DNA of 53,942 nucleotides from the NCBI GenBank assembly GCA_017992005.1, contig JAGOPO010000004.1:1-53942 (forward strand). Reading direction: 5' to 3'. This DNA is from Minisyncoccota bacterium (GTDB lineage Bacteria; Patescibacteriota; Minisyncoccia; 2-02-FULL-40-12; GWA2-44-9). The translations under genes and the position numbers were made by a program. Positions 1 to 53,942 of this stretch are shown piece after piece. The notes under the pieces are model-generated. The model saw only the letters and a program-made list of their open reading frames with translations, searched no databases and was not told where the DNA came from. Within the stretch, counting starts at the first letter, position 1. Each line of letters opens with the position of its first letter.

Positions 1-1098
<1,098 letters not shown>

Positions 1099-1293
1099 CT
1101 ATTCTTTTTTCTTCGTGAAAAGAGAAGTTTGGGAAAGGTAAAAGAAGTCGATATAGGGTGTACGTCGCATCACCTTTACTGGTGCTACGGCGTACGAGCT
1201 ATGCTGGGTCCGACAGCGAAATCGGAGTTCTGCTAATGATGCAAAGAACTAAATCGCATTCTGAAACTAATTGACTGTGTAAGATTAGAAACC
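1099..1293 (+). other. 16S trailer region, non-coding
   Basis: No gene is visible. The stretch contains a pyrimidine/purine hairpin (about 1105-1129, loop TTCGT) and a longer imperfect hairpin at about 1161-1196. It holds neither the tRNA genes nor the 23S start that usually follow a 16S gene. Probably a 16S processing trailer. Confidence 0.5.
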
Positions 1294-1321
1294 AAAACCC
1301 CATCTTCGGATGGGGTTTTGT
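1294..1321 (+). terminator. Rho-independent terminator of the 16S transcript
   Basis: A perfect 11-bp stem (1294-1304 with 1309-1319) closed by a UUCG tetraloop, ending in TTTTG. It ends the 16S transcription unit before any 23S gene. Confidence 0.85.
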
Positions 1322-1388
1322 GCACAAATGGAGTTGCGGCATGTGAGGGATTGGCTACACTGAGCATGTACTATTTCAAATACAAACT

Positions 1389-1811
1389 ATGGGATTGGAA
1401 TCATTTGGAAGAACCGAGGAAGAAGCGAAGGATTTGGCGGATGTTGAGCTTTCGGGTGGCGAGGAGCGCCTCAGTGAAGCACGTCAAGAGATTATTGATC
1501 GATTAGTAGGAGTCACGGGAGTTTCCGAGGAACGAGTTCTTGGAATTCTGAAATCTGTTAATTCGAGTGTGGAGAGCACTAATGAGAGGACCGTCTATAA
1601 TTTCGAGGATAAGGGGCATAAGATTTACTTGAGCGATACTAAGGGTGAGTGGGACATTGGTATAGATGGAAAAGCAGTCAAGAGCGATAAAGTTGGACAA
1701 TTGAAGGAGAGGTATCGACAGATTATAGATGCGTATCATGAGCTGAGAGGTCTTACCGTACGTTCTCGAGAGTTTTCGGAGGGTACACTCGATGAGTTGC
1801 TCGCGCCATAG
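1389..1811 (+). CDS. Hypothetical soluble protein, 140 aa
   Basis: I do not recognise the family. The protein is acidic and hydrophilic with no membrane segment or signal peptide. The N-terminal half is Glu/Arg-rich and probably helical (residues 8-50). The middle (68-100) alternates Tyr, Lys, Asp and Gly like a small beta structure. The C-terminal third is helical again. A possible -10 (TACTAT) about 20 nt upstream suggests its own short transcript, and a clear terminator follows at 1829. It stands alone between the 16S gene and a microprotein. The ATG at 1389 is chosen as the first in frame after that promoter-like site; there is no clear Shine-Dalgarno sequence. Confidence 0.7.
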   Translation: MGLESFGRTEEEAKDLADVELSGGEERLSEARQEIIDRLVGVTGVSEERVLGILKSVNSSVESTNERTVYNFEDKGHKIYLSDTKGEWDIGIDGKAVKSDKVGQLKERYRQIIDAYHELRGLTVRSREFSEGTLDELLAP

Positions 1812-1828
1812 TTGATGAGAATAACAAC

Positions 1829-1852
1829 AACCGCCTTCACGGGCGGTTTTTG
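1829..1852 (+). terminator. Rho-independent terminator
   Basis: Stem CCGCC/GGCGG (1831-1835 and 1842-1846) followed by five T. Lies just after the 140-aa protein gene. Confidence 0.75.
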
Positions 1853-1882
1853 TGTGCTATGCTGGTGCCGATTGGAGGAAGT

Positions 1883-2017
1883 ATGTCCTTTATCAGAGGC
1901 GTTGCACATGCCATTCGTTGCTGGTGGCTCATGCGCTGTCGGAAATGTGACACCCCACTTCGTGACTGGGCGCGCCACAGTAGTTGCATGGTCTGCCCGA
2001 AGTGTGACCTGGTCTAG
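1883..2017 (+). CDS. Cysteine-rich microprotein (zinc-ribbon-like), 44 aa
   Basis: A short gene with a good Shine-Dalgarno sequence (GGAGGA, 1874-1879) four bases before the ATG, and an extended -10 (TGCTATGCT) about 20 nt upstream. The product has six cysteines: C13, C19, C22, C35, C38 and C41. C19-x2-C22 and C35-x2-C38-x2-C41 form the kind of knuckle pairs that bind zinc. The N-terminal part contains a Trp-Trp pair and several Arg. No family recognised. The zinc binding is inferred only from cysteine spacing. It sits between two terminator-bounded units, which supports a separate gene. Alternative: a chance ORF, made less likely by the RBS and the cysteine pattern. Confidence 0.55.
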   Translation: MSFIRGVAHAIRCWWLMRCRKCDTPLRDWARHSSCMVCPKCDLV

Positions 2018-2030
2018 AGGCGTTCGAGTG

Positions 2031-2039
2031 TGCTACACT
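2031..2039 (+). promoter_or_regulatory. Extended -10 promoter of the candidate RNA
   Basis: TGC followed by TACACT. Predicted start of transcription is near 2046. The same extended -10 form is used across this window. No good -35 is visible. Confidence 0.5.
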
Positions 2040-2045
2040 AGCTTC

Positions 2046-2272
2046 GTCGTAGACGGCGACGAGTCCCGCAGTTGTCGTAGCGCAGTGTATGCGCATTGGC
2101 TCGTCTAAGCACGACGTGTGCTTACCGCTTGTCGCTACGGAGTTAGCGACTCAAGGCCACCGTCAGAGCAGTTGTGCGTGCTTGGACGAAGGGCAGCCTT
2201 TAGTCGGATACCCGGTCTGGTGTAGGGTAGGTGAGTGTCGTGGGCTCGGAGAACATCTCCGAGCCTTTTTTT
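2046..2272 (+). ncRNA. Candidate structured non-coding RNA, about 225 nt
   Basis: No convincing protein lies between 2018 and 2296. The stretch starts after an extended -10 and ends at a strong terminator (9-bp stem 2243-2251/2257-2265, then seven T). It is rich in perfect stems: 2044-2049/2057-2062, 2106-2112/2118-2124, and a 7-bp element at about 2131-2139 that can pair either upstream with 2076-2082 or downstream with 2144-2150. The two pairings exclude each other. I looked for signature bases of RNase P RNA, tmRNA and SRP RNA and did not see them. Either a new small RNA or a lineage-specific form of a known one. Confidence 0.5.
2243..2272 (+). terminator. Strong rho-independent terminator
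   Basis: 9-bp GC-rich stem (2243-2251/2257-2265), loop AACAT, seven T. The extended -10 of the next gene starts only seven bases later. Confidence 0.85.
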
Positions 2273-2278
2273 GTGGTG

Positions 2279-2287
2279 TGGTATACT
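2279..2287 (+). promoter_or_regulatory. Extended -10 (TGGTATACT) of the 2297 gene
   Basis: The hexamer TATACT at 2282-2287 predicts +1 at about 2294, three bases before the ATG at 2297, so the mRNA would be practically leaderless. Confidence 0.6.
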
Positions 2288-2296
2288 TAGTGCACG

Positions 2297-2578
2297 ATGT
2301 TGGTATCACCTCAGCTTCCGCGAATTACGGGCGTACCATTTCCCGATCTGCAATCGGTGTGGACGTCATTACCAGTGACCGTCGAGCTCTCACCGCTTGT
2401 GCTCGTCAGTTTGGCTTCACTTGTGGGCGTGTTTATTGCAGCTGTCACCGTCATTCTGCTGTATCACTGGCGCCGGTTTCCATTTGAGCACGAGATATTC
2501 AAAACTGCCGAGCGCGTCTACATTGGTGGCGTGATTGCGCTTGGTGCGATTGCGGGACTTGGTATTCTTTTTTCATAA
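2297..2578 (+). CDS. Small two-helix membrane protein, 93 aa
   Basis: Unknown family. Two strong hydrophobic segments (about residues 32-56 and 74-93) are separated by a short basic and acidic stretch with a Tyr-His-Trp-Arg-Arg motif, so both termini probably lie on the same side. Residues 1-30 are polar and Pro-rich. No signal-peptidase site. The next gene, which encodes a bPH2-type membrane protein, begins six bases after the stop, so the two are co-transcribed and may work together in the membrane. There is no Shine-Dalgarno sequence; the promoter predicts a leaderless transcript. Confidence 0.7.
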   Translation: MLVSPQLPRITGVPFPDLQSVWTSLPVTVELSPLVLVSLASLVGVFIAAVTVILLYHWRRFPFEHEIFKTAERVYIGGVIALGAIAGLGILFS

Positions 2579-2584
2579 CGCACT

Positions 2585-3097
2585 ATGTATATACCCATGG
2601 AAGAAGGGGAGGAGATTGTACTGAAGGTGCATCGGCACTGGCTCTTCATTGCTGTCCGTATCGTGGGACTACTAGCGATGTCGTTTCTTCCTTTGGCAGT
2701 GAGCGGTGCCTTGGTGTGGTTGGGCATTATCGCTCCGATAGCTGCTTCGTTGTCGTCGCTGGTAGTGGTGTGGGCTCTGTGGGGGCTCGTCTTGTGGGCT
2801 GTGTTTTGGCAGTTTTGGACGACGTATTATATGGATATCTGGGTAGTCACCAATAAGCGCATCATCGATATTGATTACCAGCGTCTCTTTGATCGCAATA
2901 TTTCCATTATTCGACTTGAGCGAGTGCAGGATGTAGCTACGCATATTCAGGGCGTCATCGGTACAGTCTTGCGATTTGGGAGCGTGATTGTGCAGTCAGC
3001 GGGTACTGAAAAAGAATTTGTCATCGATCAAATCGCCAATCCCGAGGCGCTTCGTGACGTGATTAGCAAATATGCCGGCGTAGTCGCTCGGTCCTAG
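2585..3097 (+). CDS. bPH2/DUF304-type (YdbS-like) membrane protein, 170 aa
   Basis: Domain order is a short N-terminal cytoplasmic stretch, two hydrophobic segments (about 20-46 and 50-80, rich in Trp), then a cytoplasmic beta-rich domain (about 85-165). That domain carries the family motif VVTNKRII, followed by repeated basic and acidic strands and an isoleucine-rich RLERVQDV segment. This matches bacterial PH-like (DUF304, YdbS/YdbT) proteins, which are membrane-anchored and of poorly known function. The gene follows the 2297 small membrane gene by six bases. The family is assigned from the VTNKR motif with flanking membrane helices; a specific role cannot be given. Confidence 0.8.
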   Translation: MYIPMEEGEEIVLKVHRHWLFIAVRIVGLLAMSFLPLAVSGALVWLGIIAPIAASLSSLVVVWALWGLVLWAVFWQFWTTYYMDIWVVTNKRIIDIDYQRLFDRNISIIRLERVQDVATHIQGVIGTVLRFGSVIVQSAGTEKEFVIDQIANPEALRDVISKYAGVVARS

Positions 3098-3105
3098 CCA
3101 GGCAC

Positions 3106-3134
3106 TTGCCTAAAATCTCGCAGTGTGGTATTAT
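3106..3134 (+). promoter_or_regulatory. Sigma70-type promoter of the 3181 gene
   Basis: -35 TTGCCT (3106-3111), 17-nt spacer, extended -10 TATTAT (3129-3134). The start codon is about 40 nt after the predicted +1 and has a proper Shine-Dalgarno site. Confidence 0.65.
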
Positions 3135-3180
3135 AGTTTTGAAAGGAGGGCACGATTGTGTCCAAGGAAAGGAGTCGAGT

Positions 3181-3534
3181 ATGTGGGCAGAGAAATACGT
3201 CCACAGTGTAATGAGCCGCAAGGGGAGGTTGGAGCGTCGAGCGCTTTGGATCCCCGATGCGCAGATTGTGATTCAGTGGGTGCCACTCGGAAAGGCACCA
3301 CAAGTGACGACGTGCAAGGTTTTTCCGCCACCTGACCAAAAGGCACGGTATCGCCTGGTCGAATCGGGAACGGTCCCATTCGCCTTCGTTGAGCAGGCGC
3401 GTCGCAACCTGAAACTCACGAGCGTGAATCAGAGTCAGATGAAGGCACTGGCGATCGCAGTTGATCGCATCAGGAATCGAGCCAGTATGCTCGATGCAGT
3501 CATGAGCAAGGAGTTAGAGCGACTGAAGCTCTAG
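3181..3534 (+). CDS. Hypothetical basic protein, 117 aa
   Basis: I recognise no family. The product is rich in Arg and Lys, has no membrane segment, and ends in a long probable helix (residues 75-117). The ATG at 3181 is chosen because AAGGAG lies 7-9 bases before it; longer in-frame extensions to 3106 would overlap the promoter. The gene is a single-cistron cassette: sigma70 promoter, leader, strong ribosome binding site, coding region, and a terminator 12 nt after the stop. Several other small genes in the window (30299, 42435, 42932, 49932, 50238) share that layout. Confidence 0.7.
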   Translation: MWAEKYVHSVMSRKGRLERRALWIPDAQIVIQWVPLGKAPQVTTCKVFPPPDQKARYRLVESGTVPFAFVEQARRNLKLTSVNQSQMKALAIAVDRIRNRASMLDAVMSKELERLKL

Positions 3535-3545
3535 TCCTCTTAACG

Positions 3546-3574
3546 CAAGAGCACCCACGCGGGTGCTCTTTTTC
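3546..3574 (+). terminator. Rho-independent terminator
   Basis: 9-bp stem (3548-3556/3561-3569), ACGC loop and a T run. Confidence 0.85.
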
Positions 3575-3601
3575 GTGCATTTGATGCGATGGTGCTACGA
3601 A

Positions 3602-4351
3602 CTAATGAATCTGATAGGTGATCGTCACATCAACCTTAATTTCATTCTGTCCGGCGGGTAGCTCGGGTGCAGTCATTGCAGTGTCTTTCATCATGACGGA
3701 GCTCCCACCCATGCCATACATCATAGGAGGATATGTGTTGCCTGATTCATTAAAGCTGACGATGTCGCCGAGTCGAACGCCAAGCTGCTTGGCAAGCTGT
3801 TCCGCTTTTTCCTTTGCGTTTGCAATAGCTTTTGCCCGTGCCTCCGCTTGTAGTTTTTCTGGCTCATCGATTTCGAAACGAACGCCGTTGACGTTGTTGG
3901 CGCCTGCATCAACAACACCATCGATGATCGTATTTGTCTTGTCGAGATCTCGAATCTTAATGGTGAGTGACTGCGTCACCTGGTAGGCACGAATACGATT
4001 GGCTCCATTCGAATAATCGTAGATCGGATAGATGTTGTACGCACTGGTCTTGATGTCTGCCGACGCGATACCGGTATTCTTGAGGTACTCCACTACGGTT
4101 TTGGACTTCTTATTTGCTTCATCTTGTGCAAGCTTGGAAGAGGATCCTTCGACGCTGATGGCGATGTCCGCTACCGCGATATCGGGTGCAGCGCTGACCG
4201 TTCCCGTGCCGTTGACGTAGAACGTATCACTCACATTACCAGAGCGACCAGCGCGATCGATATTCTGCCACAGCCAAACTCCCGTAAGTGCAATGACAAC
4301 GACGAGCATCCATCCACCGACCTGCAGTTGCTTCTGAAATTTTTCTAGCAT
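3602..4351 (-). CDS. SIMPL domain (DUF541) protein, membrane-anchored, 249 aa
   Basis: One N-terminal hydrophobic anchor (about residues 14-30) precedes an extracytoplasmic SIMPL domain. Recognisable features are the GTGTVSAAPDIA start, the ExxSSSKLAQDEANKKSK helix, the IYPIYDY segment, the YQVTQSLTIKIRDLDK strand, and the ARAKAIANAKEKAEQLAKQLG helix near the end. Related proteins (E. coli YggE, Brucella BP26) are periplasmic or surface proteins that form oligomers; their biochemical role is unclear. The ATG at 4351 is preferred over an upstream in-frame start because it leaves the anchor near the N-terminus. Divergent from the methylase gene at 4392, with about 40 bp between the two starts. 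Confidence 0.85.
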   Translation of the reverse strand: MLEKFQKQLQVGGWMLVVVIALTGVWLWQNIDRAGRSGNVSDTFYVNGTGTVSAAPDIAVADIAISVEGSSSKLAQDEANKKSKTVVEYLKNTGIASADIKTSAYNIYPIYDYSNGANRIRAYQVTQSLTIKIRDLDKTNTIIDGVVDAGANNVNGVRFEIDEPEKLQAEARAKAIANAKEKAEQLAKQLGVRLGDIVSFNESGNTYPPMMYGMGGSSVMMKDTAMTAPELPAGQNEIKVDVTITYQIH

Positions 4352-4391
4352 AGTATTGGACCTTAATTGGTACGTCCCTCTATCATATACT

Positions 4392-4874
4392 ATGCCACCG
4401 CAAACGACCACGCCGAAACTCACCCTCATTCTTGATGATGTCAGGAGTGTTTACAATGTTGGTTCCGCTTTCCGTACTGCGGACGCCGTCGGGGTGGGGG
4501 AGATAGTACTTGCCGGGTTTACCCCAGGTCCTGATACGCATCCGGAGCGCATCAATAAGACGGCTCTTGGGGCACAGTCGTTTGTCTCATGGCGACGAGT
4601 GAAGCGGGCAGTGGATGCGGTGCGCGCTCTACGAAAGCGAGGAGTTTCGGTTATTGCGCTTGAAACGGGGGATGCGTCAGGCGACTATCGAGCGCATGCG
4701 CCTGTATGGCCGATGGCCGTGGTGGTTGGAAATGAAGTGAAGGGGGTTCGTGCAAGTATGTCGCATAATGTAGACCGTATGGTGAAAATTCCGATGCGTG
4801 GAAATAAGGAATCACTCAACGTGTCCGTTGCGTTAGGGGTCGCGTTGTACGAATTTACACGTCGTTGGAAGTAA
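4392..4874 (+). CDS. SpoU/TrmH-family RNA 2'-O-ribose methyltransferase, 160 aa
   Basis: A compact SPOUT methylase with the three family motifs. Motif 1 is a DVRSVYNVGSAFRTADA stretch near residues 15-32. Motif 2 is VVGNEVKGV near 112-120. Motif 3 is IPMRGNKESLNVSVA near 135-149, forming the knot that holds S-adenosylmethionine. Such enzymes methylate ribose in tRNA or rRNA; the target cannot be read from the sequence. At 160 aa it lacks the extra N-terminal substrate-binding domain of larger TrmH/RlmB proteins. The ATG at 4392 has no Shine-Dalgarno sequence. A TATCAT -10 at 4381 would place +1 on the start codon. Confidence 0.9.
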   Translation: MPPQTTTPKLTLILDDVRSVYNVGSAFRTADAVGVGEIVLAGFTPGPDTHPERINKTALGAQSFVSWRRVKRAVDAVRALRKRGVSVIALETGDASGDYRAHAPVWPMAVVVGNEVKGVRASMSHNVDRMVKIPMRGNKESLNVSVALGVALYEFTRRWK

Positions 4875-4876
4875 GA

Positions 4877-4911
4877 AAAAACTCGTAATCGCATGGAGCG
4901 AAAACGAGTTT
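4877..4911. terminator. Probable bidirectional terminator between convergent genes
   Basis: Imperfectly compact hairpin with an 8-bp stem (4879-4886/4904-4911), flanked by an A run on one side and overlapping the stop of the minus-strand gene at 4910. The loop is long (17 nt), so confidence is moderate. Confidence 0.4.
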
Positions 4912-5254
4912 ACATGAGCGAATCGCGAAACATCAGCGGAGCGAATACGAAACCACGAACGACATGCTCAGGAGTTTTGCTCCAATGGAGGTACACCTTC
5001 GTGCCATCGATCGCAACGTTGGACGCGATGCGTGTGCCTTGCCGGTTACAGGTACTGCAGATATACAGCATGGGTGGGATGACGCGAAGCAAGGACCCTT
5101 CGCCGTCAGCAACCAATATCATTTTTACTGTGATGTCACGTGTTGAAAGGCACGTGTCGCAGCTTACGACTGGATATTCGTACTGCGGTAGTGAGAGGTG
5201 TAGTCGGCGCATTGGATGAGCCATACGCGGGGACCTTTCATGATTGTGCGACAT
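4910..5254 (-). CDS. Hypothetical zinc-binding-type protein, 114 aa
   Basis: Unknown family. Two CxxC pairs (CDTC near residues 32-35 and CSTC near 66-69) frame a beta-rich stretch, a typical zinc-ribbon layout that could bind metal. The remainder is mixed, without membrane segments. Possible starts are 5254, 5224 and 5212. The first is listed because a -10-like GACAAT overlaps the divergent promoter and would set +1 next to 5254. It is divergent from rnhB with only 18 bp between the start codons, and its end overlaps a hairpin shared with the upstream methylase. The metal-binding role is inferred from cysteine spacing only. Confidence 0.6.
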   Translation of the reverse strand: MSHNHERSPRMAHPMRRLHLSLPQYEYPVVSCDTCLSTRDITVKMILVADGEGSLLRVIPPMLYICSTCNRQGTRIASNVAIDGTKVYLHWSKTPEHVVRGFVFAPLMFRDSLM

Positions 5255-5272
5255 GATGTATTGTCAGGGAGC

Positions 5273-5914
5273 ATGAGCAAGCTACCGCATACAAGGTACG
5301 AGCGCAACTCGCTGCGGGCTGGCTTTGGATATTGTATTGGAGTTGATGAGGTAGGTGTCGGGTGTCTCGCGGGACCCGTGGTTGTATGCGCGGCATACTT
5401 CTCCCCTGAGTTTTTCCGTACTCGACATCCCGCATTGAGTGCTGTCCGGGATTCGAAGCTGCTGACAGCTTCTACGCGTGAGGCGCTTGCTCGCGCGCTT
5501 TCAGCGGAGCGCCTTCTCACGTATCGCCTTTCCGTGGTTTCCTCGCGTAGCATTGATGCGCGAAATATTCTAAGGGCAACACACGACGGTATGACGAGAG
5601 CGGTGCGAGCGTGCGCAGACACATCAACTGTATCTCGCCCGCTGGTGCTGGTGGATGGCAATCGTCGTATTCCTGATAGTGTGCTGGAGCAACGCACTAT
5701 CGTAGGTGGTGATCGAATTGTTTTTACGATTGCATGCGCCTCCATACTTGCGAAGGTACATCGCGATGCGCTGATGATTCGTGCCTCCAAGCAGTATCCT
5801 CACTATGCATTTGAGCAGCACAAAGGCTATGGGACCAAGCTGCACTATGAGCGGCTCGCACTCCACGGGCCATCGCCGTTACACCGTACGTCATTTCGAT
5901 TGACTCCGAGGTAA
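5273..5914 (+). CDS. rnhB: Ribonuclease HII, 213 aa
   Basis: Cleaves the RNA strand of RNA/DNA hybrids and removes single ribonucleotides from DNA. The catalytic signatures are in order: a GVDEVGVGCLAGP motif near residue 21 (first Asp and Glu), RDSKLL, the LVDG strand that carries the third Asp, ASILAKVHRD, and the closing YPHYAFEQHKGYGT with GPSPLHRTSF. The length is normal for bacterial RNase HII. The start at 5273 is chosen because GGGAG lies just before it and because longer versions would run through the divergent promoter. Divergent to the 4910 gene. Confidence 0.95.
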   Translation: MSKLPHTRYERNSLRAGFGYCIGVDEVGVGCLAGPVVVCAAYFSPEFFRTRHPALSAVRDSKLLTASTREALARALSAERLLTYRLSVVSSRSIDARNILRATHDGMTRAVRACADTSTVSRPLVLVDGNRRIPDSVLEQRTIVGGDRIVFTIACASILAKVHRDALMIRASKQYPHYAFEQHKGYGTKLHYERLALHGPSPLHRTSFRLTPR

Positions 5915-5969
5915 AAGAGGCATACGCTCCTGCCCAACGGTCTTTAACTACGTTGGAGGTTTGGCGAAT

Positions 5970-6653
5970 ATGCACGCGCTTACAAGGTGTGTTCGACGGT
6001 GGTTCCCTTCGTTGTACGGATGTGCATTTGCGGCCGTGCTCATGTATCTTGCCGTTTCAGCGCATGTTCTTACCAATGAGTTCTGGTATATGGCGTTCCA
6101 TCCCGCCGAAGCGGCGATTGTCGACATCCCTATTGGGCGTCTGTTCTGGTATTCAGCGGGAATGCTCGTGGTAATGGCAATCCTCGGAAAGCTCATCGAA
6201 CAAGTTGATGGAAAGTTTCGACCCGTTCGACTCGTGTCGAGCAATCTCAATTTTCGACCTCTTTTGCATCCGTGGCTGAAGTATCCGTTCGCAGCGCTAC
6301 TTCTCTACAATCTGCCGATTCTCGCGATGCTCGAGGAGTTCATTTTTCGTCATGGAGGACTTGGGCCACACCCAGTCCGGACATGGCGAGATGTGGTTGT
6401 GAGCTCACTACTCTTTGGATTCTTTCACGCAATTATGTCGTGGAACCTGCGTGGTGGTATTCTTCAAACCGCCATGGGATTTTGGTTCAGCTATCTGTAC
6501 CTTTCCAGCGCTACCAGCGACCCGCTCATCTATGCGAGCTTTGCTCATTTCATGCTCGATCTGCTTGTCTTTACGCCCGCGGTCGTTGAGCTCTGCTTTT
6601 TCCCGCCCGAATCCCTGACGCATACCACGTCTGTACCCCCTGCCTGTTCATAA
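5970..6653 (+). CDS. CPBP-family intramembrane metalloprotease, 227 aa
   Basis: Multi-helix membrane protein of the CPBP (Abi/Rce1-like) family. The three catalytic motifs are visible: EEFIFR (EExxxR), FGFFHAIMSW (FxxxH), and a final FAHFMLD motif that supplies the second His. Family members process prenylated proteins, bacteriocin-related peptides or membrane anchors; the substrate here is unknown. The ATG at 5970 lies 9 nt after GGAGGT; a TTG at 5961 is possible but sits on the ribosome binding site. The stop codon lies inside the loop of the terminator at 6637, an example of the tight packing here. Confidence 0.85.
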   Translation: MHALTRCVRRWFPSLYGCAFAAVLMYLAVSAHVLTNEFWYMAFHPAEAAIVDIPIGRLFWYSAGMLVVMAILGKLIEQVDGKFRPVRLVSSNLNFRPLLHPWLKYPFAALLLYNLPILAMLEEFIFRHGGLGPHPVRTWRDVVVSSLLFGFFHAIMSWNLRGGILQTAMGFWFSYLYLSSATSDPLIYASFAHFMLDLLVFTPAVVELCFFPPESLTHTTSVPPACS

Positions 6654-6669
6654 GGCGGGGGTCTTTTTT
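6637..6669 (+). terminator. Rho-independent terminator overlapping the CPBP gene end
   Basis: 9-bp GC-rich stem (6637-6645/6653-6661, one G-T pair) and a T run at 6664-6669. The TAA stop at 6651-6653 is within the hairpin. Confidence 0.8.
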
Positions 6670-6679
6670 GAAGGTGGCA

Positions 6680-6688
6680 TGGTACCAT
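6680..6688 (+). promoter_or_regulatory. Extended -10 promoter of the gap operon
   Basis: TGG followed by TACCAT. Predicted +1 near 6695, three bases before the ATG at 6698. It begins about 10 bases after the preceding terminator. Confidence 0.6.
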
Positions 6689-6697
6689 GGAGTGTAT

Positions 6698-7726
6698 ATG
6701 GCAACTATAGCAATCAATGGCTTTGGAAGAATCGGCAGGGCATTTTTGAAGTTAGCGCTAACGCATGATGAGCTCAACGTTGTAGCGATCAATGACCTTG
6801 GAGACCCGGAGAATCTGGCATATCTATTGAAGTTTGATTCGGCCTATGGTCGCTATCACCACGAGGTGCGTATCGAGTCGTCAGATGATCGTCGATATCT
6901 TGTTGTCGGTGAGCGTCGTATTCAGTTTCTCCAAGAAAAAGATGCCAGCAAATTGCCATGGGGTGAACTTGGCATTGATATTGTCATTGAGGCAACGGGA
7001 GTGTTTGAGAGTTTTGAGAAGGCACGGATTCATGTCGACGCAGGAGCTAAGCGCGTTGTCCTGACCGCTCCTGCAAAAGACGAAGATACTGGCGACGCAG
7101 TAACGGCGCTGATGGGTGTGAATGCGGATGCTCTTGCGACGTGCGTGTTGTCGTCGAATGGTTCCTGCACAACCAATTCTGTTTCTCCGGTGATTCAAAT
7201 CTTGCAGGAAGAGCTCGGAATTAAGAAGGCATTTCTGAACACCGTGCATGGCTACACCGCTACCCAGAGCCTTATCGATGGACCGACCAAGGGCAATGAC
7301 TATCGTCGTGGTCGCTCGGCTGCAGTGAACATTACCCCCTCTTCTACGGGTGCCGCCATTGCTGTTGGTCGTGTTGTTGATGGCATGGAAGGTAAGTTTG
7401 ATGGCTCGGCATTGCGTGTACCGGTCGTGACGGGTTCAATTTCAGCGATTGTCTTTTTGTCCAAGAAGAAAACCACCGCAGAAGAAATTAATGAGATACT
7501 CGAGAAAGCTGCTGGCGAGTCTCGTTGGGCTGGCATCTTTTCAGCAACGCGCGATCAACTCGTTTCTTCCGATATCATAGGGGACGCTCACGCCTCGATT
7601 GCCGACCTCTCCCTCACCAAAGTCGTTGATGGCGATCTCTGTTGTGTCTATGCGTGGTATGACAATGAGTTTGGGTATACCAATTCTCTCATCATGCATG
7701 TTTTGACGGCGGCGAAGTCGCTCTAA
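6698..7726 (+). CDS. gap: Glyceraldehyde-3-phosphate dehydrogenase, type I, 342 aa
   Basis: Oxidises and phosphorylates glyceraldehyde 3-phosphate to 1,3-bisphosphoglycerate with NAD(P). The Rossmann start INGFGRIGRAF is at residues 6-16. The catalytic motif SNGSCTTN contains Cys157, and the partner His184 is in TVHGYTATQ. The C-terminal WYDNEFGYTN is intact. The second Cys, often found four residues after the catalytic one, is Ser here. The length is normal. The gene heads a sugar-phosphate operon with the two halves of transketolase; its stop shares one base with the next start. Promoter placement predicts a leaderless mRNA. Confidence 0.97.
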   Translation: MATIAINGFGRIGRAFLKLALTHDELNVVAINDLGDPENLAYLLKFDSAYGRYHHEVRIESSDDRRYLVVGERRIQFLQEKDASKLPWGELGIDIVIEATGVFESFEKARIHVDAGAKRVVLTAPAKDEDTGDAVTALMGVNADALATCVLSSNGSCTTNSVSPVIQILQEELGIKKAFLNTVHGYTATQSLIDGPTKGNDYRRGRSAAVNITPSSTGAAIAVGRVVDGMEGKFDGSALRVPVVTGSISAIVFLSKKKTTAEEINEILEKAAGESRWAGIFSATRDQLVSSDIIGDAHASIADLSLTKVVDGDLCCVYAWYDNEFGYTNSLIMHVLTAAKSL

Positions 7727-8589
7727 TGTCTGAATACATTTCTGAAACAAAGGTGAGGGAGCTTGAGCTGAAGGCGAATGAGATTCGTCAGAGCATTATT
7801 GAGATGCTTGTTGCCGCTGGTTCTGGGCATACTGCGGGGCCATTGGGTATGGCCGATATTTTTACGGCGATGTACTTTCATGTGCTACATCATGACCCCA
7901 AGAATCCGGGCATGCCCGACCGTGATAGATTCATACTCTCCAATGGTCACATAGCGCCCGTACGCTACGCCACCATGGCGCATGCAGGGTACTTCCCTGT
8001 TGCCGAGCTTCTCACACTTCGCAAGATCGGATCTCGCCTGCAGGGACATCCTGAGCGAGAGCGACTCCCGGGACTTGAGACCACGTCGGGGCCGCTTGGT
8101 TCTGGTCTGGGTCAAGCAATCGGCATGGCGTTGGCTGCGCGCATGGATGGTGCAAAGTGGCGCACGTATTGCTCGATGGGCGACGGAGAGCTCGACGAGG
8201 GCATCGTGTGGGAGTCAGCGATGCTAGCAGGGAAATATAGACTTTCGAATCTGACGGCAATTGTTGATCGCAACAACATCCAGATCGATGGCATGACTGA
8301 AGATGTGATGCCACTTGAATCACTTCGCGCCAAGTGGCAAGCATTCAATTGGCATGTCATTGAGGTTGATGGGCACAACATCGAGGCGTTTGTGGATGCC
8401 GTGCAGGAGGCCAAGGCAATCTACGAGAAGCCGACCGTTATTATCGCGCATACAATTCCGGGCAAAGGAATCCATGAAATTGAATTTGACTACAAATGGC
8501 ATGGCATCCCGCCAAAGCCTGCTGAAGCCAAGATCTTTCTTTCGGAGTTGCGAACGCTTCATGGTAAAATAGAAAGCGAACATCAATAA
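7726..8589 (+). CDS. tktA: Transketolase, N-terminal (TPP-binding) subunit, 287 aa
   Basis: The N-terminal half of transketolase as a separate protein. It carries the HTAGPLGMADI start, the RDRFILSNGH motif, the LPGLETTSGPLGSGLGQ turn, and the thiamine-diphosphate/metal motif GDGELDEGIVWE through RNNIQIDG. It transfers two-carbon units between sugar phosphates once paired with the C-terminal subunit encoded at 9402. Split transketolases are common in archaea and in several bacterial lineages. Here the halves are separated by two small genes, which is unusual. It overlaps the gap stop codon by one base, so translation is likely coupled. Confidence 0.95.
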   Translation: MSEYISETKVRELELKANEIRQSIIEMLVAAGSGHTAGPLGMADIFTAMYFHVLHHDPKNPGMPDRDRFILSNGHIAPVRYATMAHAGYFPVAELLTLRKIGSRLQGHPERERLPGLETTSGPLGSGLGQAIGMALAARMDGAKWRTYCSMGDGELDEGIVWESAMLAGKYRLSNLTAIVDRNNIQIDGMTEDVMPLESLRAKWQAFNWHVIEVDGHNIEAFVDAVQEAKAIYEKPTVIIAHTIPGKGIHEIEFDYKWHGIPPKPAEAKIFLSELRTLHGKIESEHQ

Positions 8590-8590
8590 T

Positions 8591-9022
8591 ATGACACGCG
8601 ATCTTGCCCTTATTTTTTCTGTTCTAGTGTCGATTGTCTCGATTACGTTTGGTGTGTATAAGAATGCAGAGGCGGGCAACGCGCGCAATTTCGCCTATGA
8701 GCAAACCTATCGCGTCCTGGGGCAAATCTCCGACATTGCGGTAAGCGCTGCGGCGAAAGCGTCTATCGTGAATGCGACGCTGACGTCATTGGGAGCACCC
8801 GCTCCTGTTGTGGACTTTTCACAATCGAATGCTCAAGATCCTAATGCGAGTGCTACCTGCTCGCGCGCCGTGCGCGACGTCTGTGTCGCGCGTGCGAAAG
8901 CGCTCTCGACGGTGAACGCTCAATGCGCCCGCAGTGATCCTGATTCAGCCATCTGTCAGTCCGCAGCAACGCTCATCCATGACATCTCTCAACGTAATTG
9001 CATAACTTGTTTCACCAAATGA
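8591..9022 (+). CDS. Hypothetical exported or anchored protein with CxxC tail, 143 aa
   Basis: Unknown family. An N-terminal hydrophobic segment (about residues 5-24) looks like a membrane anchor or uncleaved signal. The rest would face outside the membrane and is Ala/Ser-rich and probably helical, with six cysteines and an end of the form CxxCxxK (C137, C140). The neighbouring 9019 gene product has the same plan and the same C-terminal motif, so the two may be diverged paralogues. The gene lies between the two transketolase genes, one base after the first, and overlaps the next gene by ATGA. Nothing in the sequence explains a link to sugar metabolism. Confidence 0.75.
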   Translation: MTRDLALIFSVLVSIVSITFGVYKNAEAGNARNFAYEQTYRVLGQISDIAVSAAAKASIVNATLTSLGAPAPVVDFSQSNAQDPNASATCSRAVRDVCVARAKALSTVNAQCARSDPDSAICQSAATLIHDISQRNCITCFTK

Positions 9023-9399
9023 CCATTGATCGACGACAGTTATTTCCAACCGTGATGTTTGTGCTAGCAGGTATTTCTTTCGTTGTAGCGGGCTTGGAGT
9101 ATATGCAGGCAAGCGCGCTGCAGTCAGCCTCTCAAAAGCGTATGGCCTTTATACTTTCAACCATAGAGCGCAGCACCATAGCGCGGCCGGATAAGATTTC
9201 GTTGTATGCCACTATCGCTGATGGCCTCCCTGCTGCTCCAGGGTTATTTCGCATCGATGTAAGTGGCTCGTTTGCTAGCACTGCAGTAAGCGATCACTGT
9301 TCAAATGAGGGTCAGCGTACGATGTGCGCAGCGCTTATCTCGGAGCGCGTATCTACGCAGGTTCGAGAGGGCATTTGTGGTGTTTGTAACCCAAAATAG
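9019..9399 (+). CDS. Hypothetical exported or anchored protein with CxxC tail, 126 aa
   Basis: Unknown family. One hydrophobic segment near the N-terminus (about residues 8-27) is followed by a helical region with Gln and Ser, then a cysteine-bearing C-terminal part that ends in CxxCxxK (C120, C123). Design and tail match the preceding protein. The ATG at 9019 forms an ATGA overlap with the stop of the 8591 gene, which favours this start over the upstream ATG at 8998. Two bases separate it from the transketolase C-terminal gene. Possible roles include disulfide-linked partners at the cell surface, but this is speculation. Confidence 0.7.
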   Translation: MTIDRRQLFPTVMFVLAGISFVVAGLEYMQASALQSASQKRMAFILSTIERSTIARPDKISLYATIADGLPAAPGLFRIDVSGSFASTAVSDHCSNEGQRTMCAALISERVSTQVREGICGVCNPK

Positions 9400-9401
9400 A
9401 T

Positions 9402-10394
9402 ATGAAACGATTGTCAGAGCTGGCCTCGATTGTTGCCACGCTTCAACGCGAGACGATGCAGTCTGAGCCGATTCGCGATGGCTACGGGCATGCCGTTGTG
9501 CAGGCTGCCGAATACGACGAACGAGTTGTAGTCCTCAGCGCCGATCTTACCGAGAGCACTCGCAATCATTGGTTCGCCGAGCGCTTCCCTCATCGATTCT
9601 TTCAAGTCGGCATTGCTGAGCAGAATCTTGCGGTGATTGCCTCGGGTATGGCTGCTGCGGGTAAGGTCCCCTTTATCGCAAGCTACGCAGCTTTTAGTCC
9701 GGGACGCAATAACGAACAAATTCGAACGAACATCTGCTTAAATAATATGCCCGTAAAGATTGTCGGGGCGCATGCGGGTGTGAGTGTCGGTCCCGATGGC
9801 GCCACGCATCAGGCGCTCGAAGATATTGGTCTAATGAGGATGTTGCCGCGTATGCAGGTGATTGTGCCGTGTGATTCGATTGAGGCGGGCAAGGCAACGC
9901 TCGCGATCGCTGCGACGAGCGCGCCCAGCTACTTGCGCCTCGCTCGTGAGAAGACACCGGTAATCACGCTCCCTGAAACGCCATTTGCGATCGGCCAAGC
10001 GCTTATCCTTCGAGATGGTGACGATGTGGCTATTGTGGCATGTGGAACCATGGTGTATGAAGCGCTTGTCGCGGCGGAGATGTTGGAGAAGCATGGCATC
10101 CAAGCAATGGTTATCAATAACCACACTATAAAACCGCTTGATGATGAGGCTATTCTCCGCGCTGCAAAGAAGTGCAATGCAATGGTTACAGCTGAGGAGC
10201 ATCAGGTTGCCGGGGGCATGGGGTCGGCAGTCGCTGAGCTTCTTGCTCAGCATCACCCTATCGCGATGGAGTATGTTGGGATACGCGATCGTTTCGGAGA
10301 GTCGGGTACGCCGTCTGAGCTCATGGCAGCATTTGGGTTGGATGCTCACGCGATCGTTCAAGCCGCACGAAGGGTTATTGCTCGAAAGTCATAA
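9402..10394 (+). CDS. tktB: Transketolase, C-terminal subunit, 330 aa
   Basis: Contains the pyrimidine-binding domain (residues 20-190: DGYGHAVVQAA, VVLSADLTEST, FFQVGIAEQNL with the catalytic Glu that activates thiamine diphosphate) and the C-terminal domain (200-330, VAGGMGSAVAELL region). Pairs with the 7726 product to form a working transketolase of the pentose-phosphate pathway. It is the last gene of the gap operon; a strong terminator begins right after the stop. Normal length for a C-terminal subunit. Confidence 0.93.
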   Translation: MKRLSELASIVATLQRETMQSEPIRDGYGHAVVQAAEYDERVVVLSADLTESTRNHWFAERFPHRFFQVGIAEQNLAVIASGMAAAGKVPFIASYAAFSPGRNNEQIRTNICLNNMPVKIVGAHAGVSVGPDGATHQALEDIGLMRMLPRMQVIVPCDSIEAGKATLAIAATSAPSYLRLAREKTPVITLPETPFAIGQALILRDGDDVAIVACGTMVYEALVAAEMLEKHGIQAMVINNHTIKPLDDEAILRAAKKCNAMVTAEEHQVAGGMGSAVAELLAQHHPIAMEYVGIRDRFGESGTPSELMAAFGLDAHAIVQAARRVIARKS

Positions 10395-10395
10395 C

Positions 10396-10429
10396 TAAAA
10401 AAATCACCTCCCGAGAGGTGATTTTTTTA
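10396..10429. terminator. Bidirectional terminator
   Basis: 10-bp stem (10401-10410/10415-10424) with CCGA loop, an A run before and a T run after. Serves the gap operon on + and the UDG gene on -. Confidence 0.88.
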
Positions 10430-10981
10430 GTTGGCTTCGAGCTTTGGAAGCTTGAAGAGCTCTTTGAGTTTTGCGAAGTCCGCTTCCAGGAGCGTCTTTG
10501 CGCCGGGGTCTCGTAGCGCGCGCTCAGGATGGAAGGTAGGCAAGAGCCGGTAGCCACCAAGGGGAAATGTTTTGCCGTGGACATTTTCTACGGGAATCCG
10601 AAGGCCAACGCCGTTGAGTGCAAGATTGCCAAGAGTGACCACGATCTCAGGATTAACCGTGCGGATTTCTTCCTTCAAGAACGTAGCGTGGCTCTTGATC
10701 TCTTTGGGCGACGGTGCCTTGTCTGCGTCAGGTCGATACTTAACGACGTTCGTAAAGTATACCTTCTTGCGATCAATGCCAGCATCGCGAAGGAGCTTAT
10801 TGATGAGCTTGAGATGAGGGCCTCCAACGGGTGACCCATCTTTTTCGCCGTGAGCACCGAGCATCTCACTGACAACGACGACTTTCGCGCCAACAACGCC
10901 CTGTCCAAAAACGAGCTTTTTGCCCTTGAATTTCTCCTTGAGGGCATTGTTGACCGAAGTGAGTGTCTTCGTGTCGGTCAT
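10427..10981 (-). CDS. Uracil-DNA glycosylase family 4-like protein without Fe-S cysteines, 184 aa
   Basis: Resembles family-4 uracil-DNA glycosylases, which remove uracil from DNA. Visible blocks are VVVVSEMLGAHGE (the GExPG motif region, here with Ser for Gly), GGPHLKLINKLL, VYFTNVVKYRP, EIVVTLGNLAL, and LLPTFHPERALRDP near the C-terminus. The usual four cysteines that hold a 4Fe-4S cluster are all missing: the VVKCRP position is Tyr, and the protein contains no cysteine at all. The ATG at 10981 is chosen because an extended -10 (TGCTATTAT) sets +1 about five bases upstream. Activity cannot be confirmed from sequence. Confidence 0.82.
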   Translation of the reverse strand: MTDTKTLTSVNNALKEKFKGKKLVFGQGVVGAKVVVVSEMLGAHGEKDGSPVGGPHLKLINKLLRDAGIDRKKVYFTNVVKYRPDADKAPSPKEIKSHATFLKEEIRTVNPEIVVTLGNLALNGVGLRIPVENVHGKTFPLGGYRLLPTFHPERALRDPGAKTLLEADFAKLKELFKLPKLEAN

Positions 10982-10992
10982 AGAGTTGATGT

Positions 10993-11001
10993 ATAATAGC
11001 A
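10993..11001 (-). promoter_or_regulatory. Extended -10 of the UDG-like gene
   Basis: On the minus strand TGC precedes TATTAT (10993-10998). Predicted +1 near 10986, five bases before the ATG at 10981. Confidence 0.55.
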
Positions 11002-11045
11002 TAGAGCATCAATTTTGGCAATGTACTGTGCGGGTTTTGAGCGTA

Positions 11046-11074
11046 TTGTCAGTAGGCCCAAAAGCTGGTACTAT
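11046..11074 (+). promoter_or_regulatory. Promoter of the tRNA-Ile/tRNA-Ala unit
   Basis: -35 TTGTCA (11046-11051), 17-nt spacer, extended -10 TGG-TACTAT (11069-11074). Predicted +1 near 11081, about 18 nt before the first tRNA. Confidence 0.65.
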
Positions 11075-11098
11075 GAGCCGTTCCTTGTGGGGTATATT

Positions 11099-11170
11099 GG
11101 GCGATTAGTTCAGTGGTAGAACGCTGTCCTGATAAGACAGAGGTCCTAGGTCCGATTCCTAGATCGCCCA
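11099..11170 (+). tRNA. tRNA-Ile (GAT anticodon)
   Basis: Full cloverleaf. The acceptor GGGCGAT pairs with ATCGCCC, the anticodon stem is CTGTC/GACAG, and the loop CTGATAA gives anticodon GAT. The D-loop and T-loop are standard. The 3' CCA is not encoded, so it must be added by an enzyme. Confidence 0.96.
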
Positions 11171-11181
11171 CCGCGGTATAC

Positions 11182-11254
11182 GGGCCCTTAGCTCAGCTGG
11201 TAGAGCGCCTCATTTGCAATGAGGAGGTCAGCAGTTCGAACCTGCTAGGGTCCA
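11182..11254 (+). tRNA. tRNA-Ala (TGC anticodon)
   Basis: The acceptor GGGCCCT pairs with AGGGTCC (one G-T pair). The anticodon stem is CCTCA/TGAGG with loop TTTGCAA, giving anticodon TGC, and the TTCGAA T-loop is present. CCA is not encoded. It lies 11 bp after tRNA-Ile. This pair normally sits in the 16S-23S spacer, but here it is 10 kb away from the 16S gene. Confidence 0.96.
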
Positions 11255-11276
11255 CAACAGATAGTTTGCACACGAC

Positions 11277-11816
11277 ATGCCGCGCTTTCCTGTTCCATTC
11301 TATTCACAGCATGCGGACATCGAGCGTCACGAGTGGCGCTCGCGTGGTTGCGGTGTTACGTCTCTCCTGATGGTGCTGGCGTATTGGAAGTCTACGGACG
11401 TGAAGAATACACTGCCGACTCTGCGCGTATTGCTCGAAGATGGGGTAGCCATCGGAGCCTATCGAGAGGGCGTCGGATGGATACATTCCGGACTGGCTCG
11501 GCTTGCCGAGCGATTTGGGTACACGGGTTTCAATGAGGACTTCGCGATGCAGGGGAAAACACCGCTAAGCGCGGAGCTTGCATGGGAGGGGCTTCTAAAA
11601 AATCTTCACAGTGGCCCGGTTCTGGCGAGTGTTTTTTCAGGATTTGATCCAGAACGAGGCGGCGGTCATATCATCGTGATTACGGGATATGAAGATGGGC
11701 ATGTCTACTACAACGATCCCGAGGAGGCGACCGAAGAGCGCGGCATTCGATCATGCTCCCTTGCTTCGTTCCTTCCAGCCTTTAAGCGGCGCTTTATCGT
11801 GATTCGACCTTTGTAG
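11277..11816 (+). CDS. C39-like papain-fold cysteine peptidase, 179 aa
   Basis: A single peptidase-C39-type domain. The catalytic Cys25 is in the SRGCGVTSLLMVLAYW motif. The His lies in a GGGHIIVITGYEDG strand near residue 133, and the following YYNDP provides the Asn/Asp. No signal peptide or transporter domain, unlike the C39 domains of bacteriocin exporters, so it is probably a stand-alone hydrolase. The substrate is unknown. The last 23 bases overlap the convergent gene 11794-13422. The gene starts 22 nt after tRNA-Ala and may be read through from the tRNA promoter. Confidence 0.85.
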   Translation: MPRFPVPFYSQHADIERHEWRSRGCGVTSLLMVLAYWKSTDVKNTLPTLRVLLEDGVAIGAYREGVGWIHSGLARLAERFGYTGFNEDFAMQGKTPLSAELAWEGLLKNLHSGPVLASVFSGFDPERGGGHIIVITGYEDGHVYYNDPEEATEERGIRSCSLASFLPAFKRRFIVIRPL

Positions 11817-13422
11817 TGGGTGGAAGAGATGTGGGTGTATGAACTGCCTTACTCCGCATGCGTAGCCATGCACCAATGCAGAGCGCTATGAGAAGTAGCG
11901 CTCTGCCGACGTGGGGTAGCCTTGAATTTTTTGAGGTCATAGTGCTTTCGAGTATAGTGGGCGCTCCAACCTTTTGGAATACGCCATCGTTATTTTCATA
12001 TACAACGATGCGCTGAGTGCTGCTCGGGGAAATTCCAAGGGCTGCGGCATGACTTCCGGACGCAACCGATATCGTTCGCACGAGATTGTTGTTTGCGTCG
12101 AATATATCAATTCGATAGCCATCGGAAGGTTCTCCATTGAGTGGAGGCGCCCAGCGAAGTTGGGGGGCATTCGGAGCGCCTGTGATTACCGGTTCGACGA
12201 TCTGAGGTGTTGGCGTATGGGTCGCATTCGGCGTTGGAGTCGACGATGCGACGGATACGCCAGAAGGTGTTGTGAACTGTAGGTAGTGCGTTGTGTCGTT
12301 ATCTGCTGCATCGCGTGACGATATTGTCGCTCGGAAAAAAGTGTCAGCGGGTAGGCCTGAAACGGTAACGAAGTGTTCAAGCTCTAGTGTTGTGTCAGTA
12401 TTCCAGCCAGCGGTAATTATAAAAGGAAGAATGTGCGTTACCACAGAGCTTGTCGCCGCCTCGTTCGTTGTCCATGCGAATGTAGCAGAGCTGGCGGTTG
12501 CGGAGACAAGTCGTACCTTGGAGATGATCGGTGGTTGCACATCTGGAGCTGGTGTCGAGGTGACTGCTGGTGTGCTGGTCGCCGTTGGCGACGGGGATGG
12601 TGCAATTGATGTTGATGCTTCTCCCGCCGAAATGAATACTCCCGAGAATGAGCTTGTGTTACCCCAGACGTCGCGTATGGTTAGAGTATAGGAATAGGTA
12701 GTGGCCGTTTGAATATCAAAATATGCATAGCATGGTTGACCTGAGATTGCGCACGTTGAATATTCAGTCGACCATGGAAGCGTTCCGTCGTTATACATGA
12801 GGCTGTGATCAACGGGTTCGTTGGCGTACCAGGATAGTCTCGCTTCCGATGGGGAGAGTTGCTCCACGGACACACCAGATAGCACGGGTGGTGTGCGCTC
12901 GGTTGATTCATACAGAGAAAACTTAAAGCTAAAACCCATGTCGTCATCGCCTATGCGGGCGCGTCCACCCGCATACGTCGGAGTTGGCGAGCCGTTGTGA
13001 GCCAGGAGTTGCGTCGCATCGGAGAAGTATATGCGAAGTGTCGGAGCGGTGCTTTGAATGGTGATCCGGTAGGGAGTCTGGGGAGTGACGCGGATTTGCG
13101 CGGGAAGCGATATGTGTATCCGTGATCCCGTCTCATTGTCTGCGATCGCGGGGAGCGAAATAACTTGCGAATCAATAGTGTCGCCGCTGAGTGTTCCTAT
13201 AGTGAACGTGACATCGCCCGGAGTTGACTGATTGCTCAGCCAAAAATCATACCCGCCGAGGTAGTCATTGAGCGGAAGAAATATTTCAGAAAGAGCGTCA
13301 GACGTTGCAATAAGAATGCTTCGAGAATAATCAGGATTAAAGCTAAAGTATTCTTGCGCGAATGCAGTCGGAGCGATCGCCAGTATGCATAGCGTTACGA
13401 AGAGTGCTCGCATGATTTGCAT
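11794..13422 (-). CDS. Exported protein with fibronectin-III-like domains and C-terminal anchor, 542 aa
   Basis: Domain order: signal peptide (residues 1-22, ending AFA-Q), a beta-rich N-terminal domain (25-170), a fibronectin-like domain (about 178-270, starting PPVLSGVSVEQLSPSEARLSW), a Thr/Pro/Ser linker (275-300), a second such domain (about 300-390, starting PPIISKVRLVSA), a second linker, a third beta domain (415-490), and a C-terminal hydrophobic helix (about 508-525) followed by basic residues. It looks like a surface protein on a flexible stalk. The TATAAT at 13429-13434 puts +1 exactly at the ATG (13422), so the mRNA would be leaderless. It lies beside the pilin cluster and may act at the cell surface with it. 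Confidence 0.8.
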   Translation of the reverse strand: MQIMRALFVTLCILAIAPTAFAQEYFSFNPDYSRSILIATSDALSEIFLPLNDYLGGYDFWLSNQSTPGDVTFTIGTLSGDTIDSQVISLPAIADNETGSRIHISLPAQIRVTPQTPYRITIQSTAPTLRIYFSDATQLLAHNGSPTPTYAGGRARIGDDDMGFSFKFSLYESTERTPPVLSGVSVEQLSPSEARLSWYANEPVDHSLMYNDGTLPWSTEYSTCAISGQPCYAYFDIQTATTYSYTLTIRDVWGNTSSFSGVFISAGEASTSIAPSPSPTATSTPAVTSTPAPDVQPPIISKVRLVSATASSATFAWTTNEAATSSVVTHILPFIITAGWNTDTTLELEHFVTVSGLPADTFFRATISSRDAADNDTTHYLQFTTPSGVSVASSTPTPNATHTPTPQIVEPVITGAPNAPQLRWAPPLNGEPSDGYRIDIFDANNNLVRTISVASGSHAAALGISPSSTQRIVVYENNDGVFQKVGAPTILESTMTSKNSRLPHVGRALLLIALCIGAWLRMRSKAVHTPTSLPPTTKVESR

Positions 13423-13445
13423 AGGCCAATTATATCACAAACACA

Positions 13446-13465
13446 CAACGCCCTTTCGGGCGTTG
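13446..13465 (-). terminator. Terminator-like hairpin after the pilin gene
   Basis: Perfect 8-bp stem (13446-13453/13458-13465), TTTC/GAAA loop. The T run is poor. Likely ends the minus-strand pilin transcript. Confidence 0.6.
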
Positions 13466-13493
13466 CGATGTATTCCTCCTACTCGAACGAATG

Positions 13494-13943
13494 TTAACGA
13501 GTGACGGAAATGATTTCCTCGAGCTCTGCTGCAGGAGCTGCGACTGTGATGCGGCCGTTTGTTGACTTAACGATCGTGTAGCCGGTATCAGCATTTGTAC
13601 CATCTGACGGATCCATAACCATCGTTGAGACGTAGGTGTCTACGATGCAGGACTCCAAATCAGTCAAAGATGCTCCGCTTCCGATATGCGTTGCGGTTGC
13701 GGGAAGTGTAACTGTTGCGGATCCGCAGGTTGTCTTCCAGATGCCACGATTGTCAGCCATGCGCTGGCCAACTGCGTTGAGGATCGTGTTGACGTTGCTC
13801 CAGCGCTGCGTGTTGCGAGCCTGTGCGAACTGACGAGCCGGGTTCAAGGCGACAATAACCACTGCTGCCAAGATTGCGATGATACCGATGACTACCAAGA
13901 TTTCGATAAGCGTGAAACCTTTTTGTTGTTTCTTTGCGAACAT
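13494..13943 (-). CDS. Type IV pilin-like protein (probable major pilin), 149 aa
   Basis: Short basic leader, prepilin cleavage site after Gly9 (KG before FTLIE), Glu at mature position 5, then a 20-residue hydrophobic helix (ILVVIGIIAILAAVVIVAL) and a short globular domain with two cysteines that could form a disulfide. This is the GspG/PilA plan. It is the last and smallest pilin gene of the minus-strand pilus cluster, has a gap of about 120 bp before it, and carries its own hairpin after it, as expected for an abundant major subunit. The prepilin peptidase PilD is not in the window. Confidence 0.88.
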   Translation of the reverse strand: MFAKKQQKGFTLIEILVVIGIIAILAAVVIVALNPARQFAQARNTQRWSNVNTILNAVGQRMADNRGIWKTTCGSATVTLPATATHIGSGASLTDLESCIVDTYVSTMVMDPSDGTNADTGYTIVKSTNGRITVAAPAAELEEIISVTR

Positions 13944-14064
13944 AGATAAAAATAATTTATTACACTTGAATACATATCACTGAGGCGCCATGCATGGAGC
14001 GTCCCAGCTATCGACCTTATGCGTACAGTATATCAGCAAACGCTCTTCGAGATGTCCACATATT

Positions 14065-15507
14065 CTACTTTTTTTCGTTCCAGAAAATCGGCGTGTAGAA
14101 ATCGGCCGTGAGTGGGAAGCTTGGAGGCGGTCCATACAAGAGATTTGCATCGTAAATGATGGTGCGAGTGATGTAGCCGGTTCCGTCCGTATACGCGAAC
14201 CCATACCGCAGATTTGAAGCGAGCATGCCGAAGCTTGTGATAGAGCTGCGTGAATGATAAGGCCCGCAGTTGTTCTTGTTCGTTGGGGGATTGTAATAGT
14301 AGCGCCCAACTCTCCCGTTTTCGGCCATCAGTGCAGCATCAATGCGCAGCGTTGTTGCTGATACCATGCCGATATTTATGTTGTCTTGAGCGATCAACGC
14401 AATGACATCTGAGCCGGTATACGACGAGTACTTTAGGTTGCTGTTGATAGTGATACTCGAGCGAGTGGTGGCGTTGTCGGGGAATCTTCCGGAAGCGATC
14501 GTAACGCGCGCCGTAGAGATCTGGCCACTAACCCATGCATTGTCTTCGACAAAGATAACACCGCTCGATGGAATCGGCTTGTTGCCGATGAGTGTTTTCG
14601 CAGAGACGCTCCAGGTGCCCCAGCCAGTTTCATTTTGCGAGTTTGTGCATCCTGAGGGTGCGGAGACGAGCGACGTGACCTTATAGAGGTCATAGGTGTC
14701 ATTTGTTTTCAGTATGATTTCATATCCTTTTGCACCGGATGGCTTCCAGTATGACTGGCTAGTATTCGCAATCGTTTTCATCGAGGAGAGGTCTTGGGCT
14801 ATGCCGAGAAAATCAACGGGTGCGACTGGGAACGATCGTCCCGTCATAAAAATGTCACTTCGTTTCGGCGTCGCCGTTGGAGGGAGTGGATCGACGGGCG
14901 ATATATGTGTGTGCACGCCGAATTCCTTGCCACCGCTATGGTCAGGGTCGTCGTACGTTGCCACGGCGCTCGTAACCATGTTGTGGGCGACGCCGTCCAT
15001 GCGTACTCCTCCATTGCTGTGAATGGGGCCATAGAGATCGGTGCCTTCACCGAATCGAACTTCTGAACCGATGACAGCGGCATACTTCGCAAAAGATGGG
15101 ATTGCCATCTTGGCCTCGATGATTTTGCTCACCGTTGAATTCGCTGCTACCGTTCCCGTTGAATTCAGGGTGACAACAGTCGAGCCAGTTGGTGGAGCAG
15201 TTATGTCGAGCGAGAATGCGGCAATCACGTTTCCGTCCTTGTCTCTGAGGTCGTGTGTGTAGGGTCCACTGGATTGGGTTCCGTCTTTGTAGTCGCTCGG
15301 CGCGTGCGCGAGATGCCACCGGTAATATTCAATGCCCGCCTCGGACGCCATGAATGCTTGCGATTTATCGACGTCACGAAATACTATTCGTATATTACTA
15401 TCGGCCCATAGTACGAAGCCGGAGAGCACAACAAGAGCGACTGAGCTGAATATCAGAACATAGAGCGTCATCTGACCCTTTTGAGTTGCGAGCGTGCTTG
15501 TTGTCAT
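14065..15507 (-). CDS. PilX-like pilus assembly protein, 480 aa
   Basis: Begins with a QKGQMTLYVLIFSSVALVVLSGF segment: a type IV pilin-like N-terminal helix that lacks the exact FTLIE site, followed by the SQAFMASEAGIEYY motif typical of PilX-type minor pilins. The remaining 400 residues are a large beta-rich extracytoplasmic domain with Ser/Thr and a few cysteines. It probably forms part of the pilus tip or priming complex. The start overlaps the stop of the 15504 gene by four bases (ATGA). A very large size for PilX suggests an added binding domain. The family assignment rests on the N-terminus. Confidence 0.75.
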   Translation of the reverse strand: MTTSTLATQKGQMTLYVLIFSSVALVVLSGFVLWADSNIRIVFRDVDKSQAFMASEAGIEYYRWHLAHAPSDYKDGTQSSGPYTHDLRDKDGNVIAAFSLDITAPPTGSTVVTLNSTGTVAANSTVSKIIEAKMAIPSFAKYAAVIGSEVRFGEGTDLYGPIHSNGGVRMDGVAHNMVTSAVATYDDPDHSGGKEFGVHTHISPVDPLPPTATPKRSDIFMTGRSFPVAPVDFLGIAQDLSSMKTIANTSQSYWKPSGAKGYEIILKTNDTYDLYKVTSLVSAPSGCTNSQNETGWGTWSVSAKTLIGNKPIPSSGVIFVEDNAWVSGQISTARVTIASGRFPDNATTRSSITINSNLKYSSYTGSDVIALIAQDNINIGMVSATTLRIDAALMAENGRVGRYYYNPPTNKNNCGPYHSRSSITSFGMLASNLRYGFAYTDGTGYITRTIIYDANLLYGPPPSFPLTADFYTPIFWNEKK

Positions 15508-16100
15508 ATTTCGCCTCTTAAATTTCGAATGGTGATAGACGTTGTGAGCGTGCTTGGCAGTGGTGGTTGCGTGGTGTCGCGATCAACAGTGCCGGTAACG
15601 CGCACGAGGCGAATTTGAGAGAGTGTCACGGGCGTTGCTAGCGGGGCGATAAGGTCAGGATGGCCTTCAGCGAAGAAGGAAAAGAGAGAAGTCGAAGTAA
15701 GATAGTGTGCGATTTCGATGATCGTTTCGCTTGCTGATGGGTACAGGATCGGCTCCGTTGCTGTTGCTCGAGTAACTCCTTTTTTGAGAACCGTTCCCTC
15801 GAGGAAGTAGCGCACTTGCTCGAATGAACCATCTCCATCGATGTCGCTATAAAACATAAACGTCGTTGCCGTTGCTGTGGCTATGGGGTAGGCGCCATTA
15901 CTACCCGGTCCCATAGATCTAATTTCCGATGACATGGTGCGAAGGGCCAGCTGAAGCTCGTACTCTGATTCTAGTCGAGAATTCAGGTCAGTTCCAAAGT
16001 TCGAAATATTGAGCGAGAAATACGTTACAAAAACAAGGGTCATAGACGTGATCGTCATTGCCACGAGTATTTCTATAAGGGTGAATCCGTAAGGCCTCAT
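15504..16100 (-). CDS. Prepilin-like minor pilin (PilW/GspJ type), 198 aa
   Basis: Leader MRPYG, cleavage expected after Gly5, then FTLIEILVAMTITSMTLVF with Glu at mature position 5. The globular part has the pattern ELQLALRTMSSEIR and a DIDGDG turn, reminiscent of GspJ/PilW minor pilins that cap the fibre. Overlaps both neighbours by four bases, so the three minor-pilin genes form a translationally coupled set. Confidence 0.82.
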   Translation of the reverse strand: MRPYGFTLIEILVAMTITSMTLVFVTYFSLNISNFGTDLNSRLESEYELQLALRTMSSEIRSMGPGSNGAYPIATATATTFMFYSDIDGDGSFEQVRYFLEGTVLKKGVTRATATEPILYPSASETIIEIAHYLTSTSLFSFFAEGHPDLIAPLATPVTLSQIRLVRVTGTVDRDTTQPPLPSTLTTSITIRNLRGEI

Positions 16101-17854
16101 GGTGAGAGTGTGAATGTGGAGCGGCTCCAGTCGCTTGAGATGACGAGCGTCCCGGTAAACGCTTGATAATTCGGGTGGGAAATGGTCACGGTGTAGCTGC
16201 CAAGAGCGAGGCCGTTGAAGTAGACTTGCCCAAGGGGAACGCAGTCAGAAGAAAATTCCAGCGATACATCATCGAGCTGAGGTGATTGATTGACGTCAGT
16301 AGTGTCCATGGCGACGCGGTAGCGTAGATAGCGGGACCCACGAAGACTTTCAGGCATGAGTTGCCCGGGTGTCGAGAAAAACGTACCAGGTGTTCCATCG
16401 GGGCCGACCCAATTCCATGTCGCGTTATCAGAGTTGCCCGCGATTTGTAGCTGCAACGCTCCTGTGCCTACGGTCGGAGGCTGAACTATGGGAGACCAGC
16501 GTAGAACCCCGAGTGATGTGCTGGAGGTGCCAAGGTCTATCGTGTTCGAAATGAGCCACTCATTGCTGGCGCTCGCGTACGATCCCGCAATCATACCCAG
16601 TGTGAGCGATCCAGGCGTTGCCGTGCTCATCAGTGTGCTTTTGCTGGTGAACTCATTGCTTGCCCAGGTTGTTTGTGTGGACGGATAGTAGCTCGTGGTG
16701 CGTGATTGATCATAGGATGTGTCTGTGACTCGCACCGTTGCACCCGAGATGGGAGTGCCCGATTGATCGACGACTGATAGCGTTGTGCTATTGCTTGATT
16801 TATCAGCGAGCATCCACGAGAGAGTTTTTGACTCACTCGGTGCGAGTGAGAACGAGAGCGACGAGACGGTGGCAGCGAGGTCATAGGCTGTATCAGTTGC
16901 GCGAATCGAATAGAAATCCCATTCGAGGTCTTGGTTCACATACGACCCATTGGTATCTGTGGCGAGCGCTACGGAATATTTAGGCACGTCCGGTTTCGTG
17001 CCGATGAGCTTTGCTCCGGTCATAAGAAAATCAAAAGAGGGCACATTTTGACAATATGCTGTGCGGGCTTGAACGCGTAGTGACCCAAGTGCATCGATGG
17101 CAAGAGTTGAGATAGTAAGCTGTTGATTTGCGACCGTGGCGTCCGGCTTTACCGGATTCGCGGGTGCGCCTATGGGATATGTCTGATCGGTGCTGTAGCC
17201 GGTTTTTGACGCCACCAGGTGATAGCCTGAAGAGCTCGTAGCTATTCCGACGAGTTGCAGGATGCCATTCGTATTCGTCGTGTCAGTGAGATCGATAGCG
17301 GGCGTCACCTTGTTATTCGTAACCCGGACAGTCACGCCGCTCATTGGAATACCCGACGCATCGAGCACGCGAACAAATAGGTTGCCATTTTTGCTGGCAC
17401 TCTCGAGATTCTTTGGGGCTACATAGGTTGCCATGGTGAGCTCGCGATAGCGAGTGCAACTATCGCAGGTAACTTGGAATTCAACGAGCTTATAATCAGC
17501 TGGGGCGGTATCGTTGGGCGTTCCACCCAGAGTTCCGTCGAAGGAGTCGTCAATATTGCGAACGTACGTGTGGAACGTGTAGGTCGTTGTACCGAGTGTG
17601 ACGGATGTTACCTGGGGGATGAGACCCGCGGGAGCTCCGCCAATGACACCGATATCTTCGTAGCGCATATTTCGAACTGATTCGACGTTTGATTCCATGA
17701 TGCTTAACGCCGCGTTGTTGTACTGCGCCGCCTGAACGATATCGAGGATATTGGAATACGAAAAATACACAGCAGTGCTCACGATAGAAAGAATCGCGAT
17801 TCCGATTAACGTCTCAAGGACGGTGAACCCCCGTTGTCCCGTTCGTTGTTCCAT
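16097..17854 (-). CDS. Giant prepilin with carboxypeptidase-regulatory-like domains, 585 aa
   Basis: N-terminus has a perfect class III signal: QRG before FTVLE, hydrophobic helix 15-33. The rest is unusually long for a pilin. After about 130 pilin-like residues come Ig-like carboxypeptidase-regulatory folds (about 160-225, a GNLFVRVLDASGIPMSGVTV stretch, and again near 350-400, SVVDQSGTPISGATVRV). A beta-sandwich (about 430-535) and a final short repeat of the regulatory type (PLGQVYFNGLALGSYTV) end the protein. It probably displays adhesive domains at the pilus tip. It overlaps the next gene by four bases and lies one base after the PilC gene. Confidence 0.82.
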   Translation of the reverse strand: MEQRTGQRGFTVLETLIGIAILSIVSTAVYFSYSNILDIVQAAQYNNAALSIMESNVESVRNMRYEDIGVIGGAPAGLIPQVTSVTLGTTTYTFHTYVRNIDDSFDGTLGGTPNDTAPADYKLVEFQVTCDSCTRYRELTMATYVAPKNLESASKNGNLFVRVLDASGIPMSGVTVRVTNNKVTPAIDLTDTTNTNGILQLVGIATSSSGYHLVASKTGYSTDQTYPIGAPANPVKPDATVANQQLTISTLAIDALGSLRVQARTAYCQNVPSFDFLMTGAKLIGTKPDVPKYSVALATDTNGSYVNQDLEWDFYSIRATDTAYDLAATVSSLSFSLAPSESKTLSWMLADKSSNSTTLSVVDQSGTPISGATVRVTDTSYDQSRTTSYYPSTQTTWASNEFTSKSTLMSTATPGSLTLGMIAGSYASASNEWLISNTIDLGTSSTSLGVLRWSPIVQPPTVGTGALQLQIAGNSDNATWNWVGPDGTPGTFFSTPGQLMPESLRGSRYLRYRVAMDTTDVNQSPQLDDVSLEFSSDCVPLGQVYFNGLALGSYTVTISHPNYQAFTGTLVISSDWSRSTFTLSP

Positions 17855-17855
17855 A

Positions 17856-18932
17856 TTAGCGACCTAGTGTTTGCGTGACCGAATAAATTGGTGTGATGAT
17901 CGATATGGCGACGAACATGACAATGCCTCCCATTGCCAGCAGCATCGCCGGCTCCAATACGTTGCTCATGCTCTTTGTCGAATTGTCCATTTCGCTTTCA
18001 TAGAAGTCCGCTAAGAACACGAGAGTCTCGTCGAGCTTTCCCGTGTTTTCACCAACTGCGGCCATCTGGCTAAACGTAGGAGGGAAGAGTCGCTCGTTGA
18101 GAATCATCGATTTACTCATGGGTTCTCCTCGCTGTACTGCTTGCGCAATGACCCGTAGTTCATTCTGATATACGAGATTCGTTAGTGTGTCGGAGGTGAT
18201 TTCCAATGCCTGAACGATCTTCACTCCACCACGGAGGAGGAGATTGAGCGTGCGAGAGATGCTAATAATATTGACATCGATCGACATGCGATTTACAAAG
18301 GGTGTTGCAAGTATGATCCGATGCCAGACAAGACGAATCGCGCCGATGCGTAACAGGAGGGTCGCAAGCACGATTCCGCCAATAACAACTCCGAAGAGGA
18401 GGAGTCCATTGGAAATCATAAATTCCGATATGGAAATGAAAATACGAGTAGAAAGAGGGAGTGTTGTGTTGAGACTTCGAAGAACGGGAAGAATTTTTGG
18501 GAAGATGACGAACGAAAGAATTCCTGATATGCCAAACGTGGCAAAGAGAATGACGAGAGGATACGCCATGGCGCCACGAATTTTTTTCTGAAGCTCAGAT
18601 TTCTTGCCTAGCTCGGTGGCGAGGTAGGCAAAATTTTCCGAAAGTGTTCCTGATGATTCTCCAACGCGAATAAGATTGATAAAGAATTCACCGAACACAT
18701 TCTTATAGCGCTGCATACCGACAGATAAGTTCTGGCCATTGCGAACATCTTCGATGAGATGGTCGACCATTGAGATAAATGGTTTAGATTTTGTTTGCTT
18801 CTTGAGAATTTCGAGGGCATCGAGTATTTGCATACCGGAGCGGGTCATCATTTCCATATGACGCGCAAACAGCATCTTGTCTTTCAATGACAAGCGAAAT
18901 CCCAATGAGCTGAGTGAGTCAAACCATTTCAT
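17856..18932 (-). CDS. pilC: PilC/GspF inner-membrane platform protein, 358 aa
   Basis: Two T2SSF domains each with membrane helices. Visible marks are the FARHMEMMTRSGMQILDALEIL start, the GQNLSVGMQRY and ESSGTLSENFAYLA motif of the first domain, and the repeated GENTGKLDETLVFLADFYE of the second, then a terminal helix. This protein is the membrane platform on which the PilB ATPase acts to assemble pilin. A -10 TACAAT at 18942-18947 would start an mRNA about three bases before the ATG. Normal length is about 400; here the N-terminal cytoplasmic tail is short. Confidence 0.93.
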   Translation of the reverse strand: MKWFDSLSSLGFRLSLKDKMLFARHMEMMTRSGMQILDALEILKKQTKSKPFISMVDHLIEDVRNGQNLSVGMQRYKNVFGEFFINLIRVGESSGTLSENFAYLATELGKKSELQKKIRGAMAYPLVILFATFGISGILSFVIFPKILPVLRSLNTTLPLSTRIFISISEFMISNGLLLFGVVIGGIVLATLLLRIGAIRLVWHRIILATPFVNRMSIDVNIISISRTLNLLLRGGVKIVQALEITSDTLTNLVYQNELRVIAQAVQRGEPMSKSMILNERLFPPTFSQMAAVGENTGKLDETLVFLADFYESEMDNSTKSMSNVLEPAMLLAMGGIVMFVAISIITPIYSVTQTLGR

Positions 18933-18955
18933 ATCCCCCCGATTGTAGTTATGGT

Positions 18956-20686
18956 TTATTCATGAATAACGCGGAGCAGTTCTTCGATAGTTGTGCGACC
19001 TTCAACCGCTTTCTTGAACCCATCTTCCAGGAGGGTGGTCATTCCATTTTTGACTGCAATCTTTTTAATTTCGCCAGCGTCCGCTCGTCTCATGAGCGCC
19101 TCACGAATGAAGTCGCTCATCTCTAGTATCTCATAGATACCCATGCGTCCGCGATAGCCTGTTTGCCCGCACGCATCGCAACCTTTGCCCTGAAAGTAAT
19201 CGTGGTGATCTCCTAGAATTGATTCCGGTATGTTTTCTTTGAGAGCATTAAATTCACCCTCCGTGATCCGCCGGGGCACCTTGCACTCATTGCAAATCAT
19301 ACGAACCAAACGTTGTCCGACGGCAACATTGACCGTTGACGCCACGAGAAATGGCTCGATGCCCATATCAAGCAAGCGGGGAAGTGTTGTTGCCGCGTCG
19401 TTCGTGTGGATGGTGCTTAAGAGCTTGTGTCCCGTGAGCGCGGCATTGATTGCAATCGATGCGGTTTCTTCATCGCGAATCTCTCCAACCATAATGATGT
19501 TCGGGTCTTGTCGAAGGATAGATCGAAGACCGGTGGCAAAGGTGAGGCCTGTACGGGTGTTGACCTGTATTTGATCGACACCCTCGAGTGAGTACTCAAT
19601 CGGATCTTCGATGGTGATGACGGAGACTTCTCGCGTGTTGAGCTCTCGTAGAATGGTGTAGAGCGTGGTGGTTTTTCCGGATCCCGTAGGTCCTGTAGCG
19701 AGGATCATTCCGTAGGGCGTTTTGACGGCCTTGCGGATACGAGCACGATCAAAATCAGTAAAGGCTAAATTATCAAGCGAGCTGATTGATGTTTGTTCTG
19801 CGAGTAAACGCAAGACTCCATTTTCCCCGTAATATGTCGGGATAATACTGACGCGTACGTCGAACTGCTTTTGAAGATCGGGGATCGTCATTTGGAAGCG
19901 TCCATCTTGGGCTGCTTGGTGTTCATCGGTGCGCATGCCGCCTAATACTTTGATGCGCGAAATAATGCCGGCGTGCAGCGCTTTGGGGAACGTGAATTCG
20001 TCGCTCAGGATTCCATCGATACGCATACGAGCAACGAGAGTCTCTTCAAACGGCTCAAGGTGAACGTCTGACGCTCTGGCTAGAAACGCAAATATCATCA
20101 TGTCGTCGACGAGTGTGATGATGGATATTTCCGCTTCGGGAAGTTTTAACATGGTCGCCACTTCCGTTTTGATAGTTGCGGCGCGCGCGACATACTGCGA
20201 GCCTTCGTTGCCTGACTCCGCTATTACTGCGCGTACTTTCGGAGTCACCGTCTTCAGCTCTTTTTCGCCTGGCGCGATGATCTTGGTTGATTTTTGTAAA
20301 ACTCCGGTGATGAGCTCGACGACTTTCAGAACGATAGCATCGGCGTTTGCATCTGCTTTTACGAGGTATTCCGCAAAGCCTATTTTTTCCAGCTTTTCGA
20401 TATCGCCTTGATCTTTTGTGGTGAAGAGCGTGAGGACGGGTACGTGTTCGAGGGACTGGATGCCTCGGAGTGCAGTCAGTGTTGCAAAGCCGTCCATGTC
20501 GCCGGAGAGGGGGATATCGACGAGTATTAGCGCTGGTGCTTTCTTGAGCGCTTCATCGACGCCGATGTTCCCATTTTGAGCGTGGATTGCCGCAAAGCCT
20601 TGGTGTTCCAGCTTCTCGCGCAATAATTGCGCCATAAAGAAGTTATCTTCGATGATAAGAACAGTTTTTGCGCCATCGCTAGGCAT
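18956..20686 (-). CDS. pilB: PilB/GspE assembly ATPase fused to an N-terminal receiver domain, 576 aa
   Basis: Residues 5-125 form a response-regulator receiver: acidic pair E13/D14, phosphorylatable Asp57 in LILVDIPLSGDMDG, T89 and K110 in the expected places. A linker is followed by the PilB core: a Walker A GPTGSGKTT, the IEDPIEY Asp box, DPNIIMVGEIRDEETA as Walker B, and a CxxC...CxxC zinc site (CNECKVPR and CDACGQTG). Powers pilin polymerisation in the cytoplasm. The usual N-terminal MshEN-like domain is replaced by the receiver, so pilus extension may be gated by phosphorylation. Overlaps the upstream response-regulator gene by eight bases. Confidence 0.92.
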   Translation of the reverse strand: MPSDGAKTVLIIEDNFFMAQLLREKLEHQGFAAIHAQNGNIGVDEALKKAPALILVDIPLSGDMDGFATLTALRGIQSLEHVPVLTLFTTKDQGDIEKLEKIGFAEYLVKADANADAIVLKVVELITGVLQKSTKIIAPGEKELKTVTPKVRAVIAESGNEGSQYVARAATIKTEVATMLKLPEAEISIITLVDDMMIFAFLARASDVHLEPFEETLVARMRIDGILSDEFTFPKALHAGIISRIKVLGGMRTDEHQAAQDGRFQMTIPDLQKQFDVRVSIIPTYYGENGVLRLLAEQTSISSLDNLAFTDFDRARIRKAVKTPYGMILATGPTGSGKTTTLYTILRELNTREVSVITIEDPIEYSLEGVDQIQVNTRTGLTFATGLRSILRQDPNIIMVGEIRDEETASIAINAALTGHKLLSTIHTNDAATTLPRLLDMGIEPFLVASTVNVAVGQRLVRMICNECKVPRRITEGEFNALKENIPESILGDHHDYFQGKGCDACGQTGYRGRMGIYEILEMSDFIREALMRRADAGEIKKIAVKNGMTTLLEDGFKKAVEGRTTIEELLRVIHE

Positions 20687-21074
20687 GAACGAGAGATGTT
20701 ATCTTCTCGATGATCTTGGATATATCCTCCGACTTTTTCATGTAATCTACGGCGCCGAGTTCTTTTGCGAATTTCTGATCAAGCCACGCGTTGAGTTCGT
20801 TTTCTTCTCCGAAGTTACTTAAGAATATAATTTGAATATCCTTAATCGCATCGTCTTTCTTTATTGCAGTTACTGTCTCTGTGCCTGACATGACCGGCAT
20901 CCCCACGTCCATAACGATAAGTGCCGGCTTTTCCTTTTTGCAAAAATCGATCGCCTCCTGTCCATTCGTTGCTTCGGATACTCGGAAGCCAGCAGCCTCG
21001 AGTTTTATGTGGAGAATATTCCGAATGCTCGCGTCGTCGTCGGTAACGAGAATGAGTGGTTTTGCGTTGTCCAT
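20679..21074 (-). CDS. Stand-alone response regulator receiver, 131 aa
   Basis: A CheY-like single receiver domain: acidic triplet D12-D14, phosphorylation site Asp56 in LIVMDVGMPVMSG, a Ser in IIFLSNF, and Lys in DYMKKSED. No output domain. Encoded immediately before the receiver-PilB fusion and after a histidine kinase, so it could relay phosphate to the ATPase. An extended -10 TGGTATACT (21082-21087) puts +1 one base before the ATG, so the message should be leaderless. Confidence 0.92.
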   Translation of the reverse strand: MDNAKPLILVTDDDASIRNILHIKLEAAGFRVSEATNGQEAIDFCKKEKPALIVMDVGMPVMSGTETVTAIKKDDAIKDIQIIFLSNFGEENELNAWLDQKFAKELGAVDYMKKSEDISKIIEKITSLVHA

Positions 21075-21081
21075 ACCCCCA

Positions 21082-21090
21082 AGTATACCA
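21082..21090 (-). promoter_or_regulatory. Extended -10 (TGGTATACT) of the response-regulator/pilB operon
   Basis: Located on the minus strand; predicted +1 at about 21075, next to the ATG at 21074. Confidence 0.6.
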
Positions 21091-21112
21091 TAGTAATAAT
21101 GACGAATTCCAG

Positions 21113-22771
21113 CTAGAGCGTTGGCAGTTCAATCGTGAAGCTGCTGCCCTTTCCTTTGCCCGGAGACGAGGCGAGGATGCTTCCCTGGTGGGCGTCCATC
21201 ATCTGCTTGGCGATGTAGAGGCCAAGCCCTGTGCCTTCAATTGTTTTTGCTTCTTTCTTATCGCGAACAAATTGCTCAAAGAGTGAGCTAATTACGGTCG
21301 GGTCTATTCCATGGCCAGTATCCGTCACCACGATGCGAATCCTTTTTTCCGCCGTGTTGTTTATGAAAATCTGAACGCTGCCATGGTCGGTGTATTTGAT
21401 GGCATTATCGACGAGATTTTGAACGACTTGCGAGAATTTTTGTCGGTCAACTGAGCAGAGTGATTGCGACGCATGATTCACGAATGTGAGCTCGAGGCCC
21501 TTATGGGAGGCGAGCGGTCGAATGTCTTCTACGATGCGCGATGTGAGCTCGGCGATATCGGTGGGCTCAAATGAGTATTCCATTTTTCCCTCCTCGAGCT
21601 TTCGGAGGTTGAGGAATTCCGAAACGAGCTCGAGCATGCGCTGTGATGACTCTTCAATCCCATGTGCAATTTCGAGTGCTTTCTCTGGGAGTTGCCCCAC
21701 GGTACCGTCACGTAAGAGTTGGGCTTGCCACTTGATTGCTGTCAGTGGCGTCCGAAGTTGATGCGAGGCAAATGACAAGAATTGAGATTTAAGCGTGTCT
21801 AGTTGCGTAAGCTTCGCATTCGCTTTCTGGAGGTCGTCAGACAGCGCTCGAAGTCTTTCGCGCTGGTTGACCTCGCGGACAATGGACTTGATGAGCATGA
21901 TGCTAAATGCCAACACAGCCGAGAACACACCCACGCGCAATATAAGAGTTCCGAGATCTTTTGCGATGACTAGTTCGATCATATTGAGAATGACCAAGAC
22001 GAGCGCGATCATTTCGGTTGCAAGTACCTTTGTTTCCAGGAATCGATATTTGCGAATCGCATGTGCGGTCAAGAGGACGAAGGGAAGAAAGAAGATAGGA
22101 ACAAGCGGTATGAATCTCAGTATGTTGAATACCAGCGGCAGGAGCACATTACAGACAAGAATGAGTAAAAACGTCATAGAAGCACCCGCGAGAATGACGC
22201 GCGCCTGCTTTCGTTGAATCTCTTCACCCGCGAACGTTTTTTTGAGAAGTTCGGCGAGACCTGCTAACACGAATGCGCCCGCCACGGCTCCAAAAAACGG
22301 GATAGCAGGACCGCGTACTGGATTGGTTACCGAGCCTACCTGAGAGACGACTTGGATCGAGCTAAACACATATGGCGTAAGTGTGAGTGCACTCGTCGCT
22401 AGCGCGATGGGAAACGCACCGAGCGTGATCCATCGTGGCAGTGCGGCTTGCTGACGGGGAAATACAAAAAATAAATAGAAAAAAGATGCAGCGTGCCAGA
22501 CGGCTGAAAACATCGTGATCCGCAACAGCCATAGCACCTGCCAGGGGTCCGTTATTTGGTAACTTGCAAAATTGGCGGAACCATACGCAACGGTCATGAG
22601 CGAGAACATGAGAAATGCTCGATTCGTTGCACTCTTCGGATTGTTGAAGTACACGATAAATCCCAGCGTGAGGAGTGCCGCGACGGCGATGAGAATCGCG
22701 ACAAGATCGAGATTGCCTAATCCACTAGTAAGCGAGCTTCCAATAAGTCCGAGTGACATCGGTGTGGTCAT
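21113..22771 (-). CDS. Membrane histidine kinase with multi-helix sensor, 552 aa
   Basis: Residues 1-300 hold about eight hydrophobic helices, a 7TM-like sensor rather than a periplasmic loop. A short coiled region (296-325) leads to the HisKA domain, with phospho-acceptor His337 in FASHQLRTPLTAIKW. The ATPase domain follows with NLVDNAIKYT (N box), DTGHGIDP (G1), EGTGLGLYIAKQ (G2) and a GKGSSFTIELP end. The start forms an ATGA overlap with the stop of the nitroreductase gene, so the kinase is translationally coupled to it. Probably phosphorylates the downstream receiver and/or the PilB receiver domain. The signal is unknown; membrane-embedded sensing suggests a lipid-soluble or membrane cue. 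Confidence 0.93.
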   Translation of the reverse strand: MTTPMSLGLIGSSLTSGLGNLDLVAILIAVAALLTLGFIVYFNNPKSATNRAFLMFSLMTVAYGSANFASYQITDPWQVLWLLRITMFSAVWHAASFFYLFFVFPRQQAALPRWITLGAFPIALATSALTLTPYVFSSIQVVSQVGSVTNPVRGPAIPFFGAVAGAFVLAGLAELLKKTFAGEEIQRKQARVILAGASMTFLLILVCNVLLPLVFNILRFIPLVPIFFLPFVLLTAHAIRKYRFLETKVLATEMIALVLVILNMIELVIAKDLGTLILRVGVFSAVLAFSIMLIKSIVREVNQRERLRALSDDLQKANAKLTQLDTLKSQFLSFASHQLRTPLTAIKWQAQLLRDGTVGQLPEKALEIAHGIEESSQRMLELVSEFLNLRKLEEGKMEYSFEPTDIAELTSRIVEDIRPLASHKGLELTFVNHASQSLCSVDRQKFSQVVQNLVDNAIKYTDHGSVQIFINNTAEKRIRIVVTDTGHGIDPTVISSLFEQFVRDKKEAKTIEGTGLGLYIAKQMMDAHQGSILASSPGKGKGSSFTIELPTL

Positions 22772-23802
22772 GTGATTGTAGGTGCTGCTCGGGGCGTGCG
22801 AGCGCTTGGCTTAGGGCTCATACCAACTCGAAGAAAGAAGGCGATCTCTGCATGGGGAGCTCCAACAAGGTGCTGCATATCAGTGTAGTGCTGTTCGATG
22901 AAGCGCGCGTGCTTTGGTGAAAGGCTTGGCGTGCGTGCGCGGACTGCATTCATAAGGAGCGGGATTCCTGTGAGGATTTGTGCACTCAGTCCAAGGTCAG
23001 TGGCGGTTAGCCAGAGGCGTTGCAGTGCTCGTCCACTGTGAAGATAGTCGCGCGCAGATCGCTCAGCAATTGTAATGCAGGCGAGTGCTGCTCCCGAAGC
23101 ATAGATTGGGGCGTTTCCGAAAGCGATTGCATTCGCAAATCCGAGAGACGTTAAGGTGGCCATGATTGGCCAATGTCGGAACGCTGGCCATATGCCATAA
23201 ATGGGTGCGGGGAGCTCGAGTGACGCTGGATGAAATCCAATGGGATTTGCTGCTGCCGCATGTGCAGTCCAGAGCATGTGATCGAAGAAGAACGTATGCA
23301 TTGCTCTATTTTCGAAGAGTACCTTCTCATTTGCCGCCAGCGAGGATGCAAGAAGTTTTCGGGTTAATCCGTCTTCGATGAGGAGTGTGTCGTTTCCTCC
23401 CGCTTCACGAAGCGCATTTCGTTGGTGCGGTGTTAAGGGCGTGGAGAGGTATGGCTTTCGATTCGAGCAACGCTCGGCAATAGCACTGGCAAGAGGATCA
23501 TGGCGAGTGGGTATCGACGAGAGTGTTATTCGTGCGGTGTGGAACTGATTGTGTGGCGTAGGAAATTCCGAAATGGTTGCCTGAACTCCCTGCGAGCGAG
23601 CCGCAATGGCGATATTCTCTAAGAGCGCTCCATGTGCGATGTAGGATGCAAAGTGACCGACGCCATAGAGCGACGTGTCTCGCTCGCTCAGGAGGTGCAC
23701 GTCAATGGTGTCGCGAGCAACTTCAAAGCGCCAAGGCTGGCAATTGTCTCCGGAAGGAGCGAGTACGGCCGCTGCGAGAATGTGTTCGATGGCGGTGCGC
23801 AT
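22768..23802 (-). CDS. Nitroreductase-family protein (Acg/MoeY-like), 344 aa
   Basis: An FMN-binding nitroreductase fold of the larger type. The N-terminal AAVLAPSGDNCQPWRF motif (residues 9-25) binds flavin phosphate in this family; AERCSNRKPY and a GSAAxACITIAERSA-like helix near 240 follow. Such proteins reduce nitro groups, quinones or double bonds; some are heterodimer or fusion partners of ThiF domains. The adjacent upstream gene is ThiF-like, matching that association. It has its own -10 (TATACT, 23815-23820) about six bases from the expected transcript start, and its stop overlaps the kinase start. Catalytic substrate unknown. Confidence 0.82.
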   Translation of the reverse strand: MRTAIEHILAAAVLAPSGDNCQPWRFEVARDTIDVHLLSERDTSLYGVGHFASYIAHGALLENIAIAARSQGVQATISEFPTPHNQFHTARITLSSIPTRHDPLASAIAERCSNRKPYLSTPLTPHQRNALREAGGNDTLLIEDGLTRKLLASSLAANEKVLFENRAMHTFFFDHMLWTAHAAAANPIGFHPASLELPAPIYGIWPAFRHWPIMATLTSLGFANAIAFGNAPIYASGAALACITIAERSARDYLHSGRALQRLWLTATDLGLSAQILTGIPLLMNAVRARTPSLSPKHARFIEQHYTDMQHLVGAPHAEIAFFLRVGMSPKPSARTPRAAPTIT

Positions 23803-23814
23803 GTGATGATTTAT

Positions 23815-23820
23815 AGTATA
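23815..23820 (-). promoter_or_regulatory. -10 element (TATACT) of the nitroreductase/kinase operon
   Basis: Predicted +1 near 23808, six bases before the ATG at 23802. Confidence 0.5.
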
Positions 23821-23870
23821 CCGCGAAATCATGCCAAAAAAAACGGACTCCTGGCTTCTGTGGGTATGCG

Positions 23871-25016
23871 TTATAGGCCGAGGTTCTTTGCAAAGGTGCG
23901 GGTATTTTTTGCGCGACGATTTTTTGCAGCGCCCGATGCGTGCCCATGTTCAAGCTTCTCATCCAGGGAAATAATCGAACGACCAGATGGAAGCGGAAGG
24001 CCAGCGGCGATGCGATGTACGCAGTATGCGGTGGCAGCTGCGCCCATGAGTGCGGTGCCACCGAGTTGAGGGACTGACACGAGGGTGTTGCCGATTTCTG
24101 GAAGAGACGATTGCATGCGAGGAGGAACATTTTCAGGGCCCATGAGGCGTGTGATTTCGCGAATGATTTGTAGTTTATTCATCGAGTGGAATCGCTCAAC
24201 GGAAGTCGCTCCAAGTCGACCCAGAAAGTAGGGCGTCTTCTTGAGGTCGTGGCGTTCCACGTCTACGACGCTCGTGTCTCCATTATCGGCAGTCGATACG
24301 AGTGCGACTTTATTGGCGCGTGCTTGCTCGCGAATGAGCTGTTTGATTGCCATTTGGTCCATCTCGTCGACCACAACATCAAGGCCTCGCATGAATGACG
24401 GTATGTTTTTTTCAGTAAGGCCATCTTGAAAGATGGTGATGTGTGCATATGGATTCATCTCCCAAATGCGACGAGCTACGATGGTTGTTTTTGGCGTGGC
24501 GAGTTCATGTACTCCCGCTAGTATGCGGTTGGTGTTGGAGAGCTCAAGTGAATCGAAGTCCGCAATTCGAATAGTTCGAGCACCACCCTGGAGGGCGAGG
24601 GTGAGGGCAATGCTACCACCAACAGATAGTCCCGCTACACCGACGACGCACCGATAGAACTGTTGCTGTTCCTTCGGTGTAATTAGATTTCCATTGCGAT
24701 TGGTTCGAACGAGAAAGAATTCTCGTTCAGGAAGAATATGCACGAGCGCTCGCTGCCAGGGAAGCCAGGCCCAGGTTCCTTGCTGCTCAAGCGTGGCGCG
24801 TCGCGTACTGCGAGCTACGTATGTCGCTATACGAGCTGCAAGCTCTGCTGGTGGCAGCCCAATGACTGCAGGGTTCTCGATTACGTACAGTTCAGCGAGC
24901 TGTTGCTCGTAGGTATCAATGACGCGCACCGATACATCGGAGCGCAGTTTCTTCAGTGCAGATTGATGCGCTGGCATGCGTGGCGTAAAGAGCGTTGGGT
25001 GGTCGACGGTGGTCAT
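23871..25016 (-). CDS. ThiF/E1-like adenylating protein, 381 aa
   Basis: Residues 75-120 show a TWAWLPWQRALVHIL segment and an RTNRN motif seen in stand-alone ThiF-like proteins often found next to or fused with nitroreductases. The adenylation domain follows: the nucleotide loop GVAGLSVGG (127-134), acidic strand IADFDSLELSN (151-161), then the conserved N-x2-R (N161, R164). No CxxC zinc pairs and no clear catalytic Cys, so it probably forms an acyl-adenylate rather than a thioester. It activates a carboxylate, perhaps on a small molecule or a peptide end. Start at 25016 because of the ATGA overlap with the upstream gene's stop. Confidence 0.85.
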   Translation of the reverse strand: MTTVDHPTLFTPRMPAHQSALKKLRSDVSVRVIDTYEQQLAELYVIENPAVIGLPPAELAARIATYVARSTRRATLEQQGTWAWLPWQRALVHILPEREFFLVRTNRNGNLITPKEQQQFYRCVVGVAGLSVGGSIALTLALQGGARTIRIADFDSLELSNTNRILAGVHELATPKTTIVARRIWEMNPYAHITIFQDGLTEKNIPSFMRGLDVVVDEMDQMAIKQLIREQARANKVALVSTADNGDTSVVDVERHDLKKTPYFLGRLGATSVERFHSMNKLQIIREITRLMGPENVPPRMQSSLPEIGNTLVSVPQLGGTALMGAAATAYCVHRIAAGLPLPSGRSIISLDEKLEHGHASGAAKNRRAKNTRTFAKNLGL

Positions 25017-26497
25017 TTGATGATATAGCGGGGTTTTAGTCCGGCGCGGAAATAGGGCTCGCATTGGTAGGGGTGCAAAATGACGCGCGGGCGGATGTCT
25101 TTGTCGAGGTTCGACCAAAGAAATTTGTACTCCATATTGATATCTAATAGTCGCGAGGTGGTGTGCTTGGCAATTGCAGTGGCGAGTGCTGCGGTGACTT
25201 TTTGGCGAGGGCGAAGCTCTACGTGTATTTCCAGGAATTCATCCTTATTTTTCAGGTACTCCTTTCGCATCGCAAATTTGCCCGTTATGGAGCGCAAAAA
25301 TTTCTTGTCATTGAGCGCGGCATGAATGTGTTCTGGATAGATATTGGCCGCATAGAAGATAATTGTATTGTCACGCCGACCATCGAGCGTAACAAACGGA
25401 AGCTTCCACGCAGACCGACGAAGCGATGGTGAAAGATGTTGTGTAGCCTCTGAAAAAGGAAGGATGGTCCCGCCATCGGCGAGGTCGTACTTAATGAGGG
25501 GCACTCCGCTGTTGAGAGTAAAGTTGAGAATGCCATCGGTGATATCGAGGTAGCGCAAGAATGGATTGTACTGGAATATGTTCGGCGTTAATGTGTCGTT
25601 CATGGTTTTACGGAGGGCAATACTTACTGGTGTTTCGTGACCAATGAGCAGTGTCTCGGACGAGCCATACGTGTTAAATATGCGAACCGAGTCGGGCGCA
25701 CTACCGGCGACAGATGCAACGTGATCCCTCCACTGCTCATTGAATCCTTCACTACAGAACAGAAGTGACGTGGTGATTGTGCTCCAATCAACACCTTCCG
25801 CTGCGCCCGTTTCGAGTACATCTTTGATGAAGAATGGGTGGCCAATAAGAACGACTTGATCGAATGCTGTTCGGAGGTGTTGCGTGACGCGTTGCATGTC
25901 GGCTTTATTGTTGCCGGCGGCCACAATCGTCAGGTCGTAGTCTCGCTGCGCTACCATCCAGCTGGGCAGAAGTGTAGCGATGCCCGATACATACACGCCC
26001 ATGGGAAACCCAATAACGAGCAGTGTTCTCTTTTTGTGAATAGAAAAAAGTGAACGATACGTGAGCTCGTGAATGATCGCCGCTTCGAATTCAGAGAAGC
26101 CACTTCGGGGCCAGAATTTCGGCTCGCCACTCGTCCCGGAGCTCATTGCCACGATGCTGGTAGCAGCGAGTTTGCCATCCCAACAACGATCGCTGAGCGA
26201 ATAGTGGTTGATGTAATTCTCTTTGGTGGTGCGGGGCACGAGGGCAAAGTCTTCAATCGTTTTCACCGCTCCATGGCGAATGCGATTGGTGCGAAGGAAA
26301 TCTTTATATGCGGGTACACGCACAGCGGCATCGTGAAAAAGCTTGATGGCTCTACGAGCACCAAGAGTATTCCAAAAGGTTTCGTCGCGGTGCTGGAGGA
26401 GGCGCTCGAATGTCGCAACTTCAAACGAGAAGTAATGCTTCACCCAATTGCGTTGTGCGTGAGCATCAAAAAACGTTTGCAAGTCGCGTGGTGTCAT
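25013..26497 (-). CDS. PaaK/LuxE-like adenylate-forming ligase, 494 aa
   Basis: Related to phenylacetate-CoA ligases and acyl-protein synthetases. The phosphate-binding loop SSGTSGEPK is at residues 119-127, a second nucleotide motif (FNTYGSSE) occurs near 280, and a LIKYDLADGG motif near 350 leads into a C-terminal hinge domain with a GRRDN signature. It would activate an aromatic or other carboxylic acid as adenylate and transfer it to CoA or another thiol. It sits between the aromatic amino-acid lyase and the ThiF-like gene with ATGA overlaps on both sides, so the three are one translational unit. The acid produced by the lyase is a natural candidate substrate (inference). Confidence 0.85.
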   Translation of the reverse strand: MTPRDLQTFFDAHAQRNWVKHYFSFEVATFERLLQHRDETFWNTLGARRAIKLFHDAAVRVPAYKDFLRTNRIRHGAVKTIEDFALVPRTTKENYINHYSLSDRCWDGKLAATSIVAMSSGTSGEPKFWPRSGFSEFEAAIIHELTYRSLFSIHKKRTLLVIGFPMGVYVSGIATLLPSWMVAQRDYDLTIVAAGNNKADMQRVTQHLRTAFDQVVLIGHPFFIKDVLETGAAEGVDWSTITTSLLFCSEGFNEQWRDHVASVAGSAPDSVRIFNTYGSSETLLIGHETPVSIALRKTMNDTLTPNIFQYNPFLRYLDITDGILNFTLNSGVPLIKYDLADGGTILPFSEATQHLSPSLRRSAWKLPFVTLDGRRDNTIIFYAANIYPEHIHAALNDKKFLRSITGKFAMRKEYLKNKDEFLEIHVELRPRQKVTAALATAIAKHTTSRLLDINMEYKFLWSNLDKDIRPRVILHPYQCEPYFRAGLKPRYIIK

Positions 26498-28074
26498 GGC
26501 TTCCGGAGTGAGTCGATGGGAAGTGTTGGTGACGACTTGAGAAACGCTACAATGCGCTCAAGATCAGGTGCGAGTGGGCGATCCTCAATCACGGCGGGAG
26601 TGAGCTTGCGGATTGCCCGATAGAGTTGCTGATTTTCTGGCGATAGTTCGCGGGAACACTTCAGGGCGTCGGTGGCTTGAGCGAGTGTCACCATCTCAAT
26701 AGCAAGGACTGCATATGCATTTTCAATCGCTTTGGTGGCGATGAGGGCAGCATCAAATCCCATACTCACAACATCTTGGTTATCTCCATTGGTTGGAATG
26801 GAGTGAATATGATGGGGGAATGCCAACGATTGACTATGCGCTGCCGTGGATGTGGCAACAAATTGCATTCCTTGGAGCGCGAGGGTGAGTCCAGGAGTGT
26901 GCAGATTCACAAATGGAGGTAAGCGGTGATTGATTGCAGGATTCATGAAGTAATTGATGCGACGCTCACTGAGCATAGTGAGCTTGATCATGCCAGTCTT
27001 GAGGTAGTCGACGGCAGCGGCGATGTATTCACCATGAAAGTTGCCTCCATGGAGGAAGACGCCACGCTCCCAGTCCACAATCGGATTGTCAGTAGCAGAA
27101 TTCATTTCCGTGGTGACGTCGCTACGGACTCTCCAGAACGCATCAAGCACGGGCCCAACAATCTGCGGTATGCATCGAAGGGAGTACATCTCCTGAACAT
27201 CTTCGGCGATTTTGTGGACCTCATCGGAAATCGCGTGCTTCTTGTTGAATGCTTCGCGATTTTTCATGCGGCCACTTTTGGCGACGAGACCTCGAAGGGC
27301 AGCAGCGGCGACTCGTTGGCCGGCGTGTGGGCGTACCGCATGAATGCGCTCGCTAATACTGTCGTCGAATCCACCCACGATATCGAGCGACCACGCACCG
27401 GTGCGGAGGCTGAGCGCAACAATGCGCGCCGCCTCTTCACAGAGGATTGCAGCCACTGCCGTCATGCCAGCGGTGCCGTTGATCAATGCCAGCCCCTCTT
27501 TTGGTCCGAGTGTTAGTGGTGCAATCTTTTCTTTTGCGAGCGCGGTCGCGGTGGGCATGCGTTCGCCACGGTAGTGCACCTCACCTTCTCCAATGAGGGC
27601 GAGTGCAATGTGTGCGAGTTGCACGAGGTCGCCACTTGTTCCAACGGCGCCGTGCTCTGGGATGATAGGAGTGATGCGGGCGTTGATAAATTTTTCGAGT
27701 TGATGGGCGACAGCGTCGGACGCGCCAGAAAATCCCTTTGAGAGTGTGTTGAGGCGAATAACCATTGCCGCAAGTACTAGGTTGGAATCAATCGGAGCTC
27801 CGATGCCGCTGGAGTGGCTGCGCACGAGATTGAGCTGGAGCTGTAAGAGGTCATCGCGGCCAATAATATGAGACGCCATAGGACCAAAACCCGTATTGAC
27901 GCCATAGATAATGCGCTCGGTGAGAGAGGCATCAAGGAGTTTTTTTGATTTGCGCATTCCAATGAGAGCGGCGGGTGCAACGCGCACCTGCAGGCGAGGG
28001 TTGGTAACGACCGCCTGTACGTCGTGCGTGGTGAGTGTCTGTCCCGTGAGTTTGAGGATTGTTGGTGTTGCCAT
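26494..28074 (-). CDS. Aromatic amino-acid ammonia-lyase or aminomutase (HAL/PAL, MIO family), 526 aa
   Basis: A full-length MIO-family enzyme. The YGVNTGFG motif carries the catalytic Tyr57. The MIO cofactor loop GTSGDL uses Thr146-Ser147-Gly148 where most relatives have Ala-Ser-Gly. MYSLRCIPQ (Tyr297, Arg300), the TDNPIV region, GGNFHGEY and LSERRINYF follow. The region near 432-438 reads NQDVVSM; histidine ammonia-lyases usually have Glu-Asp-His there, so a non-histidine (Phe/Tyr-type or beta-amino) substrate is likely. Promoter TTGTAC-N17-TACTAT (28084-28112) gives a near-leaderless start. First gene of the lyase, ligase and ThiF unit. Confidence 0.9.
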   Translation of the reverse strand: MATPTILKLTGQTLTTHDVQAVVTNPRLQVRVAPAALIGMRKSKKLLDASLTERIIYGVNTGFGPMASHIIGRDDLLQLQLNLVRSHSSGIGAPIDSNLVLAAMVIRLNTLSKGFSGASDAVAHQLEKFINARITPIIPEHGAVGTSGDLVQLAHIALALIGEGEVHYRGERMPTATALAKEKIAPLTLGPKEGLALINGTAGMTAVAAILCEEAARIVALSLRTGAWSLDIVGGFDDSISERIHAVRPHAGQRVAAAALRGLVAKSGRMKNREAFNKKHAISDEVHKIAEDVQEMYSLRCIPQIVGPVLDAFWRVRSDVTTEMNSATDNPIVDWERGVFLHGGNFHGEYIAAAVDYLKTGMIKLTMLSERRINYFMNPAINHRLPPFVNLHTPGLTLALQGMQFVATSTAAHSQSLAFPHHIHSIPTNGDNQDVVSMGFDAALIATKAIENAYAVLAIEMVTLAQATDALKCSRELSPENQQLYRAIRKLTPAVIEDRPLAPDLERIVAFLKSSPTLPIDSLRKP

Positions 28075-28083
28075 AGCAAGGCG

Positions 28084-28112
28084 ATAGTAGCTATTTCTTT
28101 TCGTTTGTACAA
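28084..28112 (-). promoter_or_regulatory. Promoter of the lyase operon
   Basis: Minus strand: -35 TTGTAC (28107-28112), 17-nt spacer, -10 TACTAT (28084-28089). Predicted +1 at 28077, three bases before the ATG at 28074. Confidence 0.6.
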
Positions 28113-28143
28113 TATTGCATGAACGATTGTATCTCGACCGCCG

Positions 28144-28154
28144 TATAGTACACT
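28144..28154 (+). promoter_or_regulatory. -10 region of rmuC (TATAGT or TACACT)
   Basis: TATAGT at 28144 and TACACT at 28149. The second predicts +1 at 28161, one base before the ATG at 28162. Divergent to the lyase promoter, about 40-60 bp away. Confidence 0.5.
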
Positions 28155-28161
28155 AGAGGAC

Positions 28162-29163
28162 ATGAATAGCGCCCTCATTATTCTCGCCGTGTCCATTGTG
28201 ATTGCAGCACTCGTGATTGCGAGGCGAAGCACGTCTCCTCAAGGGGCGGATCCCTTGGCGTTGGTGAGCGCGAGAATCGATGCGTTGGCGTCACAGATGG
28301 CGCAACAGCTCGAGCATAGTCGACAAGCAAGTGAACGATCGGCAACATCGGTGGCGTCGCAGGTGCAGTCATTTACGCGGGGGATGACGGAGCTTCGCGA
28401 GACCGTGCATCAAGTGCAGGAATCCGTGAAGGGAGTCTCCTCGTTTCAGGAAATGTTTCGTTCGCCCAAGCATCGTGGTACGTGGGGCGAGCTCACGCTG
28501 GGAGCAATATTGCACGAATATTTCCCACGCGGTGGATTCGATGAGCAACATCCATTTGCATCGGGTGAAATCGTCGATGCAGTCCTTAAACTTCCCAATG
28601 AGCTACTCCTTCCCATTGATTCAAAGTTTAGCTGGGAGAATTTTCAAAAAATGTCAGAGGCGCAAGATGAGCCTGCGCGTGTTGCGTACCGTAAGCAATT
28701 TTTGAGCGATATCAAGAAGCGCATCGATGAGATTGCAACAAAATATGTGCTCCCATCGGAGGGGACTGTCGATATGGCACTGATGTATATGCCAGCAGAA
28801 AGTATCTACTACGAAGTCATCCAGAATCTCAAAGACGATGACGTGTCTGAATACGCGCGCAAGCGCAAGGTGTACCTCACATCACCTAACACGCTCTACA
28901 TCACCCTGACAGCGGTCATCCACTGGTTCAAGGACGTGCAGCTCCAAAAGCAAACAGGGGCAATCATGAAGCGGCTCGAGGTGGTCATGAAAGACGCCAA
29001 TACGCTCGCGACTGATTTTCGCAAGCTTGGCGACCATCTCGGTGATGCGCAGTCCGCATTCGAACGCAGCGAAAAGAAACTCGGTCACCTCGTCTCGCGA
29101 ACGCAGAAAGTGATCAGCACTGCCGCGGAGTCTGGACAAGATGCAGATTCGATGTTAGAGTAG
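28162..29163 (+). CDS. rmuC: RmuC-family DNA recombination protein, 333 aa
   Basis: N-terminal membrane helix (residues 4-20), a long coiled coil (about 33-100), then the RmuC nuclease-like domain: KHRGTWGELTLGAIL, IDAVLKLPNELLLPIDSKFSWENF with the PIDSK motif, VDMALMYMPAESIYYEVI, and YLTSPNTLYITL. RmuC limits recombination at inverted repeats in E. coli and has been linked to phage defence. The length is shorter than E. coli RmuC (about 475), as expected for a reduced genome. Its mRNA is predicted leaderless. Confidence 0.92.
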   Translation: MNSALIILAVSIVIAALVIARRSTSPQGADPLALVSARIDALASQMAQQLEHSRQASERSATSVASQVQSFTRGMTELRETVHQVQESVKGVSSFQEMFRSPKHRGTWGELTLGAILHEYFPRGGFDEQHPFASGEIVDAVLKLPNELLLPIDSKFSWENFQKMSEAQDEPARVAYRKQFLSDIKKRIDEIATKYVLPSEGTVDMALMYMPAESIYYEVIQNLKDDDVSEYARKRKVYLTSPNTLYITLTAVIHWFKDVQLQKQTGAIMKRLEVVMKDANTLATDFRKLGDHLGDAQSAFERSEKKLGHLVSRTQKVISTAAESGQDADSMLE

Positions 29164-29197
29164 AGCCCGTTCGTTATCTTCTTCAAAGGAGTGTTTG

Positions 29198-29842
29198 GTG
29201 ACAAAGAGAGACACTACGCAGCCCACGGTGCAGCAATTTCTTGGCTTGCGTCGTACGGCGCTTGCAATGGGCCTGACACGTCAGCAGATTCTGCGTGGCC
29301 GCGACCGACTCGAAACGGCACTCAGTGCGATTCAGATGGGAGTCCCGATTAAGATGCTCCCGCATCTCGCGCCTCCCTTGTGGGGATCGCGGATTGCAGA
29401 GTGTGCTGTGATGCCGTTTTGCCCGTTGAGTGTCGAGCACGTCATGGCACGATTCCCAAATCCGCGTGTGGTAGGGGCATTTGACTCTACCTGGCGCAGC
29501 GCCATGCATATTGGTACAACGCCACTCGTGTATGTTTTTGTTGAGCGTGACCATTCTGGAACCGAGCTCATGGCGGAAGTGCGAGAATGGGCTCTGCAGA
29601 ATGATCTTCGTTTGACCAATGCGTACGATTTGGTGGCACTTATTGAGTGGTGCCGGCGGGAGGCTCCTCTAACTGTCGTCGATTCTATCCCGCTGATGCA
29701 AGCAACGCAGCCGATCGAGGATTCTGGTGTACAATTGTGGCCGATATCCGAGCCCCGCGAATCGTATCACGGCTTCGACATCTTGCCCGCCTCAGAAATC
29801 ATCCGCAAGCTCAATCCGCGCTGGTACGTTTTCCGTCGCTAA
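29198..29842 (+). CDS. Hypothetical protein, 214 aa
   Basis: No family recognised. The first third is basic with a helix-rich stretch (LGLRRTALAMGLTRQQILRG), the middle contains FCPLSVEHVMARFPNP, and the end is beta-like. No membrane segment. The GTG at 29198 is chosen because AAGGAG lies 6 bases upstream; a TTG three bases earlier is too close to the ribosome binding site. It follows rmuC by 34 bases and ends at a strong terminator, so it may belong to the rmuC transcript. Confidence 0.65.
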   Translation: MTKRDTTQPTVQQFLGLRRTALAMGLTRQQILRGRDRLETALSAIQMGVPIKMLPHLAPPLWGSRIAECAVMPFCPLSVEHVMARFPNPRVVGAFDSTWRSAMHIGTTPLVYVFVERDHSGTELMAEVREWALQNDLRLTNAYDLVALIEWCRREAPLTVVDSIPLMQATQPIEDSGVQLWPISEPRESYHGFDILPASEIIRKLNPRWYVFRR

Positions 29843-29851
29843 ACCTGCTCG

Positions 29852-29878
29852 CCGCCACACATCGTGGCGGTTTTTTTT
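29852..29878 (+). terminator. Rho-independent terminator
   Basis: 7-bp stem (29852-29858/29864-29870), then eight T. Confidence 0.88.
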
Positions 29879-29882
29879 GTAC

Positions 29883-29907
29883 AAAAAACCGAGAGTTGAA
29901 GCTCTCG
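29883..29907 (-). terminator. Rho-independent terminator of the 29916 gene
   Basis: On the minus strand a 6-bp stem (29890-29895/29902-29907) followed by TTTTTT. It stands back to back with the plus-strand terminator. Confidence 0.75.
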
Positions 29908-29915
29908 ATTGAAGA

Positions 29916-30299
29916 CTAGCGACAGACGTTTGGCGGCTGGTGGGGAACTGCGGACCGATCCCAGACCCACACTTCGACTTCATCAAACTTATCAATAATG
30001 CCAAGCACATCGGCGAGAAGCTCGTAGGCGGTATCGAGGAGGGAATAGGCATCCTCTTCGTCGCCGGCTTCAATGCCGATGCCAACGCGTTCGCCGCGAC
30101 GATCATGAAAGTCGGTGATGATGACGTCATCGATCATGTACCGATAGATTTCTGAACCATCATCTCCCAGTACTGACGAGAGTGTTTGGTTTGCCGCTCG
30201 CGTGAGCGCGCAATCGATACGATGGTTAATGAGATGAGCTTCGACGGTTCCGTTTCTCATGGGGTCGACGCTGATGCCGACCCACAGCACTGTGCTCAT
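29916..30299 (-). CDS. Hypothetical acidic protein, 127 aa
   Basis: Unrecognised soluble protein, very acidic in the C-terminal half (many Asp and Glu between 60 and 110). No membrane segment. The ATG at 30299 has GGAGGAG about six bases before it. Upstream lies a textbook promoter, TTGACA-N17-TATTGT (30319-30347), and downstream a terminator, so it is a well-made single-gene cassette. Confidence 0.68.
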   Translation of the reverse strand: MSTVLWVGISVDPMRNGTVEAHLINHRIDCALTRAANQTLSSVLGDDGSEIYRYMIDDVIITDFHDRRGERVGIGIEAGDEEDAYSLLDTAYELLADVLGIIDKFDEVEVWVWDRSAVPHQPPNVCR

Positions 30300-30318
30300 A
30301 GGGGTCTCCTCCGCGAAA

Positions 30319-30347
30319 ACAATACTATGAAAATATTGCAGTGTCAA
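30319..30347 (-). promoter_or_regulatory. Sigma70-consensus promoter of the 29916 gene
   Basis: -35 TTGACA (30342-30347), 17-nt spacer, -10 TATTGT (30319-30324). Confidence 0.7.
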
Positions 30348-30431
30348 CCTGTGGGTGCACAGCTTGTCTTGTCGTGAAAATACCTTATAGTATGCTGGTA
30401 CATTTTGCAGGTATTAATTTATCGCACTGCT

Positions 30432-32435
30432 ATGGAGATTGTTCTATTTTCACTCGTGTCAGCTGTCGCGGCGTTGGCGTTTAGTGGTTTCCTTGCTTGG
30501 CAAGTTCTGCGTAGTTCATCGGGAAATGCGGAGATGCAAGAAATTGCCGCCGCGATTCTTGAAGGAGCATCGGCATTTTTGCGACGTCAGAATCGCACGG
30601 TGTTCGTGGTTGGCGTGGTGGTTGGTGTTATTTTGTACTTCATTGTCGGTTGGCACGCTGCTCTCGGATTTGTCGTTGGTGCTATCGGTTCTGCTGTCGC
30701 CGGCTACGCAGGTATGATGGTAGCTGTTCGTGCAAATGTGCGCGTAGCCGAGAGCGCTCGATCGGGCATGTCACAAGCATTCAGTATGGGGTACAGGGGT
30801 GGCGCAGTGACAGGCTTTCTCGTGCTGGGACTCGCCCTGCTCTCGTTGACACTCTTGTATGTGCTCACCGGAGATATCAAGTCGCTCATTGGCTTGAGTT
30901 TTGGTGGATCGCTTATCTCTGTGTTCGCTCGTCTCGGTGGTGGAATCTTCACCAAGGGCGCCGATGTCGGTGCTGATCTGGTTGGCAAGGTAGAGGCGGG
31001 AATTCCAGAGGATGATCCTCGCAATCCTGCTGTCATTGCAGACTTGGTGGGCGATAATGTAAGCGATCAGGCGGGTACCGCGGCTGATGTATTTGAAACG
31101 TATATCGTCGCAGTGGTCTCGGTGATGCTTCTTGCGGGACTTCTTTTTGAGGGCAATGTCGGCGCAGCTGAGCTCGCGTTGGTCATCGGTTCAATCGGTG
31201 TGTGGGCATCGATGATCGGTTCACTTATCGTACGACTGCGGGGTAGTATCATGGGGTCACTCTACCAGGGACTTGGCGTCACCACGGTTCTTGCTGGAGC
31301 GGGAATGTACGGCGCAGTGACCTATATGTGGTCGGCGACGTCATTGGGCGATTTGATGTGGATGGGAGTGGGCTCGATGAGCCTTGTGTGGACACTGATG
31401 ATTGGTCTTGTAGTCACCATTTTGATGGTTGTGATCACGGAGTACTATACGTCGAAGAGCTTTTCTCCGGTTCGCTTAATTGCACAGGCTTCTACAACTG
31501 GACACGGTACGAATGTCATCATGGGTATCGCCATGGGCATGCAGGCGACTGCACTCCCGTTGGTGGTTATTGGAGCGGCGATGCTCGGTGCGTACACGAT
31601 CGCAGGACTGTACGGAATCGCGCTGGCGACATTGAGTATGCTGTCGTTGGCAGGTATCGTTTTGGCTATTGATGCATTCGGTCCAATCACCGACAACGCA
31701 GGAGGTATCGCACAGATGGCACATCTCCCTGAGGACGTGCGCACGATCACCGATGCACTTGATGCGGTGGGTAACACCACCAAGGCGGTCACCAAAGGAT
31801 ATGCAATCGCATCGGCTGGCTTGGCTGCGCTCGTTTTATTCGCCGCATACACGCAAGAGCTGCTCGCGGCTGGCAACCATGCGCGATTTGATTTGTCGGA
31901 CGTTCGCGTCATTGTTGGATTGCTTATCGGTGGCATGATGCCCTACCTGTTTGGTTCGATGGCGTTACAAGCGGTTAGTCACGCGGGATCTGCCGTTGTT
32001 GATGAGGTTCGCCGACAGTTCCGTGAAATCAAAGGAATCATGGAGCATACCGCGAAGCCCGACTACGGAGCAGCAGTCGATATCGTGACGCGTGTTGCGC
32101 TTGGTGAGATGGTGGTCCCTGCATTGATCCCGGTGTTTGTTCCAATTATCGTAGGATTCGCACTTGGACCAGAGGCACTCGGTGGGCTTCTCATGGGAAC
32201 GATCGTGTCAGGACTGTTTGTTGCAATCTCCATGACGTCCGGTGGTGGAGCGTGGGATAATGCAAAGAAATACATTGAAGAAGGTGCGCATGGAGGCAAG
32301 GGGAGTGACGCGCACAAGGCGGCAGTCACCGGTGATACGGTTGGCGATCCGTACAAGGATACCGCTGGTCCAGCGATCAACCCGATGATCAAAGTCGCCA
32401 ACATCGTAGCGCTCTTGATCGCACCATTTCTCTAG
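30432..32435 (+). CDS. hppA: Membrane-bound proton-pumping pyrophosphatase, 667 aa
   Basis: Sixteen or so membrane helices with the H+-PPase hallmarks: [20 protein letters not shown] with the DxxxD pyrophosphate site, [17 protein letters not shown], and DNAGGIAQM. It pumps H+ using pyrophosphate hydrolysis and so can conserve energy in a cell with few respiratory genes. The [13 protein letters not shown] segment has Lys at the position that marks the K+-independent type (K+-dependent enzymes have Ala). The length fits. Start ATG 30432 is used rather than a TTG at 30405. Confidence 0.95.
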
Positions 32436-32460
32436 GCGATGCGAGACGGTATACGTCCAC

Positions 32461-32497
32461 ACAGGACCCCTCTTCATGAGGGGTCCTGTGCTATACT
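32461..32497 (+). promoter_or_regulatory. Hairpin joined to an extended -10 (promoter of the CBS gene)
   Basis: A perfect 12-bp stem (32461-32472/32478-32489) ends on the T of the TGC of an extended -10 (TATACT, 32492-32497). Predicted +1 is 32504, the A of the ATG. The hairpin lacks a T run on the plus strand, so it may terminate hppA weakly or act on the promoter. Confidence 0.6.
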
Positions 32498-32503
32498 GGG
32501 CGT

Positions 32504-33214
32504 ATGAATGAAGAGAGTTCTGCTCCCGTAATGACCCTTCGAGATGTGATGACGCGCGACGTCATCGCCATTGACGTCAATGATACGCTTGATGTGATCG
32601 CGGGACTCTTTGAGAAGTTCGACTACGAGGGCATGCCTGTCATTGATAGTCAGCACGCACTCAAGGGCATCATCACCAAGCATGACATGGTACTGCAGTC
32701 GTCAGAGGTGCACCTGCCAACGATGCTTCGTCTGATCGAGCAAATTACCAAAGGGAAGGGTGACCAGCGCGCTCTCGATGCGCACTTCGGAAAATTACGG
32801 AACATCAAAGCGACGAGTATTATGGATCTCAATCCTATCAGCTTGCCGCACAGTGCGTCTCTCGAAGAGGCGAGCAACATCTTTGCCGATTATCCACGCA
32901 CAAGCACCATCTGCGTGGTTGATGAGCAAAAAAAACTCGTGGGAATTATTTCGCATGCGGATGTCATCCGGTTTTTCAATCAAGCCTATCTCAAGCGTGC
33001 GGTCGCCAACAAAATGAACGCCAGCGATCACGCATATGCGCAGTACCCCACCAAATCAGAGTCCGATGTCGAAAAGGCATTTGCTGATGTGCAGCGTGAA
33101 TTTCTCCTCGTGCAACGCGATCGACCGATCATTTGGCAATATGTCGCGCTCGCGATGTTTGCGGCCGGATTATTTGTGGCGACGGCGTTCATCATCAAGT
33201 TTGCGACGAAATAA
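32504..33214 (+). CDS. CBS-domain pair protein with C-terminal membrane anchor, 236 aa
   Basis: Two CBS domains (about 9-65 and 106-165, with VMTRDVIAI and SIMDLNPISL starts), a linker, and a final hydrophobic segment (about 213-231). CBS pairs bind adenosyl ligands such as ATP or AMP and regulate partner proteins. It follows hppA by about 70 bases; a regulatory link to the pump or another membrane protein is possible but unproven. The promoter is of the leaderless type. Confidence 0.85.
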   Translation: MNEESSAPVMTLRDVMTRDVIAIDVNDTLDVIAGLFEKFDYEGMPVIDSQHALKGIITKHDMVLQSSEVHLPTMLRLIEQITKGKGDQRALDAHFGKLRNIKATSIMDLNPISLPHSASLEEASNIFADYPRTSTICVVDEQKKLVGIISHADVIRFFNQAYLKRAVANKMNASDHAYAQYPTKSESDVEKAFADVQREFLLVQRDRPIIWQYVALAMFAAGLFVATAFIIKFATK

Positions 33215-33220
33215 GGACTG

Positions 33221-33249
33221 TTGACTTTATAGCGATTTTCTGCTATAAT
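33221..33249 (+). promoter_or_regulatory. Near-consensus sigma70 promoter of the 33322 gene
   Basis: TTGACT (33221-33226), 17-nt spacer, extended -10 TGC-TATAAT (33244-33249). The leader has two hairpins, about 33259-33279 and 33291-33310, and then AAGGAG before the ATG at 33322. Confidence 0.8.
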
Positions 33250-33321
33250 AGATACTTAGCGTGGGTATAGGACCCGCGTTCTTTCACAACGCTCCCCACA
33301 TGCGAGGAGCAAGGAGATAGT

Positions 33322-34593
33322 ATGGAAAAGAAGGTTACGTCGTATCGTGCCGTGACGCATCACAGGCCGGACCTGGACGAGTTGTTTGCGTTGTGGCTTT
33401 TGAGCCGCTTCGGCAAGCAGGTCTATCCAGGTCTCTCTCGGTCGCCGATTCAGACCATCGACGCTGGTCTCTCACTCACGCCGGGCGAGACCGGTGACAA
33501 GTGGCTCGATCGTGGTTGCGTCGTCATCGGCGCTCTAGGCGGTCAGTTCGATGAACACGGCAAGGGCGACGGCAAGTCTGCCGCATCGTTGACTGCCGAA
33601 TTTCTTGGCCTCGCCGACAACGCCGGCCTCAAGCCGATCCTGGCGTACGCCGTCAAGGCAGACGACAAGGCGACGGACGGTCCGTTCGCGATGGCGCGTC
33701 TGATTAAGGACATGCACTCCGCGGGAGTGCCCCTTGAGCAGGTGCGACGCATCGTCGATCGGTGGCTGGATTCCCTCTACGACGTCTTCATGAATCGCTA
33801 CGAGAAGACCAGCGAGCTGATGTCTGTCAAGCAGATCGCGATCGACTGGTTTCTCGAGAGATTCGGTCAGCGTCTGAATCAGGCCCCGACCTGCACGTTC
33901 CAGGATGTGATGGACGCGCCAGAGATCAAGGTGCAGTTGACCGAGGCGATGACCGGCGAGCTCGCGCACATCCAGAAGTATTTGGATGTGCAGATGGACG
34001 AAGAGGATCCGTTCTCGTTTGCGGGCGTCGTCTACGCCATGCAGATGGACAGTTTCCCGCCGTCGATGGTCATCGAAGATGCTCGCATCGTTCTGAACGC
34101 GAAGGTCTTCGTTCAGCAGCAGTTCATGGCTGCCATCGACGACTTCGCATCGAAGGCGCGCATGCTGGCCGACTGCCCCGTGCGGGTGGCAGTTATCCGT
34201 TCCGACAATGAGCAGATGAACCGGGCGGCGCGGGCATCGGATCCGCAGCTCGCGCTGATTGTGCAGGTGCGTTCCAGCGGGCACGTGCAGATCTTCAGTG
34301 ATCATCGACGAGACCTGCGTCCGATCCTCGCGCGTCTGCGGGACGAGGAGAGTCGCATGCGTGGTGGGCGTCGTTTGCCGATCTGGCGACTGTACGAGCC
34401 GGGGACGCTGCTTGAGATCCCTGAGTGGTTCGGCTTCGAGAAGTACGGCAAAGTTATCGCCGTCTTCAACTCGACGGTCAAAACCTGTCGAGTGCCTCGG
34501 ACGATTCTCACGTTGGCGCACGTGGAGATCTGCGTGCGGGAAGGTCTTAAGCAGACCACCCGCCCGCGCGGTCACCAGCGCGCCCAGCGCTAG
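33322..34593 (+). CDS. Uncharacterised protein with DHH/MYG1-like N-terminal motif, 423 aa
   Basis: I cannot name the family firmly. The start, THHRPDLDELFALWLL, resembles the metal motif of DHH and MYG1-type phosphoesterases (HxxPDxD). A later GALGGQFDEHGKGDGK stretch could be a second metal loop. The remaining 300 residues are helical, acidic and without membrane segments. Codons here favour G and C at third positions more than in the neighbours, which hints at a different origin or strong expression. A strong promoter, structured leader and AAGGAG site support high expression. A terminator follows. A long ORF on the opposite strand is a by-product of this codon bias. Confidence 0.65.
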   Translation: MEKKVTSYRAVTHHRPDLDELFALWLLSRFGKQVYPGLSRSPIQTIDAGLSLTPGETGDKWLDRGCVVIGALGGQFDEHGKGDGKSAASLTAEFLGLADNAGLKPILAYAVKADDKATDGPFAMARLIKDMHSAGVPLEQVRRIVDRWLDSLYDVFMNRYEKTSELMSVKQIAIDWFLERFGQRLNQAPTCTFQDVMDAPEIKVQLTEAMTGELAHIQKYLDVQMDEEDPFSFAGVVYAMQMDSFPPSMVIEDARIVLNAKVFVQQQFMAAIDDFASKARMLADCPVRVAVIRSDNEQMNRAARASDPQLALIVQVRSSGHVQIFSDHRRDLRPILARLRDEESRMRGGRRLPIWRLYEPGTLLEIPEWFGFEKYGKVIAVFNSTVKTCRVPRTILTLAHVEICVREGLKQTTRPRGHQRAQR

Positions 34594-34616
34594 TCGAGCT
34601 ACCATCGTGGTAGCAC

Positions 34617-34645
34617 ACGGCCCCTCCAATGGAGGGGCCGTTTTT
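34617..34645 (+). terminator. Rho-independent terminator
   Basis: 11-bp stem (34617-34627/34631-34641) then T run. Preceded by another 7-bp hairpin at 34598-34614. Confidence 0.88.
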
Positions 34646-34652
34646 ATTTCCA

Positions 34653-34773
34653 TGTTGCATACGGCAACATGGAAATATCCAGAGGAGCCGCGGCTTGCCG
34701 CTTGGCGACGTGGGATTTCATTTGTTGCATAAGGCAACATGGAAATATCCAGAGGAGCCGCGGCGTGCCGCTT
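34653..34773. repeat. Two direct copies of a 51-bp element, 70-bp period
   Basis: Copies at 34653-34703 and 34723-34773 agree at 49 of 51 positions. Each contains an inverted segment (GTTGC/GCAAC, extended to CATGTTGC/GCAACATG in the first copy) and a GC-rich part (GCCGCGGC). They lie downstream of copA on its transcript side. Function unknown; could be a mobile palindromic repeat or 3' UTR element. Confidence 0.85.
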
Positions 34774-34775
34774 AG

Positions 34776-37016
34776 CTATATATTCTTTCTCTTTAGGATT
34801 AGAGAATTGAGTACCACGGAAATAGAACTAAGCGCCATCGCAGCTGATGCAAACATCGGATTCATGAGCGTGCCGGTGAACGGATAGAGAGCGCCCATCG
34901 CAACCGGAATGAGGATGATGTTGTACCCAAATGCCCAAAAGAGATTCTGCTTGATAGTGCGCATGGTGGCGCGCGAAAGAGCGAGCGTCGTTGCGATTGC
35001 GGTGAGATTTTTGTTGACGAGGGTGATACCCGCCGCTTCGATGGCGACATCAGTGCCCGTTGCGATGGCGATGCCCACGTCCGAGGCAGCAAGCGCTGGT
35101 GCATCGTTAATGCCGTCGCCGACCATGGCAACCTTGTTGCCTTCGCGTTGGAGTTTGGTGACGTAGCTTGCTTTGTCGCTGGGGAGCACAGACGCAAAGT
35201 AGCGATCAATGCCGAGCGCGTGTGCGACCGATGATGCTACGCGCTCGTGATCACCTGTTATCATGGCAACTGATACTCCCATTTTTTTCAGTGAGTCTAT
35301 CGTCTGTCGCGCAGTTGGCTTGATGGTATCGGCAATCGCAATAGCTCCAATGGCGATGCCATCGGCTGCAACGATGGTGAGCATATTGCCACCGTCCATG
35401 AGCGCATCGATTCGTGCGCGCAGAGGAGTTACATCAATCTTTTTCATCTGCATGAAGCGTTCAGCGCCCGACACGAGATGCTTACCCTCAACGAGTCCCT
35501 GAATGCCAAATCCGGCGACGGCCTCAAACTGTTGCGGTGATCCCTGCAGCGAGATTCCTCGGTAACGTGCCTCATCGGTGATGGCTTTCGCGACCGGGTG
35601 GCTCGAGGATTGTTCGAGTGTCCCGTCCAAACGAAGGATGTCTGATTCGGTGTATCCATCTACGGCGATAACACCAGTGACCCGCGGCTTGCCTTCGGTG
35701 AGTGTTCCTGTTTTATCAAGCAGCACCGCGGTGATTGAGTGGGCGACTTCGAGTGCCGCCGCATTTTTTATCAAGATTCCACGTTGCGCACCAGCACCGG
35801 TTCCGACCATGATAGCTGTTGGTGTTGCCAGGCCCATAGCACAGGGGCAGGCGATGACGAGCACGGCAACCATGTTCAGGAGCGCGTAGGAGAGCGTGGG
35901 GGATGGGCCAACGAAATACCAGACTACAAATGTCAGAACGGCGAGCACTAATACCACGGGAACGAAGTACGATGAGACACGGTCGGCCAAGCGTTGAATG
36001 GGCGCTTTGCTCCCCTGTGCGTCTTGGACGAGTTTGATAATACTCGCTAGCATCGTTTCGGATCCTATCTTTGTGGCGGTAAAGAGGAATGACCCCTGCA
36101 CGTTCAGCGTTGCGCCGATAACGGTATCGCCAACGCTCTTATCAACCGGAATACTTTCACCCGTCACCATCGATTCATCGAGTGCAGAGCTGCCCTCGGC
36201 AATCACACCATCGACGGGAATTTTCTCGCCCGGTCGTACGCGAATCGTGTCACCGACGACAACCTCCTCGATGGCAATATCAAGCTCTTGTCCGTTGCGA
36301 AGGACGCGGGCTGTTTTTGCCTGGAGTCCCATGAGCTTTTCAATGGCTTCCGAGGTTCCTGATTTTGCGCGTGCTTCTAGGTAGCGACCCAGAAGTACGA
36401 GGCCAATGACGACCACACTGACATCAAAGTACGGCATCGCAATGATGCCCATGCGCGTCACGAGTGTTGGCGCGATGGTGATGACGGTGGAATATGCAAA
36501 CGCGACACTTGTTCCAATGGCAACGAGCGTGTCCATGTTTGAGGTGCCATGACGAGCAGCGCGTAATGCGGGACGATAGAAGACCAAGCCAATCCAAAGC
36601 TGGACGGGAGTCGCCAGGAGGAGTTGTAGCCACGGTTGCGTAAGGAGCGAGGGAGCCGTTGCGGCACGTCCAGGAACGCCACCCCATATGATGAGCGCGC
36701 CACACACAAGCGATATGATGACCTTTCGTCGAAGCGATTTGAGCTCTTGCGCGCTCTCGCGCTTGAGGTGAGCAGAATGTTCGCTAGCGGACATGCCCTC
36801 GTGCTGTTCGGGGGCTACTTCATAGGCCGTTTTTTTGACGGCTTCCGCAATATCGTGATCGGTGACGTTCTGGGGGTCGAAGGTGATTGTTGCTGTGTTC
36901 GTTGCAAGATTTGCATTTGCCTCCGTGATGCCGGGTACGCTCTTGAGTGTTTGTTCGATGAGTAGGACGCATGACGCGCAGTGCATGCCTCGGATGGAGA
37001 TTGTTTTTTTGGCCAT
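34776..37016 (-). CDS. copA: Copper-exporting P1B-type ATPase, 746 aa
   Basis: N-terminal heavy-metal domain with GMHCASC (Cys13, Cys16), eight predicted membrane helices, the metal channel motif CPCAMG, the phosphorylation motif DKTGTLTEG, an HP motif (SSHPVAKAI), and the hinge [12 protein letters not shown]. This is a Cu(I) exporter or loader. The length is typical. It starts one base after the stop of the DsbD-like copper protein and is the last gene of a three-gene set with pth. No CopY/CueR-type regulator is visible. Confidence 0.94.
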
Positions 37017-37017
37017 A

Positions 37018-38349
37018 TTAATCGATGACGGTTATTTCGCCCCCAAACATGCCCATAGAGCAACTAAATCGAATCGTGCCACTGCGCGATGGCGTAAAGG
37101 TGATCACATTGTCTCCGAGCGCAAGATTTTTTTGAATGCCCAGCGATGGCACACTCAACGTTGATGCGCAGGTGTATGAGCTCGTGGAGGTGATTGTCCA
37201 TACGAAGGGAACGCCTTTTCGAATAGTGAATGTATTCGGTGAGTATCCAATCTCTCCTTGCTTCATGGTTAGGTATTGCGTGCCTCCGCGAAGCTCCGCC
37301 AGGGGGCCCTGGACTTTTTCGGACAGCGAAGGGAGTGCGATGCCACTCAAGGTTAGTCCATTACTCATATTCCAGACGCCTAGCCCAATAACCAGAACGC
37401 CAATCACCTTGAAGAGAAAACGAGCAAAGGGTCCTCGAACCAGTGATGACAGGGCAGCGATACCAAGAAGCCCCGGAGTAGTTCCCACTGCAAATGCGCC
37501 CATCATGAGCGCTCCTTGCGCAGCACTCGCAGATGAGACTGCAGCTAATTGAATCGCTTGTGTAAATCCGCAGGGCACAAAAAAGGTGAGCGCGCCGGTG
37601 AGCATTGCTCGCCAGTGACTGTAGGCATGCTCGGCGGTGATGACCAATGTTCGCGCGATGCTCGGTGGAAGCGTAAGAAGTGTATCAACACGTGGTACTA
37701 GCTCGGTGAGTTTGATACCTAAGGAAATCATCACCACACCCACAATCATCGTAAGGACTCCCAAGAGAAGCGCAGATGGCTGCAGCGCTGATCCAGCAAA
37801 ACCAATCACACCACCGAAGAGCGCAAATCCCACGATGCGACCAAGGTGAAAAAACGCGTGAGGACGAAGGCGTTGCAAGAGTGTGTCGTGTGGATGTGTA
37901 TCCGCGTGGCGTGCGGAAAATCCTAGCACAAGGCCACCGACGAGTGCGGCACAGGTGGAAACGCCCGCAGTAAGGCCGACAACAATTGCAACCCCGATGC
38001 CCACCGATGAGCCTATCGATGCTGACATCGATGTGATCCCCAGGAGTCGCGCGGCAATGTACAGCACAAATACCAAGCACGACGCGACCATCGCTTCAAT
38101 CCATTGGTTGCTGTCGCGGACAATCCACGGTCGCGGTTGTTCTCGTGAGGGGGTGTATCCTGCGTCACGAATCGCCTGCTTGATGGCGTCTTCGTTTGGC
38201 GTCTGTCCCGATTGCGGTGTCACGCGAGCAATTCCTGTGCGGTGATGGACTTCAACGGATTGCACGCCGGGGACTTTTTGGATGTGTTGTTCGACGAGTA
38301 TCTCGCAGGAGCGACAGTGCATGCCTGCGATGGGGTAGTCGGTTGCCAT
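37018..38349 (-). CDS. HMA - DsbD-like membrane - cupredoxin-like fusion protein, 443 aa
   Basis: Three modules. Residues 1-65 are a heavy-metal-associated domain with GMHCRSC (Cys12, Cys15). Residues 88-340 are a six-helix DsbD/UreH-like membrane region with a conserved FVPCGFTQ motif. Residues about 360-443 form a beta domain with SYTCAST and [10 protein letters not shown], which resemble copper ligands of cupredoxin-like proteins. It probably moves or sequesters copper and works with the CopA next to it. The ATG at 38349 leaves the metal domain at the very N-terminus. Starts seven bases after the stop of pth. Confidence 0.85.
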
Positions 38350-38356
38350 GCGTGCG

Positions 38357-38926
38357 TTAGCCGTGCTTGAGCGCTTGGAAGAGGCGAACTTCGCATTCTT
38401 TGAAGATTGCCTTGAGCTCCTCATGCTGTGCAGGGGTGAATTTCTTAAGTACGAAATCTTTCACAAATTCATCACGTTTTTTATCCGACTCATCACGCGC
38501 TTTATCGAGCGCTCGTACACCTGTACCGATGCGGATGCGATAGAATTTCGTTGTCTTCAGCGAGTCGATAACGCTTTGCACGCCGCGATGACCGCCAGAA
38601 TTTTTCTCAAACGAAAATTTGCACATACCAAACGGAATGTCGAGATCGTCGTGCACGACAATAATGTCGGTGTTTTTTGCCTTCGCCCACGGTTTTGCCT
38701 TTCGAACACTATCACCGGACTTATTGACGTAGGTGGTGGGTTTGAGGAGCCATCCTTTCTCGCCTTCTATATCTATAGTAGCTGCCATGCCGAGCACTTT
38801 CTTGTTTTCTTCAAATGCATCGCCCTTATACTTCTTTTGAAGCCAGTCTAAAAACTGCCAGCCAACGTTGTGGCGAGTGAGGAGATATTCCGCATCTGGG
38901 TTGCCGATGCCAACGATAAGTTTCAT
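38357..38926 (-). CDS. pth: Peptidyl-tRNA hydrolase, 189 aa
   Basis: Releases peptides from peptidyl-tRNAs that drop off ribosomes. The motif GIGNPDAEYLLTRHNVG holds the catalytic His and the first Asn; KPTTYVNKSG and HDDLDIPFG provide the other Asn and the Asp; GGHRGVQS and FYRIRIGTG follow. Normal length. The start at 38926 is chosen because TATACT at 38933-38938 puts +1 exactly on the A of the ATG, predicting a leaderless mRNA. Seven bases before the next copper gene, so the three form one operon. Confidence 0.95.
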   Translation of the reverse strand: MKLIVGIGNPDAEYLLTRHNVGWQFLDWLQKKYKGDAFEENKKVLGMAATIDIEGEKGWLLKPTTYVNKSGDSVRKAKPWAKAKNTDIIVVHDDLDIPFGMCKFSFEKNSGGHRGVQSVIDSLKTTKFYRIRIGTGVRALDKARDESDKKRDEFVKDFVLKKFTPAQHEELKAIFKECEVRLFQALKHG

Positions 38927-38932
38927 GGGATG

Positions 38933-38938
38933 AGTATA
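38933..38938 (-). promoter_or_regulatory. -10 (TATACT) of the pth-copper operon
   Basis: Predicted +1 at 38926, the first base of the start codon. Confidence 0.6.
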
Positions 38939-38965
38939 GAAGAATGTGCGTACGACTGCAATCAC

Positions 38966-38994
38966 AAAAAAATCCCCGCCATTGCTGGCGGGGA
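38966..38994 (-). terminator. Terminator of the M1 aminopeptidase gene
   Basis: 8-bp stem (38973-38980/38987-38994), and a T run on the minus strand. Confidence 0.85.
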
Positions 38995-39001
38995 GTACGT
39001 A

Positions 39002-41551
39002 TCAGAATTCGGAAAGGAACTCAGCGATCTTTACTGAGTCGCGCTGACGCCATGCAGCGCGCGTTCGAATAGTCTCAATGGACTGAGCGATTTTTGACGT
39101 CGCACTTGGTACGGGATTTTGATGGAAGAACACTTCAAACATGTCAGCAGCATTCGTCGTTGCGTGACCGGAGATCATGCCTTCCAGGATGCGCGATATC
39201 ATCCTCGTGCCTTTACCGTAGGACTCGTTGATGACGCCCCAGTTGGTGCGGACGTAATCCCACAGAGCGAGTCGCCCGCCGGGATGTGATCCCATCGCTG
39301 GCATGACATAGACGATGTCACTCGTGCGAATGAGCTTCCGTTCAAAGATGAGCGCTAGCAGATCCTGGATGATCGCCGACTCTTCAACGAGCCCCATGGC
39401 GTGCAGGATTCGCACGCGCTCCTCTTGCAGTGTGGCTTGTTCGAGTAGTGCGATGAGCTTGGTGTAGTAGTCCCAATTCGCTTCGCGTGCAATGAGTTTG
39501 TACGTTGCCGCACGAAGATTGGGATTGAGAATCTCCGTGCCACTGAAGTGATCCATGAAGAGTGCTCGAGCCTGGTGGATTGTCGTGCGATTACCCGCCG
39601 ATCCGATGGCACCCATGATCAGTCCCCGAAGGAGCTTCGTGTCATGCGAGTCATCAGGACTTTCGAAGACACCGAGGATGCCATGAATGCGAATCAGCAT
39701 GCGACACTCGAATTCTTTGAATCGTCGCACGAGCATCGCGTCGTCTTCAATAAGTGAACGAAGATCGGTGAGCGCTGCGGTGACTGCAGTCCAGACGGTG
39801 TAATCCGTTTCCCGACGATACATCGTGATGAGCGTCAGGAGTTCGACGACGTCGACTTTGCCCGCACGGGTGAGCGCGTGAGCATCACTGATGATGCCGT
39901 AGCGATCCAGCGCGGTCAGATATCCGCTTTCAACGCAGTACCCCAAACTACGGAGCTCATCCCTGCTGTAATGTACTCGGACGAAGGATGATTGCCCCAG
40001 ATTGATTTTGGTCGAGGAGCCTTCGAGAGAGTAGTGAAGTTGTCGAGGAAGATTCCAGCGCTGTTTTCGCTCTGCATCGTGAAGTGACGATCCGTCCGCG
40101 ATGAATCGTTCTTGTTCGATAAGAAGAGTCGTGTGATCGTCGTCGATATCCGTGATGGCGTGCACGATCGGGAAGCCGGGCTGTTTGGTCCAGCTGCTCA
40201 TGAGCGCAGCCACATCCTGTCCGGATGCTTGGCTCAGTGCCGCCCACAGATCATCCGTCGACGCGTTGCCGTAGGCAAAGCGATGCAGGTAGCGATGCAA
40301 TCCCTCGCGAAATGCTTCTGCGCCGAGCTCTTCGTGGATCATGCGAATGACGCTCGCACCTTTTGCGTAGGCGATGTCATCGAAGATCTGCGAAATCTCA
40401 TCGGGATGCGACACCGCAACCTCGATGGGATGGGTCGAGCGAAGAGCATCCAGCTGGAGGCCCGCTTCGTACTCATCGGCAACGAAGTGATTCCACACGT
40501 TCCAGTCGGGAAACAGATGGTGCATCGCGTGGCTGGCAACCCAGGTCGCAAAACCTTCGTTGAGCCAGAGGTGCGTCCACCAGGTCATGGTGACCAGGTT
40601 TCCGAACCACATGTGTGCGAGCTCGTGGCAGACCACTTCAGCGACGCGCTTGTACGCGGCAGCCGATGAATGCACGGGATCGATGAGCACCGCGTTTTCG
40701 CGATACGTCACCAGTCCCCAGTTTTCCATGGCGCCGGCAGCGAAGTCGGGAATGGCAACCATGTCCAACTTGGGCAGGGGATAGGCAATTCCGAAGTATT
40801 CGTTGTAGAACTCGAGTGCTCGGCAAGCTGTCTCCAGTGCGAAGTGTCCTTGTTCCGATTTTCCGGGCGTTGTGTAGGCACGCACACGGGTGCCCGATTT
40901 CATCTCAGTCTCGATGAAGTCGAGTTCGCCGACTACGATGGCCAAGAGATACGTGGACATCTTCGGGGTGACCCCGAAGTGCAGTTTCCGCTTGCCTTCG
41001 TCATGCGGGACGGCAACGTGGACGGGCATGTTCGACAGCGCACGCATCGTCTCGGGCACGATGAGCGTGACAGCAAACGTCGCCTTCAGCGCCGGCTCGT
41101 CCCCGCAGGGGAGTACACGACGTGCGTCGGTTGCTTCGCACTGCGTCACGGCCAAGTACTTGGTGGTGCCGTCAGCGGCGACGTACGAGCTTCGATAGAA
41201 GCCACGCATGGAGTCGTTGAGGATGCCATCGTACGCGATGGTTAGCAGCGCGTGCTTCGTTTGTGCGATGGCGCCGAAGACGAGTGTGACCGTTTCCTCC
41301 GCCGGATGATGGAGAAGACCTACGGATGTAGCCTGGCAATCGTTGCCATGCTGATTTTCGTAACTCAGACTCGCGTGCGTGATGTACAGGCCCGCGTTGT
41401 GGAGCGTGATACGATCCGTCGGGTGATCAAACTCACAGGTGATTTTGACCACACCACGGAAGGTGAAATTCACAAAATCAGGTTCAAGCTCCAGATCGTA
41501 GTGAATGAACTTCACATCGTAGGGAAGAAGACAGGACGGTTTCTCGGGCAT
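39002..41551 (-). CDS. pepN: M1-family zinc aminopeptidase (PepN-like), 849 aa
   Basis: Removes N-terminal amino acids from peptides. The GAMENWGLVTYRE exopeptidase motif and the zinc motif VVCHELAHMWFGN with the distal Glu (WLNEGFATW) are complete. The domain plan is an N-terminal beta sandwich (1-200), the catalytic domain (200-450), a beta domain, and a helical C-terminal domain (560-849) of the ERAP type. No signal peptide, so cytoplasmic. It has its own promoter TTGACT-N17-TAGAGT (41596-41624), AAAGGAGG before the ATG, and its own terminator. Confidence 0.93.
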   Translation of the reverse strand: MPEKPSCLLPYDVKFIHYDLELEPDFVNFTFRGVVKITCEFDHPTDRITLHNAGLYITHASLSYENQHGNDCQATSVGLLHHPAEETVTLVFGAIAQTKHALLTIAYDGILNDSMRGFYRSSYVAADGTTKYLAVTQCEATDARRVLPCGDEPALKATFAVTLIVPETMRALSNMPVHVAVPHDEGKRKLHFGVTPKMSTYLLAIVVGELDFIETEMKSGTRVRAYTTPGKSEQGHFALETACRALEFYNEYFGIAYPLPKLDMVAIPDFAAGAMENWGLVTYRENAVLIDPVHSSAAAYKRVAEVVCHELAHMWFGNLVTMTWWTHLWLNEGFATWVASHAMHHLFPDWNVWNHFVADEYEAGLQLDALRSTHPIEVAVSHPDEISQIFDDIAYAKGASVIRMIHEELGAEAFREGLHRYLHRFAYGNASTDDLWAALSQASGQDVAALMSSWTKQPGFPIVHAITDIDDDHTTLLIEQERFIADGSSLHDAERKQRWNLPRQLHYSLEGSSTKINLGQSSFVRVHYSRDELRSLGYCVESGYLTALDRYGIISDAHALTRAGKVDVVELLTLITMYRRETDYTVWTAVTAALTDLRSLIEDDAMLVRRFKEFECRMLIRIHGILGVFESPDDSHDTKLLRGLIMGAIGSAGNRTTIHQARALFMDHFSGTEILNPNLRAATYKLIAREANWDYYTKLIALLEQATLQEERVRILHAMGLVEESAIIQDLLALIFERKLIRTSDIVYVMPAMGSHPGGRLALWDYVRTNWGVINESYGKGTRMISRILEGMISGHATTNAADMFEVFFHQNPVPSATSKIAQSIETIRTRAAWRQRDSVKIAEFLSEF

Positions 41552-41595
41552 AGAGCCCTCCTTTAGGTAACTAGGTTGTCAGAGAACGACGCAGT

Positions 41596-41624
41596 ACTCT
41601 ACAGCTAAAATGCTCAAAAGTCAA
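41596..41624 (-). promoter_or_regulatory. Promoter of the aminopeptidase gene
   Basis: -35 TTGACT (41619-41624), 17-nt spacer, weak -10 TAGAGT (41596-41601). Confidence 0.5.
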
Positions 41625-41654
41625 GGTACGAAAAGGCCCCTCCGAAGAGGGGCG
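41616..41654. repeat. 39-bp boundary module, copy 1
   Basis: Identical to 42506-42544 over 39 bp. On the minus strand it consists of a terminator hairpin (stem 41636-41642/41647-41653) followed by the TTGACT -35 of the next gene. Confidence 0.9.
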
Positions 41655-41671
41655 TGGGGCCGGCGCGAATG

Positions 41672-41812
41672 CTACTGATTGAGAAAGAACGTCTTTTTGG
41701 ACTGATTCTTTCCCTTTCGGAAGAACTTCCGTCCCAGCAGATTTGCGACCGCCCACAGTACGACGATGCCAGTGTAGAACGCCAGGGTCCCGTTCGGGAT
41801 TTCCGAGAACAT
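41672..41812 (-). CDS. Single-helix membrane microprotein, 46 aa
   Basis: Too short for many gene finders, but supported by AAGGAGG five bases before the ATG and a terminator just after. The product has one hydrophobic helix (about 8-27, with Tyr-Thr-Gly-Ile-Val-Val-Leu-Trp) and a strongly basic tail (KFFRKGKNQSKK), which predicts the tail in the cytoplasm. Unknown function. It lies in a run of three small membrane-protein genes, and a 7-bp hairpin (41830-41846) sits in its leader. Confidence 0.65.
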   Translation of the reverse strand: MFSEIPNGTLAFYTGIVVLWAVANLLGRKFFRKGKNQSKKTFFLNQ

Positions 41813-41864
41813 AACGCCTCCTTGTCAATGCATGAACCATTCATGCATCTTAATAATACGATTA

Positions 41865-41887
41865 GGTCCCGATTCGTCATCGGGACC
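41865..41887 (-). terminator. 9-bp hairpin between two small membrane-protein genes
   Basis: Perfect stem 41865-41873/41879-41887 without a strong T run. May terminate or process the transcript of the 42435 gene. Confidence 0.4.
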
Positions 41888-41898
41888 TTGAGGTTCGG

Positions 41899-42435
41899 TT
41901 ACCAACGGACGGGGATCCTGCGTAGGGTCCTTTCTATGAGCTTCAGCGTTGGTTTCAGCAGCGCCATCCACCCAACCCGCAGGCAGATGAACAGCGCCCA
42001 CGCAAGCATTCCCAGTACGAGGGCGAATACGGCGTATGCGACATACAACTGAATTTGGATGGTCACGTCTCCAAACCCGTTGTAAGCGGTTCCGATCCAG
42101 TTGATGTTGCTCGGAGCGTCGTACGTCACGACTGCATCGCATCCGACGACAAATGCGTCATCGTGTGAATCGTAGAGATGATCGACGCAATCCGTCGCCC
42201 TGCCGAGTGCCGCAATGAATCCGAGTGCCGTGAGCAGCAACGGAATCTTGAGCGCCTTCAGCATTGAGTTGGTCAGCGAGCTCAAACGATACGTTCCGCT
42301 CACGTCGCGCTGCATCGTCACGTTACCTCGCATGGTAGCAACCACGATGAATACGAGGAAGTATGCGACGGTTACGATGGCGCCGACGTGGCCCACACTG
42401 AAGTGGCTTTTTTCGATGACGTCTAGGACGTTCAT
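41899..42435 (-). CDS. Hypothetical membrane protein, 178 aa
   Basis: Three to four hydrophobic segments (about 15-34, 61-78, 128-153) and a loop between the second and third with three Cys, many Asp and aromatic residues that probably lies outside the cell. The basic C-terminus would be inside. No family recognised. Preceded by AAAGGAGA and a consensus promoter (42486-42514). Gene and signals form a stand-alone cassette. Confidence 0.68.
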   Translation of the reverse strand: MNVLDVIEKSHFSVGHVGAIVTVAYFLVFIVVATMRGNVTMQRDVSGTYRLSSLTNSMLKALKIPLLLTALGFIAALGRATDCVDHLYDSHDDAFVVGCDAVVTYDAPSNINWIGTAYNGFGDVTIQIQLYVAYAVFALVLGMLAWALFICLRVGWMALLKPTLKLIERTLRRIPVRW

Positions 42436-42485
42436 CTGGGTATCTCCTTTTTAATGTGCCGCTTAACTGCGACAAACGTGTATAT

Positions 42486-42514
42486 AGTATAGCATAAAAT
42501 AGTTGAAAAGTCAA
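42486..42514 (-). promoter_or_regulatory. Consensus sigma70 promoter of the 41899-42435 gene
   Basis: -35 TTGACT (42509-42514), 17-nt spacer, extended -10 TGC-TATACT (42486-42491). Confidence 0.8.
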
Positions 42515-42544
42515 GGTACGAAAAGGCCCCTCCGAAGAGGGGCG
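42506..42544. repeat. 39-bp boundary module, copy 2
   Basis: Identical to 41616-41654. Holds the terminator of the 42564 gene and the -35 of the 42435 gene. Confidence 0.9.
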
Positions 42545-42563
42545 CAGGAAGGGGGATAGGGAG

Positions 42564-42932
42564 CTACCGTTGAGCTCCCCGAGAGAACTGCTGATTGAGC
42601 ACTCGCGTGACTTCCGCGAGCGCGACGCAGGTGGTGATCATTACCGCGGTGATGAATCCAACCACGGCGAGTCCAATCTGCATCAGAATCGCCGCCTCAC
42701 CGAAAGAGGCGAGGGACGATCCGTTGATGGGACCAGCCATGATCGAAACCATGGTCGTGAATCCCAGCCACCATCCCAGGTACACGGCGCTCCACGCGAG
42801 CGTCCGGACTCTATGCTTGCTCTCCTTCAGGATCTCCTGAATGAAGAGACCAGCGCCCGTCCAAAGGATCGCAACCATCGCGATGAAGAGGTAGAGCGCG
42901 GTGACGGGGTCGGAGACTTTCTCAAAGAACAT
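42564..42932 (-). CDS. Hypothetical three-helix membrane protein, 122 aa
   Basis: Hydrophobic segments at about residues 8-31, 44-66 and 78-104, with small loops. Unknown family. AGGA in front of the ATG, a consensus promoter upstream (42983-43011) and the repeated boundary terminator downstream. Another stand-alone cassette. Its upstream region is nearly identical in its -10 and spacer to that of the 42435 gene, which suggests duplication of the control region. Confidence 0.68.
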   Translation of the reverse strand: MFFEKVSDPVTALYLFIAMVAILWTGAGLFIQEILKESKHRVRTLAWSAVYLGWWLGFTTMVSIMAGPINGSSLASFGEAAILMQIGLAVVGFITAVMITTCVALAEVTRVLNQQFSRGAQR

Positions 42933-42982
42933 GGAGTCCTGCTTTCTTGTTAGATACCCGACTATTCAGGCACCGTGTATAT

Positions 42983-43011
42983 AGTATAGCATAAAATGCA
43001 TGAAAAGTCAA
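42983..43011 (-). promoter_or_regulatory. Consensus sigma70 promoter of the 42564 gene
   Basis: -35 TTGACT (43006-43011), 17-nt spacer, extended -10 TGC-TATACT (42983-42988). It resembles the 42486-42514 promoter closely. Confidence 0.8.
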
Positions 43012-43075
43012 TCAGCTTGAATCGAGTAAAAAACTGTGGTACTATCAAACGTCACCCGCATATTTCCTAGCGTTT

Positions 43076-43774
43076 ATGGACGAACCGAAGCCCCATCAGC
43101 CCTCTTTTGTTGATACCAATCCATCGCCTTCACCGGCGACTGATCCATCGACTCCGGAGCTGACACCCTCATCAGGGTTTCTAGGGGAGCTGTTCTCGTT
43201 TACCTGGGAGACGCTTCGCGTGGTGCTCGTATCACTGGTCATTATATTGCCAGTTCGGTACTACGTGATTCAGCCGTTTTTCGTCGATGGAGCATCGATG
43301 CTTCCCAACTTCCACACGAAAGAGTACATTCTCGTCGATAAGTGGACCTACAAGCTCGGATTCCCGGAGCGTGGCGATGTCATCATCTTCCACCCACCCA
43401 ACAATCCCGGAGACTACTACATCAAGCGTATTCTCGGATTGCCAGGCGAATCCATTCTTGCAGGAGACAACAAGGTCACGGTGTTCAATAGTACCTATCC
43501 AAAAGGATTTACCGTCGCGGAGAAGGGATATCTTCCGAGCTCCAATCCGACGTTCTGTAGTTTGAGTACCAATCCGCTCTACTGCGGTACCAAAGTTACC
43601 CTTGGCGAAGATGAATACTTCGTGATGGGCGACAACCGCGAGCATTCCAGCGATAGCCGCATGTTTGGTCCCGTGAAGAAATCTCACTTCGCTGGTATTG
43701 CGTGGCTTCGCCTATTCCCATTTGACGAGATTAGTTTTATTCCCCGCACAGAGTATCCTCCCGTTGTTGAGTAG
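43076..43774 (+). CDS. lepB: Signal peptidase I, 232 aa
   Basis: Removes signal peptides from exported proteins. A Pro/Ser-rich cytoplasmic N-terminus (1-35) is followed by one membrane helix (about 47-65), then the catalytic Ser74 in DGASMLPNF and Lys117 in YYIKRILGLPG. The late GDNREHSSDSR box is intact. Normal length. A TGGTACTAT -10 lies about 35 bases upstream; no Shine-Dalgarno sequence. Confidence 0.95.
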   Translation: MDEPKPHQPSFVDTNPSPSPATDPSTPELTPSSGFLGELFSFTWETLRVVLVSLVIILPVRYYVIQPFFVDGASMLPNFHTKEYILVDKWTYKLGFPERGDVIIFHPPNNPGDYYIKRILGLPGESILAGDNKVTVFNSTYPKGFTVAEKGYLPSSNPTFCSLSTNPLYCGTKVTLGEDEYFVMGDNREHSSDSRMFGPVKKSHFAGIAWLRLFPFDEISFIPRTEYPPVVE

Positions 43775-43800
43775 GGGGCTCACATCGGCATTTCAATTCT

Positions 43801-45105
43801 ATGGCAGCAAAAACAAAATCATCCGTACCAGTATTACCCGAGGGTTATTTTGACATACCACCAGAGGATCAGAAGTATTGGCACTACATTTGGCGCAAGG
43901 CCAACGGACTCTTGGCAGATTATAGTTTCAATCGCATCGACCTCGCTCCTATCGAGCACGCGGAAACATTCACCCGTCCCGTTGCGTCCAGCGACGCTGA
44001 TCTCGCACGACGACTGGTCACCGGCAAGAGCCACGGCATGACGGTCGCGTTGCGCGCGTCAGCTGCGCCTTCGTTGATGCGCTCCTATTTGCAGTACGGT
44101 ATGCAGGCGTTGCCACATCCAGTCAAAATGTTCACTAACACACCCGTGCTGGTACCGGTTGAGCGTGGTCATCGCATGCACTGGCAGCTTGCCGTACAGA
44201 CAATCGGCGACGATTCCAGCGCTGTCGATGCAGAGCTGCTCTTTTTGGGATGCCGCACCATCGAAGCATTCGCGATGGGCTCCTTTACCGTTCGTCTCAA
44301 CACGATTGGCGACATGGCCAGCCGCCCCGCCTATCTCCGAGCACTTCGTGATTTCTTCAAAAACAATGCAAAGCGCATGAACGCCGCGGTGGTCAACGCC
44401 GCCAAGGAGCATCCGTTCCGTGGATTGACATTGCTCTCGTCAGAAAACAATGAGCTCGCACGTGAGGCGCCACAATCCGTTGACTTCTTGTCCGACGAGG
44501 CGCGCGCGCACTTTAAGAGTCTCTTGGAGTTCCTCGATGAGGGCAAGGTTCCCTACGTCATCGATCACACGTTGGTGTCCGATGAGGATTTTGCAACGCA
44601 TACCATCTGGCAGTTTATTCTCGATTCAGTCCCGGCATCTGAGGGGCAGGTGGCACTCGATGGTCTCATGGTGATCCGCGGCTCTCGCATGGATAAGATG
44701 TCTGAGCTGTTGGGTGGGCCTAAGACGCCATCAGCCGGTTGGTACCTCGACGTCGATAGCATCGTTGCGCGCCTCAAGGGTCGCAACGCACAAGTTCCAG
44801 AATCGGGTCCACGACCAAAGGTATTTTTGTCGCAGTTGGGTGAAGCCGCAAAGAAGCGTTCACTCATGCTCTTCGAGGAGATTCGCAAGTCGGGTATCGA
44901 GGTCCGCTACAGCTTGAGTCGCGACACCATCAAGGGGCAGCTTCGCATGGCGGCGCGCTACGATGTTCGCTTCGCGCTCATCTTCGGACAGAAAGAGGCG
45001 CTCGAGGGCACCGTCATCTTGCGCGAGATGGAGACGGGGATTCAAGAGACCATTCCGCTGGAGAAGATTATTGATGAATTGAAGAAGCGATTGAAATCAA
45101 AGTAG
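43801..45105 (+). CDS. Degenerate class II (HisRS/HisZ-like) tRNA synthetase paralogue, 434 aa
   Basis: Overall layout follows histidyl-tRNA synthetase: a catalytic-like domain (about 25-325) and a C-terminal anticodon-binding domain (about 332-434, starting PKVFLSQLGEAAKK and ending in a KIIDELKKRLK helix). Key residues are lost. Where HisRS has a TLRPEGTA box there is an ALRASAAPS stretch. The motif-2 Arg in an FRYERP context is missing, and the LVRGLDYY histidine motif is not present. It probably no longer makes His-tRNA and may have a regulatory or HisZ-like role. A canonical hisS is expected elsewhere in the genome. The assignment of fold is firm, the role is not. Confidence 0.75.
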   Translation: MAAKTKSSVPVLPEGYFDIPPEDQKYWHYIWRKANGLLADYSFNRIDLAPIEHAETFTRPVASSDADLARRLVTGKSHGMTVALRASAAPSLMRSYLQYGMQALPHPVKMFTNTPVLVPVERGHRMHWQLAVQTIGDDSSAVDAELLFLGCRTIEAFAMGSFTVRLNTIGDMASRPAYLRALRDFFKNNAKRMNAAVVNAAKEHPFRGLTLLSSENNELAREAPQSVDFLSDEARAHFKSLLEFLDEGKVPYVIDHTLVSDEDFATHTIWQFILDSVPASEGQVALDGLMVIRGSRMDKMSELLGGPKTPSAGWYLDVDSIVARLKGRNAQVPESGPRPKVFLSQLGEAAKKRSLMLFEEIRKSGIEVRYSLSRDTIKGQLRMAARYDVRFALIFGQKEALEGTVILREMETGIQETIPLEKIIDELKKRLKSK

Positions 45106-45198
45106 CACGTACGCAAGTACGACGCTGAGCGGTCGGTCCCACTGGGAACGACCCCCTAGCGCCCTACGGCCTAGATATATGGAAAGGAGGTCACCACA

Positions 45199-45465
45199 AT
45201 GGTAGAAGTCAAACGAAAGCCGAATGAATCAACGGGCAGTATGCTGCGCCGCTTTTCGCGTTTTGTGCAGCAGTCCGGCGTCCTCATTCGTCGCAAGAGC
45301 CTCAAGCATCGCCCCAAGAAAGTAACTGAGCGCATGGAAAAGAATCGCGCCATCATGGGCATGCACCTGCGCAAGCTCCGATTGAATCTTGAGAAGCTCG
45401 GAAAATATTCCGAAGAAAACTTCGACGAAGCAAAGCGTCGTCTGAAGCAGGAGATAGATCTGTAA
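45199..45465 (+). CDS. rpsU: bS21-like small ribosomal protein, 88 aa
   Basis: A short, very basic protein starting VEVKRKPNESTGSMLRRFSRFVQQSG, which follows the bS21 pattern (VKxxExxxxALRRFKRxVxxxG), with a lysine/arginine-rich centre and a C-terminal helical extension of about 35 residues not present in E. coli bS21. It has one of the strongest Shine-Dalgarno sites in the window (AAAGGAGG, 45182-45189). Encoded in the usual rpsU-yqeY neighbourhood, which supports the identification. The 93-bp leader contains a hairpin (about 45132-45150). Confidence 0.72.
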   Translation: MVEVKRKPNESTGSMLRRFSRFVQQSGVLIRRKSLKHRPKKVTERMEKNRAIMGMHLRKLRLNLEKLGKYSEENFDEAKRRLKQEIDL

Positions 45466-45504
45466 TAATTTTCGCGCTCCGTCCGTTGGACGGAGCCATA
45501 CTCG

Positions 45505-46002
45505 ATGTCACTCAAAGACACTATAAAAGAAGATATGAAGGTCGCCTTCAAGGCGGGAGATACGGTTACTCGAAGCACCCTCGTGATGCTTTTGTCGGTC
45601 ATTCAAAATCGCGAGCTTGAAAAGCGTGCTCGCATCATGAAGGCAGGTGTGGTATCGGAGGCAGATGTCGCCGCGCAAGCAGTGCTCACGGATGAAGAAA
45701 CGATGGAAGCGGTAATGAGCGAAATCAAGAAGCGTCGCGATGCCGTTGTACAGTACGAGGCCGCAGGACGCCCCGAGCTTGCTGCTGCAGAAAAAGCAGA
45801 ATCAGAAACGCTCACGAAGTATCTTCCTGAGCAGCTCAGCGAAGATGCCGTGCGTGCATTGATTACCGAGGCGATCGCGTCGACCGGTGCCGCTGGCATC
45901 AAAGACATGGGGCGCGTGATGGGCGCCGTTGCTCCGAAGACGAAGGGGAAATTCGATGGTACGCGCGTCAATGAACTCGTAAAAGAAGCGTTGAGCGCAT
46001 AA
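45505..46002 (+). CDS. yqeY: YqeY (GatB/YqeY-domain) protein, 165 aa
   Basis: Full YqeY family pattern: SLKDTIKEDMKVAFKAGDTVTRSTLVMLLS at the start, EIKKRRDAVVQYEAAGRPELAAAEKAE in the middle, YLPEQLSEDAVRALI, and the MGRVMGAVAPKTKGKFDG end. It resembles the tail domain of GatB, which contacts tRNA, but its function is not known. The typical neighbour rpsU lies upstream. The YbeY gene starts two bases later. Confidence 0.92.
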   Translation: MSLKDTIKEDMKVAFKAGDTVTRSTLVMLLSVIQNRELEKRARIMKAGVVSEADVAAQAVLTDEETMEAVMSEIKKRRDAVVQYEAAGRPELAAAEKAESETLTKYLPEQLSEDAVRALITEAIASTGAAGIKDMGRVMGAVAPKTKGKFDGTRVNELVKEALSA

Positions 46003-46004
46003 CG

Positions 46005-46454
46005 ATGATAGAGCTGGTGCTCAACAATTGCACCAAAGGTCGCGTGCCATCACGTGCTGTTTGTGCGCGCATCTGTGAGGAGGCGCAACACGCATTCAAG
46101 CTTCCCAAAGGCGTAGCGGCCGAGGTCGGTATCACGTTTGTGAATGCGACTCGTATACGCACCCTGAATAGAAATCGTCGGGGCATTGATACGCCAACGG
46201 ATGTGCTATCTTTTCCACTCCACATGGACGCACAAAAAGGCTATACTTCGGTATTGCTTGGTGACCTTTTTATTTGTCCCGATGTTGTTGGCGAGCATGC
46301 CAAGGAGTCGGGGCTATCGGTGCGCGATCAAATGCAATGGACCATCGTACATGGACTCTTGCATCTTGCCGGATATGATCATGAGCGTAGCACCGCCGAT
46401 GAAAAGACAATGCGAGCAGCCGAGAAAAAAATCCTCAATCGACTTTCCACGTGA
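46005..46454 (+). CDS. ybeY: YbeY endoribonuclease, 149 aa
   Basis: Metal-dependent RNase that acts in 16S rRNA maturation and ribosome quality control. The motif HGLLHLAGYDHE holds the three His residues; the preceding TDVLSFPL and LGDLFICPDVV blocks are conserved. The stop overlaps the GTG start of ftsA (GTGA), so the two are coupled. Confidence 0.94.
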   Translation: MIELVLNNCTKGRVPSRAVCARICEEAQHAFKLPKGVAAEVGITFVNATRIRTLNRNRRGIDTPTDVLSFPLHMDAQKGYTSVLLGDLFICPDVVGEHAKESGLSVRDQMQWTIVHGLLHLAGYDHERSTADEKTMRAAEKKILNRLST

Positions 46455-47692
46455 GCACCCCCTACACTATCTGCGGCATCGACACGGGCAATACCAGTAT
46501 TAAGGTCGTCGTCGCGCAGGTGGATCCAGGTGCAGCGCAAGCCTCCGTCATCGGCGTTGGTTCTGTTGCTTCGACATCGGCACTTCGTGCAGGCGAGATT
46601 GTCGATATGAAGGAAGCTACAGAAATGGTGCGGCAGGCGCTCTCGCAGGCATCCACGATGGCGGGCGTTCCCGTGCGTCGCGCATATCTGTCGGTGAGCG
46701 GGCTTCACATTGGCACGCAAGTTTCCAAGGGCACGATTGCTATCGCGCGTGCTGACGGTGAAATCACCGCCAGCGACATCGAGCGTGTGCTCGCAACGGC
46801 GCAAGTCGTCTCGCTCCCGCCGAATCGTGAAATCATTCACGTTCTTCCTCGCGATTTTATTATCGATGGCACCGAGCGTGTGCGCGATCCATTAGGCATG
46901 AAGGGTGTTCGTCTCGAAGCTGACGTGCTCATCGTGCACGGCCAATCACGTCACCTCAAAAATATTTCCAAGTGCGCCAATGAGTGCGGTGTAGAAGTTG
47001 CGGGGTATGTGTTTGCGCCCCTTGCTGCATCGATGGCGGTGCTCGACAAGCACCAAAAGGAATTTGGCGTCGCCCATCTTGATTTTGGTGGGGGTACCGC
47101 ATCGCTGACGGTGTGGGATCAGGCAGACATGATCCATAGCGCCATCATGCGCGTGGGGTCGCGACACATCACCAACGATTTGGCGATTCTCTTGAAGACA
47201 TCGCTCGAGGTTGCGGAGCGGATCAAGGTTGATGTGGCGGTGGTCAACGAGCGCGCTGATCGTCGCAAGAAGCCAGAACTCGTCGATCTGAGCTCGTATA
47301 TGGATGAGCCATTTCAGGCAGACCGACGCGCACTCATGGGTGCCGTTGACGCTCGCGCCAATGAGCTCTTAGAGATGGTCTCCGATGAGCTTCGCAAGGC
47401 CGGCAAGGAGCAGCTGTTGCCAGCGGGTATCGTTGTCTCTGGCGGAGGCTCCAAGCTCAATGGCTTCCTCACGCTGGTTCGCGATTCACTCGCGTTGCCG
47501 GTGAAAGGTGCTAAGCTCGTCAACGTGCAGGCATTTGATGCAGCAATGGATCCTGCATTTGCCGTTGCGGTAGGACTTGTCGCCTGGGGATACGAGCGCG
47601 AGATTGGTGAGGGGAGACGCGTGAGCGAACCGACCGCCATGAGTGGATGGATGCAGATTGCTCGTGAGTGGCTCAAGAATTTCCTTCCCTAG
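46451..47692 (+). CDS. ftsA: Cell-division protein FtsA, 413 aa
   Basis: Actin-like protein that tethers FtsZ to the membrane. Nucleotide-binding elements are visible: IDTGNTSIKVVVAQ near the N-terminus, HLDFGGGTASLTVW, and VVSGGGSKLNG near residue 340. The SHS2 insertion (about 85-165) and a C-terminal amphipathic helix (WMQIAREWLKNFL) that anchors the protein in the membrane are present. GTG start, overlapping the ybeY stop. ftsZ follows after a 149-bp gap that holds a terminator. Confidence 0.94.
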   Translation: MSTPYTICGIDTGNTSIKVVVAQVDPGAAQASVIGVGSVASTSALRAGEIVDMKEATEMVRQALSQASTMAGVPVRRAYLSVSGLHIGTQVSKGTIAIARADGEITASDIERVLATAQVVSLPPNREIIHVLPRDFIIDGTERVRDPLGMKGVRLEADVLIVHGQSRHLKNISKCANECGVEVAGYVFAPLAASMAVLDKHQKEFGVAHLDFGGGTASLTVWDQADMIHSAIMRVGSRHITNDLAILLKTSLEVAERIKVDVAVVNERADRRKKPELVDLSSYMDEPFQADRRALMGAVDARANELLEMVSDELRKAGKEQLLPAGIVVSGGGSKLNGFLTLVRDSLALPVKGAKLVNVQAFDAAMDPAFAVAVGLVAWGYEREIGEGRRVSEPTAMSGWMQIAREWLKNFLP

Positions 47693-47697
47693 TTGAT

Positions 47698-47718
47698 TTA
47701 TCCACAAGGTTATACACA
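47698..47718 (+). promoter_or_regulatory. Two DnaA-box-like 9-mers
   Basis: TTATCCACA (47698-47706) and TTATACACA (47710-47718), both matching the DnaA consensus TTATNCACA, in direct orientation immediately after ftsA. Confidence 0.55.
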
Positions 47719-47721
47719 GCG

Positions 47722-47749
47722 GAGGGAGCGCAATTTGCGCCCTCTTTTT
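47722..47749 (+). terminator. Terminator after ftsA
   Basis: GAGGG-AGCGC stem pairing with GCGC-CCTC, slightly imperfect, followed by five T. Confidence 0.7.
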
Positions 47750-47758
47750 GTTTATGGT

Positions 47759-47775
47759 AGACCCCAGTAGGGTCT
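47759..47775. promoter_or_regulatory. Short perfect inverted repeat upstream of ftsZ
   Basis: Stem AGACCC/GGGTCT (47759-47764/47770-47775) with a 5-base loop; no T run. Could be an operator or an mRNA hairpin in the ftsZ control region. Confidence 0.4.
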
Positions 47776-47841
47776 TATAAGGTTTAAATAGAGAGATTGC
47801 CCCGTAATGGCACGCAGCGAAGTCCCTCTCCTGAAAATTCT

Positions 47842-49065
47842 ATGCCACAAGTAAAGCCACAATTTGAAACATTTGCACGACTGAAGGTTGTTGGTGTTGG
47901 AGGTTCTGGTTGCAATGCACTTACGCGCATGATCGAGTCGCGTATTCATGGCGTTGAGTTCATTGCCGTCAATACCGACGCGCAGGCACTCCACAACAGC
48001 CCTGCATCGGTGAAGGTGCACATCGGCAAGTCACTCACGCGTGGACTTGGCGCTGGAATGAATCCGGAAGTGGGTCGCCAGGCTGCTATCGATACCAAAG
48101 AAGATATCCAAGCCGCTCTTCGTGGAGCCGACATGGTGTTCGTCGCCTGCGGTCTTGGAGGTGGCACGGGCACGGGCGCAGCGCCGGTCATCGCTGATAT
48201 CGCACGCGAGATGGGTGCGCTCACCGTCGCTGTGGTCACCAAGCCATTTATGTTTGAGGGCAATGCGCGTATGCGACTTGCCGAAGAAGGTCTCACTATT
48301 TTGCGCGAAAAAGTAGACTCCATTATTGTCATCCCCAACGATCGCATCTTGAGTATCATCGATCGCAAGACACCTGCGCGCGAAGCATTCCAGATTGTCG
48401 ATGACGTGCTCCGTCAGGGAGTCCAAGGCGTTTCAGATCTCATCACACGGCACGATATCATCAATGCCGATTTCAATGATGTAAAAAAGGTCATGGCCAA
48501 TTCCGGCTCCGCACTCATGGGTATTGGTGTGGCGACCGGGGATGACCGCGCCGTTGAGGCAGCCAAGCTCGCCATCAACTCTCCGCTCTTGGACGTGTCT
48601 ATCGAGGGCGCCAAAGGCGTGCTCTTGAACCTTCGCGGCGGCGAGGATCTTTCTATGGCAGAAGTTGCAGAAGCAGCCAGCATCATCACCCAGCACGTGG
48701 ATCGCGATGCCAACATTATCTTTGGCATGGGCTACGACGAAGTTGGTGAGCTCAAAAAGGGTGAGCTGAAGGTCACGGTCATCGCTACTGGTTTCACCGG
48801 AGGATTCCAGCCGAATCGCGCCACCATCACCAACCAAGCACGACCACCTGCTTCTGACATGGGATTTTTCGGCGGTGAGATTCGTCAATCACAACCCACG
48901 CGCTCGCCAGAACAGCAGACCTACACGCCCCCACCTATTCAGCCTCAGGCAATGGCACCACAACAGCAACCCCAGCCGATGCGTGAAACGATTACAGATC
49001 CATCTGTATCTGATGGTGACTTCGACCTCGATATTCCTGCTTTCATCCGACGTAAGATGAAATAA
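47842..49065 (+). CDS. ftsZ: Cell-division protein FtsZ, 407 aa
   Basis: Tubulin-like GTPase that forms the division ring. GTP-binding parts are VVGVGGSGCNALTRM, the T4 signature GGGTGTGAAPV, and NDRI with the T7 loop region (NADFNDVKKVM). A Gln/Pro-rich spacer (about 330-390) ends in the conserved tail DLDIPAFIRRKMK, which binds FtsA. Start chosen at 47842 because the domain begins soon afterwards; an upstream in-frame ATG at 47797 would add 15 unconserved residues. Confidence 0.97.
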   Translation: MPQVKPQFETFARLKVVGVGGSGCNALTRMIESRIHGVEFIAVNTDAQALHNSPASVKVHIGKSLTRGLGAGMNPEVGRQAAIDTKEDIQAALRGADMVFVACGLGGGTGTGAAPVIADIAREMGALTVAVVTKPFMFEGNARMRLAEEGLTILREKVDSIIVIPNDRILSIIDRKTPAREAFQIVDDVLRQGVQGVSDLITRHDIINADFNDVKKVMANSGSALMGIGVATGDDRAVEAAKLAINSPLLDVSIEGAKGVLLNLRGGEDLSMAEVAEAASIITQHVDRDANIIFGMGYDEVGELKKGELKVTVIATGFTGGFQPNRATITNQARPPASDMGFFGGEIRQSQPTRSPEQQTYTPPPIQPQAMAPQQQPQPMRETITDPSVSDGDFDLDIPAFIRRKMK

Positions 49066-49371
49066 TGTCTGGAGGGGCCACGTGAGTACACTCGCGCCCT
49101 TCCAGCGTCGCTCACAACTACTCAACGGCTAATATCGTCATGGTAGCCGTTGAGTCTGCTCGCTTCTGCCTCCCCAAAGCCGTCCTTTGGGCGCTTGGCT
49201 ACGCCAACTCACTCAGGATATTCGTTCGGCCTACGGACGGGTCGAAGCCGATTTCATACTACGTCAGCGGATGCGCCCTGATGCACGACGAAGGCGCATG
49301 ACCAGTGCGCAAGGAGGGCGCAGGTGCCGGAGCGGCACAAGAAAAACCCCGACATGTGTCGGGGTTTTGAT
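49066..49371 (+). other. 306-bp non-coding stretch rich in inverted repeats
   Basis: No gene visible. It has a 9-bp pairing at about 49070-49104, a perfect 11-bp stem at 49120-49130/49145-49155, a 7-bp stem near 49270-49302, a 6-bp hairpin near 49323-49337 and the terminator at 49343. It may be an ftsZ 3' UTR or a small RNA; a TACACT -10-like site lies near 49087. Confidence 0.45.
49343..49368. terminator. Bidirectional terminator
   Basis: 11-bp stem (49343-49353/49358-49368) with A and T runs inside it. Serves the ftsZ side and the minus-strand gene at 49372. Confidence 0.88.
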
Positions 49372-49560
49372 CTATCGTGGATACGCACGATGCTGAATGT
49401 TGGCGATGCGATTGAGTGCTCGCACGAGGTCGTGTAGTTCAAGGAGCGCCACGATGGAGAGCATCAGTGCTACGTATTGCACTACGGTGAGCGGGTTGCT
49501 CGATATGCTAGCCCAGAAATGAACGAGTGTCGTGATGACGAATGCTACGATGACGTGCAT
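49372..49560 (-). CDS. Small membrane protein, 62 aa
   Basis: Two hydrophobic segments (about 2-22 and 25-45), ending in a His/Arg-rich tail. Unknown family. GGGAGG lies five bases before the ATG at 49560. An upstream GTG overlaps the ribosome binding site and is unlikely. A TTGACA box at 49619-49624 with a poor -10 may be the promoter. Confidence 0.62.
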   Translation of the reverse strand: MHVIVAFVITTLVHFWASISSNPLTVVQYVALMLSIVALLELHDLVRALNRIANIQHRAYPR

Positions 49561-49644
49561 GCGCACCTCCCGAAGATAAAAGATCTCTTCTGCGTCACTA
49601 TCGCATGCACGTATCTCGTGTCAAAAATAGTAATGCACAAAAAA

Positions 49645-49666
49645 AGCCGTCGCGGATGCGACGGCT
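49645..49666 (-). terminator. Terminator of the 49672 gene
   Basis: 9-bp stem (49645-49653/49658-49666), T run on the minus strand. Its stem sequence is shared with the terminator at 50008. Confidence 0.85.
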
Positions 49667-49671
49667 GAGAC

Positions 49672-49932
49672 TTAGCACTTCACGCCGAATCGGTGAGCTG
49701 TGATCTCCTCGTCGCGAATTTTACGGCGACGTTCCAGTTCTTTCTCATCGTAGAGAATTGTCACCACCACGCGGCGCTCACTCACGCGTGTGGTGGTTAA
49801 TGCGAATGTCCCGTTCGCAATATCGGACGGAAAGATGGTGTTCTCGCGGAGCCAGGTGTTGAGGGCATCACAGGTGAGTTCCACGTCCTCCGCAAACTGG
49901 CTGCCCGCTATTTGAAACGCCTTAACTTGCAT
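49672..49932 (-). CDS. Hypothetical protein, 86 aa
   Basis: Soluble, no recognised family. Residues 38-62 form strong beta strands (GTFALTTTRV, VVVTILY), and a charged helix (EKELERRRKIRDEE) follows. AGAGGA precedes the ATG. Promoter TTGACT-N16-TACAAT (49964-49991) and terminator 49645; a single-gene cassette like the other two beside it. Confidence 0.65.
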   Translation of the reverse strand: MQVKAFQIAGSQFAEDVELTCDALNTWLRENTIFPSDIANGTFALTTTRVSERRVVVTILYDEKELERRRKIRDEEITAHRFGVKC

Positions 49933-49963
49933 GGGTATCCTCTCTCGAAATGAACGTGAACAT

Positions 49964-49991
49964 ATTGTACGTTATATTGTATAGAAGTCAA
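49964..49991 (-). promoter_or_regulatory. Promoter of the 49672 gene
   Basis: -35 TTGACT (49986-49991), 16-nt spacer, -10 TACAAT (49964-49969). Confidence 0.65.
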
Positions 49992-50007
49992 ATATCAGTA
50001 CAAAAAA

Positions 50008-50027
50008 GCCGTCGCGAGTGCGACGGC
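50008..50027 (-). terminator. Terminator of the 50047 gene
   Basis: 8-bp stem (50008-50015/50020-50027) and TTTTTT on the minus strand. Stem shared with 49645-49666 (GCCGTCGC/GCGACGGC). Confidence 0.85.
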
Positions 50028-50046
50028 GGAACGGGGCGAGTTGGAG

Positions 50047-50238
50047 CTACGACTTGGATTGCTCGCTCGGGAGACGCTTCACGCCACTCTTGATCTCATC
50101 GGCGATGTCGCCAAGGGTGAGGACGACCCAGGCTGCCAAAACCACGGCGACCTGTTCTTTCGATGTTAGCGCGAAGCCTGTGTAGAGGTGAAACGAAAAC
50201 ATCAACACAAAGCTTGCGAAGTAGTTGACAATGCTCAC
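50047..50238 (-). CDS. Small membrane protein, 63 aa
   Basis: Two hydrophobic segments (about 4-22 and 30-44) and a basic, Ser-rich tail. Unknown family. GTG start with AAGGAGG five bases upstream. It has the closest match to a perfect sigma70 promoter in the window (50276-50303). Confidence 0.62.
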   Translation of the reverse strand: MSIVNYFASFVLMFSFHLYTGFALTSKEQVAVVLAAWVVLTLGDIADEIKSGVKRLPSEQSKS

Positions 50239-50275
50239 GGGAGCCTCCTTGGAAATGAGAAAACGGCCTAATAGA

Positions 50276-50303
50276 ATTATAGCACATTAATTTACTTTGT
50301 CAA
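50276..50303 (-). promoter_or_regulatory. Perfect-hexamer sigma70 promoter of the 50047 gene
   Basis: -35 TTGACA (50298-50303), 16-nt spacer, -10 TATAAT (50276-50281), extended by TGC. Confidence 0.82.
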
Positions 50304-50338
50304 AACGACTCAAAACAGGAGTGCAGACGCCATAAAAA

Positions 50339-50375
50339 TTATCCACATTGCGACCCCACAGAGACAGACTACAAT
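50339..50375 (+). promoter_or_regulatory. nrdJ promoter with an adjoining DnaA box
   Basis: DnaA box TTATCCACA (50339-50347) abuts -35 TTGCGA (50348-50353). A 16-nt spacer and -10 TACAAT (50370-50375) follow. Predicted +1 near 50382. Confidence 0.5.
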
Positions 50376-50481
50376 GGTAGTCCAATCCTCCGTAGAGGAT
50401 GAAGTTCACAAATGCATACCGCCGCCCCGCCACACCCCACCGTGTGGCTTGGGTGCCCCCGCGGATGCGTTCCCACCGCCG

Positions 50482-53340
50482 ATGGATATCACGCCGCCGC
50501 AGTCTCGGAGTCAGGTGCAGTCAGGGAGTGCCCCCAAGGAGCGCGTGATCCCGGTGGGAAAGAAAAAAACAGGATTCACGTGGGAGCGACTCTTCGGAGC
50601 CAATCATCCCTACGATGAGATCACCTGGGAGAAGCGTGATGCTCGCATCAGCAAAGCCAGCGGCGCGGTGGTGTTCGAGCAGCTTGGCGTTGAGGTCCCA
50701 TCGTTTTGGTCGCAGACTGCGACCGATATTGTGGCGAGCAAATATTTCCGTGGTCAGCAGAATACTCCCGAGCGCGAGACAAGCGTGAAGCAAATGATTG
50801 ATCGCGTTGCAAAGACGATAGGATTTTGGGGGGTGAAGGGGGGATACTTTGCAACAGCAGACGATGCGGAGCGATACACGGAAGATCTCACGTGGCTGTT
50901 GGTGAATCAATACTTCTCTTTCAACTCTCCCGTCTGGTTCAATGTGGGCGTCCATGACAAGCCACAGTGCTCTGCCTGTTTCATCCTTTCCGTCGACGAT
51001 GATATGCGTTCGATTCTCGACTGGTACCGCGATGAAGGTGTGATTTTTAAGGGCGGATCAGGTTCCGGATTGAATGTGTCCAAGTTGCGCTCTTCAAAGG
51101 AGCCATTGTCGAAGGGTGGATTTTCATCGGGCCCCGTATCATTTATGAAGGGTGCCGATGGAGTGGCCAATACGATTCGCTCCGGTGGTACCACGCGTCG
51201 TGCCGCCAAGATGGTGGTCATGAATGTGGATCACCCGGATCTCAAGGACTTCATCAACTGCAAGCGTGTCATCGAAGATTACTCAAAGGCACTCGAAGCA
51301 TCCGGCATCACCAACTCGCTTGATGGAGATCTCTTCACTCCGTACACGCTCTTGCCATACCAGAATGCCAACAATTCGGTACGCGTCACCGATGAGTTCA
51401 TGAAGGCGGTCGAAGAGGATGGCTCATGGGGATTCAAGGCGGTCACGACCGGGCAAGTGCTCGAGACGGTTCGCGCGCGTGAGGTGATGCAATGGATTGC
51501 CGATGCTGCGTGGCATTCAGCTGATCCTGGTATGCAGTACGACACCACCATCAATGCCTGGAATACTGTCTCCAATACGGGTCGCATTAACGCGTCCAAT
51601 CCATGCAGCGAGTACATGCACATCGACAACAGCGCCTGCAATCTCGCCTCGTTGAACTTACTCAAATTCTTGCGCGCAGATGGTTCATTCGATACAGCCA
51701 CATTCCGTCACGCAGTCGAGACGGTGATTCTTGCGCAGGATATTATCGTTGGCTATTCGAGTTACCCAACCGAAAAGATTGGGCGCAACGCAAACGACTT
51801 CCGTGAGCTTGGCCTGGGATACGCAAATCTTGGTGCACTCTTGATGGCCATGGGGCTTCCATACGATGGCAACGAAGGTCTCTTGATGGCAGGGCAGATC
51901 ACCTCGTTGATGGCAGGGCAGGCGTACCGCATGAGTGCCCTCATCGCGGACGTGAAGGGGCCCTACGCGGGTTTTGGCGTCAATCGCGACCCACAGCTCA
52001 ATGTGATTGATATGCACCGACAGGCGGCCGATGATCTCTACACAAAAGCAACTGCTGCAAAGATCGGCGACACCAGTCTACAGGCGGCATCACGCGTCGC
52101 GTGGCATGAAGCGCTTGAGCTTGCTCGCGAGTATGGTGTGCGCAATTCGCAGGTGACAGTATTGGCGCCAACGGGCACCATCGCATTCATGATGGACTGC
52201 GCGACGACAGGTATCGAGCCTGAGTTGGCGCTCATCAAGTACAAGAAGCTCGTCGGTGGCGGTGTGCTCAAGCTGGTCAACACGCAGGTGCCATCGGCGC
52301 TTCGTAATCTTGGCTACAGCGATCAGGAGGTGCAGGAGATCAACGATTACTTGTTGGACCGCGAGACGATCGAAGGCGCGCCACATCTCAAGCCAGAGCA
52401 TCTCTCCGTGTTCGATTGTTCGTTCAAGGCAGCCAATGGTGAGCGTTCCATTAGCTACATGGGACATCTTCGCATGATGGCAGCTGCGCAGCCGTTCATC
52501 TCGGGAGCCATTTCCAAGACAATTAATATGCCATCTGCATCAACCGTGGAAGACGTCTATGATGCCTATATGCAGGGATGGAAGATGGGGCTCAAGGCAA
52601 TCGCCATTTATCGCGACGGCTCCAAGGGCGTGCAACCGATGAGTACGTCGAAGTCAAAAGCTACGGCAACGCCAGCAACAGCGACCGAGGGGGTTGTTGA
52701 GCGATCGAATGGGTACACTCGCATTCATCTGCCCGATGAGCGACCAGCGCTGACGCACAAGTTTTCGGTCGGTGGCTACGAAGGGTACATGACCGTTGGT
52801 CTCTATCCTGATACGCGCAAGCCCGGAGAGCTCTTCATCGTCGCCGCCAAAGAGGGCAGCACCGTCTCGGGATTGCTCGACACTATCGCGACGTTGGTGA
52901 GTGTATCGTTGCAGGCAGGTGTGCCGCTGAAAACGTTGGTACGCAAATTCAAGGATATGAGCTTTGCGCCCGCTGGATTCACGAACACCGCTGATATCCC
53001 CACCGCAAAGAGCATTATGGATTACATCTTCCGCTACCTGGGCACACGATTCCTCGATCAGGAAGACCGTGAGGAAATCTTTGGACCCGACAGTGGTCCC
53101 AGCATGGCTACTCATGTAGAGTTAGTAGCTTCCGAGCGTTCTGCTGCTCCTGCGCAATCGTCGGCACCTGCTCCGGTGGCCCACGTGGCAGCGCCGGTTG
53201 TACAGTCGCAGCCATCGATGCATCGCTTGACCGCAACCAATGCGGACGCACCCGTGTGCACCTGCGGAACGCTGATGTTCAAAGCGGGCTCGTGCTACTC
53301 GTGTCCCAACTGTTTTGCGACGACAGGGGTGTGTAACTAG
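50482..53340 (+). CDS. nrdJ: Adenosylcobalamin-dependent (class II) ribonucleotide reductase, 952 aa
   Basis: Makes deoxynucleotides from ribonucleotides with B12. Key marks are CSACFILSV with the first catalytic cysteine, the NPCSEYMHID active-site loop with cysteine, LAPTGTIAFMMDC, and the C-terminal Cys-rich redox/zinc tail (CTCGTLMF and CPNC). Start at 50482 is preferred because the reading frame further upstream, back to 50374, overlaps the -10 TACAAT; the added part is Pro-rich and unconserved. If that promoter is wrong, the start could be 50374 (988 aa). The 100-nt leader contains a 6-bp hairpin (50383-50398). A Ser/Pro/Ala-rich linker lies before the tail. Confidence 0.94.
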   Translation: MDITPPQSRSQVQSGSAPKERVIPVGKKKTGFTWERLFGANHPYDEITWEKRDARISKASGAVVFEQLGVEVPSFWSQTATDIVASKYFRGQQNTPERETSVKQMIDRVAKTIGFWGVKGGYFATADDAERYTEDLTWLLVNQYFSFNSPVWFNVGVHDKPQCSACFILSVDDDMRSILDWYRDEGVIFKGGSGSGLNVSKLRSSKEPLSKGGFSSGPVSFMKGADGVANTIRSGGTTRRAAKMVVMNVDHPDLKDFINCKRVIEDYSKALEASGITNSLDGDLFTPYTLLPYQNANNSVRVTDEFMKAVEEDGSWGFKAVTTGQVLETVRAREVMQWIADAAWHSADPGMQYDTTINAWNTVSNTGRINASNPCSEYMHIDNSACNLASLNLLKFLRADGSFDTATFRHAVETVILAQDIIVGYSSYPTEKIGRNANDFRELGLGYANLGALLMAMGLPYDGNEGLLMAGQITSLMAGQAYRMSALIADVKGPYAGFGVNRDPQLNVIDMHRQAADDLYTKATAAKIGDTSLQAASRVAWHEALELAREYGVRNSQVTVLAPTGTIAFMMDCATTGIEPELALIKYKKLVGGGVLKLVNTQVPSALRNLGYSDQEVQEINDYLLDRETIEGAPHLKPEHLSVFDCSFKAANGERSISYMGHLRMMAAAQPFISGAISKTINMPSASTVEDVYDAYMQGWKMGLKAIAIYRDGSKGVQPMSTSKSKATATPATATEGVVERSNGYTRIHLPDERPALTHKFSVGGYEGYMTVGLYPDTRKPGELFIVAAKEGSTVSGLLDTIATLVSVSLQAGVPLKTLVRKFKDMSFAPAGFTNTADIPTAKSIMDYIFRYLGTRFLDQEDREEIFGPDSGPSMATHVELVASERSAAPAQSSAPAPVAHVAAPVVQSQPSMHRLTATNADAPVCTCGTLMFKAGSCYSCPNCFATTGVCN

Positions 53341-53354
53341 AAAAGCGACAGGAA

Positions 53355-53399
53355 TTGACGGAAAAGAGCGATATGGTATAATCCATCATCGCTCTTTTC
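53355..53399 (+). promoter_or_regulatory. Promoter whose -10 lies inside a 12-bp inverted repeat
   Basis: -35 TTGACG (53355-53360), 16-nt spacer, extended -10 TGG-TATAAT (53377-53382). Perfect inverted-repeat arms at 53361-53372 and 53388-53399 enclose the -10. The arms could end nrdJ transcription or bind a regulator. Confidence 0.65.
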
Positions 53400-53415
53400 T
53401 TGTCGGGAGGTGCAT

Positions 53416-53808
53416 GTGTTCACTCAGTATGCGTGGAATCTTGGCGTGAAGATGGTTCGCCTCTATGGGCTTGCGCTTGGACCGGTGGTGATGTTGATCG
53501 CCATCTTAGCTGCAATTGCTCCGCTTGTTGACATGCTTACACTGTCGCAAACGGTTCTCTATCCCGTACTCTCCTGCGTGACATTCGTTGGTGCAGTCGG
53601 CGCCATTTCGTATTTGCCGCTTGTTCTGCATCGAGGATGGTTCCTCCTCGCGTTCGTGTGTCACCTCTACTGCGGTGTGGTCTGTATCACGACCGATAGC
53701 GTATTGATCGTCGTATTTGGTCTTATCTTTTTGGCCTACAGTTTCTGGGAGCTATGCGTCGTGGTGCGTCTCCCGAAAGTAAGCCCAGCCCCTGCTGACC
53801 CCTCGTAA
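53416..53808 (+). CDS. Hypothetical membrane protein, 130 aa
   Basis: Three to four hydrophobic segments (about 17-40, 46-72, 75-95, 97-116) and a short Pro-rich tail. Unknown family. GTG start at 53416 with GGGAGG five bases before; an earlier GTG at 53410 overlaps that site. The stop codon lies in the loop of the terminator at 53797. Confidence 0.68.
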   Translation: MFTQYAWNLGVKMVRLYGLALGPVVMLIAILAAIAPLVDMLTLSQTVLYPVLSCVTFVGAVGAISYLPLVLHRGWFLLAFVCHLYCGVVCITTDSVLIVVFGLIFLAYSFWELCVVVRLPKVSPAPADPS

Positions 53809-53824
53809 GAGGGGTCGTTTTTTA
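53797..53824 (+). terminator. Terminator overlapping the end of the 53416 gene
   Basis: 8-bp stem (53797-53804/53809-53816), loop GTAA containing the stop codon, then a T run. Confidence 0.85.
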
Positions 53825-53849
53825 TTGAGTACACGATTGCAGGGTGATG

Positions 53850-53858
53850 TGCTACCAT
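53850..53858 (+). promoter_or_regulatory. Extended -10 (TGCTACCAT) of the last gene
   Basis: Predicted +1 at 53865, one base before the ATG at 53866. Confidence 0.55.
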
Positions 53859-53865
53859 CTCGCGC

Positions 53866-53942
53866 ATGCGTGCTTCACGAATGTTTCTCGTCGCGTGCGT
53901 CTCCATGCTTACTGGCATAGCCATTGCGTCGTGGTGGCATGT
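53866..53942 (+). CDS. Start of a membrane-protein gene, cut by the window end
   Basis: 25 complete codons from the ATG without a stop. The peptide begins with a few basic residues, then a hydrophobic helix with Cys, Met, Leu, Ile and Ala, ending near Trp-Trp-His. It could be a signal peptide or first membrane helix. The layout faintly recalls the N-terminus of ComEC-type proteins, but too little is visible to assign it. The extended -10 upstream predicts a leaderless message. Confidence 0.5.
   Translation, partial: MRASRMFLVACVSMLTGIAIASWWH

Follow-up and report, generated by a model that had tools for sequence, protein, structure and literature searches.

The window analysed here, a 53,942-nucleotide stretch of DNA from a Minisyncoccota bacterium (contig JAGOPO010000004.1), carries in series on the minus strand genes for a lyase, a ligase, a ThiF-like protein, a nitroreductase, a histidine kinase, a receiver and a receiver-PilB fusion, and the families and arrangement of these genes suggest that a small-molecule signal is both produced and sensed by the same cells. 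That the locus is a self-contained make-and-sense operon, in which a biosynthetic pathway of the oxazolone class is combined with a dedicated receptor kinase, we judge to be close to an even call, while the biosynthetic class alone (aryl N-acyl-amino-acid or oxazolone type) can be assigned as probable. Sensing of the cassette product by the adjacent kinase was the most economical reading of the data. The features of the locus are as follows.

26494..28074, minus strand: MIO-type aromatic amino-acid ammonia-lyase, TAL/FlxA-like (or aminomutase); PF00221, E 5e-156.
25013..26497, minus strand: PaaK-fold adenylate-forming ligase; PDB profile match and predicted fold.
23871..25016, minus strand: ThiF-like protein of Rv1355c/TrzS type, proposed ATP-dependent cyclase; PF00899, E 5e-23, and NF005901.
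22768..23832, minus strand: nitroreductase-superfamily flavin protein (FDO-like), proposed desaturase; PF00881, E 1e-10, and NF005901.
21113..22771, minus strand: sensor histidine kinase with multi-TM HisKA_7TM sensor, proposed dedicated receptor; PF16927, HisKA and HATPase_c.
20679..21074, minus strand: single-domain response regulator; PF00072, E 6e-22.
18956..20686, minus strand: receiver-PilB fusion, proposed pilus output in the window lineage; PF00072 and T2SSE.
20687..28161 (approximate extent), no strand assigned: block missing as one unit in congeners G001 and G002; gene orders and blastn.

All four biosynthetic genes named in a preliminary description of this DNA were present at the coordinates given by the gene list and the domain matches. 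The ATGA overlaps between lyase and ligase, ligase and ThiF, and nitroreductase and kinase followed from the coordinates, as did the order of kinase, receiver and receiver-PilB, with which the Pfam domains agreed; ThiF and nitroreductase were separated by 38 bp. The common promoter placed at 28084-28112 was not recovered, as no promoter-like site was found there and the region contained 3 sites against 6.4 expected by chance.

By sequence comparison the ThiF-like protein corresponds to one half, and the nitroreductase to the other half, of TrzS/Rv1355c, an oxazolone synthase that has been characterised, and this kinship suggests a definite chemistry for the pathway. The ThiF-like protein aligned with the N-terminal half of NF005901, the Rv1355c family (residues 12-349, 328 bits, E 1e-97), with the next-best ThiF family at 83 bits, and its resemblance to the Rv1355c type extended along the entire protein, including the N-terminal region. 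The nitroreductase aligned with the C-terminal half (residues 373-712, 161 bits, E 3e-47) and also matched the Acg family with 143 bits. The full-length NF005901 cut-off of 476 was not reached because the two are split genes. Asp220 of the ThiF-like protein aligned with the Asp of the ThiF adenylation motif and was invariant in the window, its relatives and two Rv1355c-family fusions, its equivalence to TrzS D217 being set by motif and not by M. smegmatis numbering. Annotated Rv1355c-family proteins (L122, L123) were used as the fusion references; two long actinobacterial ORFs (L068, L073) were discarded as fusions since they consisted of ThiF plus unrelated or out-of-frame sequence. The nitroreductase carried the motif APSGDNCQPW and, on inferred numbering, Gln285 near the position of TrzS Q651; a Gln of this kind, numbered in the same way, was present in the window and in 3/4 of the other Patescibacteria in the alignment. 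TrzS R540, again on inferred numbering, was rejected as a defining residue as the equivalent Arg was not conserved in the Patescibacteria alignment.

The Rv1355c/PRK07877 family (TrzS) cyclises and desaturates N-acyl-Trp to oxazolones (PMC12856293), and TyzB/TyzC carry out cyclisation and desaturation on N-acyl-Tyr (PMC10404671). Oxazolone pathways occur in several bacterial phyla and the role of oxazolones is stated as unresolved (PMC12856293). Oxazolones are hydrolysed by acid and also react with methanol (PMC12856293). The desaturases of the Mtb oxazolone pathways use O2 (PMC10404671, PMC12856293). O2 may be missing in many Patescibacteria habitats.

The ThiF-like protein could instead be an E1-like enzyme whose substrate is a peptide or protein; ligase and nitroreductase would then be tailoring enzymes of the RiPP kind, and the kinase would sense the modified peptide. 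ThiF and nitroreductase domains do occur in RiPP pathways; however, the extension of the Rv1355c type over the whole ThiF length, and the lack of any conserved precursor-like ORF among recurrent neighbours of at least 70 aa, make this explanation very improbable.

The PaaK-like ligase of the preliminary description stood as a kinship, by profile and by fold, but not as a family membership in the single-sequence scan, in which no Pfam model was reached and NCBIfam PaaK models were matched weakly. Against the PaaK equivalog TIGR02155 the ligase scored 35 bits with a cut-off of 646, and true PaaK membership was rejected on this cut-off and PaaK kept as the fold. A 56-sequence ligase profile matched PDB PaaK structures (PaaK2) with E 2.5e-19, and the AF2 model (pLDDT 91.7) gave PaaK1 as its best Foldseek match (E 5e-22), with PaaK-type CoA ligases placed far above the amide synthetase McbA. 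A 359-aa protein occupying the place of the ligase in one genome (G023) had no match in Pfam, NCBIfam, PHROGs or PDB sequences.

The lyase was of MIO type, as first described, on the basis of PF00221, and its triad was Thr-Ser-Gly and not Ala-Ser-Gly. The best NCBIfam family was FlxA (575 bits vs 463 bits for hutH), and both scores were below the equivalog cut-offs, 700 bits for FlxA (relatives scored 606-617) and 539 bits for HutH. The closest PDB relative was tyrosine aminomutase 2rjr, and the motif NGDNQDVVSM contained Gln, as in tyrosine aminomutase, at the place of the histidase active-site Glu, which we take to be E414 of P. putida HAL. Family scores and motif pointed to the aromatic (TAL/aminomutase) type and not to a histidase, and histidine catabolism was rejected on these grounds.

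The lyase is one of several interchangeable deaminases. At Patescibacteria loci the first enzyme was an MIO lyase, an ELFV/ScyB-like dehydrogenase or a HisC-like or IlvE-like aminotransferase, exactly one of these being present in 25/34 loci and two in 0/34. The ligase tree split lyase-linked from dehydrogenase/aminotransferase-linked ligases with 5 changes vs 18.2 when shuffled, and the window ligase clustered with ligases of other Patescibacteria groups and apart from the other ligase type found within its own family. At three loci (L030, L046, L077) PaaK, ThiF, nitroreductase and kinase formed an operon without any deaminase. Catabolic pathways commonly employ lyases, PaaK ligases, amino-acid dehydrogenases and aminotransferases, and nitroreductases often detoxify; the genes might on that ground be assimilatory or detoxifying, serving aromatic amino acid or phenylpropanoid degradation under a kinase that senses nutrient or redox state. 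We consider this quite improbable given that no beta-oxidation or ring-cleavage genes were found among the recurrent neighbours, that the lyase was without histidase traits, that ThiF has no place in catabolism and that the deaminase-less operons exist.

A search of gene orders in Patescibacteria, which are tiny and depend on hosts, showed that lyase, ligase, ThiF, nitroreductase and kinase stay linked across the phylum, as had been proposed from this one stretch. Among the 34 PaaK loci of Patescibacteria that had 6 kb or more of flanking sequence, ThiF was found on the same strand in 34/34, nitroreductase in 32/34 and sensor kinase in 32/34, with gene orders varying widely among kinase-bearing loci, and in an evenly drawn phylum sample a sensor match lay no more than 10 kb from PaaK in 46 of the 54 PaaK-positive genomes. 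Finding these neighbours again in dozens of genomes that are unrelated to one another puts the gene order far beyond chance. Adjacency of synthase genes and sensor kinase, as in quorum-sensing pairs, was thus present at 32/34 loci, product binding by the kinase being only proposed. In the congeners G001 and G002 the corresponding site had none of the 7.5-kb block, not even kinase and receiver, and RmuC there adjoined the receiver-PilB gene; cassette, kinase and receiver are gained or lost as one unit. Receiver-PilB was retained in these cassette-less congeners and therefore lies outside the mobile block.

The kinase matched PF16927 (HisKA_7TM) over residues 28-246 with 39.7 bits vs a gathering threshold of 28.6, and the AF2 sensor model (pLDDT 89.9) contained 8-9 long helices. 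No significant match of the sensor to solved structures was obtained, and a GPCR-like sensor was rejected, the weak Foldseek hits (best E 0.009, TM 0.34) being taken as generic multi-helix topology. Sensor distances followed those of the nitroreductase (Pearson 0.64, Spearman 0.56) and ThiF (Pearson 0.45, Spearman 0.42), whereas the kinase domain of the same proteins gave Pearson 0.16 and Spearman 0.10 vs nitroreductase, and sensor vs its own kinase domain gave Pearson 0.16 and Spearman 0.07. Sensor type corresponded to nitroreductase type in 32/35 loci (p 7e-6), L018 and L015 being examples of the two nitroreductase-linked sensor types. With the ligase, the sensor did not co-vary more closely than the kinase domain did (difference -0.02), and the sensor is therefore not tied to the acyl-activating step. 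Co-inheritance of adjoining segments could produce co-variation between sensor and nitroreductase; gene order also varies between types. Elsewhere the same sensor family adjoins ThiF and FeeM/LuxI-type (autoinducer-synthase-type) N-acyl synthases.

The block could also be a mobile island, its genes travelling together without a common ligand and its kinase captured by chance and sensing something unrelated. The block is missing from congeners, and the window ligase groups outside the other type of its own family, so that the block does move; but the kinase is kept in 32/34 loci despite the many gene orders, its sensor co-varies with the nitroreductase and not with its own kinase domain, and an independent ThiF and FeeM cassette carries the same sensor. 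We give this explanation very little credence.

The pilus link of the preliminary description is probable in the window lineage, where receiver-PilB adjoins, and failed as a general rule: PilB was beside 5/34 well-flanked loci, the pilus output is lineage-specific, and pilus control was rejected as the general output. The product, whether of oxazolone or N-acyl dehydroamino-acid type, could also serve as an antimicrobial, an envelope lipid or a stress protectant, the kinase controlling production or self-protection and not cell-cell signalling. Known oxazolones are without a proven signalling role, tyz genes have been connected with oxidative stress, antimicrobial activity is known among N-acyl tyrosines and natural-product clusters often include regulators. 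We nevertheless regard such a role as unlikely, since the regulator is always one multi-TM kinase family, found elsewhere beside FeeM/LuxI-type synthases, since resistance or export genes do not recur, and since the window-lineage kinase leads to PilB and not to a cluster-specific transcription factor.

In the make-and-sense operon that we favour, the lyase would, judging from its family, remove ammonia from an aromatic amino acid that the cell scavenges, with Tyr or Phe the likeliest substrates, and so yield a cinnamate-type acid. The ligase would activate this acid and, directly or through CoA, acylate a second amino acid, standing in for the FeeM-type N-acyltransferase of known oxazolone clusters; because the cassette is without an N-acyltransferase, amide formation would have to fall to the ligase. 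By analogy with characterised homologues, ThiF would catalyse an ATP-dependent cyclisation of the N-acyl amino acid, and desaturation by the nitroreductase-family protein would give an oxazolone or ring-opened N-acyl dehydroamino acid. Linkage and co-variation point to the multi-TM sensor of the adjacent kinase as the site where the product may bind, and the kinase would then phosphorylate the adjacent receiver and, in the window lineage, probably the receiver on PilB, thereby coupling signal level to pilus assembly in that lineage. Points against this reading are the non-conserved R540 equivalent, the missing N-acyltransferase, the ranking of the ligase with CoA ligases far above McbA, the O2 use of the Mtb desaturases, the stieleriacine-type clusters in which ThiF and nitroreductase occur without observed oxazolones, the sensor's lack of a significant solved-structure match, the possible co-inheritance behind the co-variation and the small share of loci with PilB; in addition, no exporter was recognised.

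We put forward more tentatively a wider proposal, of an undescribed class of signalling circuit in which Patescibacteria turn amino acids that they scavenge into a diversified set of signals of oxazolone or N-acyl dehydroamino-acid type. The acyl part would depend on which of the exchangeable deaminases is present and the head group on the cyclase/desaturase pair, and a dedicated, co-evolving multi-TM kinase would read the signal and in some lineages drive the host-contact type IV pilus motor. With an oxazolone-type enzyme pair linked to a single receptor kinase, whose sensor half co-varies with the last enzyme, the signalling hypothesis is open to a direct test; if it is true, the mostly uncultured Patescibacteria gain a signal of their own making, linked in the window lineage to a pilus thought to serve host contact. 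The earlier interpretation was partly supported overall; TrzS kinship, deaminase exchange, sensor co-variation and block-wise gain and loss had been overlooked.

The flexirubin pathway combines the tyrosine ammonia-lyase FlxA with the ligase FlxY (NCBIfam), and FlxA is the best family of the lyase, although the lyase was under the FlxA cut-off, the ligase matched FlxY at only 19 bits and no polyene or resorcinol genes were seen near the cassette. The stieleriacine, thalassotalic and kyonggic acid clusters, which produce N-acyl dehydrotyrosines, share ThiF and nitroreductase with the cassette and, in some loci of both, a methyltransferase, while the acyltransferase NasY is found where the cassette has a PaaK-like ligase; the portion of the source consulted describes no kinase, unlike the cassette, and reports that oxazolones were not observed despite ThiF and nitroreductase (PMC12479983). 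The CqsA/CqsS, LuxI/kinase and PpyS/kinase pairs predicted in CPR use other chemistry, in a survey without the PaaK-ThiF-nitroreductase route and with ThiF unmentioned, but like the cassette they place a small-molecule synthase beside a membrane sensor kinase (PMC7567580). With the acyl-oxazolone pathways trzAS (Rv1356c-Rv1355c) and tyzACB of Mycobacterium tuberculosis and oxzAB of Pseudoalteromonas rubra (PMC12856293, PMC10404671) the cassette shares a ThiF-like cyclase and a nitroreductase-superfamily desaturase, the catalytic Asp motif and the FMN-region motif. In place of a FeeM-type N-acyltransferase, absent among the window neighbours, it has the PaaK-fold ligase and a deaminase, and because this adjacent FeeM-fold N-acyl amino acid synthase is missing we regard it as a variant of the oxazolone cluster and not a member. 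It further differs from these pathways in that ThiF and nitroreductase are separate genes and in that the operon includes a multi-TM histidine kinase as its proposed dedicated receptor.

Translation of the window bore out the four minus-strand genes of the preliminary description (lyase, ligase, ThiF and nitroreductase). As it had also reported, ATGA overlaps join the genes at three junctions. ThiF and nitroreductase have a 38 bp gap between them, and the promoter that it had suggested upstream of the lyase was unsupported.

26494-28074, minus strand, aromatic amino-acid lyase
25013-26497, minus strand, PaaK-like ligase
23871-25016, minus strand, ThiF protein
22768-23832, minus strand, nitroreductase-family protein
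21113-22771, after the nitroreductase gene, HisKA_7TM histidine kinase
20679-21074, after the kinase gene, receiver
18956-20686, after the single receiver, receiver-PilB fusion

The ThiF protein corresponded to the N-terminal half (328 bits) and the nitroreductase to the C-terminal half (161 bits) of a single NCBI family, Rv1355c/PRK07877, a match which we regard as decisive for their identification. The cassette is the only site of either Rv1355c-type protein in the window's genome. Rv1355c is TrzS, which carries out ATP-dependent cyclisation of N-acyl-tryptophan to an oxazolone followed by desaturation, and TyzB with TyzC perform the equivalent reactions on N-acyl-tyrosine (PMC12856293, PMC10404671). 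When two annotated fusions of the Rv1355c family were included in an alignment, the ThiF adenylation-motif Asp (TrzS D217 by motif), an N-terminal signature and the nitroreductase FMN-region motif APSGxNxQPW proved conserved; the window has a Gln near the TrzS Q651 position, but there is no conservation at that of R540.

The best-scoring family for the lyase was FlxA tyrosine ammonia-lyase (575 bits), with histidase lower (463 bits), and its nearest solved relatives were tyrosine aminomutases. It has a Thr-Ser-Gly triad and the motif NGDNQDVVSM, also found in tyrosine aminomutase, in which Gln occupies the position of the histidase Glu; the enzyme may act as either lyase or aminomutase. The ligase is only distantly related to named families, but its 56-sequence profile matched PaaK structures (E 2.5e-19) and its predicted model (mean pLDDT 91.7) matched PaaK1 best (E 5e-22).

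In an evenly drawn phylum sample of 380 Patescibacteria genomes the ligase was found in 54 and ThiF in 57, and by our own count the sensor, the multi-TM N-terminal part of the kinase, lay within 10 kb of the ligase in 46 of the 54. The 75 loci fetched with organism names, mostly Patescibacteria with some from other phyla, included Doudna-, Yanofsky-, Magasanik-, Lloyd-, Wolfe-, Kaiser-, Woese-, Jorgensen- and Wildermuthbacteria, among others. Gene linkage recurred in the 34 well-flanked Patescibacteria loci (at least 6 kb either side of the ligase), where ThiF (34/34), nitroreductase (32/34) and a same-sensor kinase (32/34) shared the ligase's strand; minimal operons (L030, L046, L077) consist of ligase, ThiF, nitroreductase and kinase only. 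Five cassettes (L017, L020, L061, L063, L085) have a class I methyltransferase gene directly before the kinase, recalling that of stieleriacine clusters (PMC12479983). Actinobacterial (Nocardia, Millisia) ligase-ThiF pairs (L055, L056, L057, L058, L068, L088) adjoin a divergently transcribed protein of ~1250 aa, a candidate for an alternative receptor, in which a helix-turn-helix, WD40-like repeats and a P-loop ATPase region can be made out by eye.

The deaminating first enzyme is exchangeable. Loci without the lyase usually encode a Glu/Leu/Phe/Val-type dehydrogenase (best family ScyB tryptophan dehydrogenase) or a HisC-like or IlvE-like aminotransferase; exactly one first enzyme was present in 25 of the 34 well-flanked loci and two in none. 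Since all types take the amino group off an amino acid, each would yield a 2-oxo or 2,3-unsaturated acid as the shared output, which the ligase could plausibly use as substrate. One branch of the ligase tree splits lyase-linked from dehydrogenase/aminotransferase-linked ligases (5 label changes vs 18.2 in shuffles, to which relatedness contributes).

The cassette is gained or lost as a block. Two genomes of the window's genus are without lyase, ligase, ThiF, nitroreductase, kinase and single receiver, and there RmuC, the upstream neighbour in the window, directly adjoins receiver-PilB. Among relatives with the window's PilB type, the upstream kinase and single receiver were present in 7/7 cassette-bearing genomes, G023 with its replaced ligase among them, and in 0/5 of those lacking it (Fisher p 0.0013; one of the five, G003, has no matched receiver on PilB), so both belong to the cassette and receiver-PilB is resident. 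The wiring to pili that had been proposed is matched by gene order in the window, where receiver-PilB follows kinase and receiver, but does not hold as a general link: PilB lies beside the cassette at no more than 5 of the 34 well-flanked loci, which would make pilus control one lineage-specific output. PilB with an N-terminal receiver domain (18956-20686 in the window) is resident in several family genomes even without an adjacent kinase. In G023, a relative of the window's family, a 359-aa protein (L151:13528-14607) stands in the ligase's place between ThiF and nitroreductase, with no match in Pfam, NCBIfam, PHROGs or PDB sequences. Yanofskybacteria-type loci encode, between receiver-PilB and kinase, small proteins (L011:5290-6358, L151:7284-8262) like window ORF 32504-33214, which by eye resembles a CBS-domain protein.

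The sensor co-varies with enzymes of the cassette. Pairwise sensor distances (first 300 kinase residues), compared across 35 loci, correlated with those of nitroreductase (Pearson 0.64, Spearman 0.56) and ThiF (0.45, 0.42) on a par with the ThiF-nitroreductase correlation (0.54, 0.53), although distances are near saturation and gene order differs between types. In these proteins the kinase domain showed little correlation with nitroreductase (0.16, 0.10) or with its own sensor (0.16, 0.07). The sensor exceeded the kinase domain in all 60% subsamples for nitroreductase and 98.5% of them for ThiF, with no such difference for the ligase; physical proximity favours co-inheritance, yet the kinase domain is equally close to the sensor. 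Sensor and nitroreductase classes agreed in 32/35 loci (p 7e-6; loci not independent).

Twenty genomes with kinases of the same sensor family and no ligase were examined. The kinase follows a short ThiF gene and a FeeM/autoinducer-synthase superfamily protein, a putative N-acyl synthase, in a second cassette type from other Patescibacteria (L126:5150-6631, L128:6164-6796, L133:6346-6996; weaker in L141:7076-7837 and L143:7713-8510); in L127 it follows a synthase-like protein alone, and in L131 a KAS-III/chalcone-synthase-like protein beside it (7510-8643) is possibly a further type of signal synthase. N-acyl amino acids are both the products of FeeM-type enzymes and the substrates of known oxazolone ThiF proteins, and these neighbours independently support an operon that makes and senses its own signal. 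An earlier survey of CPR (Patescibacteria) predicted homologues of CqsA, LuxI and PpyS next to sensor kinases; the PaaK-ThiF-nitroreductase route is absent from it (PMC7567580).

We tentatively read the cassette as such an operon, with confidence a little short of even, in which the adjacent kinase would be the receptor for an aryl N-acyl-amino-acid or oxazolone-type product. The analysis establishes the parts, their conservation, the exchange of the deaminase, gain or loss as a block and the co-variation. In the proposed model the ligase would form the amide, each further chemical step would likewise be carried out by cassette enzymes, the kinase would bind the product as ligand, and pilus assembly would be the controlled output. 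Known desaturases depend on O2, which poses a real problem where members are anaerobic. Oxz, Tyz and Trz, the known acyl-oxazolone clusters, have an N-acyltransferase whereas the cassette does not, and for this reason we keep it apart from them.
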